From Thiohalospira halophila DSM 15071 (GTDB lineage Bacteria > Pseudomonadota > Gammaproteobacteria > Thiohalospirales > Thiohalospiraceae): 64,000 nucleotides of DNA. A program made the translations under genes and the position numbers. Shown here in pieces: positions 1 through 64,000 of the stretch (positions within the stretch are counted from its first letter, which is position 1; each line of letters starts with the position of its first letter). Under the pieces are notes generated by a model. The model was not told the origin of the DNA and searched no databases. It worked only from the letters and a program-made list of their open reading frames with translations. Location of the stretch: contig NZ_FOMJ01000001.1 of the NCBI RefSeq assembly GCF_900112605.1, positions 334,577 to 398,576 of the forward strand, in the 5' to 3' direction.

Positions 1-30
1 CAGCCGCAGGGTCTCGAGGAGTCCGCTCAT
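1..30 (-). CDS. Start of a BatA-like VWA protein (cut by window edge)
   Basis: Only the first ten codons are visible (M-S-G-L-L-E-T-L-R-L), reading leftward out of the window. The ATG overlaps the TGA of the DUF4381 gene by 4 bp, the same coupling as between the other genes of this operon. In moxR-DUF58-DUF4381 operons the next gene normally encodes a membrane-anchored von Willebrand A protein (BatA), and the short hydrophobic start fits. The family assignment rests on position, not on visible motifs. Confidence 0.4.
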   Translation of the reverse strand, partial: MSGLLETLRL

Positions 31-524
31 CGCCGCTTCCTCCGCCGCGCGTGGCGCAGCCACCGCTCGGCCAACCGGAAGAGGGCCTCCCGGTCATAGT
101 CACCTGCTTCCACCGTCGGCCGGTAGGGGGCATCCAGCAGGATCCGGCCCGGACCCTCGCTGAAGGTGCGCGCCTCCAGGGTATTGTCCAGGAAGTGGAG
201 CCACGCCAGTCCGGTCAGCCCGGCGACCTCCTCCGCGGGCGCCAGGGCGAGTGCGCGGCGCCTGAGGAGGGTGTTGAGGGCGGCCAGCTCCCGGGCACGC
301 TGGGAGTCGTCCTCGGGGGGCTGGCGGTGGAGCCGGCGCAGGGCGCGCAGGAGTTCTCGCCGCTGTCGCCCGCGGCGCCACAGCCAGCTGGCGAGGACAA
401 GCAGTCCCAGCGCCAGGAGGAGGCCCCCGGCGAGCCACCACCAGCCGATTGCCGGCGGCCACCAGGCGACCGGCGGCGGGGCGTGGACGTCGCGCAGGCG
501 CGTCAGGAGTTCGGCGGTGCTCAT
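27..524 (-). CDS. DUF4381 membrane protein of the MoxR/Bat operon
   Basis: A 165-aa protein with a short N-terminal region, one strong transmembrane segment at about residues 27-48 (Trp/Leu/Gly-rich, followed by an Arg cluster), and a basic soluble helical domain ending in an Arg/Lys tail. This is the architecture of the DUF4381 proteins that sit between DUF58 and BatA genes. The ATG at 524 overlaps the DUF58 stop by 4 bp, so the two are translationally coupled. The biochemical role is unknown; the family probably serves a membrane complex remodelled by the MoxR ATPase. Confidence 0.8.
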   Translation of the reverse strand: MSTAELLTRLRDVHAPPPVAWWPPAIGWWWLAGGLLLALGLLVLASWLWRRGRQRRELLRALRRLHRQPPEDDSQRARELAALNTLLRRRALALAPAEEVAGLTGLAWLHFLDNTLEARTFSEGPGRILLDAPYRPTVEAGDYDREALFRLAERWLRHARRRKRR

Positions 525-1507
525 GCGCTGCGCCCCTGGCCGCGGGCATGGAGCAGGCGCCGCACGCTGTCCCCCAGGTCGTGCTCGGTGGACAGGCGCA
601 GCAGGTGGGCGCCCCGTTCCACGAAGGCGGCCCGCACCGCCGCCGCCCGCGCCTCGAAGGCGGCGTGGTGCTGACGGCGGTAGGCGGGGTCGGTGAAGTC
701 CAGGGTGCCGCGGCGGACGCCGTCGGTGACCGGGTAGCGCGCCGCCGGGGGCGCCTCGGTCTCCAGCGGGTCGTAGAGGAAGACCCCGAAGAGGTCGGTG
801 CGCCGTGCCAGCAGTCCCAGCAGGCGCTGGGCGTTGTCGTCCAGCCCCTGGAAATCGCTGATGGGCACCAGGGCGGTGCCGGTGGAGACCCGGCGCAGCA
901 GGTGCTCGAACAGTGGCGTCATGCCCGGCGGTTCGATCTCCGGGTCCGGTTCGGTGGCATGGGCCTCGGCCAGCACCCGGATTACGCGGAGGATCCCCCG
1001 CTTGCCGCCCCCGGGGGGGAGGTCCACGTGGCCGCGGTCGGTTGCCACGGTCAGGCCCACCCGGTCGCCGTCGTGGATGGCCGCCCAGGCGAGCAGGGTG
1101 GCGACCCGGGCCGCCAGGACCGACTTGAAGACCGAGCGGGTGCCGAAGCGCATGGAGCGGCGGAAGTCCACCACCAGGTGCAGCGGCCGCTCGCGCTCTT
1201 CCCGAAAGACCTTGGTGTAGGGACGGCCGGTGCGGGCGGTGACCTTCCACTCCACCAGCCGCAGGTCATCTCCGGCCTGGTAGGGGCGGACCTCCTCGAA
1301 GTCCAGGCCGCGACCGCGGACCCGGGAGGTGTGCAGGCCCACCCGGGTTCGTCCGGGGGGTCGGCGCCGGCCCAGCGCCAGGCGGGCGGCCAGGGGCTGC
1401 AGGGCGAGGAGGTCGGTGCGGCGCACGTGGACCGGCGAGGGCCCCTCCGGCTCGGCCGGGGCCCGCCTTCGGGGGAGTCTGCGGCGCAGGGCGTCCAGCC
1501 AGGACAT
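521..1507 (-). CDS. DUF58 domain protein
   Basis: A 328-aa protein starting with a basic amphipathic stretch. The central DUF58 signature covers roughly residues 70-120 (G-R-G-L-D-F-E-E-V-R-x-Y-Q-x-G-D-D-x-R-x-x-E-W), followed by a VWA-like half with D-F-R-x-S-M (about residue 115) and I-S-D-F-Q (about 220). DUF58 proteins are encoded directly after MoxR AAA+ ATPases and are thought to be their clients or adaptors. The start lies 6 bp after the moxR stop, so this is one operon. Confidence 0.9.
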   Translation of the reverse strand: MSWLDALRRRLPRRRAPAEPEGPSPVHVRRTDLLALQPLAARLALGRRRPPGRTRVGLHTSRVRGRGLDFEEVRPYQAGDDLRLVEWKVTARTGRPYTKVFREERERPLHLVVDFRRSMRFGTRSVFKSVLAARVATLLAWAAIHDGDRVGLTVATDRGHVDLPPGGGKRGILRVIRVLAEAHATEPDPEIEPPGMTPLFEHLLRRVSTGTALVPISDFQGLDDNAQRLLGLLARRTDLFGVFLYDPLETEAPPAARYPVTDGVRRGTLDFTDPAYRRQHHAAFEARAAAVRAAFVERGAHLLRLSTEHDLGDSVRRLLHARGQGRSA

Positions 1508-1513
1508 GGGGCC

Positions 1514-2485
1514 TCAGGTGGCGCGGACGCGGCGGAGGAGCTCGTCGATGACCCGGTCGCTGTCGATGCCCGAGGCCTCCGCCTCGAAGGAGAGGACCAG
1601 GCGGTGGCGTAGCACGTCGTGGGCCACGCGCTGGATGTCCGTGGGCGTGACGTGCTCGCGGCCGGCCAGCCAGGCATGGGCCCGGGCGCAGCGATCCAGG
1701 GCGATGGTTCCCCGCGGGCTGGCGCCGAAACGGACCCAGTGGCCCAGCTCCTCGCCCAGCTCCCCGGCCTGTCGGGTCGCCAGCATCAGGCGCAGGAGGT
1801 AGTCCTCCACCTCCGGGCTCATGTAGAGGGAAAGGACCTCGGCGCGGGCGGCGAAGACGGTCTCCTGGCTGATGGTCGGCGGCGGAGTGACCTCGGTGTG
1901 CTCGGCGTTGCGGCGCGCCTCCTGGCGGGCCAGCTCCAGGATGCGCTGCTCGGCACCCTTGCCGGGGAAGTCGATGCGCACGTGCATGAGGAAGCGGTCC
2001 AGCTGCGCCTCGGGGAGGGCGTAGGTCCCCTCGGTCTCCACCGGATTCTGGGTGGCCATGACCAGGAAGAGGTCGGGCAGGGGATAGGTCTGGTGGCCGA
2101 TGGTCACCTGATGCTCGGCCATGGCCTCCAGCAGCGCCGACTGGACCTTGGCCGGGGCGCGGTTCACCTCGTCGGCCAGCAGCAGGTTGTGGAAGATGGG
2201 GCCGTACTGGAAGGCGAAGGTGCCGCTGTCCGGGTGGAAGACCTCGGTGCCGGTAAGGTCGGCGGGCAGCAGATCGGGGGTGAACTGGATCCGGTGGAAG
2301 TCCCCCTCCACCAGGTCGCCCAGCGCCTTCACGGCCCGGGTCTTGGCCAGGCCGGGTGCTCCCTCCACCAGGAGGTGGCCATCGGCGAGCAGGGCGATGA
2401 GGAGCCGGTTGACCAGCTCCTCCTGGCCGATGACGTCCTGTTTCAGGTGGTCGCGGACGGTCTGGATGGCCTCGCGTACGGACAT
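1514..2485 (-). CDS. moxR: MoxR family AAA+ ATPase
   Basis: A 323-aa AAA+ protein. The Walker A (G-A-P-G-L-A-K-T) is at about residues 42-49 and the Walker B (L-L-A-D-E-V-N-R) at about 105-112; the sensor region A-T-Q-N-P-V-E-T-E-G-T-Y is typical of MoxR. These ATPases work as chaperone-like remodelers of VWA-domain partners. I chose the ATG at 2485 because AGGGGAT lies about 8 bp upstream; an in-frame ATG at 2557 would add 24 residues without family resemblance. It is the first gene of the moxR-DUF58-DUF4381-BatA operon. Confidence 0.93.
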   Translation of the reverse strand: MSVREAIQTVRDHLKQDVIGQEELVNRLLIALLADGHLLVEGAPGLAKTRAVKALGDLVEGDFHRIQFTPDLLPADLTGTEVFHPDSGTFAFQYGPIFHNLLLADEVNRAPAKVQSALLEAMAEHQVTIGHQTYPLPDLFLVMATQNPVETEGTYALPEAQLDRFLMHVRIDFPGKGAEQRILELARQEARRNAEHTEVTPPPTISQETVFAARAEVLSLYMSPEVEDYLLRLMLATRQAGELGEELGHWVRFGASPRGTIALDRCARAHAWLAGREHVTPTDIQRVAHDVLRHRLVLSFEAEASGIDSDRVIDELLRRVRAT

Positions 2486-2574
2486 GCGCGTATCCCCTGA
2501 TTTTCCGGTGCCGCTTTCGGTGGTCGCGGCCGTCTCGCTGGCCTCCCAGTATGGCACGGCGAGGGCGCACCGCC

Positions 2575-3078
2575 CTATGCGGGGGAGGGGTCGTCCTGCA
2601 GGGCAAAATTGGCCGCGGCCCGCTCCGGGTCGGGGTCGGGGGTGGCCGGCACGGCCTCGAGCCGGGCCACGTAGTCGTCCGGCAGGCCGTGTTCCCGGGC
2701 CCCGGCCACCACGAACCCCTTGTACCAGTCATACGGCGAGCGCTCGGGGTCGTGGACCAGGGCGCGATAGGCCAGGGCGGCAATGGCCTCGCCCTCCGGG
2801 GTGGTCACCGAGATCGTTTCGCGGTCGTAGCCGTGGCCCAGCCCCTCGGCCGCATCCAGCAGGGGCAGCTCCTCGTCGTCGAACCGGAAAAGGACGCCGT
2901 GGACCATCGCGCCGGGCGTGGTGACGATGTCGCACTTGGCGGAGCCGTCCGGGCCGGCCATGTGCCAGGCCAGCGCGTGGTCGTCCAGGCGGGCCGGGCC
3001 CACCGGTCGGGTCGAGGGGACCCGGGCCCGGAGGCGGGCGGTAAGCATGTTCGAACCGTAGGCGAAATAGGGCGTCAT
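2575..3078 (-). CDS. Gamma-glutamylcyclotransferase family protein
   Basis: A 167-aa protein opening with the family hallmark Y-F-A-Y-G-S-N-M (residues 4-11), which forms the substrate-binding loop. The acidic segment F-D-D-E-E-L-x-x-L-D-x-x-E-G at about 70-85 carries the expected catalytic glutamate. Members turn gamma-glutamyl amino acids into 5-oxoproline or act on related gamma-glutamylamines; the substrate here cannot be read from sequence. The ATG at 3078 has GGGGAGG 6 bp upstream. Monocistronic; divergent from the MFS gene. Confidence 0.85.
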   Translation of the reverse strand: MTPYFAYGSNMLTARLRARVPSTRPVGPARLDDHALAWHMAGPDGSAKCDIVTTPGAMVHGVLFRFDDEELPLLDAAEGLGHGYDRETISVTTPEGEAIAALAYRALVHDPERSPYDWYKGFVVAGAREHGLPDDYVARLEAVPATPDPDPERAAANFALQDDPSPA

Positions 3079-3321
3079 AGGGGGCCTCCCCCCGGTGATG
3101 GTGTGGCGATCGAGAGGGCGCGAGGATGGCCCGAGGCGGGGTTGCAATCAAGGGTGTAAAAAAGAGCTCTGCGGGGCTGGACAGCGGGGCGCTGCGGGGG
3201 CATATTGCGCCGCCCCTTGACAATTGCCATGGTTGGTCGTGAAGGGGCGACTGCGGGGCCGTCGGGGACGGCGGGATCGACAACACGGTGCACGCCACGG
3301 GCGTGATCATGAAGGAGCGAA

Positions 3322-4644
3322 TTGTTCAGGCTGGCGTATTCCATCTATACCCTCCTGATGGGGATCGGGCTGCTCCTGGTGGGGGGCGGCCTGCTGGGAA
3401 CGGCGCTGGGCGTGCGCGCGAGCATGGACGGCGTCTCGCAATCCACCATCGGCCTCATCATGGCCGCCTACTTCGCCGGCTTCATCGTGGGGACCTACGG
3501 GGCACCGGGGATCGTGCGCCGGGTGGGCCACGTCCGCGCCTTCGCCGCCTTCGCCGCCGTGGCCTCCACTACCGGCATCCTCCACGCCATGTTTCCCGAT
3601 CCGGTCGCCTGGATGTTCCTGCGACTCATCACCGGGGCGGCCTTCGTCGGGATCTACATGGTCATTGAGAGCTGGCTGGGGGAGCAGTCCACCAGTAACA
3701 CCCGGGGCCAGGTCTTCGCCCTCTACATGACCATCACCCTGCTGGCCCTGGCCGGGGGGCAGTTCCTGCTCCTGGCGGGGGACGTGAGCACCTTCGTCCC
3801 CTTCGGCCTGGTGACGATCCTCATCTCCCTGGCCCTGGTCCCGGTGGCGCTGACCCGGCTGCGCGAGCCCACGCCTCTGGAGACTCCCACCCTGGGTCTG
3901 CGCCATCTGGTCAGCATCTCGCCCCTGGGGGTCGCCGGGGCCTTCTTTTCGGGGCTCGCCTACGCCGCCTTCTGGGGCATGGGGCCGGTCTTCGCCAGCG
4001 GGATCGGTCTGGACAAGATGGGCGTGGCGACCTTCATGGCCGCGACCATCCTGGGCGGGGCGCTGCTGCAGATCCCCATCGGTCACCTCTCGGATCAGCT
4101 CGACCGGCGGAGCGTCATCGCCGGGGTGGGGGTTACCGGTTCGGTGCTGGCCCTGGCGCTGTTCGCAGCGACCTTCTTCGGCCAGGGCGCCATCGTCCTG
4201 GCCAGTTTCCTCTACGGCGGGGTCATGTTCACCGTCTACGGCCTCTCCGTGGCCCACATGAACGACCACCTCCACGAGGGGGGCGTGCTGGAGGCGACCC
4301 AGGCGCTGCTGTTGGTCCACGGGGGCGGCGCCGTGGCCGGGCCGCTGGTGGCCGGCCTGATCATGGAGCGATTCGGTTCCCAGGCGCTGCTCTTCTTCTT
4401 CGCCGTTATCCTGGCGCTGCTGGCGGCCTATGCCTTCCGCCGCATGCACGTCAGCCCCCATATCCCGCTGGAGGACCAGGGCGACTACATGCCCATGGTG
4501 CGGACCACCCAGGCCGCGGCGGAGCTGGACCCGCGTTCCGACGAGTCGGAGCTGGAATACACCGCCGAGATGGACGACGAGGAGGAGCCCTTCCAGGCGG
4601 ACCATCCGGAGGAAGAGGGCGAGCCGGAGGGGAGCCGGGCATGA
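3322..4644 (+). CDS. MFS transporter (YcaD-like)
   Basis: A 440-aa major facilitator protein with about 12 hydrophobic segments in residues 1-380 and a long acidic cytosolic tail (about residues 395-440, rich in Asp/Glu). The segments with Y-F-A-G-F-I-V-G-T-Y-G and the linker R-V-G-H-V-R match the YcaD/CynX-like branch, whose substrates are mostly unknown. The start codon is TTG, supported by GAAGGAG 5-10 bp upstream and by the hydrophobic N-terminus. Its TGA overlaps the ATG of the methyltransferase. The acidic tail suits a halophile. Confidence 0.85.
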   Translation: MFRLAYSIYTLLMGIGLLLVGGGLLGTALGVRASMDGVSQSTIGLIMAAYFAGFIVGTYGAPGIVRRVGHVRAFAAFAAVASTTGILHAMFPDPVAWMFLRLITGAAFVGIYMVIESWLGEQSTSNTRGQVFALYMTITLLALAGGQFLLLAGDVSTFVPFGLVTILISLALVPVALTRLREPTPLETPTLGLRHLVSISPLGVAGAFFSGLAYAAFWGMGPVFASGIGLDKMGVATFMAATILGGALLQIPIGHLSDQLDRRSVIAGVGVTGSVLALALFAATFFGQGAIVLASFLYGGVMFTVYGLSVAHMNDHLHEGGVLEATQALLLVHGGGAVAGPLVAGLIMERFGSQALLFFFAVILALLAAYAFRRMHVSPHIPLEDQGDYMPMVRTTQAAAELDPRSDESELEYTAEMDDEEEPFQADHPEEEGEPEGSRA

Positions 4645-5276
4645 ACTGCCCCCTCTGCGGCGGCGTCCACCTGAGCCTGTTCGGCCGGGACCGCCGCCGC
4701 AGCTACTGGCGCTGCCGGGCCTGCGAGCTGGTCAGCGTTCCCCCGGACCAGCGGCCCGACCCGGCGGAGGAGCGGGCGGAATACGATCGCCACGAGAACC
4801 ACCCCGACGACCCCGGCTACCGCCGCTTCCTGGGCCGGCTGTTCGAGCCCCTGGCCGAACGCTGCCCGCCGCCGGCGCGGGGGCTCGACTTCGGCTGCGG
4901 CCCCGGGCCCGCCCTGGCCGCCATGGGGCGGGAGCGTGGCTACGAGATGAGCCTCTACGATCCCCTCTACGCCGATGAGGCCAGTGTCCTGGCGGCCGAC
5001 TACGACTTCATCACCGCCACCGAGGTAGTGGAGCACCTCCACGACCCGGGACGGACCCTGGAATGTCTCCTCCGGCGCCTGCGCCCGGGTGGTTGGCTGG
5101 GCCTCATGACCCAGCTGGTCATCAACGCCGAGCGCTTCGCCACCTGGCGCTACAAGGATGATCCCACCCACGTCGCCTTCTTCTCCCGACAGACGCTGGA
5201 GTGGTTGGCCCGCCGACACGGCCTGGGATTCGAGGCGGTGGCCCGGGATGCCTTCCTGTTCCGGCGTCCCGAATAG
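4641..5276 (+). CDS. Class I SAM methyltransferase with N-terminal zinc ribbon
   Basis: A 211-aa protein. C-P-L-C-G-G at residues 3-8 and C-R-A-C near 26-29 make a zinc-ribbon-like knuckle, as in the family that pairs C-P-x-C with a methyltransferase domain. The SAM-binding loop is L-D-F-G-C-G-P-G-P (about 82-90), and D-F-I-T-A-T-E-V-V-E-H-L (about 119-130) is motif II/post-motif. The substrate is unknown; relatives act on small molecules, sugars or tRNA-like targets. The start overlaps the upstream stop (ATGA). Confidence 0.85.
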   Translation: MNCPLCGGVHLSLFGRDRRRSYWRCRACELVSVPPDQRPDPAEERAEYDRHENHPDDPGYRRFLGRLFEPLAERCPPPARGLDFGCGPGPALAAMGRERGYEMSLYDPLYADEASVLAADYDFITATEVVEHLHDPGRTLECLLRRLRPGGWLGLMTQLVINAERFATWRYKDDPTHVAFFSRQTLEWLARRHGLGFEAVARDAFLFRRPE

Positions 5277-5370
5277 GCCCCGTGGAATAGCCCCATTGGG
5301 CGTGGATTGAAGGGGCTGTACACGGTGTTTACTCTTCTTTACCGGGAGATGACGCGCTTCGGGAGGTGCC

Positions 5371-5685
5371 ATGGACTACGCCGAGTTCCAGCAGCTGCTG
5401 GCCGCGGATGAGCCGCCGGACCTGCCGCCCGCGCTCCGGGCCTTGTGGCAGCAGGGGCGGGGCGACTGGCACGGGGCCCACGCCACCGTGCAGGAGGCCG
5501 GCGGGGCGGATGCGGCGCGGGTCCACGCCCACCTCCATCGCGTCGAGGGGGATGCCGGCAATGCGGCCTACTGGTACCGCCGCGCCGGCCGAACGCCCGA
5601 GAAGGGGTCCCTGGAGGCCGAATGGGAGGCCCTGGCGCGGGAGTTACTGGAGCGGGATTTCCGGGCGGAGGGAGAGTCGACATGA
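5371..5685 (+). CDS. Conserved hypothetical protein, 104 aa
   Basis: A small soluble acidic protein. The motif W-H-G-A-H-x-x-V-Q followed by A-R-V-H-A-H-L-H-R-V-E-G-D-A-G-N-A-A-Y-W-Y-R-R-A-G is one I recall as highly conserved among short uncharacterised proteobacterial proteins; the repeated A-x-x-W/H helices look like a degenerate TPR pair. GGGAGG sits 5 bp before the ATG. Its TGA overlaps the ATG of the oxidoreductase. No function can be assigned. Confidence 0.75.
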   Translation: MDYAEFQQLLAADEPPDLPPALRALWQQGRGDWHGAHATVQEAGGADAARVHAHLHRVEGDAGNAAYWYRRAGRTPEKGSLEAEWEALARELLERDFRAEGEST

Positions 5686-6674
5686 GGGCGGTTCGCATCC
5701 ATGAACCGGGAGGCCCGGAGCAGCTTCGCTACGAGGAGGTCCCCGACCCCCTCATCGAGCGCCCGGGCCAGGTGAAGGTCGCCATCCGGGCGGCCGGGGT
5801 CAATCCGGTGGATACCAAGGTCCGCCAGAAGGGGCCCATGTTCGCCGAGGGGTTGCCCTTCATTCCCGGCTGCGATGCCGCCGGGGAGATCGTCGAGGTG
5901 GGCGAGGGGGTGACCGAACGCGCCGTGGGGGATCGCATCTTCTTCTGCCATGGTGGCCTGGGGTCGGCGCCGGGTACCTACGCCGAATTCGCCGTGCTGG
6001 ACGCCGCCCGCACCCGGCCACTGCCCGACTCGGTGGACTTCGAGACCGCCGCGGCCGCCCCCCTGGTGGCCATCACCGCCTGGGAATCCCTCTTCGACCG
6101 CGCCCGCCTGCAGGCCGGTCAGACCCTCCTGGTCCACGCCGGCGCCGGCGGGGTCGGCCATGTGGCTATCCAGCTCGCGCGCCTGCAGGGGGCGCGGGTC
6201 GCGACCACGGTGGGCAGTCGGAACCATCTCGGCTTTGTCGCCGGACTCGGGGCGGAGGAGATCATCGTCTATACCGAGCGCGACTTCGTCGATGCCACTC
6301 TGGCCTGGACGGAGGGACGGGGCGTCGAGGTCGCCCTGGATACCGTGGGCGGTGCCACCTGGCGGCGAACCGTGGAGGCGGTGGCCTACTACGGCGACCT
6401 GGTGACCCTGCTCGATCCGGGCGAGGTGGATCTCACCGAGGCGCGCACGCGCAATCTGCGCCTCTCCTTCGAGCTCATGCTGACGCCGCAACTACGGGGG
6501 CTGACCGAGGCGCTGGACCATCAGGGCGAGATCCTGGACCAGTGCGCCCGGTGGCTGGCCAGCGGAGAACTGCGGGTGGAACTCGCGGAGAGCCTCGCCC
6601 TGGAACAGGTGGTCGAGGCCCACCGGCGGCTGGAGTCCGGCGGCATGCAGGGCAAGCTGATCCTGCGTCCATGA
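5682..6674 (+). CDS. Zinc-independent NADPH:quinone reductase (MDR superfamily)
   Basis: A 330-aa medium-chain dehydrogenase/reductase. The N-terminus M-R-A-V-R-I-H-E-P-G-G-P-E-Q-L is typical of the QOR family. The NADPH-binding loop H-A-G-A-G-G-V-G-H at about 150-158 is conserved and zinc ligands are absent. It would reduce quinones or similar electrophiles with NADPH in the cytosol. The ATG at 5682 follows GGAGGGAGAG and overlaps the previous stop (ATGA), so I reject longer in-frame starts; the TGA overlaps the next gene. Confidence 0.92.
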   Translation: MRAVRIHEPGGPEQLRYEEVPDPLIERPGQVKVAIRAAGVNPVDTKVRQKGPMFAEGLPFIPGCDAAGEIVEVGEGVTERAVGDRIFFCHGGLGSAPGTYAEFAVLDAARTRPLPDSVDFETAAAAPLVAITAWESLFDRARLQAGQTLLVHAGAGGVGHVAIQLARLQGARVATTVGSRNHLGFVAGLGAEEIIVYTERDFVDATLAWTEGRGVEVALDTVGGATWRRTVEAVAYYGDLVTLLDPGEVDLTEARTRNLRLSFELMLTPQLRGLTEALDHQGEILDQCARWLASGELRVELAESLALEQVVEAHRRLESGGMQGKLILRP

Positions 6675-7156
6675 GCCGCCCGCCGTCGGAGCCGGGGACC
6701 TACGCCTTCATCTTCCGCCTGGAGCCCGGGGCGTATACGGTAGGGGCCCTCGGTGCCGTGGAGCTTGCGGGTGGTCAGTACCTCTATGTCGGCAGCGCCT
6801 TCGGCCCGGGGGCTCTGTGCAGCCGGGTGGTGCGCCACTGGGAGGGGCCGGGGAAACGCCGCTGGCACCTGGACTATCTCCAGCCGCGGCAGCCCGTCGT
6901 CCTCTGGTACACCACGGACCGGCGCCGGCGCGAGGCCCTCTGGGCGCGGGTGGCCGCCGCGCTGCCCGGCGCCGAACCCGCTGTGACCGGCTTCGGCGCC
7001 TCCGACCGACCCGGCGCGACCCACCTCCTGCGGCTGGCATCCATCCCGTCGCTGGAGGATTTCCGGGGCCGAATCATGCGTCGAGCCCCCCGTCACGGGC
7101 CTCTTGCGGCCTGGGCGGGGGAAGACGATTCCCGAAAACCCGACGGAGAGCCCTGA
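6671..7156 (+). CDS. DUF123 / GIY-YIG-like nuclease-related protein
   Basis: A 161-aa protein. G-T-Y-A-F-I-F (residues 8-14) and G-Q-Y-L-Y-V-G-S-A-F-G-P-G-G-like (about 36-47), then H-W-H-L-D-Y-L around 62-69, are the pattern of DUF123 proteins, a GIY-YIG-related family common in archaea and sometimes linked to endonuclease III. Nuclease activity is possible but unproven. The ATG overlaps the TGA of the oxidoreductase. The C-terminus (after about residue 135) is a basic extension and reaches to within 4 bp of the lipoate-ligase start. Confidence 0.75.
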   Translation: MSRPPSEPGTYAFIFRLEPGAYTVGALGAVELAGGQYLYVGSAFGPGALCSRVVRHWEGPGKRRWHLDYLQPRQPVVLWYTTDRRRREALWARVAAALPGAEPAVTGFGASDRPGATHLLRLASIPSLEDFRGRIMRRAPRHGPLAAWAGEDDSRKPDGEP

Positions 7157-7160
7157 TCCC

Positions 7161-8231
7161 ATGCGACTGCGTGTCCTCGACTTCGGCTTCCAGCCGGCCT
7201 ATCGCTCCCAGGCGGTCTACCACGGCGTGGCCCATGCCATGGGACCGGATGACGACCCCGTGGTGACCCTGGTCAACCCCGAGGATCCCTACGTCTGCGT
7301 GGGCCTCCACCAGGATATCGGCCTGGAGGTGGATCAGGACTGGTGCCAGGAGCAGGGCCTGCCCATCATTCGCCGCCACGTCGGGGGCGGGGCGGTCTAT
7401 CTGGATCGCGACCAGCTCTTCTTCCACTTCATCTATCCCTCCGGGAAGGCTCCGCGCTTCGTCGCGGACATCTACGTCCACTACATCGAGCCGGTATTGC
7501 GTACCTATCGCCGCTTCGGGATCCCGGCAACCTTCCGCCCCGTCAACGACATCCACGTGGACGGCCGCAAGATCGGCGGCACCGGGGCGGCCACCATCGG
7601 TGATGCCACGGTCATGGTGGGCAGCTTCATGTTCGACTTCGACGTGGAGTCCATGGCCCGGAGCCTGCGCGTGCCCTCGGAGAAGTTCCGGGACAAGCTG
7701 CGCTCCGGCATGGCCGACTACATCACCACCTTCCAGCGGGAACTGGGGGAACGGCCGGAGCGGGAAGCGGTGCGGGACACCTTCCTCGAGGAGGTGGCCG
7801 CCACCCTGGAGGTGACGCCGGAGCTGGATGAGCCGGGGGCGCAGGAGCAGGCGAGCATCACCGAGCAGGAGCACGAACTCCAGGACCCGGAGTGGACCTG
7901 GCAGCAGGGCCGCAAGTTCGTGGAGGAGGGCGTGAAGATCGCCGCCGGGACCCATCTCACCGAGGGGGCCCACAAGGCCGAGGGCGGGCTGATCCGGGCG
8001 CGCCTGCTGGAGAAGGACGACCATATCGCGGAACTCGGCCTCTCCGGGGATTTCACGGTCTTCCCGGAGGAGGGCATGGACGATCTGGCCAGGGCCCTGC
8101 ACGACCAGCCCCTGGCAGAGGAGGCGTTAACGGCCGCGGTGGCGGAAGCAATGGATCGCCTGGGACTGGATATTCCCGGCGTGGGACCCGAGGATGTGGG
8201 AGCCGCCATACTCGCCGCGCTCCATCGCTGA
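7161..8231 (+). CDS. Lipoate-protein ligase-like protein (LplA family, fused C-terminal domain)
   Basis: A 356-aa biotin/lipoate ligase fold. I-R-R-H-V-G-G-G-A-V-Y-L-D (about 68-80) is the lipoate/ATP-binding loop; N-D-I-H-V-D-G-R-K-I-G-G-T-G (about 128-141) contains the catalytic Lys. A C-terminal domain (about 255-356) with G-G-L-I-R-A-R-L and a acidic helix resembles the LplB/accessory domain. LplA-LplB fusions of this type are reported in sulfur oxidisers that lipoylate LbpA of the sHdr pathway. No hdr, lbpA or lipS genes are in the window, so that link is an inference; ordinary lipoate salvage is the alternative. Confidence 0.8.
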   Translation: MRLRVLDFGFQPAYRSQAVYHGVAHAMGPDDDPVVTLVNPEDPYVCVGLHQDIGLEVDQDWCQEQGLPIIRRHVGGGAVYLDRDQLFFHFIYPSGKAPRFVADIYVHYIEPVLRTYRRFGIPATFRPVNDIHVDGRKIGGTGAATIGDATVMVGSFMFDFDVESMARSLRVPSEKFRDKLRSGMADYITTFQRELGERPEREAVRDTFLEEVAATLEVTPELDEPGAQEQASITEQEHELQDPEWTWQQGRKFVEEGVKIAAGTHLTEGAHKAEGGLIRARLLEKDDHIAELGLSGDFTVFPEEGMDDLARALHDQPLAEEALTAAVAEAMDRLGLDIPGVGPEDVGAAILAALHR

Positions 8232-8326
8232 CGGAATGTCACAGCCCGGTTAAATCTCCCGGCCGGAGCGGATGCGCAACCGACCCCCAGGTTTGGCCCG
8301 CGAGAGGTCGGTGCTACTCTGGATGC

Positions 8327-9631
8327 ATGCCGTTCCCCGCTCCCAGTGCCGTCGACCTCCTCGAAGAGGTGGCCTGCCCCCTGGTCCTCCTCGACCCGGC
8401 AGCGCGCATCCGTCACGTCTCCGAGGCTGCCGCCCGGCTCTTCCACGCCTCCGACCCCTCCCGGCTCGTCGGCGAGCTCATCGGGGACCTCCTCGAGTGT
8501 CCCCGGGGCGCCGGGACCGCCGAATGGCTGGAGGCGGGCGCCCGTCGATCCCTGCGCTGCACCGTGCGGGAGGCCTACGGGGGCTTTACCGCGACCCTGC
8601 GCGCGACCCCGCTGGGGCCCGATGAGGGCTGGCTGGTCAGCATCGGCGATGTCGCGGCGGCGGGCGGCGCCGCCGATCGCCTGCGTCTGGCCGATGCCGT
8701 CTTCGCCCATTCGGGGCAGGGGATCATGGTCACCGACGCGCGGGCCCGTATCGTGGATGTGAATCCGGCCTTCGAGGAGGTCACGGGGTACCGCCGGGAC
8801 GAGGTTATCGACCACAATCCCAGTATCCTCAGCTCCGGCCGCCAGGGTCCGGCCTTCTACGCCGAGCTGTGGGGCCGACTCAAGCAACAGGGGCGCTGGG
8901 AGGGGGAGATCTGGAACCGGCGCAAGGACGGGACGGCCTATGCGGAGTGGCTGACCATCACGGCCGTCCCTGACGAGGCCGGCGAGGTGGTCAACTACGT
9001 CGGCGTCTTCTCCGATATCACCGCGGTGAAGCAGGACCAGGCCCGACTGGCGCGGATGGCCTACCACGACCCGCTCACCGGCCTGCCCAATCGCGCCCTC
9101 ATCCTGGACCGCCTGGAGCACGCCCTGGCCGCTGCGCAGCGCGATGGTACCAACGTGGCGGTCATCTACCTGGACCTGGACGGTTTCAAGCCCATCAACG
9201 ATGACCTCGGCCACGCCACCGGCGATGCCCTGCTGGAGATCCTGGCCCAGCGTTTCTCCATCTGTGTGCGCGGGGCCGATACGGTGGGCCGCATGGGTGG
9301 GGACGAGTTCGTCCTCATCCTGGAGGGGGTCCAGGGGCACCGGGGCGTGGAGCGCGTGGTGGCCTGCCTGCTGGAGTCGGCCAACGAGCCCGTGGAGGTG
9401 GAGGGTGTGGCCCTGCGGCTCTCGGCCAGCATCGGGATCCGCATGGTCCTGGACGGGTGGCAGGATCCCGAGGAGCTACTCGCCGAGGCGGATGCGGCGA
9501 TGTACGAGGCCAAGGGCCGCGGCCGTAACCGGCGCCAGTTCTTCGCCCCGGGGATGAGGCGCAAGCCCTCCGCCCGTTCGGGGATGCAGGAAGGGGCGGA
9601 GCCCGGCGAATCCGGCGCCAGCTCGGCGTGA
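8327..9631 (+). CDS. PAS-PAS-GGDEF diguanylate cyclase
   Basis: A 434-aa soluble signalling protein. A degenerate PAS lies at about 5-110, a clear PAS/PAC at about 122-245 (V-F-A-H-S-G-Q-G-I-M-V-T-D, then G-R-W-E-G-E-I-W-N-R-R-K-D-G), and a GGDEF domain at about 255-420 with intact G-G-D-E-F, so it should make c-di-GMP from two GTP. No EAL domain. The ATG at 8327 is preferred over an out-of-frame ATG 4 bp upstream. It is convergent with the following kinase gene, only 14 bp away. Confidence 0.88.
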   Translation: MPFPAPSAVDLLEEVACPLVLLDPAARIRHVSEAAARLFHASDPSRLVGELIGDLLECPRGAGTAEWLEAGARRSLRCTVREAYGGFTATLRATPLGPDEGWLVSIGDVAAAGGAADRLRLADAVFAHSGQGIMVTDARARIVDVNPAFEEVTGYRRDEVIDHNPSILSSGRQGPAFYAELWGRLKQQGRWEGEIWNRRKDGTAYAEWLTITAVPDEAGEVVNYVGVFSDITAVKQDQARLARMAYHDPLTGLPNRALILDRLEHALAAAQRDGTNVAVIYLDLDGFKPINDDLGHATGDALLEILAQRFSICVRGADTVGRMGGDEFVLILEGVQGHRGVERVVACLLESANEPVEVEGVALRLSASIGIRMVLDGWQDPEELLAEADAAMYEAKGRGRNRRQFFAPGMRRKPSARSGMQEGAEPGESGASSA

Positions 9632-9645
9632 CTCCCTGCGCGCTG

Positions 9646-11226
9646 TTACCCCCCGGCCTCCTGCGGGAGGATGCGCTGAAGTAGCTCCCGCCCGTCAATC
9701 GGCCGGGTGGCATCGATCCGGACCACGTCCTCGCCACCGTCTTCCGCCGGTGGTTCCCGTCGCTGGAGCTGGGCCTCCAGGACCGACGTATCCGCCTCCG
9801 AGGCGTCGCCCCCGGCCTCGGCCCGGGCGGTGATCCGCTCCCTCAGCACCGCCTCCGGTGCCTCCAGCTCAAGGACCGCGAAGGGCCAGCCGCGCCGCCG
9901 GGCCAGGGCGCGGAAGGGGGCGCGGCGGTCGGCGGTGAGGAAGGTGGCATCGACTACCACCGGCCAGCCGGCCTCCAGCAGCTCCTCCGCCCGGGCGAGG
10001 AGGTGTTCGTAGGTCCGCTCCGAGGCCGCCGCGGTATAGATCCCGGCATCCACCCCTGCTCCGGTCTCCGCGTCCGGCGGGAGTCCGTGGAGACGCTTGC
10101 GCTCCACGTCGGAGCGCAGGCGGATGGCATCGGTGGCGGCGACGAGGGCCCCGCTGGCGTGGCTCTTCCCGGAACCGGAGAGGCCGTGGGTAATGGCCAG
10201 CCAGGGCTGGCGGGGTCGGGTCAGGGTGTCCGCCAGCCCTAAGTATTCCTCCATCTCGGCCCGGGCCGCGTCCGCGGCCTCGCCCGTCTCCTGGTCGACC
10301 CGGATGGCGGCCACCTTGGCGCGGACCAGGGCGCGGTAGACCTGGTAGTAGTCGAAGACGGCCAGGCCGCTGAAATCGCCGGTATGCTCCAGGTAGCGGT
10401 TCAGGGCACGGCGACCGAGGTCCGGACGGCCGCGATCCCGGGTGTCCATGGCGAGGAAGGCGACCTCGTTCATGGTGTCGATCCAGTAGAAGGCCGGATT
10501 GAACTCGATGCAGTCGAAGGCGATGACCCGGCCCTCCACCCGGGCCATGTTCCCCAGATGGAGATCGCCATGGCACTCACGCACCGCGCCCTCGGCCCGG
10601 CGGCGGGCGAAGACGGGGGAGAGGCGGTGGTGGGCCTGCTCGGTCCAGGCGGTCACGGCCTTGAGGTGGGGGTGGCCCGGGTCGTCCGCATCCACCGTGC
10701 GGCGGAGAGTGGTCAGGTTGTCCCGCGCGGGCGCGGCGACGGCCTCGGGCGTTCCCCAGGTGGTGTCGTTGTCGGCCACCGCGGTCTCGGCGTGGTAGCG
10801 GGCCAGGCGCTCGGCGAAATCCTCGAGCTCGGCAGCCTCCAGGCGGCCGTCGGCCAGGGCGTGGTCCAGCCGCTCGGACTCGTCGAAGCGGCGCATGCGG
10901 ACGCCGTATTCGAAGGCCTCCACGCCGTCCTCGTCGGGCCCCAGGACCGGGTCTTCCGGTTCGCCGCACAGGGTGATCACGGCCTCGTAGAGGTCCCCGG
11001 CCAGGGGCCGATTGCGGCGGAGCTCCTCGCGGCAGTAATACCGCCGCAGATGGAGGGCACTGAAGTCGACGAAGCCGAGGTTCACCGGCTTCTTGAACTT
11101 GTAGGCGTAGTCGCCGGCCAGAAGGACCCAGGAGATGTGGGTCTCGATGAGCTCCACCTCCTCCACCGGATGGGGGAAGCGGGCCGGTTCCTCCAGTGCC
11201 CGTAACCAGGCCGGGGTCTCGCTCAT
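9646..11226 (-). CDS. Bifunctional aminoglycoside phosphotransferase-like / P-loop kinase fusion
   Basis: A 526-aa fusion. The N-terminal APH-like half (about 1-340) carries the Brenner-type H-G-D-L-H-L-G-N at about residue 220 and I-A-F-D-C-I-E-F-N-P as the DFG-equivalent. The C-terminal half (about 345-526) is a P-loop kinase with G-L-S-G-S-G-K-S. This combination is a widespread uncharacterised bacterial family (AAA family ATPase/aminoglycoside phosphotransferase). The substrate is unknown and it should not be called a resistance gene. CAGGAG precedes the ATG at 11226. Confidence 0.87.
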   Translation of the reverse strand: MSETPAWLRALEEPARFPHPVEEVELIETHISWVLLAGDYAYKFKKPVNLGFVDFSALHLRRYYCREELRRNRPLAGDLYEAVITLCGEPEDPVLGPDEDGVEAFEYGVRMRRFDESERLDHALADGRLEAAELEDFAERLARYHAETAVADNDTTWGTPEAVAAPARDNLTTLRRTVDADDPGHPHLKAVTAWTEQAHHRLSPVFARRRAEGAVRECHGDLHLGNMARVEGRVIAFDCIEFNPAFYWIDTMNEVAFLAMDTRDRGRPDLGRRALNRYLEHTGDFSGLAVFDYYQVYRALVRAKVAAIRVDQETGEAADAARAEMEEYLGLADTLTRPRQPWLAITHGLSGSGKSHASGALVAATDAIRLRSDVERKRLHGLPPDAETGAGVDAGIYTAAASERTYEHLLARAEELLEAGWPVVVDATFLTADRRAPFRALARRRGWPFAVLELEAPEAVLRERITARAEAGGDASEADTSVLEAQLQRREPPAEDGGEDVVRIDATRPIDGRELLQRILPQEAGG

Positions 11227-11282
11227 GGTGGGCTCCTGTGCGCATGGCTGCCTGACTGTACGTTGGGCCGGCTTGCCAGGCT

Positions 11283-11312
11283 TTGCAAGGGGCACGGCCG
11301 GGGGGTTAGAGT
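11283..11312 (+). promoter_or_regulatory. Candidate sigma-70 promoter
   Basis: TTGCAA at 11283-11288 and TAGAGT at 11307-11312, 18 bp apart, in the short gap before the conserved hypothetical at 11341 that leads the yoaA-tsaB operon. The match is reasonable but not strong. Confidence 0.4.
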
Positions 11313-11340
11313 ACTCAATCAATCTGTCAGCGGTGCGCCT

Positions 11341-11853
11341 GTGGGTGTCTATTCCGTGGATCGGCTGATGGGCGAGGCCCGTAGGCTGGCGGCCGAGTAC
11401 CGCCGGGCCACGGGCAAGACCCTGCCCATCAGTAACGAGATCGCCATCTCCGATGCCGTCCGGCTGCTGGGCCTGGAGCCGGCGCCGGACGATGCGCCCG
11501 CCGGGACCGATGCCATTGGCACCGGCGCCTGGGAGGGCGAGGCCATCCAGATCAAGGCGCGTGCCCTCTTCGACGAAGGCAGGAGCAAGCCCCGTATCGG
11601 CCAGCTGGCGCTGGACAAGCCCTGGGACCGGGTCCTCCTGGTGCTCATGGATGCCAGCTACGAGACCGAGGAGATCCTCGCCGCCGACCGCGCCACCATC
11701 GAGGCGAGCCTGGCCGAGAAGCCCTCGGGCGAGAATCGCCGCCGTCGCGGCGCCATGTCCGTCGCCCGTTTCCGCATCCTCGCCGAACCGGTCTGGACCC
11801 GGGACGAGGGCCGGGTCCGGGACGAGGTCTGGGACAACCAGCGGGACGGCTGA
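11341..11853 (+). CDS. Conserved hypothetical protein upstream of the YoaA helicase
   Basis: About 170 aa, soluble. It has an N-terminal helical part (about 1-60, R-R-L-A-A-E-Y-R-R-A-T-G-K), a beta strand I-Q-I-K-A-R-A (about 60-66) and W-D-R-V-L-L-V-L-M-D-A (about 92-102), then a basic tail. The strand pair with Q-x-K is reminiscent of PD-(D/E)XK nuclease-fold proteins, but this is only a visual impression. The GTG at 11341 is chosen because it gives the conserved Y-S-V-D-R-L-M start; GTG 11356 is possible. The TGA overlaps the ATG of the helicase, which suggests joint function. Confidence 0.7.
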   Translation: MGVYSVDRLMGEARRLAAEYRRATGKTLPISNEIAISDAVRLLGLEPAPDDAPAGTDAIGTGAWEGEAIQIKARALFDEGRSKPRIGQLALDKPWDRVLLVLMDASYETEEILAADRATIEASLAEKPSGENRRRRGAMSVARFRILAEPVWTRDEGRVRDEVWDNQRDG

Positions 11854-13805
11854 TGGACGACGCGGCAGTGGAGAGGGAGGACGCGCCGGGGCCCGTCGGC
11901 GCGCTGCTGGCGGCGGACGGCCCGCTGGCTGAACACATCCAGGGCTTCAATCCGCGCCCGGCGCAGCAGTCCCTGGCCGATGCCGTGGGCCGGACCCTGG
12001 CCGCGGGCGGCACCCTGGTCGCCGAGGCCGGCACCGGAACCGGCAAGACCTTCGCCTACCTGGCCCCCGCCCTGCGCCAGAGCGGGCGGGTCATCATCTC
12101 CACCGGCACCCGCCACCTGCAGGACCAGCTCTTCGGCCGCGACCTGCCCCTGGTGCGGCGCGCCCTGGGCGCGGCGGCCGATGTTGCGCTGCTCAAGGGG
12201 CGCAACAACTACCTCTGTCGCCACCGTCTGGCCCTGGCGCGCAACGTGGAGCGGGCGCCCCAGCCCCGGGCGCGGCTGGAAAAGGCCGCGCGCTGGGCCA
12301 ATACCACCAAGAGCGGTGACCTGGCCGAGCTGGACGAGGTGGTAGAGGACGATCCGCTGATCCCGCGGATCACCTCCACCACCGATAACTGCCTGGGCCA
12401 GGAGTGCCCGGAGGTCAACGACTGCCACGTCCTCCACGCCCGGCGCCGGGCCCAGCAGGCCGATCTGGTGGTGGTGAACCACCACCTGCTGCTGGCCGAC
12501 ATGGCCCTGCGCGACGACGGCTTCGGCGAGATCCTCCCCACCGCGGATGCGGTGATCGTGGACGAGGCCCATCAGCTCCCGGACGTGGCCACGCGCTTCT
12601 TCAGTACCCGGGTGAGCAACCATCAGCTCCTGGAGCTGGCGCGGGACACTCGGGCCGCCGCGACCACCGAGGCCCCGGAGCGGGCGGAGCTGCCGGAAGC
12701 GGCCAGCGGCCTGGCCACCGCGGTGGAGGGGCTGGAGGCCGCCCTGGGCGAGCGGGACGCGCGCCGCCCCTGGGAGGAGGTCGCCGGCGACGCCGCCGTG
12801 ACCAGTGCGCTGGAACAGCTGGAGGAGGCCCTGGGGGTGCTGGCCGACGAACTGACCCTGAACGCGCCCCGGGGCAAGGCGCTGGAGGCGGCCTCGCGCC
12901 GCGCCGACGACCTGCGCGAGGCGCTGGCCGCGGTCACGGCGGAGGATTCCCCCGGCGAGGTCCACTGGTACGAGCGCGGCGGCCGGACCCTGGCGCTCCA
13001 CGCCACGCCGTTGGAGGTGGCCTCCAGTTTTCGTTACCACATGGCGCGCCACGGCGGCTCCTGGGTCTTTACCTCGGCGACCCTGGCCGTGGCCGGCCGC
13101 TTCGACTACTTCTGCGGCCGGCTGGGCCTGCGGGATGCCGAGACGGCGGTCTGGGAGAGCCCCTTCGACCACCGCCGCCAGTCCCTGCTCTACGTCCCCG
13201 AGGGCCTGCCCGACCCGCGCGCCGACGACTACCTGCCCCGGCTGCTGGAGAAGGTGGAACCGGTGCTCCAGGCCAGTGGCGGCCGCGCCTTCCTGCTCTT
13301 TACCAGCCACCGCGCCCTGGCCGATGCGGCGAAACGGCTGGAGGGGCGGCTTCCGTGGCCGCTCTTCGTCCAGGGCTCGGCCCCGCGCGGGCGTCTGCTG
13401 GAGCAGTTCCGCGAGGCCGGCAACGGCGTCCTGCTGGGGACCGGAAGCTTCTGGGAGGGCGTGGATGTGCGCGGCGAGGCGCTCTCCTGCGTGGTCATCG
13501 ACAAGCTCCCCTTCGGCGCACCGGGGGATCCCGTAACCGATGCCCGGATCCAGGCGCTGCGCAACAACGGCGGCAATCCCTTCATGGACTTCCAGATCCC
13601 GGAGGCGGCCATCGCCCTCAAGCAGGGCGTGGGGCGACTCATTCGCGATGCCTCCGATTACGGCGTGCTGGTCATCGGCGATCCCCGCCTGGTGGAGAAG
13701 CCCTACGGCGGGCTCTTCCTCAACAGCCTGCCGGAGATGACGCGGACCCGGCAGGTGGAGCGGGTGGAGCGCTTCTTCCGCTGGCATCGGGGGGAGGGCG
13801 AATGA
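11853..13805 (+). CDS. yoaA: DinG/YoaA family ATP-dependent DNA helicase
   Basis: A 650-aa superfamily 2 iron-sulfur helicase of the XPD/DinG class. Walker A is E-A-G-T-G-T-G-K-T at about 59-67 and the DEAH box D-E-A-H about 234. Four cysteines around residues 125, 189, 194 and 200 (C-R-H, C-L-G-Q-E-C, N-D-C) fit the 4Fe-4S cluster. Motif VI is Q-G-V-G-R-L-I-R. YoaA unwinds DNA 5' to 3' and helps repair or replication restart together with the polymerase chi subunit. It starts on the stop of the upstream gene, and its stop overlaps tsaB. Confidence 0.93.
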   Translation: MDDAAVEREDAPGPVGALLAADGPLAEHIQGFNPRPAQQSLADAVGRTLAAGGTLVAEAGTGTGKTFAYLAPALRQSGRVIISTGTRHLQDQLFGRDLPLVRRALGAAADVALLKGRNNYLCRHRLALARNVERAPQPRARLEKAARWANTTKSGDLAELDEVVEDDPLIPRITSTTDNCLGQECPEVNDCHVLHARRRAQQADLVVVNHHLLLADMALRDDGFGEILPTADAVIVDEAHQLPDVATRFFSTRVSNHQLLELARDTRAAATTEAPERAELPEAASGLATAVEGLEAALGERDARRPWEEVAGDAAVTSALEQLEEALGVLADELTLNAPRGKALEAASRRADDLREALAAVTAEDSPGEVHWYERGGRTLALHATPLEVASSFRYHMARHGGSWVFTSATLAVAGRFDYFCGRLGLRDAETAVWESPFDHRRQSLLYVPEGLPDPRADDYLPRLLEKVEPVLQASGGRAFLLFTSHRALADAAKRLEGRLPWPLFVQGSAPRGRLLEQFREAGNGVLLGTGSFWEGVDVRGEALSCVVIDKLPFGAPGDPVTDARIQALRNNGGNPFMDFQIPEAAIALKQGVGRLIRDASDYGVLVIGDPRLVEKPYGGLFLNSLPEMTRTRQVERVERFFRWHRGEGE

Positions 13806-14491
13806 CAACCCGGGTCCTGGCCCTGGAGGCGGCTACCGATGCCTGCTCCGTCGCCCTGTGGGCGGATGGGGTCGTGGCAGCGCGCCGGGAGATCGCCCCG
13901 CGTCGCCACGCCGAACTCCTCCTGCCCTGGGCCGAGGAGGTACTGGCCGAGGCCGGCTGGTCGCGGTCCTCGCTGGATGTCATCGCCTTCGGCCGCGGCC
14001 CCGGCGCCTTCACCGGCCTGCGCATCGCGGCCGGGGTGACCCAGGGCCTGGCCCTGGGCCTGGGCCGGCCGGTGGCGCCGGTCTCCACCCTGGCCGCCCT
14101 GGCGCTGGATGCCGGCGAGGCGGCCGGCTCGGCCGAGAGTCCCGTGCTGGTGGCCACGGCCCTGGATGCCCGGATGGGGGAGGTCTACTGGGCGCCGTGG
14201 CGGGTGGCCAGGGAGGCAGTCGCGCCACTGGCGGAGGAAGCAGTGAGCGCGCCGGAGGTGATCGGTGCGCCCGGTGAAGAGGGCCCCTGGATCGCCGCAG
14301 GCTCCGGATGGGGCGCGCATGGCGAGGCGCTGGCGGCCGTTCTCGGGGAGCCCGCGGCTATCGAGGCCGAGCGCCGTCCCGATGCCGCGGCGGTGGCCCG
14401 TCTGGCGAGCCGGGCGACCGAAGGGGCGGGGCTGGTCCCGGCCGCCGAGGCGGTGCCGGTCTATCTCCGGCCCTGGCGCCCCGGTACCTGA
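13802..14491 (+). CDS. tsaB: tRNA threonylcarbamoyladenosine biosynthesis protein TsaB
   Basis: A 229-aa protein with the ASKHA fold. The N-terminal L-A-L-E-A-A-T-D-A-C-S-V-A-L and the hallmark G-R-G-P-G-A-F-T-G-L-R-I (about 64-75) identify TsaB/YeaZ, the scaffold partner of TsaD in making t6A37 on ANN-decoding tRNAs. The ATG overlaps the helicase stop (ATGA). The location next to yoaA is a common gammaproteobacterial arrangement. It is the last gene of this plus-strand run. Confidence 0.93.
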   Translation: MTTRVLALEAATDACSVALWADGVVAARREIAPRRHAELLLPWAEEVLAEAGWSRSSLDVIAFGRGPGAFTGLRIAAGVTQGLALGLGRPVAPVSTLAALALDAGEAAGSAESPVLVATALDARMGEVYWAPWRVAREAVAPLAEEAVSAPEVIGAPGEEGPWIAAGSGWGAHGEALAAVLGEPAAIEAERRPDAAAVARLASRATEGAGLVPAAEAVPVYLRPWRPGT

Positions 14492-14538
14492 TGCCGGCTC
14501 TCTGACCGGTCTTCCAGAACTCTTCCCGCAGTGCCTGG

Positions 14539-15141
14539 TTACCAGCTCGGCGGCCGGTAGGTCAGCCGCAGCTGGTAGAAGTTGATCCCGGGATTCGGGG
14601 TCCTGATGCGGGCGTTGGAGAGGTGCTGGATCATGAGGGCGGCATCCAGCCGATCCCCCGGCCCGAAGCGGATCCCCGCCCCGCCGTGGCTGCCGAAGTG
14701 GAATTCCGTGGAGAGCTCCCGGCCGGAGACCCGGGAGCGGGTGAGCAGCCGGATCCCGGTGCCGACCTCCAGATAGAATCCGGTCGCCTCCGACGGGTGC
14801 GCGCGCAGGGCCGCTACCAGCCCGAATTCATCCAGCGACGTCGCCGCCGTATCGCCGGCTCCATCCCACTCCCATTCGCCGACCTCCAGCACGTAGCCGG
14901 TCTCCAGCCCCCAGCCCCGCCAGCGATCCGGGATCAGGGGGACCGGCAGCGGCCCCGAGAGGCCGATTCGCCGGGCCTGCACGTCGGCGACGTTGGTGGC
15001 ATCTCCAAAGTTGTCGGCCTTCCCCACGGACAGGGTGATACCGCCGGGGGCCAGATCGGCCCGGGCGGGCATCACCAGAAGCAGTGCCAGCAGGGCGAAC
15101 CAGCGGGGCAGGGGCAGGTTCAGGGCGGGCATGATCGTCAT
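14539..15141 (-). CDS. PagL-like lipid A 3-O-deacylase / acyloxyacyl hydrolase
   Basis: A 200-aa outer-membrane protein with a signal peptide ending at about A-R-A (residue 28). The remainder is an alternating beta-barrel pattern closing with aromatic-rich strands. The conserved C-terminal part has F-H-F-G-S-H-G-G-A-G and I-Q-H-L-S-N-A (about 168-174), where His-Ser are the PagL catalytic residues; P-N-P-G-I-N-F follows. It would remove the 3-O acyl chain of lipid A. ATG 15141 has AGGAG close by; ATG 15132 is also possible. A palindrome lies just upstream (15153-15174). Confidence 0.85.
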   Translation of the reverse strand: MTIMPALNLPLPRWFALLALLLVMPARADLAPGGITLSVGKADNFGDATNVADVQARRIGLSGPLPVPLIPDRWRGWGLETGYVLEVGEWEWDGAGDTAATSLDEFGLVAALRAHPSEATGFYLEVGTGIRLLTRSRVSGRELSTEFHFGSHGGAGIRFGPGDRLDAALMIQHLSNARIRTPNPGINFYQLRLTYRPPSW

Positions 15142-15152
15142 CCAGCTCCTTT

Positions 15153-15174
15153 ACTGACTGTACGGTTAGTCAGT
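15153..15174. promoter_or_regulatory. 22-bp inverted repeat, probable operator for the pagL-like gene
   Basis: Perfect 7-bp arms ACTGACT and AGTCAGT separated by 8 bp lie 12 bp upstream of the pagL-like start. Size, spacing and sequence resemble TetR-family operators. No TetR gene is in the window, so the regulator would act in trans. Confidence 0.5.
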
Positions 15175-15239
15175 TTAAGGGCTGAATGACCGATGGCAAC
15201 CCCGGCTGTACCGGGGTTGCTACCGCCTCGGGAGAAAGG

Positions 15240-16280
15240 TCAGGTTCCGGGAACGTCCACGGTGTAGGGCAGTTCCAGCAGGTCCAGGCGCTGCCCTTCC
15301 ACCTCCAGGGCCAGTGCCTCGTCGACCACCGCGATCTCCAGAACGGCCAGCAGCTCGCTGCCGCCATCGGGCAGGGGGGCGGACTGGACCACCCGACCTA
15401 TCGCCTGCTCGCGATCCGGGGTATGGACCTCGGCGCCCGCCTCGGGGGCGGCATCCCCCTCGGTGCGGGCCCGATACATCCGCCGTTTGAGCTTGCCCAG
15501 GTACTGCATGCGGGCGACCACCTCCTGGCCGGGGTAGCAGCCCTTGCGGAAGCTCACCCCATTGATGGCGTGGAAATTCACCATCTGGGGGACGAAGGCC
15601 TCGGTAGTGGCGTCGGTGATGGTGGGGATCCCGGCCCGGACCTCGGTGAGCCACCAGGCGGCGGCACTGCCGGCAGCGGCCCCCTGGGCCAGTGCCTGCC
15701 AGGCCGCCGGGGCGCCCTCCGCCGACACCAGGGCCAGGAAGCGTTCGCCGGGGCCGGGGAGGCGAATGGCCGTCCCGGCGTCCCCGCGAACCAGGCCGTG
15801 CGCCTCGCCCGGCGCCTCGCCGAAGACGCCGGCCACCCGGCCACTGGCGCCGGGCCCGGCCGTGGCGATGAGGGCGGAATCATCGCTGATATCGGTGAGG
15901 GTGACGTCACTGCGTAACACGAACATCCGCAGCCGCTTGAGAACCGGCTCCATGCGCTCCCGGGGCAGGACCAGATAGAAGCCCCCCTCGCGCGGGATGA
16001 CGCGGAAGGTCACCAGGATGCGGCCCTTGGGATTGAGCCAGGCGGCCAGGCGGCTGCCGTCCGCCGGCAGGTGCTGGACGTCGTTGGTGAGCTGGTTCTG
16101 GAGGAATTCGGCCGCCTCGCTGCCGCCCACCTCGATCACGCCGTACTCGGTGAGGGGGACGGTGAGGTCGTCCTCGGTCGCCGCCGGCTCCAGGCCGTCG
16201 GCCCCGTTGAAACCGGTGACCCTCTCCGCCTCGAAGGCGGCACCCTGTTCGCTCAGAAAGCTCTGCCAGTCGCCATTCAT
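15240..16280 (-). CDS. ygfZ: YgfZ, folate-dependent iron-sulfur protein assembly factor
   Basis: A 346-aa GcvT-like protein. The diagnostic K-G-C-Y-P-G-Q-E-V-V-A-R at about residues 246-257 contains the essential Cys of YgfZ. F-L-Q-N-Q-L-T-N-D-V (about 60) is also typical. It supports repair or assembly of 4Fe-4S clusters such as in MiaB, using tetrahydrofolate. It is divergent from the sdh operon, which encodes a multi-FeS enzyme. Start ATG 16280. Confidence 0.95.
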   Translation of the reverse strand: MNGDWQSFLSEQGAAFEAERVTGFNGADGLEPAATEDDLTVPLTEYGVIEVGGSEAAEFLQNQLTNDVQHLPADGSRLAAWLNPKGRILVTFRVIPREGGFYLVLPRERMEPVLKRLRMFVLRSDVTLTDISDDSALIATAGPGASGRVAGVFGEAPGEAHGLVRGDAGTAIRLPGPGERFLALVSAEGAPAAWQALAQGAAAGSAAAWWLTEVRAGIPTITDATTEAFVPQMVNFHAINGVSFRKGCYPGQEVVARMQYLGKLKRRMYRARTEGDAAPEAGAEVHTPDREQAIGRVVQSAPLPDGGSELLAVLEIAVVDEALALEVEGQRLDLLELPYTVDVPGT

Positions 16281-16414
16281 GGTCGCTCGTCCATCGGCCG
16301 GGGTCGCCGGGTCGGGGCCGCAATGGCCCTCTGCCCAGCGACGGGGAAACAGTGCTAGTATCGAGGCCTAAAATAGCATGTCCACCGCCGTTTACTCGAC
16401 CGGGAGAGTCAGGA

Positions 16415-16795
16415 ATGGCCCGAGACCCGCGGCCGCGCAATCTCGACCTGAGCACCGTCCATTTTCCGGTCCCGGCGGTGCTCTCCATCCTCCACCGCGG
16501 TAGTGGTCTGTTGCTGGTGCTGGCCATCCCGTGGCTGGCGTGGCTGCTGGAGCGCTCGGTGAGCGGCCCGGCCGGCTTCCGGGCCGTGGTCGACCACCTG
16601 GACAGCGCCCCGGCGCGGGTGGTGCTGGTCCTGCTGGCCTGGGCCCTGGCCCACCACCTCTTCGCCGGGATCCGTTATCTCCTCATCGATGTCGATATCG
16701 GGGTCGACCGTCCCCGGGCCCGCGCCAGCGCCTGGCTGGTGAATGCGGCCGGGGTCGCGGTGGGGCTGCTGGCCGTGGCGAGGTGGTGGCTGTGA
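16415..16795 (+). CDS. sdhC: Succinate dehydrogenase cytochrome b556 subunit
   Basis: A 126-aa membrane anchor with three hydrophobic helices. S-I-L-H-R-G-S-G at residues 24-31 is the quinone-site motif of SdhC, and A-H-H-L-F-A-G-I-R-Y at about 79-88 provides the haem b His. It anchors SdhAB to the inner membrane and passes electrons to ubiquinone. ATG 16415 has GGGAGAG/AGGA upstream. It is the first gene of sdhCDAB-sdhE-ygfX, and its TGA overlaps the GTG of sdhD. Confidence 0.95.
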   Translation: MARDPRPRNLDLSTVHFPVPAVLSILHRGSGLLLVLAIPWLAWLLERSVSGPAGFRAVVDHLDSAPARVVLVLLAWALAHHLFAGIRYLLIDVDIGVDRPRARASAWLVNAAGVAVGLLAVARWWL

Positions 16796-17142
16796 AGGCC
16801 GATCACGCGGGCCTGCGCGCCTGGATGCTCCAGCGCCTCTCGGCGGTCTACCTCATCGGCTTCGTGGCGCTGTTCGGCGGGCGGCTGCTCTGGGCGCCGC
16901 CAGCGGATCACGCCGAGTGGGCGGGCTGGCTGGCGCGTCCGGGGGTGGCCACCGCCATCACCCTGGCCTGGCTGGCCCTGGCGGTACACGCCTGGATCGG
17001 CGTGCGCGACATCACCATGGACTACCTCCATTTCACGGCCGCCCGATTCATTCTGCTGGTGGCGGTGGCATTCGGCCTGCTCTGGCTGGGCGTGCACCTG
17101 GCGGCCATCCTCGCCTCCATCCCCGCGGGAGGGACCCCATGA
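16792..17142 (+). CDS. sdhD: Succinate dehydrogenase membrane anchor subunit
   Basis: A 116-aa protein with three transmembrane helices. W-M-L-Q-R-L-S-A-V at the start and H-A-W-I-G-V-R-D-I-T-M-D-Y at about 67-79 are the SdhD signature, including the haem-ligand His. The start is a GTG overlapping the sdhC stop (GTGA). Together with SdhC it forms the ubiquinone-binding anchor. The stop overlaps the sdhA ATG. Confidence 0.94.
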   Translation: MKADHAGLRAWMLQRLSAVYLIGFVALFGGRLLWAPPADHAEWAGWLARPGVATAITLAWLALAVHAWIGVRDITMDYLHFTAARFILLVAVAFGLLWLGVHLAAILASIPAGGTP

Positions 17143-18902
17143 GCATCACCCGACGCCGCTTCGACACCCTGGTCATCGGCGCCGGCGGGGGCGGCCTGCG
17201 CGCCGCGCTGCAGCTGGCCGAGGCCGATGCCAACGTCGCCGTGGTCTCCAAGGTCTTCCCCACCCGCTCCCACACCGTGGCGGCCCAGGGCGGGGTGAAT
17301 GCGGCCCTGGCCAACGTCCTCCCGGACAACTGGCACTGGCACATGTACGACACCGTCAAGGGTAGCGACTTCCTGGGCGACCAGGACGCCATCGAGTACA
17401 TGTGCCGCGCCGCCTCCCACCTGGTGGTGGAGCTGGAGCATGCCGGCGTCCCCTTCTCGCGGCTGGACGACGGCCGGATCTACCAGCGCGCCTTCGGCGG
17501 CCAGAGCCAGGACTTCGGCGGGGCGCAGGCGGCGCGGACCTGCGCGGCAGCGGATCGCACCGGCCACGCCATCCTCCACACCCTCTACCAGCAGAACCTC
17601 CGGGCCAAGACCCACTTCTTCGACGAATACTTCGCCGTGGACCTCCTGCGGGATGCCGAGGGGGTCATCGTCGGCGCCCTGGCCCTGGAGATCGAGACCG
17701 GCGAGCCGGTGGTCATCGAGGCCAAGACCACCCTGCTGGCCACCGGTGGGGCGGGCCAGATCTTCCGCACCAACACCAACGCCCACATCAACACCGGTGA
17801 CGGCCTGGCCATGGCCCTGCGCGCCGGGATCCCGCTGGAGGACATGGAGTTCTTCCAGTTCCACCCCACCGGGATCGCCGGCCGCGGCATGCTCATCACC
17901 GAGGGGGCGCGCGGCGAGGGCGGTTACCTGGTAAACCGTGAGGGCGAGCGCTTCATGGAGCGCTACGCCCCGCATGCCAGGGACCTGGCCAGCCGCGACG
18001 TGGTCTCCCGCGCCACCGCCACCGAGGTGCGCGAGGGCCGCGGCTGCGGCCGTGCCGGTGACCACGTCCACCTGCGCATCGACCACCTGGGCGAGGCGAC
18101 GGTGGCCGAGCGGTTGCCGGGCATTCGCAGCACCTGCCAGACCTTCCTGGGCATCGACCCGGCCTTCGAACCCATCCCCGTCTTTCCCACCGCCCACTAC
18201 ACCATGGGCGGCATCCCCACCGACCGCTACGGCCAGGTGGTGGTCCCGGTGGGCGAGGGGGGCGAGGAGGCCATCCCCGGCCTCTATGCCGCCGGCGAGT
18301 GCGCCTGCGTCTCCGTCCACGGCGCCAACCGCCTGGGCGGCAACTCCCTGCTGGACATCGTCGTCTTCGGCCGGGCGGCGGCCAACCACATCCGTGAATA
18401 CCTGCAGGAGAACCGCTACCACCGCCCGCTGGAAGAGTCCGAGGTGGAGCAGGCCCTGGCGCGGCTGCAGCGCTGGGATCGGACCGGCGAGGGGGAGAGC
18501 GTGCCCGCCCTGCGCGCCGAGCTGCAGACGGTCATGGAGCGCCACTGTGGCGTCTTCCGCAACCAGGACGTCCTGGACGAGGGGGTGGTCGCCGTCCGCG
18601 AGCTGCGTCGGCGGCTGGAGGATGCCGTTATCGGCGACACCGGCTCGGTCTTCAATACCGCCCGGATCGAGGCCCTGGAGCTGGAGAACCTCATGGATGT
18701 CGCCCTGGCCACGGTGGTCTCCGCCGCCGGCCGCACCGAGAGCCGGGGCGCCCACAGCCGCACCGATCACCCCGAACGGGACGATGAGCACTGGCTGCGC
18801 CACAGCCTCTTTTCCCTGGAGGGGGAGGCGCTGGACTACAAGCCGGTGCGGACGCGGCCGCTGTCGGTGGAGAGCTTCCCGCCCCGGGCGCGCGTCTACT
18901 AG
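17139..18902 (+). CDS. sdhA: Succinate dehydrogenase flavoprotein subunit
   Basis: A 587-aa flavoprotein. The FAD dinucleotide-binding motif G-A-G-G-G-G-L-R-A-A-L is at about 12-22, and the covalent-FAD region R-S-H-T-V-A-A-Q-G-G-V-N-A-A at about 45-58 with the attachment His. The active-site F-H-P-T-G-I and the C-terminal G-A-N-R-L-G-G-N-S-L-L-D motif are intact. It oxidises succinate to fumarate in the TCA cycle. The ATG overlaps the sdhD stop. Unusually, a 195-bp gap with a palindromic element separates it from sdhB. Confidence 0.97.
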   Translation: MSITRRRFDTLVIGAGGGGLRAALQLAEADANVAVVSKVFPTRSHTVAAQGGVNAALANVLPDNWHWHMYDTVKGSDFLGDQDAIEYMCRAASHLVVELEHAGVPFSRLDDGRIYQRAFGGQSQDFGGAQAARTCAAADRTGHAILHTLYQQNLRAKTHFFDEYFAVDLLRDAEGVIVGALALEIETGEPVVIEAKTTLLATGGAGQIFRTNTNAHINTGDGLAMALRAGIPLEDMEFFQFHPTGIAGRGMLITEGARGEGGYLVNREGERFMERYAPHARDLASRDVVSRATATEVREGRGCGRAGDHVHLRIDHLGEATVAERLPGIRSTCQTFLGIDPAFEPIPVFPTAHYTMGGIPTDRYGQVVVPVGEGGEEAIPGLYAAGECACVSVHGANRLGGNSLLDIVVFGRAAANHIREYLQENRYHRPLEESEVEQALARLQRWDRTGEGESVPALRAELQTVMERHCGVFRNQDVLDEGVVAVRELRRRLEDAVIGDTGSVFNTARIEALELENLMDVALATVVSAAGRTESRGAHSRTDHPERDDEHWLRHSLFSLEGEALDYKPVRTRPLSVESFPPRARVY

Positions 18903-18948
18903 GCAGGTGCGTCATGACCAGAGGCTCAGCGGAAACGGAAAAGGCCAA

Positions 18949-19061
18949 GGCGGTGATGGTGAGGCTGGGGGCTCAGGGTGTCGCGCGGCATGGATGCCGC
19001 GCGCAAGCCTACAGGGAGGTATTCACGGCGTCCCTGAGCCCCCAGCCTCGCCATCACCGCC
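18949..19061. repeat. 113-bp palindromic repeat element between sdhA and sdhB
   Basis: Outer arms at 18949-18978 and 19032-19061 are 30-bp inverted repeats with a single mismatch (T/C at the twelfth base, a G-U wobble in RNA). The 53-bp core holds a second hairpin, 10-bp arms at 18982-18991 and 18994-19003 around a GG loop, followed by a segment beginning CAAGCCTACAGG. I recall cores with GGCATGGATGCC followed by this kind of segment as multicopy intergenic repeats in gammaproteobacteria, but cannot check it here. It carries no protein-coding gene and looks like a non-autonomous REP- or MITE-like insert in the operon. Confidence 0.8.
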
Positions 19062-19097
19062 CCAGATGGAGATCGCCCGGCCGGCGACCCGGAGGCA

Positions 19098-19796
19098 ATG
19101 ACGATGCGTCTTACACTCTACCGCTACGACCCGGAACGGGACTCGAAGCCGCGCACCGAGACCGTGGAGGTGCCCACGGAGCCCGGGATGATGCTCCGGG
19201 ACGCCCTGCTGCGCTACAAGGAGCAGGACCCGACCTTCACCTTCCGCCACTCCTGCGGCGAGGGCGTCTGCGGCTCCGACGCCGTGAATATCAACGGCAC
19301 CAACGGCCTCGCCTGCATCACCCCGGTGGCCGACCTGCGCGAGCCGGTGACCGTCCGACCCCTGCCGGGGATGCCGGTGATCCGGGATCTCGTGGTGGAC
19401 ATGGAGCCCTTCTACGCCCAGTACCGCGCCGTGGAGCCCTGGCTCACCGTCCACAACCCGGAACCGGAGGTGGAATACCGCCAGTCCCCCGAGGAGCGGG
19501 CGGAACTGGACGGCCTCTACGAGTGCATCCTGTGCGGTGCCTGCTCCACCGCCTGTCCCTCCTTCTGGTGGAACCCCGAATCCTTCCGCGGGCCGGCGGC
19601 GCTGCTCCAGGCCTGGCGCTTTATCAATGACAGCCGTGACCAGGCGGCGGAGCAGCGTCTTGCCGCGCTGGACGGACCCTATCGGCTCTTCCGGTGCCAC
19701 ACCATCATGAACTGCGTGGAGGTCTGCCCCAAGGGACTGAACCCCACGGCCGCCATCGGCCACATCAAGCAGCGCATGGTGAAGGAGAACCTCTGA
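19098..19796 (+). CDS. sdhB: Succinate dehydrogenase iron-sulfur subunit
   Basis: A 232-aa ferredoxin-type subunit. All three clusters are visible: 2Fe-2S (C-G-E-G-V-C-G-S-D ... C at about 54-75), 4Fe-4S (C-I-L-C-G-A-C-S-T-A-C-P, about 143-154) and 3Fe-4S (C-H-T-I-M-N-C-V-E-V-C-P-K, about 201-213). It relays electrons from SdhA FAD to quinone. CCGGAGGCA precedes the ATG at 19098. It lies 36 bp after the palindromic element, so it keeps its own ribosome-binding site. Confidence 0.96.
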   Translation: MTMRLTLYRYDPERDSKPRTETVEVPTEPGMMLRDALLRYKEQDPTFTFRHSCGEGVCGSDAVNINGTNGLACITPVADLREPVTVRPLPGMPVIRDLVVDMEPFYAQYRAVEPWLTVHNPEPEVEYRQSPEERAELDGLYECILCGACSTACPSFWWNPESFRGPAALLQAWRFINDSRDQAAEQRLAALDGPYRLFRCHTIMNCVEVCPKGLNPTAAIGHIKQRMVKENL

Positions 19797-20045
19797 ATGG
19801 AGGCGCCGGAACGGGCCCGACTCCTGTGGCAGTGCCGGCGGGGCATGCGGGAGCTGGATCTGCTCCTGCAGGCCTTCGCGGAGGCCGAGATCGAGGGCCT
19901 GGATGCGGCCGAGAAGGCCGCCTTCGAGGGCCTGCTGGCGCGGCCCGATGCCGAACTGGCCGAACTCCTGCTCGGGGCCAGTGAACCCATGGACGGGACC
20001 ACCGCCGATGTCGTCGCCCGGATACGCACCGCCGCTCGTCCTTGA
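19797..20045 (+). CDS. sdhE: FAD assembly factor SdhE
   Basis: An 82-aa helical protein. R-R-G-M-R-E-L-D at residues 14-21 is the SdhE/YgfY signature (R-G-x-x-E-x-D), which contacts SdhA during covalent flavinylation. Its ATG immediately follows the sdhB TGA with no spacer. The 3' end overlaps the start of ygfX by 38 bp. Confidence 0.93.
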   Translation: MEAPERARLLWQCRRGMRELDLLLQAFAEAEIEGLDAAEKAAFEGLLARPDAELAELLLGASEPMDGTTADVVARIRTAARP

Positions 20046-20451
20046 GATCGGTCCCAGCCGCCGGCTCGCGCTCGCCCTGGCCGGCCTCTACGGGCTCGCC
20101 ATCGCAGCGCTCACGGCACTGACCCTGCTCCCCCTCGTGCGGGTGGCCATCGCCGTCGGTCTGATCCTCTCCCTCCGCCGCGAATGGCGCCTGCACGCGG
20201 GCCGCAGCCACCCGCAGGCCATCACCGCCCTGGCCTGGACGGTCGACGGTCTGCGGGTGCGCACCCGAACGGGGCGCTGGTGGACGGCGGTGCAGGAGCC
20301 GGGCGGGCTGGTGACCCCGGCGCTGGTCGTTCTGCCGCTGCGGTTGCCGGAGGCTCGGCGCGGGTACCGCCATCGAGGCCTGGTCCTCGCCGCCGATGCC
20401 ACACCGGCCCCGGCCCATCGGCGGTTGCGCCTGCGGCTGCTGAACCCCTGA
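20008..20451 (+). CDS. YgfX-like membrane protein
   Basis: A 147-aa protein with two transmembrane segments at about 17-50 and a basic beta-rich C-terminal part. Its position directly after sdhE is that of YgfX (CptA), proposed in E. coli to act as a toxin against MreB/FtsZ, or possibly as a partner of SdhE. The ATG at 20008 lies inside sdhE, in another frame. Sequence conservation in this family is low, so the call leans on topology and synteny. Confidence 0.75.
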   Translation: MSSPGYAPPLVLEIGPSRRLALALAGLYGLAIAALTALTLLPLVRVAIAVGLILSLRREWRLHAGRSHPQAITALAWTVDGLRVRTRTGRWWTAVQEPGGLVTPALVVLPLRLPEARRGYRHRGLVLAADATPAPAHRRLRLRLLNP

Positions 20452-20454
20452 GCC

Positions 20455-22098
20455 TCAGTCGTCGGGATCGACCCCCAGAGTCACGCGACCCTCCACGGCG
20501 AGGGCGCGGTCGGGGATGAGAATGGTTTCCCCGGGCGTGCCCTCGGCGCGCGGCTCGGGGTGGTCCCGGGTGAAGTGGAGACCGCGGCTCTCCCGGCGAG
20601 CCATGGCGCTGGCAATGATGAGATCGGCCACGGTGGCCAGGTTCCGCAGCTCCAGCAGGTTGCCGTTCACCCGGAAGTGGCCGTAGTACTCCTGGATCTC
20701 CGAGCGCAGGAGATCGGCCCGGTGGCGGGCCCGCTGGAGCCGTTTGTCGGTCCGGACAATGCCCACGTAGTCCCACATAAACCGGCGCAGCTCATCCCAA
20801 TTATGGGTGACCACGATCTCCTCGTCGGAGTCGGTGACCCGGGACTCGTCCCAGGGGGGCAGGGCCGGCGGTTCTGGTAGCTGTCCCAGCCGCCGGACGA
20901 TATCGTCGGCTGCGGCCCGGCCAAAGACGATGCACTCCAGCAGGGAGTTGCTGGCCATGCGGTTGGCGCCGTGCAGCCCGGAGCAGGTGACCTCGCCGGC
21001 GGCATAGAGACCGGGGAGATCGGTCCGTCCGGCCAGGTCCACCATGACCCCGCCGCAGGTGTAATGGGCGGCGGGAACCACCGGCAGCGGCTCCCGGGTC
21101 ATGTCGAAGCCGAATTCCAGGCAGCGCTGGTGGATGGTGGGGAAGTGCTCGGTGATGAATTCCGCCGGCTTGTGGCTGATATCCAGCAGGACGTAGTCCA
21201 CACCCAGCCGCTTCATCTCGTGGTCGATGGCCCGGGCGACGATGTCCCGGGGGGCCAGCTCGCCGCGCTCGTCGAAGCGGTGCATGAAGGGGGTGCCGTC
21301 GGGAAGCAGCAGCCGGCCCCCTTCGCCGCGCACCGCCTCGGAGATGAGGAAGTTGCGCGCCTCGCGGTGGAAGAGGCAGGTGGGGTGGAACTGGTTGAAT
21401 TCCATGTTGGCCACCCGGCAGCCGGCGCGCCAGGCCATGGCGATGCCGTCCCCGGAACTGAGATCCGGGTTGGTGGTGTAGAGGTAGGTCTTGCTGGCGC
21501 CGCCGGTGGCCAGGACCACGCTTCGCGCGGCCATGGGCCGGACCTCGCCGTCGGCACCGAGCACGTAGGCGCCCCGGACACCGGGTTCGCCGCCGCAACG
21601 GTGGTGGGTGATGAGGTCCACCGCCATGGCATGCTCGTGGATCTCGATGTTCGGCGCCGCGCGGACGCGGTCTTCCAGGGTGGTCTCGATGGCCCGGCCG
21701 GTGGCATCGGCGGCGTGGAGGATCCGCCGGCGGCTGTGCCCACCCTCGCGGGTGAGGTGGTAGGTGTTGCCGTCGTCGCCTACGGTGGTAAAGGGAACCC
21801 CCTGGTCGATGAGCCAGCGCACCGCCTCGGGGCCGTGTTCCACCACGCGTTGCACCGTGGCGGGATTGCACAGGCCGGCCCCGGCGGTGAGGGTGTCCTC
21901 GATGTGCTGCTCGGCCGAGTCGTCCTCCGCCAGGACGGCGGCGATGCCCCCCTGGGCCCAGAGGGTGCTGCCCTCCGCCAGGTCGGCCTTGGCGAGTACG
22001 CCCACCCGGAGTTCGGTCGGCAGACGCAGGGCGGTTGTGAGCCCGGCGGCCCCGCTGCCGATGATCAGGACGTCGTAACTGGACTGCGGGCTCTGCAT
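20455..22098 (-). CDS. nadB: L-aspartate oxidase
   Basis: A 547-aa flavoprotein related to SdhA. The FAD loop is I-I-G-S-G-A-A-G-L at about 11-19, with W-A-Q-G-G-I-A-A-V at about 44-52, H-P-T around 245 and the C-terminal [13 protein letters not shown] that separates NadB from SdhA. It converts L-aspartate to iminoaspartate, the first step of de novo NAD synthesis. ATG 22098 is chosen at the flavin fold; a longer reading frame has no homology. Convergent with ygfX and divergent from rpoE. Confidence 0.95.
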
Positions 22099-22130
22099 GT
22101 TGGCGGATGACCCCTCTGCCGCGGCTGCGC

Positions 22131-22136
22131 TATGAT
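22131..22136 (+). promoter_or_regulatory. Possible -10 element upstream of rpoE
   Basis: TATGAT at 22131-22136 in the 160-bp gap between nadB and rpoE, without a clear -35. No convincing sigma-E autoregulated promoter (GGAACTT/TCTGA) is visible; GGAATT at about 22147 is the nearest. Confidence 0.3.
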
Positions 22137-22258
22137 GGGCATTTCGGAATTCCGTGCCCACCAGGGGTCCCAGAGTAGCCGAATGGCCGTGTCCGACGCG
22201 AATATCATCGCCCGCTTGTCCTGCGCCGCCCGTGGAGCGCGCCGGGGAGGGCCGGGCC

Positions 22259-22834
22259 ATGTCTGAGGCCCGGAGCGATGCCGAGCTGGTGGAGCGCGCC
22301 CGCAACGGAGACACGGCGGCCTTCGACGCCCTGGTGCGCAAGTACCAGCACAAGATCACCAAGCTCGTGGGCCGCTATGTGGATGACCACGCCGAGGTCC
22401 TGGATGTTACCCAGGACGCCTTCATCAAGGCCTATCGCGCCCTGGACCGCTTCCGGGGCGACAGCGCCTTCTACACCTGGCTCTACCGCATCGCCATCAA
22501 TACCGCCAAGAACCACCTGGTGGCCCAGGGGCGGCGTCCGCCGGGCAGCGATGTGGACGTGGACGACGCCGAGCAGATCGCCGGCTACGGCTCCTTCAGC
22601 GACAGCGGGACGCCGGAACGCATGGCCCTGCGCGACGAGATCGAGCAGACCGTCTTTGATGCCATCGAGGCGCTGCCGGAGGACCTGCGGACCGCCATCA
22701 CCCTGCGTGAACTGGAGGGGATGAGCTACGAGGAGATAGCCGCGGCCATGGATTGCCCCATCGGAACCGTCCGTTCCCGGATCTTCCGGGCGCGGGAGGC
22801 CATCGAGAACCGACTGAAACCTTTGTTGTCGTAG
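22259..22834 (+). CDS. rpoE: RNA polymerase sigma factor RpoE (AlgU/sigma-24)
   Basis: A 191-aa ECF sigma factor. Region 2 has [12 protein letters not shown] and [14 protein letters not shown] (about 20-65) with F-Y-T-W-L-Y-R-I-A. Region 4 ends with G-M-S-Y-E-E-I-A[18 protein letters not shown]. It directs envelope-stress transcription and is held by RseA at the membrane. It heads rpoE-rseA-rseB-rseC-mucD, the usual gammaproteobacterial order. Confidence 0.96.
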
Positions 22835-22885
22835 AAGATGACGGGTAGAGAGAGGGTCGTCGAGCGCGACCGGGAAGGTAACCGC

Positions 22886-23494
22886 ATGATACAGGACAAG
22901 GGCGAAGCGATTTCGGCGCTGGTGGATGACGAGGTCACCTCGCGCGAGGGGGGTTCAGCGGTGGACGCGCTCCTGGCTGACGAGGAGATGGCGGGGCGCT
23001 GGGAGCGCTACCACCTCATCCGGGATGCCATGCATCACAATCTCCCGGAGCATCCGGAGACGGAACTGGCTGCCCGGATCCGGCAGCAGCTGGAGGCCGA
23101 ACCGACACCACTGCGCCCGCGCCGGCGGCCCGACTGGAGTCACGTGGGGCGCCAGGCCGCCGGCCTGGCGGTGGCCGCTTCGGTGACGGTAGCGGTCTTC
23201 CTGGGCTTCTGGCAGGGGCCGGGGCCGGCGAATCCCGGCGGCGAACCGCCGCTTTCCGCCGAGGTCGGCACCGGCGCGGGGTCCGGTGTGGCGGACCCGG
23301 GCTTCTCCCGGGTCGCCAGTGGCTCGACGGCAGAGACCACCGCGGAGGCCACCCGGGAGAGGGCCGGCGCGAGCCTGGAGCGCTACCTGGTCAATCACAG
23401 CGAATTCGCGGGCTCCAGCAGCATGCACGGCATGCTCCCCTATACCCGCGTCGTGGGCGGTGGTGAGGTCCGGGCGGTCCATGAGGGGCGCTGA
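22886..23494 (+). CDS. rseA: Anti-sigma-E factor RseA (MucA)
   Basis: A 202-aa single-pass membrane protein. The cytosolic sigma-binding half (about 1-85) starts with A-I-S-A-L-V-D-D-E, typical of RseA. A transmembrane helix lies at about 94-112 (A-A-G-L-A-V-A-A-S-V-T-V-A-V-F), and the periplasmic half ends with Y-L-V-N-H-S-E-F and M-L-P-Y-T-R-V-V, the RseB-binding motif. GGAAGG precedes the ATG at 22886; an upstream ATG at 22838 is less likely. Confidence 0.92.
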   Translation: MIQDKGEAISALVDDEVTSREGGSAVDALLADEEMAGRWERYHLIRDAMHHNLPEHPETELAARIRQQLEAEPTPLRPRRRPDWSHVGRQAAGLAVAASVTVAVFLGFWQGPGPANPGGEPPLSAEVGTGAGSGVADPGFSRVASGSTAETTAEATRERAGASLERYLVNHSEFAGSSSMHGMLPYTRVVGGGEVRAVHEGR

Positions 23495-24470
23495 GTACTT
23501 TTCCCGGGCGGGGCGCGGCCTGCTGGCCGCGCTGTTGCTTGCAGGTGCTGGTCCGGCGGTGGCCGAGGAGGGCGCTGGCCTCTGGCTGGAACGGATGTCG
23601 GATGCCCTGCACGAACTCCGCTACGAGGGGGTCTTCGTCTACCAGCACGGTGACCGCCTGCGCGCCATGCGGATCCTCCACGATACCGACAGTACCGGGG
23701 AGCGGGAGCGACTGGTGGCCCTGGACGGCGTCCAGCGGGAGGTCATCCGCAACGATGACCAGGTTACCTGCATCCTGCCCGACCGGACCTCCTTCGTACT
23801 GGAGCGCCGCGCTCCCGGGCGCACCTTCCCCCCGGTCATGCCCCATCGCGATGCCCAGCTGGATCGCCACTACGCCTTCGAACTGGGGGAGCAGGGGCGG
23901 ATAGCCGGACGCACCACCCAGGAGGTGCGCCTGGAGCCGCGGGATGACTTCCGTTACGGCTACCGCTTCCATCTCGATGACGCCACCGGGATGCTCCTGC
24001 AGTCCGAACTGGTGGACGGCGACGGCGAGGTGGTGGAGCGGTTGATGTTCACCTCCATCGAGTTCCGCGACCGGATCGACCCCACTGCGCTGGAGCCGGG
24101 AATCGAGGGGGAAGAGTTCATGTGGTACCAGCACGGCCGGGAGGGGGCTCCCTCCTTCCCCGGTGAGCCGCGCTGGGAGGCCACCTCCCTGCCGCCGGGT
24201 TTCGAGCGCGAGGACTATCGGCGCCACCGGGCCGGGGAGGCGGGGACGCCGGTGGAGCAGCTGGTCTTTTCCGATGGTCTGGCCTCGGTTTCCGTCTTCA
24301 TGGAGCCGGCTGGCGCCGTGTCAGCGCCGTTGCGTGGCCACTCCAGCCGGGGCGCCGTGAATGCCTATGGCCGTGGCGTGGGGGATACCCGTATCACCGT
24401 GGTCGGCGAGGTGCCGCGCGCCGCCGTGGAGCGCATCGCCAGGGGCATGCAGCGCCGGGAGGATCCATGA
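23481..24470 (+). CDS. rseB: Sigma-E regulatory protein RseB (MucB)
   Basis: A 329-aa periplasmic protein with a signal peptide cleaved near A-V-A (about residue 28). The mature part has the MucB/RseB lipoprotein-like N-domain (R-Y-E-G-V-F-V-Y, about 45-52) and the C-domain (about 215-320) that binds RseA. It protects RseA from DegS/AlgW cleavage and senses mislocalised LPS. The gene overlaps the end of rseA and precedes rseC with an ATGA overlap. Confidence 0.92.
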   Translation: MRGAEYFSRAGRGLLAALLLAGAGPAVAEEGAGLWLERMSDALHELRYEGVFVYQHGDRLRAMRILHDTDSTGERERLVALDGVQREVIRNDDQVTCILPDRTSFVLERRAPGRTFPPVMPHRDAQLDRHYAFELGEQGRIAGRTTQEVRLEPRDDFRYGYRFHLDDATGMLLQSELVDGDGEVVERLMFTSIEFRDRIDPTALEPGIEGEEFMWYQHGREGAPSFPGEPRWEATSLPPGFEREDYRRHRAGEAGTPVEQLVFSDGLASVSVFMEPAGAVSAPLRGHSSRGAVNAYGRGVGDTRITVVGEVPRAAVERIARGMQRREDP

Positions 24471-24937
24471 TCGAGGAGCAGGCGCGAGTGGTGGGCCGCG
24501 AGGACCAGCGCATCCGGGTAGAGGTGGAGCGCCAGTCCACCTGTGGGCAGTGCTCGGCCCGCCACGGGTGTGGTACCGAGGTGCTCAGCCGCTATCTCGG
24601 TCGCCGTCCGGTCCAGCTGGAGCTGGAGGACACTACCGGGGCCCAGCCGGGGGACCGCGTGGTCCTGGGTATCGCCGAGGCGGCCCTGGTGAGCGGCTCG
24701 GCGGCGGTCTACCTCGCTCCGCTGGCCGCGCTGGCCGCCGGTGGACTGGCCGGCGAGAGCCTGGGGGGCGAGGTCGGCTCCATCGTCGGTGGCCTCGCCG
24801 GGCTCACCGCCGGCCTGTTGTGGCTGCGACGCCACGGCCAGCGCCTCGCGCGCGACCAGCGTCTGATGCCGGTGGTCCTGCGGCGCCTGCCCGCCGGGGA
24901 GGCGCCGGTCCAATTCCATTCCATGAATCGGGGCTGA
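24467..24937 (+). CDS. rseC: SoxR-reducing/sigma-E regulatory protein RseC (MucC)
   Basis: A 156-aa inner-membrane protein. The N-terminal cytosolic part has E-E-Q-A-R-V-V and the cysteine cluster C-G-Q-C-S-A-R-H-G-C-G (about 26-36), the conserved RseC signature. Two transmembrane helices at about 78-118 follow. RseC is a positive modulator of sigma-E and in E. coli also belongs to the SoxR-reducing system. Translationally coupled to rseB (ATGA). Confidence 0.9.
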   Translation: MIEEQARVVGREDQRIRVEVERQSTCGQCSARHGCGTEVLSRYLGRRPVQLELEDTTGAQPGDRVVLGIAEAALVSGSAAVYLAPLAALAAGGLAGESLGGEVGSIVGGLAGLTAGLLWLRRHGQRLARDQRLMPVVLRRLPAGEAPVQFHSMNRG

Positions 24938-24941
24938 TGCC

Positions 24942-26381
24942 ATGTCGATGAACGCACGGATCCTCCGGGTGGCGGCCCTGGCGCTGGTCACCCTCTTCCT
25001 GGTGGGCACTGCCGCCGCCCGCTCCGGCCTCCCGGACTTTACCGAGCTGGTAAAGGAGCAGAAGGACGCCGTGGTGAACATCTCCACCACGCAGAAGGTC
25101 GAGGGCGGCATCCCCGGCATGCCGCCGGGGATGGAACTCCCCGAGGGCGGCCCCTGGGACGACCTCTTCCGCCGCTTCTTCGGCGAGAACGGGGCGCCGC
25201 GGCGGGAGTTCGAGACCACCTCGCTGGGCTCCGGCTTCATCATCAGCGCCGACGGCTACGTCCTCACCAACCACCACGTGATCGCGGAGGCGGAGAGCAT
25301 CCGCGTCCGCATGAGTGACCGCAGCGAGTACGAGGCCGAGGTGGTGGGCTCCGACCCGCGCAGTGATATCGCCCTGCTCAAGGTGGACGCCGAGGGGCTG
25401 CCCACCGTGGAGATGGACGACAGCGGCACGGTGGAGGTCGGCGAGTGGGTGATGGCCATCGGCACCCCCTTCGGCTTCGAGCACTCGGTCTCCGTGGGCG
25501 TGGTGAGCGCCCTGGGACGCAGCCTCCCCAACGACGCCTACGTCCCCTTCATCCAGACCGACGTGGCCATCAACCCCGGTAACTCCGGTGGGCCGCTCTT
25601 CAACCTGGACGGCGAGGTCATCGGGATAAACTCCCAGATCTACAGCCGCACCGGCGGCTACCAGGGGGTCTCCTTCGCCATCCCGGCCGACGTCGCCATG
25701 GAGGTGGTCCGGGACCTGCGCGAGGACGGGCGGGTGACCCGCGGCTGGCTCGGGGTCCTGGTCCAGGATGTGGATCGCGAACTCGCGGAATCCTTTGGCA
25801 TGGAGCAGGCCGCGGGCGCCCTGGTCGCCCAGGTGGTCCCGGAGGGGCCCGCCGCCGAGGCGGGCCTGAAGCCGGGGGATGTGATCACCGAGTTCAACGG
25901 CGAGCCGCTGCCCGAGTCCGGCTCCCTGCCGCCCCTGGTGGGTCGGTCCGCACCCGATGAGGAGGCGACGCTCACCGTGCTGCGCAATGGCGAGGAGCGG
26001 GAGATCGAGGTGACCCTGGGCGAACTCCCCGAGGAGAAGGAGATGGCGCGCGCCCACGGGGGCGGGTCGGGCAAGCCGGATTCGGCCTCCAAGGGGGCCG
26101 ACCGCCTGGGTCTGCGGGTGGAACCGGTCCCGGGGCAGCTGCGCCAACGGCTGGAGATCGAGGGCGGTGTGGTCATCGCCGATGTCGAACGCGGCCCGGC
26201 CGCCCGCATCGGTCTGCGCCGCGGCGATGTCATCTCCATGATCGCCGGCGAGCGGATCCGGGGCGTGGACCATTTCCACGAGGTGGTCACGGGACTGGAG
26301 GCCGGCCGGCAGGTGCCGGTGCTGGTCCACCGCGGGCAGGGGCCGCGCTTCATGGCCCTGGAGGTACCCGAGGCGGAATGA
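24942..26381 (+). CDS. mucD: Periplasmic serine protease MucD/DegP with two PDZ domains
   Basis: A 479-aa HtrA protease with a signal peptide (about 1-27). The catalytic triad is in T-N-H-H-V-I-A (His), R-S-D-I-A-L-L-K (Asp) and G-N-S-G-G-P-L-F-N (Ser). PDZ1 follows at about 262-355 and PDZ2 at about 385-475. It degrades misfolded periplasmic proteins and, as the last sigma-E operon gene, damps the response. M-S-M allows starts at 24942 or 24948. Confidence 0.95.
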   Translation: MSMNARILRVAALALVTLFLVGTAAARSGLPDFTELVKEQKDAVVNISTTQKVEGGIPGMPPGMELPEGGPWDDLFRRFFGENGAPRREFETTSLGSGFIISADGYVLTNHHVIAEAESIRVRMSDRSEYEAEVVGSDPRSDIALLKVDAEGLPTVEMDDSGTVEVGEWVMAIGTPFGFEHSVSVGVVSALGRSLPNDAYVPFIQTDVAINPGNSGGPLFNLDGEVIGINSQIYSRTGGYQGVSFAIPADVAMEVVRDLREDGRVTRGWLGVLVQDVDRELAESFGMEQAAGALVAQVVPEGPAAEAGLKPGDVITEFNGEPLPESGSLPPLVGRSAPDEEATLTVLRNGEEREIEVTLGELPEEKEMARAHGGGSGKPDSASKGADRLGLRVEPVPGQLRQRLEIEGGVVIADVERGPAARIGLRRGDVISMIAGERIRGVDHFHEVVTGLEAGRQVPVLVHRGQGPRFMALEVPEAE

Positions 26382-26629
26382 GCGAACTCCTCTTCTACAG
26401 CCGCAACGGCTGCCACCTCTGCGAGGCCGTGGAGGCGGAGATAGCCGGCCACGCCGCGGCGGCCGGCCTGACCTTTCGCAAGGTGGACGTGGATACCGAC
26501 GCCGCGCTCATGGAGCAGTTCGGGGTGCGCGTGCCGGTGGTGGTCCACGGCGAGACAGTGGTGGACGAGGGCCGGGTGGAGCCGGCCCGGGTGCGGGATT
26601 ATCTGGCGACGGCCGTTGGGTTAGAATGA
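26378..26629 (+). CDS. Glutaredoxin-like protein (DUF836)
   Basis: An 83-aa thioredoxin-fold protein with the redox pair C-H-L-C at residues 12-15 and the cis-Pro V-R-V-P-V-V at about 50-55, as in the DUF836 glutaredoxin-like group. Its substrate is unknown. The ATG overlaps the mucD stop, and lepA follows after 43 bp. This mucD-glutaredoxin-lepA order recurs in gammaproteobacteria. Confidence 0.88.
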
Positions 26630-26672
26630 TCGTTTCCATTCCGCCGGCCGGCGGACGCAATCCGGTAGTCCC

Positions 26673-28484
26673 ATGACCGCACAGTCGCACATCCGCAACT
26701 TCTCCATCATCGCCCACATCGACCACGGGAAATCGACCCTCTCGGATCGGATCATCCAGCTCTGCGAGGGTCTCACCGAGCGGGAGATGCGCGAGCAGGT
26801 CCTGGACTCCATGGACCTGGAGCGCGAGCGCGGCATTACCATCAAGGCGCAGAGCGTCACGCTGGACTACACCGCCGCCGACGGCGAGACCTACCGCCTG
26901 AACTTCATCGATACCCCCGGCCACGTGGACTTCTCCTACGAGGTCAGCCGTTCCCTCTACGCCTGCGAGGGCGCGCTCCTGGTGGTGGATGCCTCCCAGG
27001 GCGTGGAGGCGCAGAGCGTCGCCAACTGCTACACCGCCATCGACCTCGACCTGGAGGTCATCCCGGTGCTCAACAAGATCGACCTCCCGGCGGCGGATGC
27101 CGATCGGGTGGCCCAAGAGATCGAGGAGGTCATCGGGATCGAGGCGGCGGATGCCCCCCAGGTCTCCGCCAAGACCGGCATCGGCATGGAGGAACTCATG
27201 GAGCGGCTGGTGCGGGACATCCCGCCGCCGGCCGGTGACCGCGAGGCGCCGCTCAAGGCGCTCATCGTCGACTCCTGGTTCGACAACTACCTCGGCGTGG
27301 TCTCCCTGGTCCGGGTCAAGGAGGGCCGGCTGCGCAAGGGCGACAAGATCACTGTCATGTCCACCGGGCGCAGCCACCAGGCCGACCGCATCGGGATCTT
27401 CGCCCCGCGCATGAAGGATACCGAGGTCCTGGAGGCGGGCGACGCCGGATTCGTCATCGCCGGCATCAAGGACATCGACGGCGCCCCGGTGGGCGATACC
27501 ATCACCCATACCTCGCGCCCCGCCGAGGAGCGCATCCCCGGCTTCCAGGAGGTCAAGCCGCGGGTCTTCGCCGGCCTCTTCCCGGTGACCACCGACCAGT
27601 ACGAGGAGCTGCGCGACGCCCTGGGCAAGCTGCGGCTCAACGACGCCGCGCTCTTCTACGAGCCGGAGGTCTCCGACGCCCTGGGCTTCGGCTTCCGCTG
27701 CGGCTTCCTGGGCATGCTCCACATGGAGATCATCCAGGCCCGGCTGGAGCGGGAGTACGACATCGACCTCATCACCACCGCACCCACGGTGGTCTTCGAG
27801 GTGGAGACCCTGGAGGAGGAGGTCATCTACATCTCCAACCCCTCCGACCTGCCGCCGGCGAACCAGATCCTGGAGATCCGCGAACCCATCATCGAGGCGA
27901 CCATCCTGGTGCCCCAGGAGCACGTGGGCGCGGTGATCACCCTCTGCGTGGAGAAACGCGGGGTGCAGAAGAACATGCTCTACCTGGGCAACCAGGTCCA
28001 GATGGTCTACGAGATGCCGCTCAACGAGGTGGTCCTGGACTTCTTCGACCGGCTCAAGTCGGCCAGCAAGGGCTACGCCTCCTTCGAATACGACTTCCGC
28101 CGCTTCCAGGCCGCCGACCTGGTGAAGACCGACATCCTCATCAACAACGAGCGGGTGGATGCCCTGTCCACCATCGTCCATCGGGACCAGGCGGAGAGCC
28201 GGGGCCGGGCGGTGGCCGAGCGCATGAAGGACCTCATCCCGCGGCAGATGTTCGAGATCCCCATCCAGGCCGCCATCGGCAGCAAGATCATCGCCCGGAC
28301 CACGGTGAAGGCCATGCGCAAGAACGTCACCGCCAAGTGCTACGGGGGGGACGTCAGTCGCAAGCGCAAGCTCCTGGAGAAACAGAAGGAAGGCAAGAAG
28401 CGGATGAAGAGCGTCGGGAGTGTGGATATCCCCCAGGAGGCCTTCCTGGCCGTGCTGGACACGGGAGGCTCCAAGGACTCATGA
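26673..28484 (+). CDS. lepA: Elongation factor 4 (LepA)
   Basis: A 603-aa translational GTPase. G1 is A-H-I-D-H-G-K-S-T (about 15-23), G3 D-T-P-G-H (about 80-84) and G4 N-K-I-D (about 134-137). The unique C-terminal domain ends with [16 protein letters not shown]. LepA acts on stalled ribosomes and supports ribosome biogenesis. Full length. It is the first gene of the operon lepA-lepB-rnc-era-recO-pdxJ-acpS. Confidence 0.97.
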
Positions 28485-29305
28485 GCCTCGATTTCCCGAC
28501 CCTGCTGGTCCTGGCCACCGCCGTCACCGGTGCCATCTGGGCCATGGATGCCGCCTGGTGGGGGCCGGCCCGCCGGGCGCGCGCCGAGGAGGCCGCCCGG
28601 GCCGGCAGCGATGCCGGGACGGTACAGCGCATCCAGCGCCAGTCCACGGTGGTGGAGTACGCCCGCTCCTTCTTCCCGGTGATCCTGGCGGTGCTGGTCC
28701 TGCGCTCCTTCGTGGTGGAGCCCTTCCGCATCCCCTCCGGCTCCATGATGCCGACGCTGGTCACCGGCGACTTCATCCTGGTGAACAAGTATACCTACGG
28801 CCTGCGCCTGCCGGTCCTGCATACCGAGATCGCGGATTTCGGGGACCCCGGGCGCGGGGACGTCATGGTCTTCCGCTATCCCGAGGACCCCAGCGTGGAC
28901 TACATCAAGCGGGTGGTCGGCGTCCCCGGGGATACCATCGAGTATCGCGAGCGCCGCCTCTACATCAACGGCGAGCGCGTGGAGATGGACTACCAGGGTC
29001 GCTATGACGAGGGTGGGGCGGGCAGCTCCATGACCGGTGCCCGGGTCTACCGGGAGCAGTACGGTGAGGGGCTGGACCACGAGATCCTGCTCGAGGAGAT
29101 CGGCAATAACCGCGAGGTCCGGACCCGGGTGCCGGAGGGGCACTACTTCGTCATGGGGGACAACCGGGACAACAGCCGGGACAGCCGCTACTGGGGGTTC
29201 GTGCCGGACGATCACGTCGTGGGACGGGCCTTCCTCATCTGGATGAACTGGGATTCCGTGGACGGCTCCATCCGCCTGGAGCGGATCGGGGGAGGGATCC
29301 AGTAG
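28481..29305 (+). CDS. lepB: Signal peptidase I
   Basis: A 274-aa inner-membrane protease with an N-terminal hydrophobic segment (about 1-22), a cytosolic loop and a second helix (about 62-80). Box B is I-P-S-G-S-M-M-P-T (catalytic Ser about residue 87), and the Lys box is [11 protein letters not shown]. Box E is [12 protein letters not shown]. It removes signal peptides of exported proteins. The ATG overlaps the lepA stop. Confidence 0.96.
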
Positions 29306-29980
29306 ATGGCCGCTGACGTCGCCACCCTGGCCCGGCGGCTGGGCCACGAATTCACCGATACGGCGCTACTGGAGCGGGCCCTGACCCATCGCAGCAGTGG
29401 CAGCGCCAACAACGAGCGCCTGGAGTTCCTGGGCGATTCGGTACTCAACTTCGTCATGAGCTGCGAGCTCTACGAGCGCTTCCCCGAGGCCAACGAGGGC
29501 GAGCTCTCGCGCTTGCGTGCCCTGCTGGTCAAGGGCGACACCCTGGCGCGCCTCGCCCACGGACTGGGCCTGGGGGACTACCTGCGCCTGGGGTCCGGCG
29601 AGCGCAAGAGCGGCGGCCAGCGGCGCAATTCCATCCTTGCCGACACCGTGGAGGCCATCATCGGCGCCATCTATCTCGACGCAGGCCTGGAGCGGGCGAG
29701 CCAGGTCATCCATGCCCTCTACGACGGGGAACTGGACGAACTCCCACCGCTTTCCCGCCTCAAGGACCCCAAGACCCGGCTGCAGGAATATCTCCAGGCC
29801 CGCGGCCAGGAACGGCCGAGCTACGAGGTGGTCCGGACCAATGGCAGCCACCACGAACAGAACTTCGAGGTCGCGTGCCGCGCGGCCTCGCTGGCGGAGC
29901 CGGCCATCGGAACCGGCGCCAGCCGGCGCAAGGCGGAGCAGGCGGCGGCCGAGGCGGCCCTGGAGAGGCTGGAGGGATGA
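29306..29980 (+). CDS. rnc: Ribonuclease III
   Basis: A 224-aa protein. The catalytic signature N-E-R-L-E-F-L-G-D-S-V-L lies at about 36-47, with the second acidic pair in D-T-V-E-A-I-I-G-A-I-Y. The C-terminal double-stranded RNA-binding domain occupies about 153-222. It processes rRNA precursors and dsRNA. Its ATG directly follows the lepB stop; the stop overlaps era. Confidence 0.96.
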   Translation: MAADVATLARRLGHEFTDTALLERALTHRSSGSANNERLEFLGDSVLNFVMSCELYERFPEANEGELSRLRALLVKGDTLARLAHGLGLGDYLRLGSGERKSGGQRRNSILADTVEAIIGAIYLDAGLERASQVIHALYDGELDELPPLSRLKDPKTRLQEYLQARGQERPSYEVVRTNGSHHEQNFEVACRAASLAEPAIGTGASRRKAEQAAAEAALERLEG

Positions 29981-30879
29981 GCGAAGAGAGCTTCCGTACC
30001 GGCTTCGTCGCCCTGGTGGGACGGCCCAACACCGGCAAGTCCACGCTGCTGAACCACCTCATCGGGGAGAAGATCTCCATTACCTCCTCGCGCGCCCAGA
30101 CCACGCGCCACCGCCTCACCGGGGTCAAGAGCACCGACGAGGCGCAGCTCCTCTACGTCGATACCCCCGGCATGCACAGCGGCGGCAAGAAGGCCGTGAA
30201 CCGCTACATGAACCGGGTGGCGCGCAATGCCGTGCGCGACGTCGACGTGGTGGTCTGGGTTGTGGAGGCCCTGCGCCTTACCGAGGAGGACGAGGCGGTG
30301 CTGGAGGCGCTCAAGCACGCCGAGGTCCCCGTGGTGCTCGCCGTGAACAAGGTCGATCGGGTCCGCGACAAGCCCCGACTCCTGCCCTTCATGCAGGATC
30401 TCACAGCGCGCCGAGAATTCGCTGCCGTGGTCCCGATCTCCGCGGAGAGCGGCGAGAATGTCGACGCCCTGGAGGCGGAGATCGCGGCCCAGCTGCCGGA
30501 GGGGCCGCCGCTCTTCCCCACCGACCAGCTCACCGACGCCACCGAGCGCTTCCTCGCCGCCGAGCTGATCCGGGAGAAGCTCACCCGGCGGCTGGAGCAG
30601 GAGCTGCCCTACGTCCTCACCGTGGCCATCGACGAATTCCGCGAGGAAGAAGAGCGGCTGAACATCTCGGCCACCATCTGGGTGGAGCGGGAGAGCCACA
30701 AGGGCATCGTCATCGGCCGCGGCGGCACCGTGCTCAAGGAGGTGGGCCAACGGGCACGCAAGGACATGGAGCGCCTGTTCGACGACCGGGTCCACCTGGA
30801 GCTGTGGGTGAAGGTGCGCGAGGGCTGGTCCGACGACGAGCGGGCCCTGAAGAGCCTCGGCTACCGCGACGATGACTGA
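29977..30879 (+). CDS. era: GTPase Era
   Basis: A 300-aa protein. G1 is G-R-P-N-T-G-K-S-T (about 14-22), G3 D-T-P-G-M-H (about 61-66) and G4 N-K-V-D (about 122-125). A C-terminal KH domain carries V-E-R-E-S-H-K-G-I-V-I-G-R-G-G. Era binds the 3' end of 16S rRNA and supports 30S maturation. The ATG overlaps the rnc stop; the end overlaps recO by 8 bp. Confidence 0.96.
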   Translation: MSEESFRTGFVALVGRPNTGKSTLLNHLIGEKISITSSRAQTTRHRLTGVKSTDEAQLLYVDTPGMHSGGKKAVNRYMNRVARNAVRDVDVVVWVVEALRLTEEDEAVLEALKHAEVPVVLAVNKVDRVRDKPRLLPFMQDLTARREFAAVVPISAESGENVDALEAEIAAQLPEGPPLFPTDQLTDATERFLAAELIREKLTRRLEQELPYVLTVAIDEFREEEERLNISATIWVERESHKGIVIGRGGTVLKEVGQRARKDMERLFDDRVHLELWVKVREGWSDDERALKSLGYRDDD

Positions 30880-31588
30880 CCGGGCGGCGCTGGAGCCGGT
30901 CTTCGTCCTCCACCGCCGCCCCTGGGGCAACACCAGCCTCATCGTCGAACTCTTCAGCCGCCACCAGGGCCGCCTGGGTGCCGTGGTCCGGGGTGCGCGG
31001 CGCGGCCGCAGCCCGCGGGCCGCTCTGTTGCAGCCCTTCCATCCCCTGCTGGCCAGCTGGTCCGGTCAGGGCGACCTGGCCACCCTGGGCACGGTGGAGG
31101 CGGCAGGGCGCGGTCTCGGACTGGCGGGGGAGGCGAGCCTCATGGGACTCTACCTCAACGAACTCACCGTCCGGCTCACCCATCGCCACGACCCCCACGA
31201 GGCGCTCTTCGACGACTACCTGGCGGCCCTGGCCGGACTGGCCGAGACCCCGGGAGAGGCGGTCCTGCGCCGGTACGAGTACCGGCTCCTGATCCACCTG
31301 GGCTACGCCCCGCCGCTCACCGTAGAGGCCGATACCGGGGCCGACGTCCAGCCCGGGGCCGAGTACTGGTACCATCCGGGGCAGGGGCCGCGGCGCATCG
31401 CCAGCGGTGGCCCGCGGGTACCCGGGGCGGCCCTGCTGGCGCTGGCCGCCGACGACCTCGACGACCCGGACCATCTGCGTGCCCTCAAGCCGCTCATGCG
31501 CGCGCTCCTCGCGGAGCATCTGGGGGACCGCCCGCTGGCCAGCCGGGAACTCTTTCGTCGCCGACCGCAAACGGGAGAAGGGGAGTAA
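30872..31588 (+). CDS. recO: DNA repair protein RecO
   Basis: A 238-aa protein with an N-terminal OB fold ([16 protein letters not shown], about 9-24) and a helical C-terminal domain. No zinc-finger cysteines, as in the E. coli form. RecO loads RecA onto SSB-coated single-strand DNA together with RecR. It starts inside era, and the stop TAA shares a base with the pdxJ ATG. Confidence 0.93.
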
Positions 31589-32322
31589 TGGAGACCGACA
31601 TCCACCTGGGCGTGAATATCGACCACGTGGCCACCCTGCGCCAGTCCCGGGGGACGCGCTTCCCCGATCCGGTGCAGGCCGCCTTCGCGGCGGAGCAGGC
31701 GGGGGCCGACAGCATCACCGTTCACCTGCGCGAGGACCGGCGCCACATCCAGGAGCGGGACGTGGAGATCCTCGCCTCCACCCTGGCCACGCGCATGAAC
31801 CTGGAGATGGCGGTCACCGAGGAGATGATTGCCATCGCCGAACGGATTCGGCCCGCAGATTGCTGCCTGGTTCCGGAACGTCGCCAGGAACTCACCACCG
31901 AGGGCGGACTGGATGTCGCCGGGCAGCCGGAGCGGATGGCGGACGCCTGCCGACGGCTGGCCGCCGCCGGCATCCGGGTGTCGCTGTTCATCGATCCGGA
32001 GCCGGAGCAGGTGGCCGCGGCGGCCGCAGCCGGGGCCCCGGCCGTGGAGATCCATACCGGCGCATGGGCGGACGCCCCGGATGCCGAGGCGGCCCGGCGC
32101 GAGTTCCAGCGCGTGGAGCGCGCCGTGGAGGCGGGGGCCGCGGCCGGGCTCGCCGTCCATGCCGGCCACGGTCTCAACTACCACAACATCGAGCCCATTG
32201 CCGCGCTGGACCCGGTCCGGGAGCTCAATATCGGCCACGCCATCATCGCCCGGGCGATCTTCACCGGCCTGGAAGCGGCGGTGGCGGAGATGAAACACCT
32301 CATGCGCGCGGCCCGGCCGTGA
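31588..32322 (+). CDS. pdxJ: Pyridoxine 5'-phosphate synthase
   Basis: A 244-aa TIM-barrel. [14 protein letters not shown] (about 10-23) and [12 protein letters not shown] are the PdxJ signature. It condenses 3-amino-2-oxopropyl phosphate with deoxyxylulose phosphate to pyridoxine 5'-phosphate. The start overlaps the last base of the recO stop and the stop overlaps the acpS GTG. Confidence 0.96.
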
Positions 32323-32696
32323 TCTTCGGCGTCGGCACCGACCTGGTGGAGATCGCCCGGCTGGAGCAGGGGGTCGAGCGCTGGGGGCGACGTTTCGCCG
32401 AACGGATCCTTCACCCCTCCGAGTTCGAGGCCGTCGGTGAGCAGGACCCCTCCGGCCGTTTGCTGGCCAAGCGCTTCGCCGCCAAGGAGGCGGCCGTGAA
32501 GGCCCTGGGGACCGGCTTTACCGGCGGTATCGGGCCCTGCGACATCGCCGTGGAGCACCACCCTGGAGGACAGCCGCGCCTGGTCTTCCACGGCGTGGCC
32601 CGCCAGCGGCTGAAGCTGCGCCGTATCCGGCGCAGCCACCTCTCTCTCTCCGATGAGCGCACCCACGTCAGCGCCTTCGTGGTACTGGAGGGATAG
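32319..32696 (+). CDS. acpS: Holo-[acyl-carrier-protein] synthase
   Basis: A 125-aa phosphopantetheinyl transferase. [13 protein letters not shown] (about 2-14) carries the metal-binding Asp, and [16 protein letters not shown] (about 51-66) the catalytic Glu/Lys. It attaches 4'-phosphopantetheine to ACP. The start is a GTG overlapping the pdxJ stop (GTGA). It is the last gene of the lepA operon. Confidence 0.95.
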
Positions 32697-32738
32697 CGGT
32701 TCATTCCGGGCCAGCTACTGCGCCCACGTGCCCCCTGA

Positions 32739-32759
32739 ACAGATATATCTGTTATACCT
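32739..32759 (+). promoter_or_regulatory. Perfect 16-bp palindrome overlapping an extended -10 promoter
   Basis: AACAGATATATCTGTT at 32739-32754 is fully self-complementary and sits in an AT-rich patch otherwise rare here. TGTTATACC directly overlaps its end, an extended -10 with hexamer at 32754-32759. It lies 22 bp before the GTG of the PAS-GGDEF gene, so a dimeric repressor bound here would block transcription. The regulator is not identifiable. Confidence 0.5.
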
Positions 32760-32780
32760 TACAAGGATGTAGGGGATGGG

Positions 32781-34622
32781 GTGTACTGCGTGGCACGGGT
32801 AACCGGGGTCCGAAAGTATCTGGCTGTCTGCGGGATCGGCGCGGCCTTTGTCGCTCTGCTCTTCCTGCGTCCGTTCTCCGGCTTTGCCGCCGCGGGGACC
32901 CTGGCCCTGGGCGTGTTCATGTTCCTCCGGCAGTACCGGCAGCCCCGACCGGAGGGCGAGCTGCGCAAGGGCGTAACGGCCCTGCTTGCGGCCGTCCCCG
33001 AGGATGATCCCTACCGGCTGCTGTTCGAGCAGAGCGCGGACGGGATCCTGCTCCTGGCCGGCGGCCGCTTCATCGACTGCAATGCCGCCGCCGTGAGGCT
33101 GCTCGGCTATGCCGACAAGGACGAGCTCACCGGCCTCGAGCCGGACTCCCTCTCGCCGGTCTACCAGCCGGACGGCCGTTCCTCCAGGGAAAAGGCGGAG
33201 GCGATGATCCGGATCGCCCTGGCCGGGGGTAGCAACCGTTTCGAGTGGCAGCATGTTCGCGCCAACGGCCATTTGGTCTGGGTGGAGGTGCTGCTGACCC
33301 GGATCGTGCTGGGAGGGCGGCCGGTGATCCACACCGTCTGGCGGGACATCGATGCCCGCAAGCGGACCGAGGAGGAGGCGGCCCGGGCCCACGACTATCT
33401 CCAGTCGATCCTGGACAATTCCCCGGTGGGCATCGTCTTTCTTAATGGAGAGCGCCGTATCGAGCGCTTCAACCCGGCCTTTCAGCGGCTCTCCGGCTAT
33501 TCGGCCAACGCGTTACAGGGGTTATCGACCGAGTCTCTCTACGCCCATCCGGAAGAATATGAGCGGGTGGGCAGGGAGGCCTATCCGGAGCTCCGCCGGG
33601 GCGGTGATTTCGTTACCAGCGTCACGCTGAAAAGGGCGGACGGGAGTCAGTTCACCGCGGCGCTCTTCGGCCGTGCCATCAATCCCCAGGCGCTTTCCGA
33701 GGGATTTATCTGGGTTATTCAGGATATCTCGGATTATGAACGCCTCGAGGCGGACCAGCGCCTCCTGGCGCGGGTATTCGAGTCCTCCCAGGCCATCATG
33801 ATCACCGACGCCAACGAGATCATTGAACGGGTCAATCCCGCCTTTACCCGTATTACCGGCTACAGTCCGGAACAGGCCATCGGTCGAACGCCGCGCATCC
33901 TGAAATCGGGCCGCCACGGCGCGGCCTTCTATGCCGGGATCTTCCAGACCCTGCGACAGAAGGGCCATTGGGAGGGGGAGGTCTGGAATCGGCGGGCGAA
34001 TGGCGAGGTGTTTCCGGTCTGGGAGACCATCAGCCGGGTCGAGGACGATTCGGGTCAGGTGACCGAACACTACATCTCCCTGTTCCGGGATATCAGCGAA
34101 CAGAAGCGGCTGGAGGCCGAGCTGGAATACCAGGCGACCTTCGACCGTCTCACCGGCGCCTATAATCGTCAGGGCACGGAATCCTACCTGGAGCGGGAGC
34201 TGGAGCGGAGCCGCCGCCACGACCACGCCATGAGCGTCGCCATGCTCGATGTGGACCACTTCAAGGAGGTCAATGATCGGCACGGGCACGACGTCGGCGA
34301 CCGGGTTCTGAAGGGTGTGATCCGGCGGACCCTGGAGGCGGTTCGGGAGACCGACCTGGTCGGGCGCTGGGGCGGTGAGGAATTCCTGCTGGTCCTGCCC
34401 GAGACCGAGGCCGAGGCGGCGGAGCGATTGGCCGAGCGGGTTCGCGGAACCGTGGGCGAGGAGTCGTACGAGGGAGTGGGCCGGATCAGTGTGAGCCTCG
34501 GCGTTGCGGAGCTGGCGACCGGAGAGACCGTCGAGGCCCTGGTCAAGCGGGCGGACGAGGCCCTCTACCGCGCCAAGCAGGGGGGGCGTGACCGGGTGGA
34601 GATGGACCCGTCCCTGTCCTGA
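32781..34622 (+). CDS. Membrane-anchored triple-PAS GGDEF diguanylate cyclase
   Basis: A 613-aa protein with two short hydrophobic segments at about 12-48, three PAS domains (about 72-195, 205-325, 327-450; the last has W-E-G-E-V-W-N-R-R) and a GGDEF domain at about 455-610 with an intact G-G-E-E-F, so active c-di-GMP synthesis is expected. D-V-D-H-F-K-E-V-N-D-R-H-G-H-D-V-G-D is the metal-binding region. The GTG at 32781 follows AGGGGAT. Its promoter carries a perfect palindrome. No EAL domain. Confidence 0.87.
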   Translation: MYCVARVTGVRKYLAVCGIGAAFVALLFLRPFSGFAAAGTLALGVFMFLRQYRQPRPEGELRKGVTALLAAVPEDDPYRLLFEQSADGILLLAGGRFIDCNAAAVRLLGYADKDELTGLEPDSLSPVYQPDGRSSREKAEAMIRIALAGGSNRFEWQHVRANGHLVWVEVLLTRIVLGGRPVIHTVWRDIDARKRTEEEAARAHDYLQSILDNSPVGIVFLNGERRIERFNPAFQRLSGYSANALQGLSTESLYAHPEEYERVGREAYPELRRGGDFVTSVTLKRADGSQFTAALFGRAINPQALSEGFIWVIQDISDYERLEADQRLLARVFESSQAIMITDANEIIERVNPAFTRITGYSPEQAIGRTPRILKSGRHGAAFYAGIFQTLRQKGHWEGEVWNRRANGEVFPVWETISRVEDDSGQVTEHYISLFRDISEQKRLEAELEYQATFDRLTGAYNRQGTESYLERELERSRRHDHAMSVAMLDVDHFKEVNDRHGHDVGDRVLKGVIRRTLEAVRETDLVGRWGGEEFLLVLPETEAEAAERLAERVRGTVGEESYEGVGRISVSLGVAELATGETVEALVKRADEALYRAKQGGRDRVEMDPSLS

Positions 34623-34649
34623 ACGGTATCAAGCCGGCAGAATAGGGGG

Positions 34650-34901
34650 ATGGATGTACCGATCTGGGAATGTACGCTCACCGACACCGGACTGTGCCGA
34701 TTGTTGAGCCTCGGCGGGAATACGCCCGAGCGGCGGGTGGTGGAGATCCCGTTCCGGGAAGAGGCGACAGCGGCCCGCGAGGCTGCTGCCCTGCTGTTCC
34801 TGCTGGAGGGAGCCGGCGACGCCGGCAATCGGGCGGGTGCCCACAAGGCCCCGGCGGAGCTCTGCGCTGCCGAGGCCGTGGAGTGCCGCCGGATCCAGTA
34901 G
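34650..34901 (+). CDS. Small hypothetical protein, 83 aa (doubtful)
   Basis: An ATG-initiated frame after AGGGGG but with almost no spacer. The product has no signal peptide or membrane segment and ends in Arg-rich sequence; I recognise no family. It fills the gap between the GGDEF gene and the convergent hns-like gene. Codon use looks unremarkable, but this could be noncoding. Confidence 0.35.
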   Translation: MDVPIWECTLTDTGLCRLLSLGGNTPERRVVEIPFREEATAAREAAALLFLLEGAGDAGNRAGAHKAPAELCAAEAVECRRIQ

Positions 34902-34916
34902 GAATACCGGCGGCAC
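34883..34916. terminator. 10-bp perfect hairpin between convergent genes
   Basis: GTGCCGCCGG at 34883-34892 and CCGGCGGCAC at 34907-34916 form a stem with a 14-nt loop, just downstream of the hns-like stop. There is no T-tract on either strand, so if it ends transcription it is a weak or factor-dependent terminator. Confidence 0.4.
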
Positions 34917-34923
34917 GCCGGGC

Positions 34924-35280
34924 TCAATCCTTGATGCGGGTCTCTTCCAGATCCCGGCCGGCGGCGAGCCATGCCTCCACCCACTTGGGCTTGCGGCCAC
35001 GGCCGGTCCAGGTCTTGCCGCTCTGCGGATCGCGATACTTGGGCGCGACCTTGCCCTGGCGGCGGCCGCCCTTGGTGCTCCCCCCCTCGACCAGCGTCTC
35101 GAGGTCGAAGCCGTAGCGCTGGGCCACCTGCTTCAGCTCCTGCTGCGCCTCCTTGCGGGCCTCCCGCTCGCGCCGCTTCTCCTCGCGCTCGATCATGCGG
35201 GTCGCCTCACGGATCTCGTCCAGCGGCAGCTGCTGGATAGCCTCTTCGATGGTCTTCAGGGCCTGGCTGGAATCACTCAT
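34924..35280 (-). CDS. H-NS family nucleoid-associated protein
   Basis: A 118-aa protein with an N-terminal coiled-coil oligomerisation part (about 8-62, acidic/basic helix with E-R-E-E-K-R-R-E-R-E-A-R-K-E) and a C-terminal DNA-binding domain with Y-R-D-P-Q-S-G-K-T-W-T-G-R-G-R-K-P (about 82-98), the H-NS/BpH3/Sb21-type AT-hook-like loop. It would silence AT-rich DNA. The gene sits beside the least GC-rich stretch of the window and has a consensus TATAAT -10. Confidence 0.9.
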   Translation of the reverse strand: MSDSSQALKTIEEAIQQLPLDEIREATRMIEREEKRREREARKEAQQELKQVAQRYGFDLETLVEGGSTKGGRRQGKVAPKYRDPQSGKTWTGRGRKPKWVEAWLAAGRDLEETRIKD

Positions 35281-35634
35281 GGATATTCTCCTGATCGTCT
35301 CGTTTTCGTTTCACCTTCACCGCGCACCATTCGTCCCAAAGGGCACGCGGTCTTCGTTTCCGGCGCCGAGTATTATACAAATTGCACCGCAATTCAAAAA
35401 CCGGTGATGGAAAAATTGCGCGAACGGGCGGTAAGGGAACCTGAATCAAGAAGGCCATTCCCCTTACCTCTGTTAATGCGTAGGGCAGGAAATGCTGATT
35501 GACAAGGCCCAGGGAAAATTGAATGGGCAGGCCGGGCGTTGACCGCAGCGGGAAAGGGGTGAAAACGGTATTCGGTCCGCGGGCCGGTGGTGCGGAGTGG
35601 AACCGGCGTTGAGAGGTACGGCAAGCAGACAAAA
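35281..35634. other. Lower-GC gene-free stretch upstream of the hns-like gene
   Basis: About 350 bp with clearly more A/T than the surrounding DNA and no convincing gene. It holds the hns promoter (35372-35394). The rest shows nothing I can name; a short pyrimidine/purine-rich part lies toward 35640 before the tRNA-Val terminator. Confidence 0.6.
35372..35394 (-). promoter_or_regulatory. Promoter of the hns-like gene with an internal palindrome
   Basis: On the minus strand a perfect TATAAT (plus-strand 35372-35377) lies about 92 bp upstream of the ATG. Just ahead, AATTGC-ACC-GCAATT (35380-35394) is a perfect 6-3-6 palindrome in the -35 to -10 spacer. TTGAAT further upstream is a possible -35 but at short spacing. 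This suggests tight or autoregulated expression. Confidence 0.5.
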
Positions 35635-35668
35635 AAGAAGGGCCCGCCGAAATGGCCGGGCCCTTCTT
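35631..35668 (-). terminator. Rho-independent terminator of tRNA-Val
   Basis: On the minus strand a GC-rich stem (arms at plus-strand 35635-35646 and 35657-35668, 12 bp) is followed by six T residues (plus-strand A run 35631-35636). It lies 27 bp downstream of tRNA-Val. Confidence 0.85.
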
Positions 35669-35694
35669 CGATCCCCGGCGGCGCCGGAGTAATA

Positions 35695-35769
35695 TGGTGG
35701 GCGGTGCTGGGATCGAACCAGCGACCCCTGCCGTGTGAAGGCAGTGCTCTCCCCCTGAGCTAACCGCCC
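35695..35769 (-). tRNA. tRNA-Val (anticodon CAC)
   Basis: A 75-nt cloverleaf with CCA encoded (plus-strand TGG 35695-35697). The acceptor stem GGGCGGT pairs with ACCGCCC. The anticodon arm is CTGCC-TTCACAC-GGCAG, so CAC reads GTG valine codons. The T arm has the standard GGTTCGATCCC. A promoter lies upstream and a strong terminator downstream. Confidence 0.95.
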
Positions 35770-35785
35770 GCTCGGGAAGTGACGT

Positions 35786-35814
35786 ATTCTAGGGAGGCGG
35801 CCCGCGGTCGTCAA
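35786..35814 (-). promoter_or_regulatory. Promoter of tRNA-Val
   Basis: Minus-strand TTGACG (plus 35809-35814) and TAGAAT (plus 35786-35791) separated by exactly 17 bp, ending about 16 bp before the tRNA 5' end. Confidence 0.75.
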
Positions 35815-35876
35815 ACCCTCAACGCGCCCGCCGGCCTCTGGTAGGCTCGGGCCATAATCACAGGAGGGTCGCAACC

Positions 35877-36275
35877 ATGTCCGGGCACATCTTCCCCTTT
35901 GAGTACCTCCCGGCCTTCATCCGTCACGAGATCGGCGAGATCCAGCGCTACTTCGAGGAGCAGCGGCAGCTGACCGTGCTCTACTTCCACCTCGACCGGG
36001 ATACCGAGGCCATCCATGCCGAGCTCGAGGGGGCGCTCCGCGAGTGTGATGCCATCTTCCACCGGAAGGGAGACTTCTTTCTCGTCCTCCCGGGCACCGA
36101 CAAGGAAGGGGGGCTGCACGTGGGCGGCATGATGGCCGAGGCCTTCGACCGGCCGGTGAACGAGGTGGCGGCCACCTGGCCGGAGGACGGCAACGAGGAG
36201 CACGAGCTGATGTCGGCACTGGTCGAGTATGCCCGGCATCATCACGCCCTGGATCTGGAGGAGATCCGGCCGTAG
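35877..36275 (+). CDS. Small protein resembling a degenerate GGDEF fold
   Basis: A 132-aa soluble protein. The run [18 protein letters not shown] (about 54-71) lines up with the D-x-x-G-R-x-G-G-D-E-F-x-x-L-L-P hairpin of diguanylate cyclases, including hydrophobic spacing, but the catalytic acids are gone. An N-terminal helix [11 protein letters not shown] and strand L-T-V-L-Y-F-H-L-D match the preceding helix/strand of the fold. It is likely noncatalytic, perhaps a sensor or adaptor; this is an inference. ATG has AGGAGGGTCGC upstream. Confidence 0.7.
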
Positions 36276-36334
36276 CTCCACGGCGGCACGGCTTGGTAGA
36301 ATCCGCGGATTCCCGACAGCGCCGGAACCAAGCC

Positions 36335-37744
36335 ATGACCATTCGCACCCGCTTCGCCCCTAGCCCCACCGGTTATCTCCACATCGGCGGGGCGCGCACC
36401 GCGCTCTTCTCCTGGCTCTACGCCCGCAAGCACGGCGGCAGCTTCATCCTCCGGGTGGAGGATACCGACCGGGAACGCTCCACGCGGGAGTCGGTGAACG
36501 CAATCCTCGAGGGCATGGCCTGGCTGGGGCTGGACTACGACGAGGGGCCCTTCTTCCAGACCGAGCGCTTCCCGCGCTATCGGGAGGTCATCCAGCGGCT
36601 GCTGGATTCCGGCCACGCCTACCACTGCTACTGCACCCCGGAAGAGCTGGAGACCATGCGCGAGGAGCAGCGTGCCCGTGGGGAGAAGCCTCGCTACGAT
36701 GGCCGCTGCCGCCACCGCACGGAACCGCGCGACGGCGTCGATCCGGTGGTCCGCTTCCGCAACCCGCTGGAGGGGGAGGTCCTGGTGGACGATGCCGTTC
36801 ACGGCAGGACGCTCTTCGCCAACCGGGAGCTGGACGACCTCATCATCGCCCGGTCCGACGGCAGCCCCACCTACAACCTCACGGTGGTGGTCGACGACCT
36901 GGACATGGGGATCACCCACGTGGTGCGCGGCGATGACCACCTCAACAATACCCCGCGGCAGGTGAACATCCTCCGCGCCCTGGGGGCGGAACCGCCGCGC
37001 TACGCCCACGTACCCATGATCCTGGGCTCCGACGGCAAGCGGCTCTCCAAGCGCCACGGGGCGGTCTCGGTCATGCAGTACCGGGAGGAGGGCTATCTGC
37101 CGGAGGCGCTTTTGAATTACCTGGTCCGGCTGGGCTGGTCCCACGGCGACCAGGAGGTCTTCTCGCTGGACGAGATGACGCAGCTCTTCGATATCGATGC
37201 CGTCCACAAGGCCGCATCGGCCTTCAATCCGGACAAGCTGGTCTGGCTCAACCACCACTGGATCATGCACAGCGAGACGGCCCACGTGGCGAACCATCTC
37301 ACCCACCACCTGGGGGAGCGGGGCATCGACCCGGCCGCCGGCGGGCCGGACCTCATGGCCGTGGTCGAGGCCCAGCGGGAGCGCTGCAAGAGCCTGGTGG
37401 AGATGGCCGACAAGAGCACCTTCTTCTACCGGGAGTTCGATGAATTCGACGAGAAGGCGGCACGCAAGAATCTGACCGGCGAGACCCGTCCAGCGCTGGC
37501 CGATCTGCGGGAACGGCTGGCCGGACTGAGCAGCTGGGAGGCCGAGGCGATCCATGGCGAGATCCTCGCCGTCGCCGAGGCCCACGATCTCAAGCTGGGC
37601 AAGGTAGCCCAGCCGGTTCGCGTAGCCGTTTCGGGGGGTACCGTATCCCCCCCCATCGATGCTACCTTGGAGCTTCTTGGGCAGGACGCCACCCTCGCGC
37701 GGTTGGACCGCGCAATCGCCCACATCGATGCGGCGAACGACTGA
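36335..37744 (+). CDS. gltX: Glutamyl-tRNA synthetase
   Basis: A 469-aa class I synthetase. [14 protein letters not shown] contains the HIGH motif (about 10-23), and [10 protein letters not shown] is the KMSKS-type loop (about 236-245). C-Y-C and related cysteines suggest the zinc-binding insert is partial. It charges tRNA-Glu; two tRNAs, including tRNA-Glu(TTC), follow downstream. ATG 36335. Confidence 0.96.
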
Positions 37745-37753
37745 AAAGAGGGG

Positions 37754-37781
37754 TTGTCAGGGACGGCAGCGCTGCTATAAT
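37754..37781 (+). promoter_or_regulatory. Promoter of tRNA-Ala
   Basis: TTGTCA at 37754-37759 and TATAAT at 37776-37781 with 16-bp spacing and an extended -10 TG. It lies right after gltX and 14 bp before the tRNA. Confidence 0.85.
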
Positions 37782-37795
37782 GCGCACTTCAATTC

Positions 37796-37871
37796 GGGGC
37801 CATAGCTCAGCTGGGAGAGCGCCTGCATGGCATGCAGGAGGTCGGCGGTTCGATCCCGCCTGGCTCCACCA
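37796..37871 (+). tRNA. tRNA-Ala (anticodon GGC)
   Basis: A 76-nt cloverleaf with encoded CCA. The anticodon arm is CCTGC-ATGGCAT-GCAGG, so GGC reads GCC/GCT alanine codons. The D arm TAGCTCAGCTGGGAGAGC and T arm GGTTCGATCCC are standard. Confidence 0.97.
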
Positions 37872-37878
37872 TTTTTCG

Positions 37879-37911
37879 ACCGAGCCGGTTTTCATGACCG
37901 GCTCGGTTTGT
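37879..37911 (+). terminator. Terminator of tRNA-Ala
   Basis: A perfect 11-bp stem (ACCGAGCCGGT at 37879-37889, ACCGGCTCGGT at 37897-37907) with a 7-nt loop and a short TTTGT tail, 8 bp after tRNA-Ala. Confidence 0.75.
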
Positions 37912-37944
37912 AAGGGGCTCCGGTCCCTCGAGGTAGTTCGGGGC

Positions 37945-38133
37945 ATGCACCTCGCTGGAACCATTCTGGTCTGGTTGAGCATCCTCCTCATCGTAGTGGG
38001 GATGGTCATTGGTTTCGGGGGGATGCTAGCCGGCGCCGGAGAAGAGCTGGTCAAGCTCATCGCGCTGGTCCCGTGGGGGTTCCTGCTCCTGATGACGGGA
38101 ACTGCCATGGCCCAGCTCTCCCGGCGGCGGTAG
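37945..38133 (+). CDS. Small two-helix membrane protein
   Basis: A 62-aa protein with two hydrophobic helices at about 6-26 and 34-54 and a short basic end. I recognise no family. Longer in-frame starts exist (for example 37894) but would run through the tRNA-Ala terminator, so the shorter ATG is preferred; the ribosome-binding site is weak. It sits between tRNA-Ala and tRNA-Glu. Confidence 0.5.
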   Translation: MHLAGTILVWLSILLIVVGMVIGFGGMLAGAGEELVKLIALVPWGFLLLMTGTAMAQLSRRR

Positions 38134-38151
38134 TCTCGAAGACCCGTCCTC

Positions 38152-38227
38152 GTCCCCATCGTCTAGAGGCCTAGGACACCGCCCTTTCACGGCGGCGACA
38201 GGGGTTCAAATCCCCTTGGGGACGCCA
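38152..38227 (+). tRNA. tRNA-Glu (anticodon TTC)
   Basis: A 76-nt cloverleaf with encoded CCA. The anticodon arm CCGCC-CTTTCAC-GGCGG gives TTC for GAA/GAG codons. Acceptor GTCCCCA pairs with TGGGGAC. A weak 6-bp hairpin (38242-38258) follows without a T run, and no clear promoter is visible. Confidence 0.97.
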
Positions 38228-38384
38228 TATTTCCCTCCCGTAGGGCCTTTTCGGCCCTCGTCCCATCCTTCCGTCTTTTCGGGGCTCCAGTCGGGCCCCG
38301 GTACGGTTGCCGGGGCGCGCTTTTGTGTAGTCCCCGGCGTTCGGTTTTGGCACAATCACCCCCCTTGGCTGGTTCTCGCTCGGG

Positions 38385-41300
38385 ATGAGCGGGCCTGGAG
38401 TGTCGATGGTGGTGGAATCGGGTCCTGAAGCGCGAGCGGGTGCCGTGGATGAAGCGCTGGAGCGAATCGCCTCCGAGCTGCGCGGCGAGCGCTCCGTCGA
38501 AGAGCGGCTGGATGCCGTGCTCGGGACGTTGCGTAGCGCCCTGGATGTGTCGCGGGTCTCGCTGTGGCTCCACTGCGACCGCGGCCTCTGCCGCCGCTGC
38601 CTGGTGACCGCGCCCACCCATGCCGGCGAACCCGGCCCCGATGTCCTCGCCCGGGACGACTGCCCCCACTACGAGAACGCCCTGCAACGGGACGGCTCCA
38701 TCGTCGCCTCCTCCCTGGATGCCAGCCTCCTGACCGAGCTCTCTTCCCCCTATGTCGCGGAGACCGGCGTCCGGGCGCTCATGGACGCCCCGGTGGTCCA
38801 GGAGGGCGCCATCGGCGGGATCCTCTGCGCGGAGACTACCGAGGAGGCGCGAGACTGGTACGACTCCGAGCGCCGACTGCTGACGGTGACGGCCGAACTT
38901 GTCGCCGGGCTGCTGCAGGAGGAGCGCCACGCATGCACCGAGGAGCAGCTGGCCATCACCGTCTCCCGGCTGGAAGCGCTCACGGCGGCCATGACCGATG
39001 CCGTGATCATGGAGGACACGGAGCCGCGCGTGGTCTTCGTCAACGCCGCCGGCCGGGAGTTTCTGCGGCAGACCGGGATCAATGAGCCGATAGGCATGCA
39101 CTGCTGCGACGTTGTCGCCCGGGTGGCCGGGCGGAGCGAGCAGGGCGAGGGCATGGTGGACTGGGCACGTGACCTGATCGAGCGCCGGGCGATGGAACGC
39201 GAGGTACCGCTGAGCCTGGTCGACGGGACCGAACTGGAGATCGACCACCTGCCCGTGGAGGGGGAGGCCGGCTTTGTCGGCCACCTCTGGCAGATCCGCG
39301 ATGTGACCGAACGTCGCCGCACGGCCGCTGCCCTGGAGCGCCAGCGCAATCTCTATCACGCGCTCTCCACCATCAACCAGGCCGTGATCCGCGGGCATCG
39401 AAACGACGACCCGCATGCGCTGCTGGGGGAGCTCTGCCGGGTCGCGGTGGAGCATGCGGGGCTCTGCGTGGCCTGGATCGGGGAGGGCCAGGCGGACGGC
39501 TCCGTGGAGCGCCTCGCCGTCCAAGGCGAGCTCCAGGAATACCTGGCCGAACTGCGCATCCGTATGGAGGCCGAGTGCCCGGAAGGGCAGAGCCCCACCG
39601 GCCAGGCCCTGCGAACCGGGGAGCCGGTCATCGTCAACCACTTCCAGAGCAAGCCGGATCTCGGCCCCTGGGGCCGCCTTGCGGTCCAGTCTGGGGTGGA
39701 TGCCGCAGCAGCCTTCCCCATCCCCATCTCCGGGACGATATTCGGCCCGCTCAGCCTGAGCGTCTACGCCCGGGAGGCGGACTTCTTCGACGACGTGGTC
39801 GTGGGCCTGCTCCAGGAACTGGTGGGCGATGTCGGCTTCGCCCTGAGCCAGATGGAGCGGGACCGCGCCTTCGACGCCGCCCGCGCCGAGCGCGATCTGC
39901 TCTCCGAGGTCGTGGAGTACACCCCGGACTATATCGGCATCACCGATACCCAGGGTTACGAGGTCTACCGCAACGCCACGGCCCGGGAATGGAGTCAGCT
40001 CTCCGGCAAGGCGACTCGCAGCATCCGGGATGCCCATCCGCACTGGGCCTGGGAGCGGGTGCGGGACGAGGGCCTGCCAACGGCCCGCCGGAGCGGGATC
40101 TGGCAGGGCGAGAGCGCCTTCCTGGACCAGGAGGGGCGCGAGATCCCGGTCTCCCAGATCATCATTGCCCACCAGGATGATGCCGGTTCCGTGCGACATC
40201 TCTCGACCGTCGCCCGCGACATCCGCGACCTGAAATCGGCCTATGCCGAGATCGAGCGCCAGGCCCACTTCGATCCGGTTACCGGTCTGCCCAATCGCCA
40301 GCTCCTGCGGCAGAGACTGGAGGCGCGACTGGATGCCACTCGTCGCAACGGCTCCGCCCGCTGCCTGCTCTACGTCGATCTCGACCGTTTCAAGGATGTG
40401 AATGACTCCCTGGGCCACGGCATCGGCGATCGCCTGCTCCGGACCATCGCACGCCGCCTCCAGCGCCGGGCAGGGCGAGGGGCCATGGTGGCGCGACAGG
40501 CCGCCGACGAGTTCGTCATCCTCCCGGAGAGCGAGTGGAGCGACCTCGAGACGGCCCGGGAAGAGAGTCTCGAGCTGGCCCGGCAACTCCATGAGTGGAT
40601 CGCGCGGACACACCGCGTGGCCGGCCACGGCGTCTTCGTGGAGGCCAGTGTCGGTGTGACCTGCTTCTCCGGCCACGATGAAGAGGAGGCGGAGGCGCTG
40701 CTCACCCGGGCCGATGTCGCCATGTACCAGGCCAAGGGGGAGGGCGGTGGTGTCCGCCACTTCGAGCCCTGGATGCTCGACCGCGTGCATCGCCGCCACT
40801 GCCTGGAGAGCCGGCTCCGCCACGCCCTGGAGGCCGAGGAACTCTTCCTCCACTACCAGCCCCAGGTGGACCTGCGCGACGACAGCCTCATCGGCGGCGA
40901 GGCCCTGGTCCGCTGGCAGCCGCCGGGGGAGGATCCCATCTCCCCCGGGGAGTTCATCCCGGTGGCCGAGGAAAGCGGCCTGGTCCTGCCCCTGGGAGAA
41001 CGGGTCCTCGACCTCGCCCTGGGAGAGCTGCGCGGCTGGCTGGACGCCGGCTGCGCCTGTCCCCATCACGGCATTGCGGTGAATGTCAGCCCCCACCAGT
41101 TCCGCCTGGCCGACTTCGTCCAGCGGGTGGAGGCGGCGCTGCAGCGTCACGGCGTCCCGGCCCGGGCCCTGACCCTGGAGATCACGGAGGGCGCCGTGGT
41201 CCGCGACCTGGGCGACACCATCGCCAAGATGCATGCCCTGCGGGAGCTGGGGGTGACCTTTGCCATGGATGACTTCGGGACCGGCTACTCCTCCCTGAGC

Positions 41301-41564
41301 CAGCTCCGGCAGCTCCCCCTGGACACCCTGAAGGTGGATCGCGCCTTCATCCGCGGCGTGAACGAACAGCCGCGCAGCGCCGCGCTGGTGGGAAGCATCC
41401 TCGACATGGCGCGGAACATGGAGCTCTACGCCATCGCCGAGGGAGTGGAGACGGCGGCGGAGCACGCCTTCGTCGCCGACCGCGGCTGCGAGGCCTACCA
41501 GGGCTTCCTCCACGCCCGCCCCATGGTCGGCGAGGAGTTCGCCCGCCGGCTACCGACCCGGTAG
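38385..41564 (+). CDS. GAF/PAS-GGDEF-EAL c-di-GMP phosphodiesterase
   Basis: A 1059-aa multidomain protein: GAF (about 20-180), PAS (185-315), GAF (325-500), PAS (510-640), GGDEF (650-810) and EAL (815-1055). In the GGDEF domain the motif reads A-A-D-E-F (residues 706-710), losing both glycines, so cyclase activity is unlikely. The EAL domain is intact: E-A-L-V-R-W at 839 and D-D-F-G-T-G-Y-S-S-L later. It should hydrolyse c-di-GMP under sensory control. The first GAF is Cys-rich (C-D-R-G-L-C-R-R-C), suggesting redox or metal sensing. ATG 38406, after a GGAG, is an alternative start. Confidence 0.9.
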   Translation: MSGPGVSMVVESGPEARAGAVDEALERIASELRGERSVEERLDAVLGTLRSALDVSRVSLWLHCDRGLCRRCLVTAPTHAGEPGPDVLARDDCPHYENALQRDGSIVASSLDASLLTELSSPYVAETGVRALMDAPVVQEGAIGGILCAETTEEARDWYDSERRLLTVTAELVAGLLQEERHACTEEQLAITVSRLEALTAAMTDAVIMEDTEPRVVFVNAAGREFLRQTGINEPIGMHCCDVVARVAGRSEQGEGMVDWARDLIERRAMEREVPLSLVDGTELEIDHLPVEGEAGFVGHLWQIRDVTERRRTAAALERQRNLYHALSTINQAVIRGHRNDDPHALLGELCRVAVEHAGLCVAWIGEGQADGSVERLAVQGELQEYLAELRIRMEAECPEGQSPTGQALRTGEPVIVNHFQSKPDLGPWGRLAVQSGVDAAAAFPIPISGTIFGPLSLSVYAREADFFDDVVVGLLQELVGDVGFALSQMERDRAFDAARAERDLLSEVVEYTPDYIGITDTQGYEVYRNATAREWSQLSGKATRSIRDAHPHWAWERVRDEGLPTARRSGIWQGESAFLDQEGREIPVSQIIIAHQDDAGSVRHLSTVARDIRDLKSAYAEIERQAHFDPVTGLPNRQLLRQRLEARLDATRRNGSARCLLYVDLDRFKDVNDSLGHGIGDRLLRTIARRLQRRAGRGAMVARQAADEFVILPESEWSDLETAREESLELARQLHEWIARTHRVAGHGVFVEASVGVTCFSGHDEEEAEALLTRADVAMYQAKGEGGGVRHFEPWMLDRVHRRHCLESRLRHALEAEELFLHYQPQVDLRDDSLIGGEALVRWQPPGEDPISPGEFIPVAEESGLVLPLGERVLDLALGELRGWLDAGCACPHHGIAVNVSPHQFRLADFVQRVEAALQRHGVPARALTLEITEGAVVRDLGDTIAKMHALRELGVTFAMDDFGTGYSSLSQLRQLPLDTLKVDRAFIRGVNEQPRSAALVGSILDMARNMELYAIAEGVETAAEHAFVADRGCEAYQGFLHARPMVGEEFARRLPTR

Positions 41565-41574
41565 AGCCAGGGCC

Positions 41575-42936
41575 TCAGCGCGGGAAGAGGTAGAGGAGCT
41601 CGCTCCCCTCCAGGAACTGGTGGGAGACGATGAGGGAGGTGGCCGTCCAGACCTGGTTGAAGTTGGCGCGGCGGCCGATGAGCCGCCCGGCCCGGCCGTC
41701 GTAGTACTCCGCCCAGTGGTCCGATTCCAGCTTGTCCGCTGCCTGCTGGTAGGCGCGCTCGGCGAGGTCGCCGCGACCGCTGCGCAGGGTGGCGGCCACG
41801 AAGCCCCACAGCAGGGCCGGCCAGTTGCCGCCGTTCTGGTAGGACCAGGCGACGTTCTTGGGGTCCGACCCGGTCTGCACCTGCCACTCCAGCCCCTCCA
41901 TGGCGGGGAAGCAGATCTTCAGCGGCACCGCCCCCACCAGGTCTCCCCAGCGCGCCTCGAACAGCCGCACCGTCCGCTCCGCCTGCTCGTCGGTGGCCAG
42001 ACCGAAGAGGATGGAGAGCAGGTTGCCCAGGGCGAAGAAGCGGAAGTCCATGCGCGAGGGGCCGGTGTTGCCCACCAGGTAGCCCGCCTCCTCCGGCAGC
42101 CAGTCCACCACCCAGTCCGGGATGGACTCGGGGTAGATGTTGAGCATGTTGACGCTGTCGCTGCCGAACTCCTCGGTGGAGTAGCGGTGGATCTCGTTGA
42201 GCCGCCGCAGGTCGAGCCAGTAGAACAGCCGGACGTAGTTGCGCAGGGCCTGCTCCCGGGTGGTGGCCGACTCCAGCAGCGCCTCGTCCTCGGGGCCCCG
42301 GGGTTCGATGAGCTCGTGGACGCTGCGCAGGACGCCGTAGAAGAGCGCCTGGATCTCCAGCGGGTGGCCGTAGATCCCCAGCCGGCGGTCGATCATGGAG
42401 CAGCCGTCCGGCACCAGCAGCCCGGGGCTCACCTCGAAGGTATCCTTGAGGCAGAGGTGCAGGATCTGACGCATGGAGCTCTGGAAGTCCGGGCGCCGGG
42501 CCAGCTGGTAATCCCCGGTGTGGCGGGTGTAGATGTAGAGCAGGACGGTCCACCACATCATGGAGTCCACCGGCGCCACTCGGCCGATGGCGCGCTCGCC
42601 GAAGTCGGCCAGCAGATGCTCCTCGCCGGTCTCGTCGGTGTCGATGCGGAAGCTCGCCGGCATCACGCCGGGCTGGATCTCGTGGCCCGCCCGGCTGCGC
42701 TCCCGGGTGCGCAGGCTCTCCACCACCTCCAGGAAGTTGCGCACGATGTCGGTGCGGCCATCGTGGAGGAAGACCAGGGCGGAGGGGACGAAGTCCCGGA
42801 CGAAGCACTCCTCGTAGTTCTCCGCCGCCGGCGCCTTGGGATCCAGGGCCGCGCGCGTACCCACCGGCTGCCCCCGGTAGTAGAGGATGGAATCCTCGAG
42901 CAGACGATAGGCGGAGGCGAGGCGCTCCTCGGACAT
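41575..42936 (-). CDS. Neutral/alkaline invertase (GH100)
   Basis: A 453-aa (alpha/alpha)6-barrel glycosidase. N-Y-E-E-C-F-V-R-D-F-V-P-S-A (about 40-53) and the conserved D-S-M-M-W-W region (about 123-128, with the general-acid Asp), then Y-Q-N-G-G-N-W-P (about 371-378), are typical of GH100 from plants and cyanobacteria. It hydrolyses sucrose to glucose and fructose in the cytosol. It is divergent from the kinase/SPS operon, so synthesis and breakdown of sucrose are paired. Confidence 0.9.
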   Translation of the reverse strand: MSEERLASAYRLLEDSILYYRGQPVGTRAALDPKAPAAENYEECFVRDFVPSALVFLHDGRTDIVRNFLEVVESLRTRERSRAGHEIQPGVMPASFRIDTDETGEEHLLADFGERAIGRVAPVDSMMWWTVLLYIYTRHTGDYQLARRPDFQSSMRQILHLCLKDTFEVSPGLLVPDGCSMIDRRLGIYGHPLEIQALFYGVLRSVHELIEPRGPEDEALLESATTREQALRNYVRLFYWLDLRRLNEIHRYSTEEFGSDSVNMLNIYPESIPDWVVDWLPEEAGYLVGNTGPSRMDFRFFALGNLLSILFGLATDEQAERTVRLFEARWGDLVGAVPLKICFPAMEGLEWQVQTGSDPKNVAWSYQNGGNWPALLWGFVAATLRSGRGDLAERAYQQAADKLESDHWAEYYDGRAGRLIGRRANFNQVWTATSLIVSHQFLEGSELLYLFPR

Positions 42937-43072
42937 GGACGGCTCCTGGTGGCGATGGGGGAAGGAACGGATTCAGTCTCGCGCAGAGCGGACGGCAAGA
43001 CAACACGGGCATTCCGGGCCGGGATTGGGCTATGCTGGAACGAGACCCTCGCAACGGCAGGGAAAGACGGGA

Positions 43073-43951
43073 ATGGAAGACGTCCGCACCGCCCCGACCA
43101 TCTTTGGCGAGGTCCTCTTCGACGAGTTCGGCGACCACGCCGTCCTCGGCGGCGCGCCCTTTAATGTCGCCTGGCATCTGCGGGGGCTGGGCCAGCCGGC
43201 TCGGCTGGTGAGCCGCATGGGGGAGGACGACTACGGCCGGCGCATCCGCGAGGCCATGGCGCGCTGGGATCTCGATGACGCCGGCCTCCAGCGCGATACC
43301 GAGCATCCCACCGGCCGGGTCCGGGTTGAACTCGCGGCCGGCGAGCCCACCTACGAGATTGTCACCGGAGTCGCCTGGGATGCCATCAATGCCGAGGCGG
43401 CGGTAGCCGCGGTGGGCCATCCCGGGCTCCTCTACCACGGCACCCTGGCTGCGCGGGAGGGCCGGTCCCGTGCGGCCCTGGAGGCCCTGCGGGCCCGGGC
43501 TGACGGGATCTTCGTCGACGTGAACCTGCGCCCGCCCTGGTGGGAGAGACACCGTATGGCGGCGCTCCTGGACGGGGCCCGCTGGATCAAGCTCAACGGC
43601 GACGAACTGGCCGAACTCACCGGCGCCGATGACGCCGCGGCCGCCGAGACCCTGCGCCAGCGCCACGGGGCCACCGGGGTGCTGGTGACCCGGGGCGGCG
43701 AAGGGGCCGAGCTCTTCACCGAGTCGGGGGTGGAGCGGGCGGTCGCCGCGCCGGTGGCTCACTTCGAGGATGCCGTGGGGGCTGGCGACGCCCTGGCAGC
43801 GGTCTTCCTTCTGGGCGAGCTGGCCGGCTGGGAGGCCGGGATGCGGCTGCGGCGCGGCGTGGAGCTGGCCTCCGCCGTCTGCGGCCTGCGCGGGGCGGTC
43901 AGTGATGATCCCGATTTCTACGAACCCTTTCGCAAGCAGTGGCTGCCATGA
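43073..43951 (+). CDS. PfkB family sugar kinase (fructokinase-like)
   Basis: A 292-aa ribokinase-like kinase. G-G-A-P-F-N-V-A-W-H-L is the sugar-binding strand (about 26-36) and A-V-G-A-G-D-A-L-A-A carries the catalytic Asp and anion hole (about 235-244). Next to invertase and SPS, fructose is the plausible substrate: fructokinase would recycle the fructose released. ATG 43073 after GGGAAAG. The TGA overlaps the SPS start. Confidence 0.88.
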   Translation: MEDVRTAPTIFGEVLFDEFGDHAVLGGAPFNVAWHLRGLGQPARLVSRMGEDDYGRRIREAMARWDLDDAGLQRDTEHPTGRVRVELAAGEPTYEIVTGVAWDAINAEAAVAAVGHPGLLYHGTLAAREGRSRAALEALRARADGIFVDVNLRPPWWERHRMAALLDGARWIKLNGDELAELTGADDAAAAETLRQRHGATGVLVTRGGEGAELFTESGVERAVAAPVAHFEDAVGAGDALAAVFLLGELAGWEAGMRLRRGVELASAVCGLRGAVSDDPDFYEPFRKQWLP

Positions 43952-46128
43952 CTAGCGAAGACCGGGAGGCCTCCGGAGACGAGGGGGGGCTCTACATCCA
44001 GCTCATTAGTGTCCACGGCCTCATCCGGGGGCAAAACCTCGAACTCGGCCGGGACGCCGATACCGGCGGGCAGACCCTCTACGTGGTCGAGCTGGCCCGG
44101 GCTCTGGCCGAGCATCCACGGGTGGACCGGGTGGACCTGCTTACCCGCCAGGTCGTCGACGCCAAGGTGGACGACGACTACGCCGAGCCGGAAGAGCCGC
44201 TCTCCGACGGGGCCCGGATCGTCCGGCTGCCCTGCGGTCCGCGGCGCTACCTGCGCAAGGAGGCCCTCTGGCCCTACCTGGGGCAGTTCGCCGACCGGGC
44301 GCTCCAGCACATCCGCGAGGTGGGGCGGCTGCCGGACGTCGTCCACAGCCACTACGCCGACGCCGGCTTCGTCGGCGGCCGGCTTGCCGACCTGCTGGGC
44401 GTGCCGCTGGTCCACACCGGCCACTCCCTGGGCCGGGACAAGCGCGCCCGGCTGCTGCAGCGCGGGGTCAAGGAGTCCCGGCTGGAGGAGGTCTACAACA
44501 TGGGACGCCGGATCGAGGCGGAGGAGGCGACCCTGGACCGCGCCTCCCTGGTCATCGCCTCCACCCGGCAGGAGGTGGACGAGCAGTACGCCGCTTACGA
44601 CCACTACGAGCCCCGGCGCATGGAGGTCATTCCCCCAGGGGTCGACCTCTCGCGCTTCTGCCCGCCGGTGCCCGACGACCCCGAGCCGACCATCCGCCGG
44701 ACCCTCAATCGCTTCCTGCGGGAGCCGGCCAAGCCGATAATCCTGGCCATGTCCCGCGCCGACGAGCGCAAGAACATGATCGCCCTGGTCAGGGCCTACG
44801 GGGAAAACAGGGACCTGCAGGAGATGGCCAACCTGGTCCTCATCGCCGGCACCCGGGACGATATCGAGGAGCTGGACAAGGGCTCGCGCAGCGTCCTCAC
44901 CCAGCTGCTACTGGCCATCGACCGCTACGACCTCTACGGCAAGGTGGCCTATCCCAAGCAGCACCGCGCCTCGGACGTCCCCCACATCTATCGAACGGCG
45001 GCGCGCAGCCGCGGCGTCTTCGTCAATCCGGCGCTCACCGAGCCCTTCGGCCTGACCCTCATCGAGGCCGCGGCCAGCGGACTGCCCATCGTGGCCACCC
45101 GGGATGGCGGGCCGCGGGACATCATCGCCAACTGCCGCAACGGGGCGCTCATCGACCCGTACGACATCGACTCCATCGCCGACGGGCTGCGCCAGGCGCT
45201 GGGCAATCGTCGGCGGTGGCGCCGCTGGTCCCAGAACGGAGTGAGGGGTGCCCACGACCACTACTCCTGGCCGGGCCACGCCGAGAAGTACATCCGCGCC
45301 GTGGACCGGGTGCTCCAGCGCTTCGCCGGCCCCCAGGCGAGTCTGGCGCCGGCCAACCGCAGCCGCCTGCCCACCATCCAGCGGCTGGCCGTCACCGAGC
45401 TGGACAATACCCTGCTGGGGGACGACGAGGCCGCCGACGAGCTGGTGGCCGCGCTACGCGAGCAGGGGGAGAATACCGGCCTGGGCGTGGTTACCGGCCG
45501 GACGCTGAAGTCCACGCGAGAGGTCCTGGCGGAGCACGGGATCCCCACGCCGGATATCCTCATCACGGCCGCCGGCGCCGAGATCCACTACACCCATCGG
45601 GGTGGTCGCTGCGTCCCGGACCGCAGCTGGCGCAGCCACATCGACTACCGCTGGAACCCGAAGGCGGTGCGCGAGGCGCTGGGCAAGCTGCCCGGGCTCA
45701 AGCTCCAGCCCCGGCGGGAGCAGCACCCCTTCAAGGTGAGCTACTTCCTGGATGCCGAACGCGCCCCGGCCATCAAGACCATTCGCAAACACCTGCGCCA
45801 GCAGGGGATCCCGGCCACGGTGAACGCCGCCTACGGCAGCTACGTCGACATCCTGCCCATCCGCGCCTCCAAGGCGCAGGCGGTGCGCTGGGTCGCCTTC
45901 AAGTGGGGGCTGGACATGGACCAGGTACTGGTCGCCGGCGGCGCCGAGGACGACGAAGAGATGCTGCTGGGGGATACCCTGGCCATCGTTGTAGGCAGCC
46001 ACGCCCCGGGCCTGGAGCGGCTGCCGGACCGACGCGAGGGGATCTACCTGGCGGCCGGCCATCACGCCCGCGGGATCCTCGAGGGGCTGCGGTACTATGG
46101 CGTCCTGCCGGATGAGGGAGGCGGGTAG
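43948..46128 (+). CDS. Sucrose-phosphate synthase with C-terminal degenerate phosphatase domain
   Basis: A 726-aa fusion. The GT4 half (about 1-465) has D-T-G-G-Q-T-L-Y-V-V-E-L (about 30-41), S-H-Y-A-D-A-G, and N-P-A-L-T-E-P-F-G-L-T-L-I-E-A-A (nucleotide-sugar site). It makes sucrose 6-phosphate from UDP-glucose and fructose 6-phosphate. The HAD half (about 475-720) should start with D-L-D-N-T, but residue 484 is Glu, and the G-D-S-G-N-D motif reads G-G-A-E-D-D (664-669). The phosphatase is therefore probably inactive. An upstream GTG (43939) is possible; the ATGA overlap is preferred. Confidence 0.9.
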   Translation: MTSEDREASGDEGGLYIQLISVHGLIRGQNLELGRDADTGGQTLYVVELARALAEHPRVDRVDLLTRQVVDAKVDDDYAEPEEPLSDGARIVRLPCGPRRYLRKEALWPYLGQFADRALQHIREVGRLPDVVHSHYADAGFVGGRLADLLGVPLVHTGHSLGRDKRARLLQRGVKESRLEEVYNMGRRIEAEEATLDRASLVIASTRQEVDEQYAAYDHYEPRRMEVIPPGVDLSRFCPPVPDDPEPTIRRTLNRFLREPAKPIILAMSRADERKNMIALVRAYGENRDLQEMANLVLIAGTRDDIEELDKGSRSVLTQLLLAIDRYDLYGKVAYPKQHRASDVPHIYRTAARSRGVFVNPALTEPFGLTLIEAAASGLPIVATRDGGPRDIIANCRNGALIDPYDIDSIADGLRQALGNRRRWRRWSQNGVRGAHDHYSWPGHAEKYIRAVDRVLQRFAGPQASLAPANRSRLPTIQRLAVTELDNTLLGDDEAADELVAALREQGENTGLGVVTGRTLKSTREVLAEHGIPTPDILITAAGAEIHYTHRGGRCVPDRSWRSHIDYRWNPKAVREALGKLPGLKLQPRREQHPFKVSYFLDAERAPAIKTIRKHLRQQGIPATVNAAYGSYVDILPIRASKAQAVRWVAFKWGLDMDQVLVAGGAEDDEEMLLGDTLAIVVGSHAPGLERLPDRREGIYLAAGHHARGILEGLRYYGVLPDEGGG

Positions 46129-46135
46129 GAACGGC

Positions 46136-47089
46136 CTACTCGGCCGGTCCGTGGTCGCCCATCGCCTCCAGCGCCTCACGGTAGGCGGCACAGGGGTCCG
46201 TGGGACCGCGCCGCTCGGTGAAGGCGATGAAATCCGCCGGCGGCCCGCCGGCCGCCGCCTCCCGAGCGCCCATCCCGGCCTCCGGGGTGGGGCGTAGCTG
46301 CAGGCTGACCGCCGAACCGTCGGCGCCCTGACGGCGCAGGTGGAAGGGGACTGCGTGGTCCGGGCGGACGTGGCCGGTGCCGGCGACGAGCAGCGTCCCG
46401 CCACCGGTATCAGCCGCCTGCAGCCGTCGGGCCATCCAGGCGTCCCGCAGGAACTGGACCCGCGCCTGGCGCCGGAAGAGGTTGGTGGTGCCGTGGCCGC
46501 AGTGGGCCTCCCGCACCTCGCCGCGGAGCGCCTCCATGACATCCCCCGGTGGCTCGTCCGCCAGGGCGAGCCGGGTGCGGATGTCAGCCCCCAGGGCGGT
46601 GAAGCCGTCGCGGTGGACATCCATGGTGGTCGCACGGTCCGGGTTCCCGGCGTAGAGCGGCCAGCCGGCCTCCAGGGCCGCGGCGAAGAGGGGCTCGTAG
46701 AGGGAGAAGTCGGGCCAGCCGCTCTCGTTCCAGGCCACCGCCTGTGCCACTGCCCCGACCTCCCGGGGTGGCTGGTTGCGCAGCCCCTTCAGGGCCGCCT
46801 CGTCCTCGGCATCGAACATCTCGGCCACCAGGGCGCGCCGCTGGCCCCGGCGGGCCAGCGCCTCCACCAGCCGGCCCTGGAGTGCATGGTGGCCGGGGTG
46901 GTCGTGCTGCTCCCCGACCAGGATGTGCTCGCGGTCGGCCAGCCGGTCCACCAGAGTCGGGAAGTCGATGAACTCGCCGGCCGCCACGTCCCAGTAGCGC
47001 CCCTCCAGGGCATCGCCCGCCGGCTGGTTCGGTCCACAGGCGACCAGCGGCACCAGGAGGAGGGCGAGCAGCAGTGGCCGCCGGGGCAC
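46136..47089 (-). CDS. ChaN-like haem-regulated lipoprotein
   Basis: A 317-aa protein. The GTG start at 47089 gives an 18-residue lipoprotein signal peptide with lipobox L-V-A-C (Cys 18). The domain begins with I-L-V-G-E-Q-H-D-H-P-G-H-H, the ChaN/PF04187 signature (about 55-67), and has H-C-G-H-G later. ChaN proteins bind haem and are often iron-regulated; the substrate is unknown. In-frame ATG starts at 47134 and 47167 exist but would add residues before the signal peptide and run into the divergent gene. Confidence 0.8.
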   Translation of the reverse strand: MPRRPLLLALLLVPLVACGPNQPAGDALEGRYWDVAAGEFIDFPTLVDRLADREHILVGEQHDHPGHHALQGRLVEALARRGQRRALVAEMFDAEDEAALKGLRNQPPREVGAVAQAVAWNESGWPDFSLYEPLFAAALEAGWPLYAGNPDRATTMDVHRDGFTALGADIRTRLALADEPPGDVMEALRGEVREAHCGHGTTNLFRRQARVQFLRDAWMARRLQAADTGGGTLLVAGTGHVRPDHAVPFHLRRQGADGSAVSLQLRPTPEAGMGAREAAAGGPPADFIAFTERRGPTDPCAAYREALEAMGDHGPAE

Positions 47090-47132
47090 GGCGGCGGTTA
47101 CAGTGGCCCCAAAAGCGCCGGAGAATCGCCCC

Positions 47133-47516
47133 ATGAATCTGGAAAAGGTTACCTTCGCCTTCTTCATCGTCTTCGCCCTTACCGTGAACTTCGGTTTCGT
47201 CTGGGGGGAGGTGGACGTCCCCGCCCATCATAGTGTCTACGAGCTCTACGCGGCCCTGGTGGTGAGCCTCATCGCCACTATCCTCAAGTTCGGCGACCGC
47301 ACCCATATCGGCGCCGTGATGCTGGCCACCAGCCTGGTGGCCGACCTCCAGCTCATCGCCGCGGCGGTGGTCTGGGCGGTGGCGGAGCATGTTACCGGGA
47401 CCGGAACCACGCCCACCGTGATGGCCCACGTGGTCTCCATCGCCGGCGGGGCTCTGCTGGCCAACCTCATGTCGGTGATCCTGCTGGTCATCGAGACCGT
47501 TACCGTCCGGCGGTAG
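47133..47516 (+). CDS. DUF6394 family membrane protein
   Basis: A 127-aa protein with four hydrophobic stretches. The start M-N-L-E-K-V-T-F-A-F-F-I-V-F-A-L-T-x-N-F-G and the E-L-Y-A-A-L-V-V-S-L-I-A-T-I-L-K-F-G-D-R-T-H-I-G motif match what I remember as DUF6394. Function unknown. It sits 4 bp before an ion channel gene, so a joint ion-related role is possible. Its start region overlaps the 5' region of the divergent ChaN gene. Confidence 0.75.
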   Translation: MNLEKVTFAFFIVFALTVNFGFVWGEVDVPAHHSVYELYAALVVSLIATILKFGDRTHIGAVMLATSLVADLQLIAAAVVWAVAEHVTGTGTTPTVMAHVVSIAGGALLANLMSVILLVIETVTVRR

Positions 47517-47520
47517 GACC

Positions 47521-49227
47521 ATGGTACGCCGGGTCCTGCCCATCCTGCTGCTGCGGCTGCGCACGCCGCTGGTGGCCCTGGTGGCGGTCTACGCCGTCAC
47601 CATCCTCGGCTTCGTCCTCATACCGGGGGAGAACAATGCCGGCGAGCCCTGGCGCATGGACTTCTTCCACGCCTTCTACTTCGTCAGCTACATGGGCTCG
47701 ACCATCGGCTTCGGCGAGATCCCGTACCCCTTCACGCCGGCGCAGCGATTGTGGGCGACGGTCTCCATCTACGCCACGGTCTTCACCTGGCTCTATACCA
47801 TCGGTTCGCTCCTGGCGCACCTGCAGGATCCCGCCCTGCGGCGGCTGGTCCAGGAGGGGGCCTTCCGGCGGGACGTCCGCCGTCTGGGCGAGCCCTTCTA
47901 TGTCGTCTGCGGTTATGGCGACACCGGCTCGGCCCTGGTCCGCGGGCTGGACGAACGCGGTCTGCAGAGCGTCGTGGTGGATATTGACGGCGAGCGCCGG
48001 GACGAGCTGGCCACGGATCTGCTCACTCGCCACGTGCCGGGGCTGGCCGGGGACGCGGCGGATCCCCGCGCCCTGGAGATGGCCGGCCTTTCGGCACCCC
48101 AGTGCCAGGGGGTCCTGGCCGTCACCAACGACGATCGGGCCAACCTGGCGGTCTGCGTCAGCGCCCGGGTTCTGCGGTCGGGGCTGATGACGGTGGGGCG
48201 GGCGGAGCGCGGGGAGACCGAGGAGAACATGCGCTCCTTCGGTACCGACCACGTCATCAATCCCTTCGAGACCTTCGCCGACCGCTTCACCACGGCGCTG
48301 CGCTCCCCCGGTATGTACCTGCTCTATGAGTGGCTGGCGACCACCGACGAGGGGCGACTGGCCGAGCCCGTCCTGCCACCGGCGGGGACCTGGGTCATCG
48401 CCGGGTACGGCCGGTTCGGCCGGGCCGTGGCGCGGTACCTGGAGTTCCACGGCCAGCCCTATCGCGCCATTGACCCGGAGCCGGCGCCGGACGAGATGGC
48501 GGAGGTCGTGGACGGTCGCGGGACCGATGCCGTGGCCCTGCGTGCCGCCGGGGTCGAGTCGGCCGTGGGCGTGGTGGCGGCCACCGACGATGACGCCGAC
48601 AATCTCTCGGTCATCATGACGGCCCGGGAGCTCAATCCCGGGCTCTTCACTATCGCCCGCCAGACCCAGCGCCGCAACGACGACCTCTTCGCCGCCGCTG
48701 AGCTGGACATGGTCATGCAGCCCGGAACCATCATGGCCAGCCGCATCCTCAGCCTGGTGACCACGCCGCTGCTCACCGATTTCCTGCGCCATGCCCGGCA
48801 TCAGGAGGCGGACTGGGCGAACCTGCTGGTGAGCCGTATCGCGGGCCTGCTGCCCGAGGGGGAGGCGCCGGAGGTCTGGGGCGTCCGTCTGGACGAGTAC
48901 GATGCACCGGCGATCATCGGCTGGCTGGGGGAGGGGAGCGAGATCCCCCTGGGAACCCTCCTGCGGGACCCGCGGGAGGCCAGCAGGGGGCTGTGGGCAC
49001 TGCCCCTGCTGCGGCAGCGGGCCGACGGCTCCGAGGAGCTGCTGCCCGACCTCGGAACCGCCCTGGTCGCCGGCGACCGGCTCCTCTTTGCCGGCCGGCA
49101 CGGCATCCGCGCCCGCCAGCGCTGGATCCTGGACAACCGGAATGTGCTGGCCTATCTCCTGCGCGGGCGGGCGATGCCGGAGAGCCTTCTGTGGCGGCGG
49201 CTGGGCAGCCTCTTTACTGGACCTTGA
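47521..49227 (+). CDS. Two-RCK ion channel (TrkA-N domain)
   Basis: A 568-aa protein. The N-terminal pore part (about 1-110) has two transmembrane helices around a P-loop S-T-I-G-F-G-E, a K+-channel-type filter. Two RCK/TrkA-N domains follow (about 123-250 and 295-410, each with V-x-G-Y-G-x-x-G) and then TrkA-C-like parts. It should be a ligand-gated K+ channel; the filter differs from T-V-G-Y-G, so ion selectivity is uncertain. It follows the DUF6394 gene after 4 bp. Confidence 0.88.
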   Translation: MVRRVLPILLLRLRTPLVALVAVYAVTILGFVLIPGENNAGEPWRMDFFHAFYFVSYMGSTIGFGEIPYPFTPAQRLWATVSIYATVFTWLYTIGSLLAHLQDPALRRLVQEGAFRRDVRRLGEPFYVVCGYGDTGSALVRGLDERGLQSVVVDIDGERRDELATDLLTRHVPGLAGDAADPRALEMAGLSAPQCQGVLAVTNDDRANLAVCVSARVLRSGLMTVGRAERGETEENMRSFGTDHVINPFETFADRFTTALRSPGMYLLYEWLATTDEGRLAEPVLPPAGTWVIAGYGRFGRAVARYLEFHGQPYRAIDPEPAPDEMAEVVDGRGTDAVALRAAGVESAVGVVAATDDDADNLSVIMTARELNPGLFTIARQTQRRNDDLFAAAELDMVMQPGTIMASRILSLVTTPLLTDFLRHARHQEADWANLLVSRIAGLLPEGEAPEVWGVRLDEYDAPAIIGWLGEGSEIPLGTLLRDPREASRGLWALPLLRQRADGSEELLPDLGTALVAGDRLLFAGRHGIRARQRWILDNRNVLAYLLRGRAMPESLLWRRLGSLFTGP

Positions 49228-49711
49228 TGTACTGGAAACCGTCGCGCTGGAGTTCGGCCACGCGGACCACGCCGGAGGGGACCACGTCCACGTTGGCGTA
49301 GAGGTCCTCCTCCTCCAGTTTGCCGATGGTGCGAGTGATGTCGCAGAGCTCCAGCTTCACGTCGTGGACGTTGGCCAGGGTCTGCAACCGATCCCGGAAC
49401 TCGGCGCGCCGGCTCTCGAAGGCCTCCGGCGTCTCGAAGGGGGTGCCCGCCATCTCCTCGTCGGTGACATAGCGCACCGCCTGGGAGATGAAGACCATGC
49501 GCACGTCGTACTCCAGCAGCTGTTCCTTGTAGTGCTTGACCATGTTGCGCACGTTGATGAGCGTGAGATTGAAACGATCGGGGTCAGCGAAATCGACGTG
49601 GAAGACGACCTTGCGGTCGACATCGTCATCGGGCTCGGCTGCGACCGGGGTGGTCACGCCGGTGATCAGCAGGGCTGCCAGGAAGAGAACGAGGTTGCGG
49701 ATACGGGTCAT
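49214..49711 (-). CDS. Secreted DsrE/DsrF-like protein
   Basis: A 165-aa protein with a signal peptide ending near A-A-E (about residue 26). The mature part has the DsrE fold: V-F-H-V-D strand, N-V-R-N-M-V-K-H-Y helix and V-R-M-V-F-I-S-Q strand. One Cys (L-E-L-C-D-I, about 131) is conserved in many sulfur-trafficking DsrE proteins. In a sulfur oxidiser such periplasmic forms may handle sulfane sulfur, though the role is inferred. Convergent with the channel gene by 14 bp. Confidence 0.75.
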   Translation of the reverse strand: MTRIRNLVLFLAALLITGVTTPVAAEPDDDVDRKVVFHVDFADPDRFNLTLINVRNMVKHYKEQLLEYDVRMVFISQAVRYVTDEEMAGTPFETPEAFESRRAEFRDRLQTLANVHDVKLELCDITRTIGKLEEEDLYANVDVVPSGVVRVAELQRDGFQYIKVQ

Positions 49712-49916
49712 GATGGGGAACTCCTGGTTCGAATGAGGCCAAATCGTATTACCAGCCGAGAAGGCTAGCACGGCCGTCCAGATCTGCCCGGGCAGACCGG
49801 GAGCGGGTCCCGTCGTGTGACCACGACCAGAGCCAAAAGTGCCTTGAAAAGCGGAGGCGGGGGTGCAAGAGTCAGGAAGGAGGCCAATCGGTCTCACGAC
49901 GAGAGGAGGAGCCTGC

Positions 49917-50240
49917 ATGGGACATTTCGCCAATGCCGAGGAGATCGGCGCTCTGGAAAAGGATCTGGAGGCCGAGCGTCCCGTCCCCAACAAGGATCCG
50001 GACCAGACCCACGTGGTCTACTGGCACGTCTTCCGTCGGCGGGAGGATGTCGTCGCTTTCGCCCGTTCGGTGATGCTCGAGTCCGGGGAAGAGCTGGTCG
50101 CCGGCCATTGCGAGGATGATCTCGGCCCGCTCTGGTGGCTTGGAGTCCGGGTGGATGACCTGTCGAAGTGGGGAAACCGGAGCGCCATCCACAAGATCGA
50201 CGCCGGAGACGGGGAGAATCCCGGTTCCTCCATGCTCTGA
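49917..50240 (+). CDS. Hypothetical protein, 107 aa
   Basis: A soluble acidic protein with T-H-V-V-Y-W-H-V-F-R-R-R-E-D-V and P-L-W-W-L-G-V-R. It somewhat recalls RraB-like folds (strand, helix, aromatic strand), but I do not recognise it with confidence. GAGAGGAGGA lies about 7 bp before the ATG, a strong ribosome-binding site that supports translation. Located between the DsrE-like and FKBP genes. Confidence 0.6.
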   Translation: MGHFANAEEIGALEKDLEAERPVPNKDPDQTHVVYWHVFRRREDVVAFARSVMLESGEELVAGHCEDDLGPLWWLGVRVDDLSKWGNRSAIHKIDAGDGENPGSSML

Positions 50241-50284
50241 GGGCAACGCCCGCGGGACCCGGAAGTCCCGCGGTCGAGGTGGTC

Positions 50285-50986
50285 CTACTCGGCGTCGGCC
50301 TCGAGGAGCTCGATCTCGAAGATCAGCGTCTCGCCGGGGCCTATGGCCGGGCCGGCGCCCTGCTCGCCATAGGCCATCTCCGGCGGGATGACCACCTGCC
50401 ACTTGCCGCCTTCCTTCATCTTCGGCAGGACCTGCTGCCAGCCCTTGATGACGGAGTCGGTGGGGAAGGTCACCGGCTCGCCGCGCTCGCGGGAGCTGTC
50501 GAAGACCTCACCGTCGACGGTCTCGCCGTGGTAGTGGACGCGAACGGTATCGCCGGCCGCCGGACTGTCGCCATCACCGGCCTCCAGCACCTTCCAGGCG
50601 ACGCCATCCTCGCTGACCTGGACGCCGTCCCCCGCCTTGAATTCCTCCAGATACTCGCCGCCGGCCTCGCGGTTGGACTCGGCCTCCTGACGCTGCTCGT
50701 CCATGCGCTTCTGCTGGGCGGCCTGCATGGCGGCCTGCATGGCCTCTTGGTCCAGGGCCGGGTCCTGGCCCTCCAGGGCGTCGCGGATGGCCGCGGCTAC
50801 GGCGTTGCCATCCAGCTCCATGCCGCTGCGCTGGATGTTCTGGCCCACTTGCCAGCCCACGGCGTAGGAGTGTCGGGCCTCGTCGCTTTCCAGGTCGGGC
50901 TCGCTGCCGCCCCCGTTACAGCCGGCGAGGGCCATCAGGCCCGCGGGGAGCAGGATCGTCAGTCGGTTCACGGTGAAACTCCTCAT
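50285..50986 (-). CDS. FKBP-type peptidyl-prolyl isomerase lipoprotein
   Basis: A 233-aa protein. The signal peptide has lipobox L-A-G-C (Cys about 23). The N-terminal helical dimerisation part (about 30-115, Gln/Glu/Met-rich) and the C-terminal FKBP domain (about 125-230; V-R-V-H-Y-H-G, D-S-S-x-x-R-G-E-P, G-W-Q-Q-V-L-P and I-P-P-E-M-A-Y-G) are FkpA/Mip-like. It acts as a periplasmic isomerase/chaperone anchored by lipid. ATG 50986 precedes the lipobox by a standard length. Divergent from the antiporter. Confidence 0.93.
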   Translation of the reverse strand: MRSFTVNRLTILLPAGLMALAGCNGGGSEPDLESDEARHSYAVGWQVGQNIQRSGMELDGNAVAAAIRDALEGQDPALDQEAMQAAMQAAQQKRMDEQRQEAESNREAGGEYLEEFKAGDGVQVSEDGVAWKVLEAGDGDSPAAGDTVRVHYHGETVDGEVFDSSRERGEPVTFPTDSVIKGWQQVLPKMKEGGKWQVVIPPEMAYGEQGAGPAIGPGETLIFEIELLEADAE

Positions 50987-51041
50987 GGGTGGACTACGCT
51001 TCGCATGTTCGCACAGGGGGCGAGAGCGCGGAAGGCGTTGT

Positions 51042-51069
51042 TTGTCCTGCCTCCCTTCGGTGTTACATT
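51042..51069 (+). promoter_or_regulatory. Promoter of the CPA1 antiporter gene
   Basis: TTGTCC at 51042-51047 and TACATT at 51064-51069, 16 bp apart, with an extended -10 TG. It lies 26 bp before the ATG in the gap to the divergent FKBP gene. Confidence 0.55.
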
Positions 51070-51095
51070 GTCGCGCTTGCTCGCGCGGGGGGCCC

Positions 51096-52919
51096 ATGGG
51101 ACACGAACTCACACTACTGTTCGGGCTGGTTCTCATCCTCGGGATGGCGGCGCAGTGGCTGGCGTGGGCGGCCCAGATCCCGGCCATCGTCCTTCTGGCC
51201 ACCGCCGGGATCCTGGTGGGACCGGTCTTCGGCGTCATCGAGCCCTCGCAGGACCTGGGTGGGCTGCTGGAACCGCTGATCAAGCTGGGGGTCGCCATCA
51301 TCCTCTTCGAGGGGGGACTGTCCCTGCAGTGGCACGAGCTGCGCCAGGCCGCCGCCGGCGTTCGCCGCCTGGTCAGTCTCAACGTCCTGTTCATGTTCGC
51401 CTTCGGCAGCACGGCCGCCTTCTATCTGGGGGGGCTGTCCCTCCCGGTGGCCATGGTCTTCGGGGCCATCGGGGTGGTCACCGGCCCCACGGTGATCCTG
51501 CCGCTCTTGCGCCATGCCCGCCTGCGCAAGCGTCCGGCCTCCTTCCTCAAGTGGGAGGGGATCATCAACGATCCCATCGGGGCCATCCTGGCGGTGGCCC
51601 TGTTCGAATACTTCACCTACACCGGCGGCGGCAACGGCGGCTGGCAGGAGATGGCCCTGCACCTGGCCATGGGCCTGGGGCTGGCCGTGGCCCTCGGCGT
51701 CGTCGGCGCCTGGCTCATGGCGGAAGGGCTGCGCCGCGGCCACATGCCGGAGTATCTCAAGGGGCCCATCGCTCTGGCCGGCGCCATCGCGGTCTACATC
51801 GCCGCGGACCTCTACATGGAGGAGCTGGGGCTCATGGCGGTGACCATCTTCGGCCTGGTCCTGGGGAACCGGAAGCTGGCGAGCATCAGCGAGCTGCGTC
51901 GGTTCAAGGAGTACATCGCAGTCATCCTGGTCTCGGCGGTCTTCATCCTCCTGACCGCCGACCTCAAGCCGGCCACCCTGATGGCGCTGGACTGGTCCAC
52001 GCTGGCCCTGCTGGCCGCCATGATCTTCCTGGTGCGGCCGGCTAGCGTCTTCCTGGCCACCCTGGGCACCGACATGAGCTGGCAGGAGCGCACCCTGGTG
52101 GGCTGGATCGCGCCGCGCGGCATCGTGGCTGCCGCCGTGGCCGGCGTCTTCGGCCCCCGCATGGCCGAGCAGGGCTACGCCGGCGGCGAGCTGCTGCTGC
52201 CGCTGGTCTTCGGCCTGATCCTGGCCACCGTGGTCCTCCATGGCTTCACCCTGAGCGGGCTGGCGCGCTACCTGGGCCTCTCCGTCTCGCGCACCAACGG
52301 GGTGCTCATCGTCGGCGCCTCACCCTGGACGGTGGGCCTGGCCGAGGCGCTGCGCGAGGCGCGGGTGCCGGTGCTCATTGCCGACCCCTCGTGGTCGCGC
52401 CTGCGGCCGGTGCGCAACGCCGAGATTCCGGTCTTCCACGGCGAGGTCCTGTCGGAGCACGCCGAGCACACCCTGGAGTTCAACGAGGCGGGCTACCTCC
52501 TGGCCGCCACCGACAACGACGCCTACAACGCCCTGGTCTGCACCCGCTTTGCCGGGGAGTTCGGCCGGCATCGCGTCTTCCAGCTCCCGGCGCCGCAGAA
52601 GAGTGACGAGGGGGCGGTCCCCTATACGCCGGGGATGCGCGGGCAGGTAACGCCCAAGGCGGACGCCTGGTACGACGACCTGGTGGCGGATACCTACCGC
52701 GGCTACGTCTTCCACCGGACCCAGCTGACCGAGAAGTACCCCTACCGCCAGTGGCGGGCCGATGGGGGCGACCGGCTGCTCCCGGTAGCGCTGGTCCGGG
52801 AGGGGCGGCAGGTTCGCTTCTTCTCCCCCGATTCCGAGGTTAACCCTCGAGCCGGGGATACCCTCATCGCCTTTGGTCCGCCCGGTGCCCGGGATGATGC
52901 TCGGGGGCCCGGCGGCTGA
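51096..52919 (+). CDS. CPA1 cation/proton antiporter with RCK-like domain
   Basis: A 607-aa membrane protein. About 12 hydrophobic helices (1-390) with E-G-G-L-S-L-Q-W, I-I-N-D-P-I-G-A (the Asp-Pro of the ion site) and W-I-A-P-R-G-I-V-A-A are NhaP-type features. A cytosolic TrkA-N-like domain follows (about 405-520, G-V-L-I-V-G-A-S-P-W), then a TrkA-C-like part. It would exchange Na+ or K+ for H+ under nucleotide control; halophily makes Na+ likely. The 3' end overlaps the MtfA gene (convergent). Confidence 0.9.
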   Translation: MGHELTLLFGLVLILGMAAQWLAWAAQIPAIVLLATAGILVGPVFGVIEPSQDLGGLLEPLIKLGVAIILFEGGLSLQWHELRQAAAGVRRLVSLNVLFMFAFGSTAAFYLGGLSLPVAMVFGAIGVVTGPTVILPLLRHARLRKRPASFLKWEGIINDPIGAILAVALFEYFTYTGGGNGGWQEMALHLAMGLGLAVALGVVGAWLMAEGLRRGHMPEYLKGPIALAGAIAVYIAADLYMEELGLMAVTIFGLVLGNRKLASISELRRFKEYIAVILVSAVFILLTADLKPATLMALDWSTLALLAAMIFLVRPASVFLATLGTDMSWQERTLVGWIAPRGIVAAAVAGVFGPRMAEQGYAGGELLLPLVFGLILATVVLHGFTLSGLARYLGLSVSRTNGVLIVGASPWTVGLAEALREARVPVLIADPSWSRLRPVRNAEIPVFHGEVLSEHAEHTLEFNEAGYLLAATDNDAYNALVCTRFAGEFGRHRVFQLPAPQKSDEGAVPYTPGMRGQVTPKADAWYDDLVADTYRGYVFHRTQLTEKYPYRQWRADGGDRLLPVALVREGRQVRFFSPDSEVNPRAGDTLIAFGPPGARDDARGPGG

Positions 52920-53670
52920 GCGGGTCCTGGGCGAAGAAACGGCACAGCTGGTCGTAGACGGCCGGATAGGCCGCCTTCAGCTCCGCGGGCAGGACGAAGA
53001 AATACTCGCAGGCGACGGCGAAGAATTCCGCCGGGTCGGTGAGGGCGTAGGTGTCCATGGCGGGGTGGCCGGCCTCGTCGGCCGCCTCCAGGTCCGCCCA
53101 GGCCGCCTCGAAGGCGGCGGTCCAGCGGTGCGGGTCCATGTCGGGGCGCAGGGGCGGGAAGCCGTTGGCGACGCCGTTGGCGGCGTCGATCTTGTGCGCC
53201 GTCTCGTGGATGACCACATTGCCCTCGTCCGCCCGGGGATGGTCGGGGCGGGCATCCTCCCAGGCCAGGACCAGCGGTCCTCGATCCCACGCCTCGCCGG
53301 CCAGTTCCCGTTCTCCGACATGTTCCACCCCGGCCTCGTCCACCTCTGCGTGGTGGGCGACGAAGGTCCCGGGGTGGAGGATCACGGCATGCCAGCCATC
53401 GAGGTAGTGGGGATCGAGGTGGAGCAGGGGCAGGGCGGCCTGGATGGCCACGGAGACGGCCATCCCGGGAGTGACCTCCAGGCCACCACCCCCTTCCACC
53501 GCCTTGCGGTGGAGGAAGAGGCTGGCCACCTCCCACAGTTGCTGCTGTTCCGCGGGCGCGAGTTCGCCGGCGAGGGGGAAATCATCCAGCGCCGCGGACC
53601 ACAGTCCGGGCTCGATGCCGTGACGACGGAGCAGGCGCCGCCTGTGCCAGGCGCGCAGATGCTGGAGCAT
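52864..53670 (-). CDS. MtfA-like zinc peptidase
   Basis: A 268-aa cytosolic protein. The zinc motif H-E-T-A-H-K (about 154-159) and the downstream F-F-A-V-A-C-E-Y-F-F with the third-ligand Glu mark the MtfA (YeeI) family. In E. coli MtfA regulates Mlc and thus sugar uptake, and is a peptidase. The 3' end overlaps the convergent antiporter gene by 56 bp. The start is taken at 53670. Confidence 0.9.
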   Translation of the reverse strand: MLQHLRAWHRRRLLRRHGIEPGLWSAALDDFPLAGELAPAEQQQLWEVASLFLHRKAVEGGGGLEVTPGMAVSVAIQAALPLLHLDPHYLDGWHAVILHPGTFVAHHAEVDEAGVEHVGERELAGEAWDRGPLVLAWEDARPDHPRADEGNVVIHETAHKIDAANGVANGFPPLRPDMDPHRWTAAFEAAWADLEAADEAGHPAMDTYALTDPAEFFAVACEYFFVLPAELKAAYPAVYDQLCRFFAQDPLSRRAPEHHPGHRADQRR

Positions 53671-53708
53671 CGTGAACTCGCGGAAATGGAACGGGGAGGA
53701 GAGGAAAA

Positions 53709-53795
53709 TGGTGCGCGGGGCGAGACTTGAACTCGCACGGGGTTGCCCCCACTAGCCCCTCAAGCTAGCGTGTCTACCGATTTCACCACCCGCGC
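53709..53795 (-). tRNA. tRNA-Leu (anticodon GAG)
   Basis: An 87-nt class II tRNA with a long variable arm and encoded CCA. The anticodon arm CTAGC-TTGAGGG-GCTAG gives GAG, reading CTC/CTT. Acceptor GCGCGGG pairs with CCCGCGC. Confidence 0.95.
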
Positions 53796-53820
53796 AGGGC
53801 TTCTTTCTGACTGTCTTGCC

Positions 53821-53905
53821 TGGTGGCGCCGGTGAGACTCGAACTCACACCTCAGAAGAGACCTGATTTTGAGTCAGGCGCGTCTACCGGTTCCGCCACG
53901 GCGCC
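53821..53905 (-). tRNA. tRNA-Leu (anticodon CAA)
   Basis: An 85-nt class II tRNA with encoded CCA. The anticodon arm CCTGA-CTCAAAA-TCAGG gives CAA, reading TTG. Acceptor GGCGCCG pairs with CGGCGCC. It lies 25 bp upstream of the other tRNA-Leu, probably one transcript; TAGAGT on the minus strand near 53946 may be its -10. Confidence 0.95.
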
Positions 53906-53979
53906 GTCGAGAGGCAGAGAGGCTGCCGCCGTCGACAGGTGCGTACTCTACCACAACATCGGCGGAACGCCATACCCCC

Positions 53980-54783
53980 TCAGAGGGATGGTCCGCACAC
54001 GCGATCACGCCCGGCCTCCTTGGCCACCAGCATCCGGCGGTCGGCCCGGTCGATGGCCGCGGAATAGCTCCCGTCCGGATCCTCTTCCGTCGTGCTGATC
54101 CCGATGCTGACGGTGATCCGGTCCACCGCCAGGTCCGCCGGCGTGGGTGTGTCACGGATGGTGCGCCGCAGCCGGTCGCAGATCGCCTTCGCCTCTTCGG
54201 CCGTGGTCTCGGGCAGGACGAGGACGAATTCCTCGCCGCCCCAGCGTCCGCAGAGGTCGTACTCCCGCAACTGGTCGGCGAGGAGGTCGCTGATATGGCA
54301 GAGGAGGCGATCGCCGCGCTCATGGCCCAGGCGGTCATTCACGGCCTTGAAGTAGTCGACATCCAGCACGCCGAGGCTCAGGGGCGCGCCGTTACGGCGG
54401 CACCGCTCCAGTTCCGCCTCGAGCCGTTCAACCAGGTAGCGGCGGTTGCCGAGGCCGGTGAGGGGGTCGTGCAGGGCCGCCTCGCGCAGGGACTCGCTGA
54501 GCTCCCGCAGGCTCTCCTGGTAGCGATCGGAGATCCGGACCAGCCGCTCCAGTCGCCGGAGGTGGGTGTCGCACTCCTCGGCCAGGCCGCGCTTCTCCTC
54601 GCGGGCGATCTCGTGGAAGCCGTCGGAGATCCGGATCAGCCGTTCCAGCCGCTCCCGTTGAGCGGTGGAGAGCTCCAGAAGACGGGCCAGCGGCTCCCGC
54701 AGGGGGTTGTGATCATGGGCCGGATCCCCGAGCAGCTCGGTGATGGTCTCCAGGAGCTGCTCCTCGTCGCGACCGCGTGTCAC
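53980..54783 (-). CDS. siaD: SiaD-like diguanylate cyclase
   Basis: A 267-aa cytosolic protein with an N-terminal helical part (about 1-105, with repeated R-L-x-x-L-I/V-R-I-S-D) and a GGDEF domain at about 108-262 carrying an intact G-G-E-E-F, so it should be active. In P. aeruginosa SiaD is activated by SiaC binding to such a coiled-coil stalk. It overlaps siaC by 4 bp, and the gene order siaA-B-C-D on the minus strand is conserved. Confidence 0.9.
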   Translation of the reverse strand: MTRGRDEEQLLETITELLGDPAHDHNPLREPLARLLELSTAQRERLERLIRISDGFHEIAREEKRGLAEECDTHLRRLERLVRISDRYQESLRELSESLREAALHDPLTGLGNRRYLVERLEAELERCRRNGAPLSLGVLDVDYFKAVNDRLGHERGDRLLCHISDLLADQLREYDLCGRWGGEEFVLVLPETTAEEAKAICDRLRRTIRDTPTPADLAVDRITVSIGISTTEEDPDGSYSAAIDRADRRMLVAKEAGRDRVCGPSL

Positions 54784-55181
54784 TCCACGGGCTCCTCGGG
54801 CAGGATCCGGAAGGGGAAGGTACAGTCCTCCTTGAACTCCCCGGCCAGCTCCGCCACCCGTTCATTGCGGGCATCGTAGAGCCACTCCACCACGACCTCG
54901 CGATTCCGGTTGTGGGCCTCCTCCAGGAGGTCGAAGATGTCCAGCATGGCCCGCACCGAGCTGGTGTTGAGATAGGCCAGGCGCAGCTCCAGCCGCAGGG
55001 GATCCTCCCGCTGGTCCAGGTACTCCTGCACCCATCGGACGATCTCGCCAAAGAATTCATAGGAATTCTCCGGGTAGGAGTCCCCCGTCATGGCGAGGAG
55101 GCCACGGGAGGCGTCGGCGACGATCTCCGGTGTGGAGGCGGTGCTCTCGCGTGTCAGTTCAGTCATGGGGTTCGCATTCAC
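54780..55181 (-). CDS. siaC: SiaC-like phospho-switch protein (DUF1987)
   Basis: A 133-aa protein. Y-L-N-T-S-S-V-R at about 70-77 contains the Thr that is phosphorylated in SiaC; counted from the inner ATG at 55166 it is residue 68, the P. aeruginosa number. Unphosphorylated SiaC activates SiaD. The GTG start at 55181 overlaps the siaB TGA (GTGA), but 55166 is plausible. Confidence 0.9.
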   Translation of the reverse strand: MNANPMTELTRESTASTPEIVADASRGLLAMTGDSYPENSYEFFGEIVRWVQEYLDQREDPLRLELRLAYLNTSSVRAMLDIFDLLEEAHNRNREVVVEWLYDARNERVAELAGEFKEDCTFPFRILPEEPVE

Positions 55182-55738
55182 GTCTTGGGATGTTGCTGGA
55201 TGACCGCCTGGAGGCTGAAGAACGCCCGGTCACCCGGGGCCTCCTCCAGCCGTGCCGACAGCGGTCGCGCGGACTTGCGGGCGATATCGATGAGTCCCAG
55301 GCCGGCCCCCGAATCGGCGCCTTCCTCTCGCGGTGCCCGCAGCTGGGTCTTGAACGCGGCCTTCAGCGCGGCCGCGTCCATGCCGGCCAGTTCGTCGATG
55401 CGGTCGACGAGGGCCCGGCCGTCCGCCGTCTCCACCAGGTTGCCGGCGACGACCACGTAGTGGCCCTCCCGGTCCCGGGCAACCACCACGGTCGCGGCGC
55501 TCTCGGTATCGGTGTAGCCCTGCCGGGCGGCGTAGTGGCGGATGTTCTGGGTCATCTCCACATAGGTGCCAAAGACGTCGCTCACGGCGGCGGGGGCGGT
55601 ATCCTCCGCCTGGAGATAGTTTTTGAGCGCATTGCCTATCTCCTCGATGAGGCCGCGGGAGATGGGGCCATTGAAGGCCAGCAGGATGTCCTGGCGCTGG
55701 AAATGGTCGCGCAGGCCGAAGAGGTCGATATCGTGCAT
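55178..55738 (-). CDS. siaB: SiaB-like protein kinase
   Basis: A 186-aa protein of the SiaB family, with the GHKL-like kinase fold that phosphorylates SiaC. I-S-R-G-L-I-E-E-I-G (about 26-35) and G-A-G-L-G-L-I-D-I-A-R-K (about 140-151) fit the N- and G-box positions. ATG 55738; it overlaps siaC and lies 22 bp downstream of siaA. Confidence 0.88.
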   Translation of the reverse strand: MHDIDLFGLRDHFQRQDILLAFNGPISRGLIEEIGNALKNYLQAEDTAPAAVSDVFGTYVEMTQNIRHYAARQGYTDTESAATVVVARDREGHYVVVAGNLVETADGRALVDRIDELAGMDAAALKAAFKTQLRAPREEGADSGAGLGLIDIARKSARPLSARLEEAPGDRAFFSLQAVIQQHPKT

Positions 55739-55760
55739 CCCCGGAACTCCGGTTGGTGCG

Positions 55761-57667
55761 TCAGGTGACGCGGAAGGCGAGGACGGTAATGTCGTCGCGT
55801 TGTTCGTGGTCGCCGCGATAGCTCGACAGGGCCTCCTCCAGGGCGGTCGCCTGCTCCGCCATGGGCCGGCGGGCATGGTCGCGCAGCAGCTCCCGGAAGC
55901 GCGTATTGCCGAAGCCGAACCCGTGGTCACCGCCGGCCTGGTCGAGATAGCCGTCGGTGACCAGGTAGTAGGTCATGCGGGGGTCCGTGGGGTGGCTCTG
56001 GTCGGTATATTCCCCCTGCCGCCGGTCGCACAGCGCGCGCCGTGCGGGGGCGAGTTCCTGGACCTCGGCGCCATCGCTGGCGTGGAGGGCGATGCGGGCG
56101 CCGGCGAAGCGGAGCCGGCCGGCCGTGCGATCGACGCAGACCAGGCCGGCGTCGAGATTGGTGGCGACGCTCTCCGGCATGGCCGACTGCCGGACCATCT
56201 CGCGCAGGGTCTCGTCCGCACGCCGGAGCAGGGCGGCGGGGGAATCGATCCCCAGGGTCGTCATGGCCTCGTCAAAGGCGGTCCGGGCGAGCATGGTCAT
56301 CAATGCGCCGGGGACGCCGTGGCCGGCACAGTCCACCGCGCCCACCAGGAAGCGATCGCCGCCGGCCTCGCTGCGGAAGAGATAGAAGTCGCCGCCGACG
56401 CCGTCCCGCGGGTGCCACAGGATGAAGTGGTCCGGCCCCAGGGTCTCGGTGAGCCGGCCATCGGGGAGCAGGGCCCGCTGGATCAGCGCCGCGTAGTTGA
56501 TGGAGTCCTGGATCCGCCGATTCGCCGTCTCCAGCTCCCGGGTCCGCTGGCGTACCCCCTCCTCGAGGCGGCTGGTGTGTTCCGCGACCTGCTCCGCCAT
56601 GGAGCCGAAGGCCTGACCGAGGTCGCCGATCTCGTCGCGGCGGGACTCCGGGAGGGCCACGCGGTAGTCCCCCTCGGCCAGGGCCGTGGCGGAGTATTGC
56701 AGGGAGCGCAGGGGGCGCAGGATGAGCCGATCCACGCCCCAGGCGAAGCCACCCATCAGTACCAGCAGCGTGACGCCCCCGGCGAGGGCCGCGCTCTGCA
56801 ACCACGGCCCCTCCAGGACCGTGGCGGCCTCCAGGTCCACCGCGCTGATGACGTACCAGTCCAGCGCCGGGACCGCGGTGACGGCGAGTCGCTGGGGGCG
56901 GCCGTCCAGGTTGGCGGTGATGACCGGGATGGCCCCCGCCCCGGCCCGTGCCATGGCCGCGGTCAGTGCCCCGGCATCGCCCTCCAGGGCGGCGTCCAGC
57001 GAGCCCTCGGATTCCTGGCCGGCGGATTCCAGGCCGGCGGCGGAGCCGTAGGCGATCCGGTCCGGGTCGGGGTGGGCCTGGATGGCGCCGTCGGCATCGA
57101 CGATCAGGGGGTCCACCCCGGCCTCGTCGGCGCGGACGAACTCCTCCAGGAAGCGCGACAGATCCAGCCCCGTGCCGGCCAGCCCCACCGCCTCGCCGGC
57201 CCGACGGACGACGACGTTGACCCAGACGCGGGTGACGCCGAGTTCGGCGTCCGGATTGACGTTGACCACCAGGTCCCGCTCGCCCGCCATGATGTTGAAG
57301 AACCAGGCATCGTCCGGCTCGTCGCGGTGCAGGCGATAGCGGGCTCGTCACTGAAGTCGGTATCGGCGGCGTTGTGGAAGTAGCGGCCGTCGGCGTGGAT
57401 GAGGAAGTAGTTGCCGTCGCGGAAGGAATCCCGGTAGCGCTCGGCCTCCCGGAAGAAGGCGGCGCGGGCAGCCGCGGAATCGGGCTGCTGCAGCCAGGTC
57501 CCCGTGAGCGTGGATTCGGCCAGTCGTCGCGCCAGGGCGACCTCCCGCTCCACTCGGGCCCGGATCCCCTGGAGGCCGAGAAACCCCACCGGGATCAGCG
57601 CCAGCAGGCAGGCGGCCAGCAGCGCCAGCATGGCCTTGGCTCGCAGACCGTATCCCCATCGGGCCAT
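55761..57667 (-). pseudogene. siaA: SiaA-like PP2C phosphatase receptor, frameshifted
   Basis: Two frames together make a SiaA of about 635 aa. The N-terminal part (57667 to about 57341) has a signal-anchor helix (about 10-30) and the start of a periplasmic dCache-like domain ending ...A-D-T-D-F-S-D-E-P. The rest continues in the other frame (R-Y-R-L-H-R-D-E-P-D...), then a second membrane helix, HAMP (about 340-395) and a SpoIIE/PP2C domain with R-D-G-V-G-G-D-F-Y and D-C-A-G-H-G-V-P-G-A-L. One base is missing in the GGG at plus-strand 57341-57343; a GGGG restores the frame. Sequencing error, recent mutation or slippage are all possible. SiaA dephosphorylates SiaC. Confidence 0.85.
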
Positions 57668-57727
57668 GGTTGGTTCCCGTTGTAACCGAGAGGGAGACTA
57701 TGATCGGAGGGTCTGATTTTGGAACCT

Positions 57728-59251
57728 TTAGCCGGCATCCGGGGTTGATGGAAGAACTACGAGGTGGCGCTGGTTGCCGCTGCCCTGGCTCTCCGCCACC
57801 AGGCCGTGGCGCACCACGATCCGGTGCTGGAGCCGGCGGACGGCCCCCTGGGCGGGGGAGAGCGGCACCACCTCGCCCTCCTGGCGCACCCGGTTCACCG
57901 CCTCCTCCACCTCCCGGACCACGGCGCTGACGGTCTCGTCGTCCACGCCGTGGACCTGGTTCAGGGCGTCGGCGAGGGCGCGCCGGATCTGGGCGGTGGA
58001 GTTCTTCTTCACGGTCACCAGGGGGACCGCCGAGGTGTCCACCAGGCGCTGGAGGCGGGGATCGGCGGCGCGGCTGCGCAGGGCCAGCACCAGGTCGGTA
58101 CGGCCCGGGTCGGGGACCGTCTCCGCCGGTAGCCCCTCGGTCCGGATGACGCGGTCGACGGAATCGCGGCTGACGCCGTAGGACAGGATGCGGGTGCGTC
58201 CCCGCGGGCCCACTTCCGGCGCTGAGGATTCGGCACCTTCCGGGAGGCCTGTCTCTTCGGCCGGTGGCGGCGCGCCGGCCCCGGATTCGGCGGCGGTGCG
58301 CATCTCACAGCGCGGGGCTCGGCCCGCCAGCAGGCGGTCCACCGAACGGGCGGTGGAGGGGTGCAGGCGCAGCTCCCCGCGCTGGACGATCTCCACCACG
58401 GCGGTGAAGGCCGGCGGGCCGCGCCGCTCCTGGACGGTCTTCTGGCCGCCCCGGGCCCGGGCCTCGTCGTCGCCGAGGATGACCGTCTGCACCCCGCCCA
58501 CCAGGTCGTCCAGGACGGGATTGCGCAACAGGTTCTCCAGGGAGTGGCCGTGGGCGGTGGCCACCAGCTGGACGCCGCGCTCGGCGATGGTCCGGGCCGC
58601 CCGCGCCTCCGCCTCGGTCCCGATCTCGTCGACGATGATGACCTCCGGCATGTGGTTCTCCACCGCCTCGATCATCACCCGGTCCTGCTGGCGCGGGTCG
58701 GCCACCGGCATGCGTCGGGCGCTGCCGATGGCGGGGTGGGGGATGTCGCCGTCGCCGGCGATCTCTCCGGCGGTATCGATGATGACCACCCGGCGGTCGC
58801 ACTCGTCGGCCAGGACGCGGGCCGTCTCCCGCAGGAGCGTGGTCTTGCCCACCCCGGGGCGGCCCAGGAGCAGCAGGCTCTCACCGGCAGCGACCACATC
58901 GTGGATGGGGTCGACGATGCCGTGGGCGGCCCGCCCTACGCGGAGGGTCAGGCCGATGATGCGGCCCTGCCGGTTGCGGATGGCGGCGATGCGGTGGAGG
59001 GTCCCCTCCACCCCGGCGCGATTGTCGGCGCTGAAGGCCCCCACGCGGCTGGCCACGGCGTCCAGGTCGGCCTGCTCCAGGGGCACGGAGGCGAGTTCGG
59101 CGCGGCCGTGGTCCAGTCGGGCCGTAGCCGGGCGGCCGCGGTCCAGGACGAACTCCACCACCTGCTCGGGATCCAGGGCGGCCGCGGCCGCGCGCAGGTC
59201 CGGCGGCAACAGATCCAGCAGGGCGGCCAGGTCGTCGGTCTGCTCTTCCAT
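57728..59251 (-). CDS. R3H and AAA ATPase domain protein (Ycf45/SpoIIIAA-like)
   Basis: A 507-aa protein. The ATPase core (about 90-300) has Walker A G-R-P-G-V-G-K-T-T (about 127-135) and Walker B V-I-I-V-D-E-I-G-T-E-A-E-A; T-A-H-G-H-S is the sensor. The C-terminal part (about 350-500) with R-R-L-Q-H-R-I-V-V-R-H-G-L resembles an R3H single-strand nucleic-acid-binding domain. The family is widespread in cyanobacteria and proteobacteria, with unknown function. Monocistronic; separated from siaA by 60 bp. Confidence 0.88.
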   Translation of the reverse strand: MEEQTDDLAALLDLLPPDLRAAAAALDPEQVVEFVLDRGRPATARLDHGRAELASVPLEQADLDAVASRVGAFSADNRAGVEGTLHRIAAIRNRQGRIIGLTLRVGRAAHGIVDPIHDVVAAGESLLLLGRPGVGKTTLLRETARVLADECDRRVVIIDTAGEIAGDGDIPHPAIGSARRMPVADPRQQDRVMIEAVENHMPEVIIVDEIGTEAEARAARTIAERGVQLVATAHGHSLENLLRNPVLDDLVGGVQTVILGDDEARARGGQKTVQERRGPPAFTAVVEIVQRGELRLHPSTARSVDRLLAGRAPRCEMRTAAESGAGAPPPAEETGLPEGAESSAPEVGPRGRTRILSYGVSRDSVDRVIRTEGLPAETVPDPGRTDLVLALRSRAADPRLQRLVDTSAVPLVTVKKNSTAQIRRALADALNQVHGVDDETVSAVVREVEEAVNRVRQEGEVVPLSPAQGAVRRLQHRIVVRHGLVAESQGSGNQRHLVVLPSTPDAG

Positions 59252-59355
59252 ACCGTCAGCATATCAGGCCGGCGGGTGGGAGAGGGGTAGCCGCACGCTG
59301 CTAGAATGATTCGGGCGAAAAAGGTTCGCTCCTGTTCAGGGAGCGAGGAGGGAAA

Positions 59356-59760
59356 GTGAGCCTGCTGGACGAACTAGCCGAACAGCGCATTCGCGAGGCG
59401 GCCGAGCGCGGCGACTTCGAGGACCTGCCGGGGCAGGGCGAGCCCCTGGCCCTGGAGGATGACAGCCTGGTGCCCGAGGAACTACGCGCCGGCTACCGCC
59501 TGCTGAAGAATGCCGGCTTCGTCCCCCCGGAGCTGGAACAGCTCCGCGAACTCCGGGAGGTGGAGGCCCTCATCCGCCACGCCGAGGCGGAGGCGGACCG
59601 GGAGGCGCGGGAGGATGGTGGCCGGCGCCTGCGGATGGTCCTGCAGCGCCTCCACGGCGGTCGTACCCCCCGGGCCGTCCACGAATACGCCGAACGGCTG
59701 CGCGCCCACCTGGAGCGGCTGGAACAGGGCGGTCCGGCCGCCCCCTCCGGCGACGGGTAG
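59356..59760 (+). CDS. DUF1992 (DnaJ-homologue subfamily C member 28-like) protein
   Basis: A 134-aa protein starting with GTG after GGAGGG. L-L-D-E-L-A-E-Q-R-I-R-E-A-A-E-R-G-D-F-E-D-L-P-G-Q-G-E-P-L (about 3-31) is the full DUF1992 motif. Family members are small and their role is unknown. Divergent from the R3H/AAA gene. Confidence 0.9.
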   Translation: MSLLDELAEQRIREAAERGDFEDLPGQGEPLALEDDSLVPEELRAGYRLLKNAGFVPPELEQLRELREVEALIRHAEAEADREAREDGGRRLRMVLQRLHGGRTPRAVHEYAERLRAHLERLEQGGPAAPSGDG

Positions 59761-59766
59761 GGCGAG

Positions 59767-59835
59767 TCAGGGACGGTCGGAGACGTCGAAGAGGTCGTCG
59801 CCGCCCCGGCGCTCCATGGTGCGATCGAGGATCAT
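59767..59835 (-). CDS. Possible 22-aa small protein
   Basis: ATG at 59835 preceded by AGGAGAAGG at ideal spacing, 22 codons (M-I-L-D-R-T-M-E-R-R-G-G-D-D-L-F-D-V-S-D-R-P) and TGA. It is acidic at the end, with no membrane segment. It lies directly below the minus-strand direct repeat TGTCA-N6-TGTCA. Translation is unproven; it could be a leader peptide. Confidence 0.4.
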   Translation of the reverse strand: MILDRTMERRGGDDLFDVSDRP

Positions 59836-59902
59836 GGGCCTTCTCCTGCGAGAACCTGTCCCGACCATGCCCCGTCTCGGTTACACGGATATGTCCCACG
59901 CA

Positions 59903-59918
59903 TGACACCGGCGTGACA
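59903..59918 (-). promoter_or_regulatory. TGTCA-N6-TGTCA direct repeat, Pho-box-like
   Basis: On the minus strand two identical TGTCA units start 11 bp apart, the spacing of PhoB half-sites. CATATC 8 bp beyond could serve as -10, directed toward the 22-aa frame. The spacer is GC-rich, unlike the canonical box. Confidence 0.4.
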
Positions 59919-59928
59919 CGGATCCGGC

Positions 59929-59944
59929 GTCACGAGATGGTCAC
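59929..59944 (+). promoter_or_regulatory. GTCAC-N6-GTCAC direct repeat, plcP-facing
   Basis: On the plus strand GTCAC at 59929-59933 and 59940-59944, again 11 bp apart, with another GTCAC at 59956-59960. It points toward the phosphoesterase gene at 60012. GTTTCGAAAC palindrome sits between the second and third copies. Confidence 0.35.
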
Positions 59945-60011
59945 GGTTTCGAAACGTCACGGCAATCCGCGACCGCCATGCTCGGCTCTCCCCCGATATG
60001 TGGAGGAGAGC

Positions 60012-60797
60012 ATGTACCATTCCGCCCCGTCATCCGTCCGCACCCTCTTCCTCTCCGATGTCCATCTCGGCACGCCCGATGCCCGGGCCGAGGAGCTCCT
60101 CACGTTCCTGGTGGGAGTGGAGTGCGAGACCATCTATCTGGTCGGCGACATCATCGACCTCCACGCCATGCAGCGCCGCGGCCCCGCCTGGCCGGAGAGC
60201 CACAACGCCGTCCTGCGCCACCTGTTCCGGCAGGCTCACGCCGGGGTGCGCGTCGTCTTCATCCCGGGCAACCACGACGAGGCCTTCCGCGACCTCACCG
60301 GCTCGGAGCTGGGCCGGATCGAGGTGGCGCAGGAGGCCGTTCACACCACGGCGGACGGTCGCCGGATGCTGGTGACCCACGGGGACGAGCTGGACAGCGC
60401 GGTCTGCTGCAATCGTCTGGTCTCCCTCGCCGGCGATGCCGGGTACGCCCTGCTGCTCGCCCTCAACCGCATGACCAACCGGATCCGGCGGCGCCTGGGG
60501 TGGCCCTACTGGTCCCTGGCGGGCCATATCAAGTCCCGGCTGGGGCGCGCCCAGGTCTATATCCGGCGGTTCGAGGATGCCGCCCTCCACCTGTCCCGGG
60601 AGCGCGGCTTCGACGGGGTGTTCTGCGGGCACATCCACCAGGCCTGCCTGCGCGAGGAGGACCAGGGGGTCTATGCCAACGACGGCGACTGGGTGGAGAG
60701 CTGCACGGCCCTGGTGGAGGAGCCGGACGGGACCCTGCGCCTGGTGGACGGACGGCCGGCGAACGTTGTCCCGCTGCCGTTGCGGCCGGCCGCCTGA
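60012..60797 (+). CDS. PlcP/LpxH2-like metallophosphoesterase
   Basis: A 261-aa calcineurin-fold enzyme. L-F-L-S-D-V-H-L-G-T (about 11-20), V-G-D-I-I-D-L-H, I-P-G-N-H-D-E (about 82-88), V-T-H-G-D-E and C-G-H-I-H are the five metal motifs. R-R-R-L-G-W-P-Y-W-S-L and G-D-W-V-E-S-C-T-A are typical of the LpxH-related group that includes PlcP, which degrades phospholipids during phosphate starvation. GGAGGAGAG precedes the ATG. The true substrate (UDP-diacylglucosamine or phospholipid) cannot be told from sequence. Confidence 0.85.
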   Translation: MYHSAPSSVRTLFLSDVHLGTPDARAEELLTFLVGVECETIYLVGDIIDLHAMQRRGPAWPESHNAVLRHLFRQAHAGVRVVFIPGNHDEAFRDLTGSELGRIEVAQEAVHTTADGRRMLVTHGDELDSAVCCNRLVSLAGDAGYALLLALNRMTNRIRRRLGWPYWSLAGHIKSRLGRAQVYIRRFEDAALHLSRERGFDGVFCGHIHQACLREEDQGVYANDGDWVESCTALVEEPDGTLRLVDGRPANVVPLPLRPAA

Positions 60798-60839
60798 GCC
60801 GCCGGCCTCCAGGGAAGAGAGCGCCGGTGAGGGCGCGGG

Positions 60840-61421
60840 TCAGCCGAAATAGTCGGGCTCGTGGCCCGGCTTCCACTTGATGTTGCAGCCCATGCTCGGC
60901 ACCTGCTCCGCCGGGGCCGGTTCCCCGGCGAGGAGGGCGTCGGCGGCGGCGCGCAGGTCGGAGCCTGTCACCGGCTCCTCGTTGCCCGGCCGGGCGCGGT
61001 CGAACTGACCGCGGTAGAAGAGCCGCTGGTCGCCGTCGAAGAGGAAGAAATCGGGGGTGCAGGCGGCGCGGTAGGCCTTCGCTACGGACTGTTCCGCGTC
61101 GTAGAGGTAGGGAAAGGGATACTCGAAGGCGCGCGCCTCCTCGGCCATCTTGTCCGGGGCGTCATCCGGGTAGTTTTCCGCGTCGTTGCTGCTGATGGCG
61201 ACGGTGGCGACACCCCGGGGGGCGTAGTCCCGCGCCCAGGCCATCAGGCCGTCCCGGAGGTGTTTCACGTAGGGGCAGTGGTTGCACATGAAGACCACCA
61301 GCAACCCCTTGGCGTCCGCGAAGTCGGCCAGCCGGACGGTCTCACCGGTGAGGGGCTCGGGGAGGGCGAAGTCCGGGGCCGGGGTTCCCAGCTCCAGCAT
61401 GGTGGACGGGGTCAGGGACAT
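60840..61421 (-). CDS. Thioredoxin-family / AhpC-TSA-like redox protein
   Basis: A 193-aa protein. F-M-C-N-H-C-P-Y-V-K-H (about 44-54) holds a C-x-x-C pair of the thioredoxin-family proteins with the C-N-H-C-P-Y motif. P-D-F-A-L-P (about 16-21) and D-A-E-N-Y-P-D-D-x-P match the same family. It is cytosolic and may be a peroxiredoxin-like or thiol-disulfide protein. No operon partner. Confidence 0.87.
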   Translation of the reverse strand: MSLTPSTMLELGTPAPDFALPEPLTGETVRLADFADAKGLLVVFMCNHCPYVKHLRDGLMAWARDYAPRGVATVAISSNDAENYPDDAPDKMAEEARAFEYPFPYLYDAEQSVAKAYRAACTPDFFLFDGDQRLFYRGQFDRARPGNEEPVTGSDLRAAADALLAGEPAPAEQVPSMGCNIKWKPGHEPDYFG

Positions 61422-61501
61422 GGTGACTCTCCTCTTCTGGTCTCCGGTGTTCGGATTGTAGCGCCGCGGCCGGCGGGGCGGCCATGCAGGGGCCGTGGGG
61501 G

Positions 61502-64000
61502 CTATCGCTCGATGGACCAGAGGAGGTCGATCCCACTGGCCTCACCGGTCTCGGCCTCCAGGGTCCACTGATCGTCCAGCAGGTAGCGGGTGCGCAGGGT
61601 GTTGATGTCCTCGGTGAGGCCGATGGCGTAGCGCACGTAGAGTCGCGGCGAGAGCCAGGTCCCCAGGACCAGGGCGGCGGAGTCTGCAGTGGTCCCGGAG
61701 GCGATGCCCACCTCGTCGATCCCGAAGCGATCCCCCAGCTGGGTGGCCAGGCGGTTGCCGCCGGCGAGCTGGAGGGCGGTGGCCGCGGCCGCCAGGCTCG
61801 CCCCCTCCTCGCCGCTGGCCGATTCCAGCGGGCGGCCCAGGACGACCCAGGAGAGGATCTCGCTATCCTCCATGGCCGGATCCGAGTAGAGCGCCAGGTT
61901 CGGGTCGCGCAGGCGGCCACCTACGTGGACGCCGGCGGTCACCGGCAGGCCGGGCCGTTCGGCCCGGAGGTCGAGGCCGGGGTTGTCCACCGGGGTATCG
62001 GCGAAGAGCAGCCGGCCGTTGTCGATGGTCAGCTCCTGCCCCCAGGCGCGGTAGTGGCCGTCCTGGATGACCAGCTCGCCGCGACCCCGGGGCGGGCTCC
62101 CCGGCTCCTGCAGCAGCCGCAGATCCCCTTCCAGCCGGCCGCGGAAGCCGTGGCCGCGCAGATAGATCCGGGGCCCCAGCAGCAGCCGGATGTCGGCCCG
62201 GACCGGCAGCCCCGCCTCCTCCTCCCCGGCCTCGCGGTAGACCACGTCGGGGGAGGGGGCGGCGCCCGAGGCACCGCCCCCCTCCGGCAGGACCAGGCGC
62301 GCCTCGGGAAGCCGGACCTCGCCGGTGAAGATCGCCTCCTCGGGGGTCAGCTCCAGCCGCAGGTCCGGCGAGGCCTGCACGCGCGCCTCGGGGAGGTCGA
62401 CCACCTGCACCCCCTGGCCGGTGAGCCGGAGATCGGCGGTCATGGGCGGTCGCGGCTGGAACGTGCCGGCGAGGTCGAGGGTGCCGCCACCGCTTCGGGC
62501 CTGCGCCTCCAGCTGCAGCGGTTCGGCGCCATTGGCGCGGATGGTGGCGGTTACCGGGCGCAGGTCCAGGCCGGCATCGGCGACGCGAAGCCGCCCCTCG
62601 CGCCAGTGGATAGCACCCTGCGGCAGCGGCTCGCCCAGGGTGCCGGTGAGGGCGATATCGGCGGCCAGGTGGCCATCGGTGCGGATGAAGCCGGGCACCA
62701 GGGGGCCGATCCAGGCGACACCGACCCGATCCGCGTGCATCGCCCCCTCCAGGGGCTGGTCGGCGTCCACCGCTGCCCATCGCCATTCCGGGAGGTGGAC
62801 CCGGCCGGCGAATTCGTCGCCCGGTTCGCCGGTGTGGAGGGTGGTCCCGGCGGTCAGTCCCGTCTCGGCGGTGTAATCGGCCCGCAGATCCAGCCGCTCC
62901 AGACGCGCGGCGATCTCGTCGTCCAGGCGCGGGTGGACCAGCTCCAGCCCCCGGGCCTCCGCGGCCAGCGCCAGTTCGTCGATGGCGTCGCTCCAGCGCA
63001 GCCGGGCCCGGCTGTCCAGCTGGCCGGCGTGCAGGCGGGTGCCGCCGGGGATCAGCCTTGCCAGCGGGGCCAGCTCCAGGCCGGCCAGTTCCAGTGCCGC
63101 CGTGCCTCCCTCAGCATCGCCGTGGGCCCCGGCGCACAGCCGCCCACCGGCATCGCCGAGCCAGCAGCCGCTCTCCAGCCCCCAGCCGTCGGCACCTTGT
63201 CGGGCCCGCAGATGGCCGGCGAGCTGCCAGTTCTCCCCGGCGGCGGTGGCCACCCCCGTGGTTGCCCGGAGCTCGCCGGCGGCCGGTTCCAGCGTCCCCG
63301 TCAAGGCCAGTCGAGGACGGCCTGCTGCCAGGGTCCAGTTCAGCCGTTCCGGTGGCCCTTCCAGTATGAGGCTCACAGCGCCGGCCTGTTGGTTGGCCAC
63401 CTCGGCCGTGGGGAGGGTGAGCCCGGCGCGCAGATGCGCCGGGGAGCCCTCCGCCGAGACTTGCAGTTGCGGGATGGCGATCAGGTCTCCCCAGGCGAGG
63501 TCCGTGCCGGTGAGCCGGGCATCCCCCGAGCCGTCCGCCCAGCCGATCCGGCCCTCCAGCCGGCCGTGCAGCTCCGGGTGGAGGGCTTCGGGATCGGAGA
63601 GGTCCAGTCGGAGGTCGGCGGTGAGCGGGGTGGAGCCGCTGGCGTGGCCGGCGAGGTGGTTGGCCCCCACCGAGGCGTCCAGCCCGGCGACCCGCCAGCC
63701 GTCGGATGTCCAGGCCCCGCGTCCGTCCACCGCCAGGTCGTGGCCGCGCAGGTCGCCGGCCACATGCAGGTCCTTCATCGTGGCGGTGGGCCCCGTCAGG
63801 GTGCCGTGCAATCGGGTCTCGCCGGTGAGGGTCGCCGGCCAGTCGGGGAGCAGGCCGCCGGTCTCCACCCCCTCCCAGGCGAGATCGGCCTGCCAGGGGC
63901 GTTCCCCCTCGAGGGTGAGGGTGGCGCGGCCGTGGGCGCTCCCGCCCAGCGCCTCGAGTTCGCGCAGCTCGGTGTGGAGGGTCGCGCCGGCGCCGCGGGC
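61502..64000 (-). CDS. tamB: TamB-like translocation and assembly module protein (5' part beyond window)
   Basis: At least 832 codons read leftward from the window end; no start is visible. The long repetitive beta-helix region (alternating L-x-L with G-x-L) and the C-terminal DUF490 domain (about the last 300 residues; D-N-G-R-L-L-F-A-D-T-P-V-D-N-P-G-L-D-L-R-A and D-S-E-I-L-S-W-V-V-L-G-R-P-L) identify TamB. It spans the periplasm and transports phospholipids or helps assemble outer-membrane proteins, usually with TamA encoded upstream (outside the window). Confidence 0.92.
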   Translation of the reverse strand, partial: ARGAGATLHTELRELEALGGSAHGRATLTLEGERPWQADLAWEGVETGGLLPDWPATLTGETRLHGTLTGPTATMKDLHVAGDLRGHDLAVDGRGAWTSDGWRVAGLDASVGANHLAGHASGSTPLTADLRLDLSDPEALHPELHGRLEGRIGWADGSGDARLTGTDLAWGDLIAIPQLQVSAEGSPAHLRAGLTLPTAEVANQQAGAVSLILEGPPERLNWTLAAGRPRLALTGTLEPAAGELRATTGVATAAGENWQLAGHLRARQGADGWGLESGCWLGDAGGRLCAGAHGDAEGGTAALELAGLELAPLARLIPGGTRLHAGQLDSRARLRWSDAIDELALAAEARGLELVHPRLDDEIAARLERLDLRADYTAETGLTAGTTLHTGEPGDEFAGRVHLPEWRWAAVDADQPLEGAMHADRVGVAWIGPLVPGFIRTDGHLAADIALTGTLGEPLPQGAIHWREGRLRVADAGLDLRPVTATIRANGAEPLQLEAQARSGGGTLDLAGTFQPRPPMTADLRLTGQGVQVVDLPEARVQASPDLRLELTPEEAIFTGEVRLPEARLVLPEGGGASGAAPSPDVVYREAGEEEAGLPVRADIRLLLGPRIYLRGHGFRGRLEGDLRLLQEPGSPPRGRGELVIQDGHYRAWGQELTIDNGRLLFADTPVDNPGLDLRAERPGLPVTAGVHVGGRLRDPNLALYSDPAMEDSEILSWVVLGRPLESASGEEGASLAAAATALQLAGGNRLATQLGDRFGIDEVGIASGTTADSAALVLGTWLSPRLYVRYAIGLTEDINTLRTRYLLDDQWTLEAETGEASGIDLLWSIER

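Follow-up and report, generated by a model that had tools for sequence, protein, structure and literature searches.

A dispersed, probably mobile hairpin element with a conserved tip and a private stem between sdhA and sdhB of Thiohalospira halophila

Why do 195 bp separate sdhA from sdhB in Thiohalospira halophila? In the window, the whole 64-kb stretch of DNA analysed here, sdhC (16415-16795), sdhD (16783-17142) and sdhA (17139-18902, plus strand) are overlapping open reading frames. The first-pass annotation had taken the sdh genes to overlap otherwise, which holds for these three, while sdhB (19098-19796, plus strand) and the gene after it abut at 19796/19797 without overlap. The gap extends from the sdhA stop at 18902 to the sdhB start at 19098, the identities of both genes being assigned by Pfam, and sdhB is preceded by a GGAGG of its own at about 19087, 3' of an element that occupies much of the gap. 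Presence of this element is lineage-specific: comparison of the sdhA-sdhB spacing across nine relatives of the same family gave gaps of 4-47 bp with no element, and on this sample the sdhA-sdhB copy is found in the T. halophila lineage only.

The element is a palindrome of 113 bases. Its G-rich left arm (18949-18978, plus strand) and C-rich right arm (19032-19061, plus strand) are 30 nt each, 97% complementary with one mismatch, and flank a 53-nt core (18979-19031, plus strand) that contains an inner hairpin. Arms, inner hairpin and spacing, like the 195-bp gap, are as first annotated, and the element contains no gene of its own. The left arm sequence is private to the sdh copy; the core is common to other copies in the genome and to many Gammaproteobacteria. 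The predicted fold of the region reaches -117.4 kcal/mol (z = -6.5), with none of 200 shuffles equally good, and the hairpin is the sole one in the window with a stem score of at least 16. The left flank (18903-18948, plus strand) contains CGGAAAAGGCC, a motif also found left of other copies. Within 25 nt left of the stem, CGGAA and CCGAA occur in 11 and 8 of 41 copies in this genome, about one each being expected, and the corresponding signal of the sdh copy lies at 18930-18946. The true end of the element may be outside the stem.

In a DNA search of the T. halophila genome a dozen copies stood out clearly; they have about 52 nt of the middle in common and flanking arms that are different yet complementary. 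A covariance model comprising the core and five flanking pairs located 44 copies across the 2.69-Mb genome, all at E 1.1e-5 or better. What recurs is the core together with a few adjoining base pairs; the remainder of the 30-bp arm differs in each copy. Both arms and core had been suggested as queries; the core is indeed multicopy and the arms are not common to copies, so that a search by arms alone would miss the family. The expected multicopy intergenic repeat is thus present, with related copies across Gammaproteobacteria, and 44 copies together with relatives lacking the element are not the single shared copy that would have marked a regulatory hairpin. By gene calls the copies are intergenic, many directly after stop codons, and most have stems of 25-40 bp with 0-3 mismatches. 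In about 129 kb sampled from this genome, all 12 hairpins with a stem score of at least 16 bear the core, indicating that the element does not invade existing palindromes; with no empty long hairpin in that sample, pre-existing palindromes were rejected as insertion targets.

Some arrangements of copies are worth recording. Six in the same orientation lie within 17 kb (G000:C3:17333-34532, L371). Elements in close pairs are almost always divergent, minus then plus, with unrelated spacers, in the T. halophila genome (C1:762813-763045 and C1:516766-517551) and in a second genome, G222 (C36, C10, C1, C31, C27, C3, C15); the unrelated spacers of the G222 pairs led to rejection of a composite element. 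No orientation bias by replication arm is visible among the listed copies of genome G230, the origin position being assumed.

The conserved core, about 52 nt, is a T-shaped tip consisting of a three-way junction and two GGA-bearing hairpin loops. In the sdh copy, hairpin P2 (18979-19005, plus strand) has an 8-bp stem and two outer pairs, and its loop reads TGGA where most copies have GGGA; hairpin P3 (19007-19029, plus strand) has stems of the GCC/GGC and TAC/GTA type and an AGGGAN loop. Both stems covary over 77 distinct cores, in which the GGA motifs of the two loops, like several bases of the junction, are near-invariant. CTAC, GTAG on the other strand, occurs in 43 of 89 cores, its bases belonging to the covarying P3 stem. 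A subset of cores has in common about 42 additional nt, including a small hairpin, in the P3 loop (L265:5214-5317, L287, L270, L288 and L268 in genome G283; L251 and L253 in G292). At L143, L205:5150, L212:13780 and L220:2625, in genus g190, the P3 side of the core encloses another hairpin repeat, CCAGCACCTAAAT...ATTTAGGTGCTGG.

The long stem follows the opposite rule. At 6-16, 16-24 and 24-30 nt from the core, an arm pairs with its own partner at 95, 90 and 85% of positions, and with the partner of another copy at 36, 46 and 37%; pairing ends about 30 bp out. Three copies (L041, L042, L043) have one identical core sequence and unrelated arms with zero mismatches, and identity within core subfamilies is 90-95% for the cores against 39-59% for the left arms. 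Within one subfamily, pair differences on both sides outnumber those on one side about threefold (604 versus 208). The arms are not arbitrary: left arms are G-rich in 43 of the 44 T. halophila copies, a certain length is preferred, most of these copies retain G at 16-17 and 22-23 nt from the core, and similarity in register exceeds that of shuffles. On this reading the stem is part of the element and has diverged very far while remaining paired, for which old age and selection for pairing could be an alternative account. Arms are private in T. halophila and in G283; in genus g190 they are common within families, with fixed mismatches, and private stems are therefore not universal.

Which strand folds? 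Mutation without strand preference should leave G.T and A.C mismatches in equal number. Across all sampled copies, the non-Watson-Crick pairs of the long stem, read on the core's strand, comprise 84 G.T, 19 A.C and 39 others. In T. halophila and G283 the G.T:A.C ratio is 70:12, and G.T exceeds A.C in 41 copies against 5 with the reverse (p = 4e-8), although relatedness among the copies means that mismatch counts are not fully independent and p-values serve as guides. The ratio is 36:5 for copies with both neighbouring genes antisense to the core and 20:2 for copies with both sense. An equally strong bias in antisense contexts argues for selection that preserves folding of the core's own strand and does not act through a host messenger. 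To judge from these sequence counts, selection seems to act on the folded plus strand of the core rather than on host mRNA, and single-stranded DNA and RNA made by the element would both fit.

The covariance model matched 45 of 276 sampled gammaproteobacterial genomes, about one in six, most of the sample being drafts. Many draft contigs start or end inside an element (C9, C16, C48, C56 and C45 of G283; C57 of G292), so that drafts probably contain more copies than were counted. Genomes of genus g190 carry at least 74-147 copies, and two species of one genus carry 132 (G222) and 3. Genus g217 offers a closer view, since its members G283 (51 copies) and G292 (17) have flanks about 90-97% identical. 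At one pair of sites (L263/L243) element, arms and orientation are all in common; at another (L268/L241) the arms are conserved and the core is inverted; at two more (L105/L227, L240/L225) the element occupies the same site with the core inverted and different arms. Hypermutation of the arms at a fixed locus finds no support, as L263 and L243 have the same arms in flanks that differ by 5-8%. Other G292 sites corresponding to G283 elements hold REPINs or other repeats and neither G283 arm. One G283 element (L267:5548-5661, contig C39) is lodged in the loop of a GTAG REPIN, GTAGGAGCGGCC..., and the G292 counterpart (L362, contig C58) is the REPIN without the element; at two G292 sites (L330, L346) a palindromic repeat of about 200 nt, GGAGCCTGTCGGACTTAGG...CTAAGTCCGACAGGCTCC, stands where G283 has the hairpin element. 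In the genera of G230, G222 and G283, intergenic sites of sister species are occupied by other repeats, and no clean empty site was found for an element with private arms. Presence and absence at the compared sites is compatible with gain and loss alike. Copy number together with presence/absence suggests that the element is probably mobile; the genomes compared revealed neither a transposition event nor an enzyme for it, and flanking direct repeats were not in excess over swapped flanks, giving no sign of a target-site duplication. Searches of phages and IMG/VR gave no match and plasmids none of note, so no vehicle was seen.

Several other accounts of the hairpin have to be weighed. A strong GC-rich stem could belong to an intrinsic terminator or a chance palindrome, but no T-run follows the stem on the plus (sdh) strand, where the right arm gives way to CCAGATGGAG, and the loop is a structured 53 nt; with a multicopy core and a fold far beyond shuffles, which refute the chance palindrome, this explanation is very improbable. 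Could the hairpin be kept for its effects in cis on host transcripts, by 3' end protection, RNase III processing or adjustment of the SdhA:SdhB ratio, as has been proposed for REPs? The predicted RNA fold is very stable, RNA stems tolerate G.T pairs, and the frequent position after stop codons would suit such a role. However, sense and antisense placements relative to genes are about equal (14:10 in T. halophila, 13:19 in G283), the G.T bias is the same in antisense contexts, and the relatives do without the element between sdhA and sdhB, which together make a cis-acting role unlikely. The protection or truncation of the sdh transcript proposed in the first-pass annotation is likewise disfavoured, given the missing U-tract, the balanced placement and a strand signal independent of gene direction. 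Most likely the element is a tolerated insertion, because sdhB retains a ribosome-binding site of its own; effects on mRNA processing at sdh, if any, are most likely secondary.

Movement of a GTAG REP/REPIN-type element by a RAYT (Y1) transposase has some appeal, as single-strand-specific hairpins without target-site duplication recall the logic of IS200/IS605, and a Y1 protein is present in 23 of the 24 copy-bearing genomes tested. The exception, however, is G222 with its 132 copies; GTAG is confined to about half of the cores and lies within a covarying stem; and T. halophila has a single Y1 gene (L031:3334-4416, G000:C4), encoding 360 aa with an IS200-like Y1 transposase domain and a DnaA C-terminal DNA-binding domain, with no element adjoining it. 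This explanation, already weakened, is doubtful. Equally doubtful is insertion of the core alone, the target flank being copied in inverted form to give the second arm, by fold-back or template-switch synthesis. It would account for the identical cores with unrelated, perfectly matched arms at L041-L043, and L311 (G292:C18, about 2530-2795) presents a 101-bp near-perfect palindrome around the core that includes the inverted end of an ispA-like gene. That palindrome is possibly a real inverted duplication and possibly an assembly chimaera, and for the latter reason was set aside as evidence. Against target-derived arms stand the preferred length of the arms, their conserved positions at set distances from the core, and the sister-species sites that lack the element and have neither arm.

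On balance, the sdh copy is likely to be one copy of a dispersed, probably mobile, non-autonomous hairpin element that would be recognised by its tip and spread via its folded plus strand. A putative trans-acting factor would recognise the T-shaped tip on that strand, whether as single-stranded DNA or as RNA expressed by the element, and new copies would arise through the folded strand. Apart from pairing, length and a few positions, the sequence of the stem would be of little consequence, and template switching between the arms could repair the stem and flip the core. The fuller proposal, of a mobile hairpin spreading as one folded strand, its stem rewritten in sequence but not in pairing as copies are made, with nearly every copy thus private, by an enzyme outside the known REP transposases, is tentative and the less probable of the two. 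What emerges is a widespread hairpin family with an unusual rule, in which the tip is conserved and the stem is private but well paired. The strand-specific mismatch bias offers a way, from sequence alone, to tell selection on a folded single strand from selection on a host message, and both the enzyme behind the copying of such hairpins and the way in which stems diverge without losing their pairing become testable questions.

How does the element relate to known repeats? It has the character of dispersed bacterial palindromic repeats in general, being intergenic and multicopy (44 in T. halophila, 132 in G222, up to at least 147 per genome in g190). GTAG REPs and REPINs are likewise short palindromes scattered between genes in many copies, frequently close to gene ends and without target-site duplication, and G-T pairs have been noted in their stems (PMC3733652, PMC2817692, PMC3116915). 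However, REPs are 20-40 nt with 5-13-bp stems, a GTAG tag and a sequence conserved within the family (PMC3733652, PMC2817692, PMC3116915), the tag being the defining trait of most of them (PMC3733652), whereas this element is about 115 nt with a three-way-junction tip and a stem of about 30 bp private to each copy. No such tag marks the foot of the hairpin, and no element-flanked RAYT gene was found in G222 or T. halophila. The MITE-like R0, R2 and R6 of Pseudomonas fluorescens are similar in size (about 100 bp), in inverted repeats of 24-43 bp and in lineage-specific copy number (PMC2718517), but MITEs have conserved ends and target-site duplications, and here the ends are variable: terminal inverted repeats common to copies were absent from T. 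halophila and G283 and in g190 occurred within families. The known effects of template switching at inverted repeats are homogenised arms and an inverted spacer (PMC8604942, PMC8794818), as at L268/L241; such switching is a mutational process and by itself leaves multicopy cores with unrelated arms unexplained.

Rfam 15 has no family at the gathering threshold at the element, where sub-threshold microRNA look-alikes are the only hits, and a sequence-word literature search returned unrelated primers only. No description of the element was found in the literature as far as family descriptions go, and it may already be listed under a different name. Apparently the family is an unnamed variety of dispersed palindromic repeats, set apart from published families by their descriptions. 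In integron attC sites, structure is conserved over sequence and one folded strand matters, with conserved outer boxes and a variable tip. The element likewise seems to depend on structure and on one strand, yet it keeps the tip and varies the stem.

Follow-up and report, generated by a model that had tools for sequence, protein, structure and literature searches.

Is the siaA gene of Thiohalospira halophila DSM 15071 truly broken, and what would follow for the Sia pathway if it is? The stretch of 64,000 nucleotides that we analysed (the window) holds siaA, siaB, siaC and siaD side by side on the minus strand, in the canonical order, from 57667 down to 53980; all operon features given below lie on that strand. 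The broken siaA, recognised from its open reading frames and from NCBIfam model NF038263, occupies 55761-57667 and stops 22 bases before the siaB start. The kinase gene siaB (55178-55738, ATG at 55738), siaC for the target protein (54780-55181, with a GTG at 55181 overlapping the siaB stop) and the diguanylate cyclase gene siaD (53980-54783, overlapping the siaC stop and encoding a GGEEF motif) each match their NCBIfam equivalog above its cut-off, with scores of 280.9 bits for SiaB (cut-off 225), 193.6 for SiaC (150) and 325.9 for SiaD (290). The first-pass annotation had described a complete siaABCD operon with a frame break in siaA and three intact companions, and this description stands, since all four genes match Sia equivalogs and siaB, siaC and siaD score above the cut-offs.

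SiaC carries the LNTSS motif, with threonine 68 when numbering starts at the ATG at 55166. The nearest structures in the PDB, all from P. aeruginosa, are 6k4e (the phosphatase part of SiaA), 6k4f and 6kko (SiaC) and 7e6g (SiaD); their titles give family names only, and we take them, with the papers, to be the P. aeruginosa Sia proteins. A scan for promoters and terminators across the sia operon found no sites. The gene upstream of the operon (57728-59251, minus strand) encodes a SpoIIIAA-like AAA ATPase with a match to the Pfam 'PTPase' family PF25516 and an R3H domain.

Position of the frame break in siaA

The siaA frame that begins with the ATG at 57667 runs to a TGA at 57104-57106. A second frame is open from 57347 to the TGA at 55761-55763, with its first ATG at 57290 and another TGA (57348-57350) immediately upstream of the opening. 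Homology to SiaA jumps from the first frame to the second between FSDEP and RYRLH, that is, at 57341, inside the GGG at 57341-57343 to which the frame change had been assigned on first reading. Since the TGA at 57348-57350 confines the change to 57347 or below, and homology switches at 57341, the frame must change within 57341-57347, with a net -1 relative to the orthologous frame, in keeping with the single-base break originally proposed. A codon-usage model trained on the organism's own genome and blind to homology sets the change at 57345/57346.

The break leaves an N-terminal piece of 109 residues (57341-57667), with the first transmembrane segment and the first part of the sensor, seen from its own frame and from homology; an out-of-frame tail (57104-57340); and a C-terminal piece (55761-57347) with the remainder of the sensor, the second transmembrane segment, HAMP and the PP2C/SpoIIE phosphatase. 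The two pieces match NF038263 in two frames, over profile positions 50-129 (E 1.1e-20) and then 148-657, so that one continuous protein across the 658 positions of the profile was not found here, while each of four SiaA orthologues gave a single continuous match. The C-terminal piece passes the model by itself, with 721 bits (cut-off 700). Upstream of the break, G+C content at the three codon positions is 0.73/0.51/0.87, and the C-terminal frame beyond it has similar values of 0.76/0.49/0.92; in the out-of-frame tail it is 0.41/0.92/0.80, an abnormal composition that does not resemble coding sequence. Given one equivalog matched in successive ranges, the codon model and the codon-position composition, the split in siaA is beyond chance. 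The second copy of an 8-base direct repeat (57316-57323 and 57342-57349, spanning 57316-57349) abuts the break, which may be a chance arrangement.

Hydrophobic segments of SiaA lie at residues 12-30 (57578-57634) and 294-312 (56733-56789), followed by HAMP (PF00672, 56586-56729) and the PP2C-type phosphatase (PF07228 SpoIIE, 55767-56360, E 2.2e-23), which is related to P. aeruginosa 6k4e. The break, at residue 109-110, falls between these two segments and therefore in the sensor, so the earlier description of a divided periplasmic sensor domain is borne out by position. A Pfam scan of the N-terminal piece named no domain, and dCache_1 matches four SiaA orthologues, each below the curated cut-off.

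Orthologues and the origin of the break

A genome scan listed 80 of 554 relatives, and frames were read in 34 of these (L038-L071); this reading of siaA integrity left aside the other 46 listed relatives and the sia loci L021-L036. Among the matches listed, 32 loci (L038-L069) have a SiaA with 43-53% identity to the C-terminal piece, and siaB, siaC and siaD were all matched in 31 of them, L069 being without siaB and siaD. Thirty siaA genes were aligned, after setting aside L039 (at a contig edge), L063 (interrupted) and the distant L070 and L071. The comparison with orthologues that the first-pass annotation had called for gave a uniform answer: all 30 aligned copies continue across the break site and on to their natural end, and L039 and L063 likewise read through the site. 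Intact siaA is thus present in many relatives. The genus is represented by one genome, so the comparison had no strain-level relative to draw on.

Apart from the break, siaA is well kept. It retains 92 of the 94 columns that are invariant among the 30 orthologues, and because single orthologues under the same treatment miss between none and seven (L047, for example, keeps 94 of 101), its two departures fall within the spread. Beyond residue 300 of the joined protein, which takes in the phosphatase, all 79 invariant columns are retained. At columns conserved at the 90% level siaA keeps 148 of 165, below most orthologues; this does not show decay, because the sequence itself is more distant from the remaining orthologues than most of them are. 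With siaA otherwise undamaged and its phosphatase domain whole, the break should be either recent or absent from the organism, as an assembly error. At a wider scale, SiaC occurs in one of 12 genomes of the family (the other 11 are without it), and among 369 genomes of the class 13 match the SiaB Pfam family (10 above the cut-off). This patchy distribution suggests transfer or repeated loss of the sia operon.

The frequency of similar breaks in the assembly was estimated with a frame-break detector. In a benchmark it found 98 of 150 simulated losses, missing about one in three, and called none of 150 unmodified places; breaks near gene ends escape it. A first run (first codon table, 464 kb) called nine places, siaA and eight others. 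Translations were read for five of the eight, giving one assembly gap of Ns in a repeat and four apparent overlapping genes, with 123385, 182381 and 238311 lying outside this reading. A second run (second codon table, 874 kb) again called nine: siaA, a break in a GGDEF-EAL gene on contig C5 and seven more, of which six look like overlapping genes by translation and one (238311) is unread. When the 10 kb piece of C5, which had been chosen through a GGDEF domain search, is excluded, the unbiased count covers 864 kb, and in it siaA is the sole accepted break, the other calls being read as gene overlaps apart from the unread 238311.

The C5 gene (L140, G000:C5:186001-196000) is a membrane GGDEF-EAL gene whose frame changes at seven consecutive Gs, at about 5318-5324. 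Its GGDEF match stops at profile position 28 and resumes at 28 in another frame, and it is either a second broken c-di-GMP gene of this genome or a homopolymer error. Elsewhere, a run of 115 Ns (G000:C1:24462-24576) lies inside a repeat-rich coding stretch with repeats of the MEQPATEQMEH type. Indels are thus present in the assembly, though not in abundance. General decay of the assembly, of which the siaA break might have been a part, was not seen in the sampled sequence.

We consider it somewhat more probable than otherwise that siaA was functional until a recent net -1 change in its sensor, with SiaA lost and the Sia branch of c-di-GMP signalling off. A sequencing or assembly error, with an intact siaA in the living strain, is a less probable but serious alternative. 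It would account for a gene that is otherwise undamaged and for the intact remainder of the operon; the 8-base direct repeat next to the break also speaks for it, as does the other frame break of the assembly, in seven Gs, an error-prone kind of place. Against it, one frame break was accepted in 864 kb despite thousands of G/C runs, and the DNA around the siaA site has no better fold than its shuffled versions (z 1.60). Slippage at a short homopolymer, which the break had also been said to fit, is a weak explanation: the 464 kb sample contains 11,518 G/C runs of exactly three bases in its coding stretches, and yet siaA is the sole break found in that sample (longer runs in the first 464 kb number 165 of six and 30 of seven). 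Because there is no long homopolymer at the site and its folding is unremarkable, we lean towards a real mutation, though with little force. Phase variation at a homopolymer was rejected, the run being of three bases only.

It is very unlikely that programmed frameshifting or polymerase slippage restores a full-length SiaA, perhaps as a form of regulation. Such a mechanism would fit the overlap of the two frames, the -1 direction of the change and the conserved coding on either side of it, but orthologues have one continuous frame at the site. The usual -1 slippery motif has the form X XXY YYZ; the messenger, judged by eye, is without it and the run is only three bases long, while the fold of the 82 bases downstream is just slightly better than in shuffled RNA (z -1.21). 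Of the marks of programmed -1 frameshifting, the slippery heptamer and a split frame in relatives were thus not seen, and the downstream fold is weak.

Predicted consequences for the Sia pathway

In P. aeruginosa, SiaC is phosphorylated on threonine 68 by SiaB and dephosphorylated by SiaA, and SiaD is activated by the unphosphorylated form of SiaC alone (PMC7278518, PMC7647112); phosphorylated SiaC fails to bind SiaD (PMC7278518). In a siaA deletion 71.27% of the SiaC peak area was phosphorylated, and aggregation in SDS was abolished without siaA (both PMC7647112). By analogy, translation of the broken siaA would terminate at 57104 and no working membrane phosphatase would be produced; SiaB would keep SiaC phosphorylated at the conserved threonine, and phospho-SiaC would not bind SiaD, so that the Sia branch of c-di-GMP production would be off. 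Translation of siaB may fall too, because its start lies only 22 bases after siaA with no promoter-like site between them. Since loss of siaA in P. aeruginosa leaves SiaC mostly phosphorylated and the cells without SDS aggregates, the pathway here is probably locked off.

The first-pass annotation had likewise predicted phosphorylated SiaC, inactive SiaD and a locked pathway. The P. aeruginosa work supports this, but the prediction overlooked a lock in the opposite direction: the sensor could be cut off while an internal start such as the GTG at 56660 yields a soluble, unregulated phosphatase, keeping SiaC permanently dephosphorylated and SiaD permanently active. The C-terminal piece is complete, and this GTG (56658-56660, within HAMP) lies behind the second transmembrane segment; among 19 in-frame starts its ribosome-binding-like stretch is the strongest, at -10.9 kcal/mol versus -8.1 at the siaD start. 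Moreover, the PP2C part of P. aeruginosa SiaA (residues 386-663), taken by itself, shows activity in vitro (PMC7647112). At the same time, a stretch of this strength precedes 76 of the 3744 internal starts sampled (2.0%), and against that background one strong hit among 19 starts is not unusual; the ribosome-binding-like stretch also doubles as coding sequence for a HAMP motif. A P. aeruginosa chimera of a foreign sensor and the cytoplasmic part of SiaA failed to sustain biofilm (PMC12834913). We regard an always-active phosphatase fragment as quite improbable.

The genome has one SiaC locus, and a search for SpoIIE phosphatases gave two matches, siaA itself and a short PP2C protein on contig C3, with no second SiaA seen. 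The C3 protein was rejected as a substitute, being a 248-codon frame without a transmembrane or HAMP part; we read it as PppA/Stp1-like. The 2.69 Mb genome has 44 GGDEF matches (43 above the cut-off), two of which are pieces of one broken domain, a high number of diguanylate cyclases for its size. As SiaD is one of many, the effect of its inactivity on total c-di-GMP may be small.

Comparison with known systems and meaning

The operon resembles P. aeruginosa SiaABCD in its gene order, in its four protein families and in the LNTSS of SiaC, the GGEEF of SiaD and the HAMP-PP2C arrangement of SiaA. It differs in that siaA here lies in two frames within the sensor, and in that the members of this host's family that we examined are without SiaC. 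A parallel for the damage is Salinicola acroporae LMG 28587 (L063), where siaA is likewise interrupted and siaB, siaC and siaD are matched; there, however, the lesion is an in-frame nonsense TAG in the HAMP part, at about 6610, and the sensor site reads through, whereas here the frame changes.

These two cases invite the idea that siaA is a favoured breaking point, siaBCD being kept while the pathway is uncoupled from its signal. On this idea the loss would be adaptive, suiting a planktonic existence or growth in the laboratory, and would have arisen independently at least twice (in T. halophila and in Salinicola acroporae), in T. halophila with another c-di-GMP gene broken as well. We think this unlikely, and two losses of siaA with siaBCD retained amount to an anecdote. 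A literature search on natural siaA frameshifts gave, in the parts of the sources available, a SiaB substitution only (PMC11434582), though such frameshifts may have been published all the same. The operon belongs to a known system and its sole peculiarity is the break in siaA, most likely an ordinary, recent loss of function, or perhaps an error in the sequence, and not a new mechanism.

Either way, knowledge of the Sia pathway is unchanged. If the break is an error, the sequence record needs correction. If it is real, T. halophila DSM 15071 would be a naturally occurring siaA mutant that has kept the remainder of the pathway intact, and a possible host in which to ask whether SiaB alone sets the phosphorylation of SiaC and whether siaBCD persists without its sensor.
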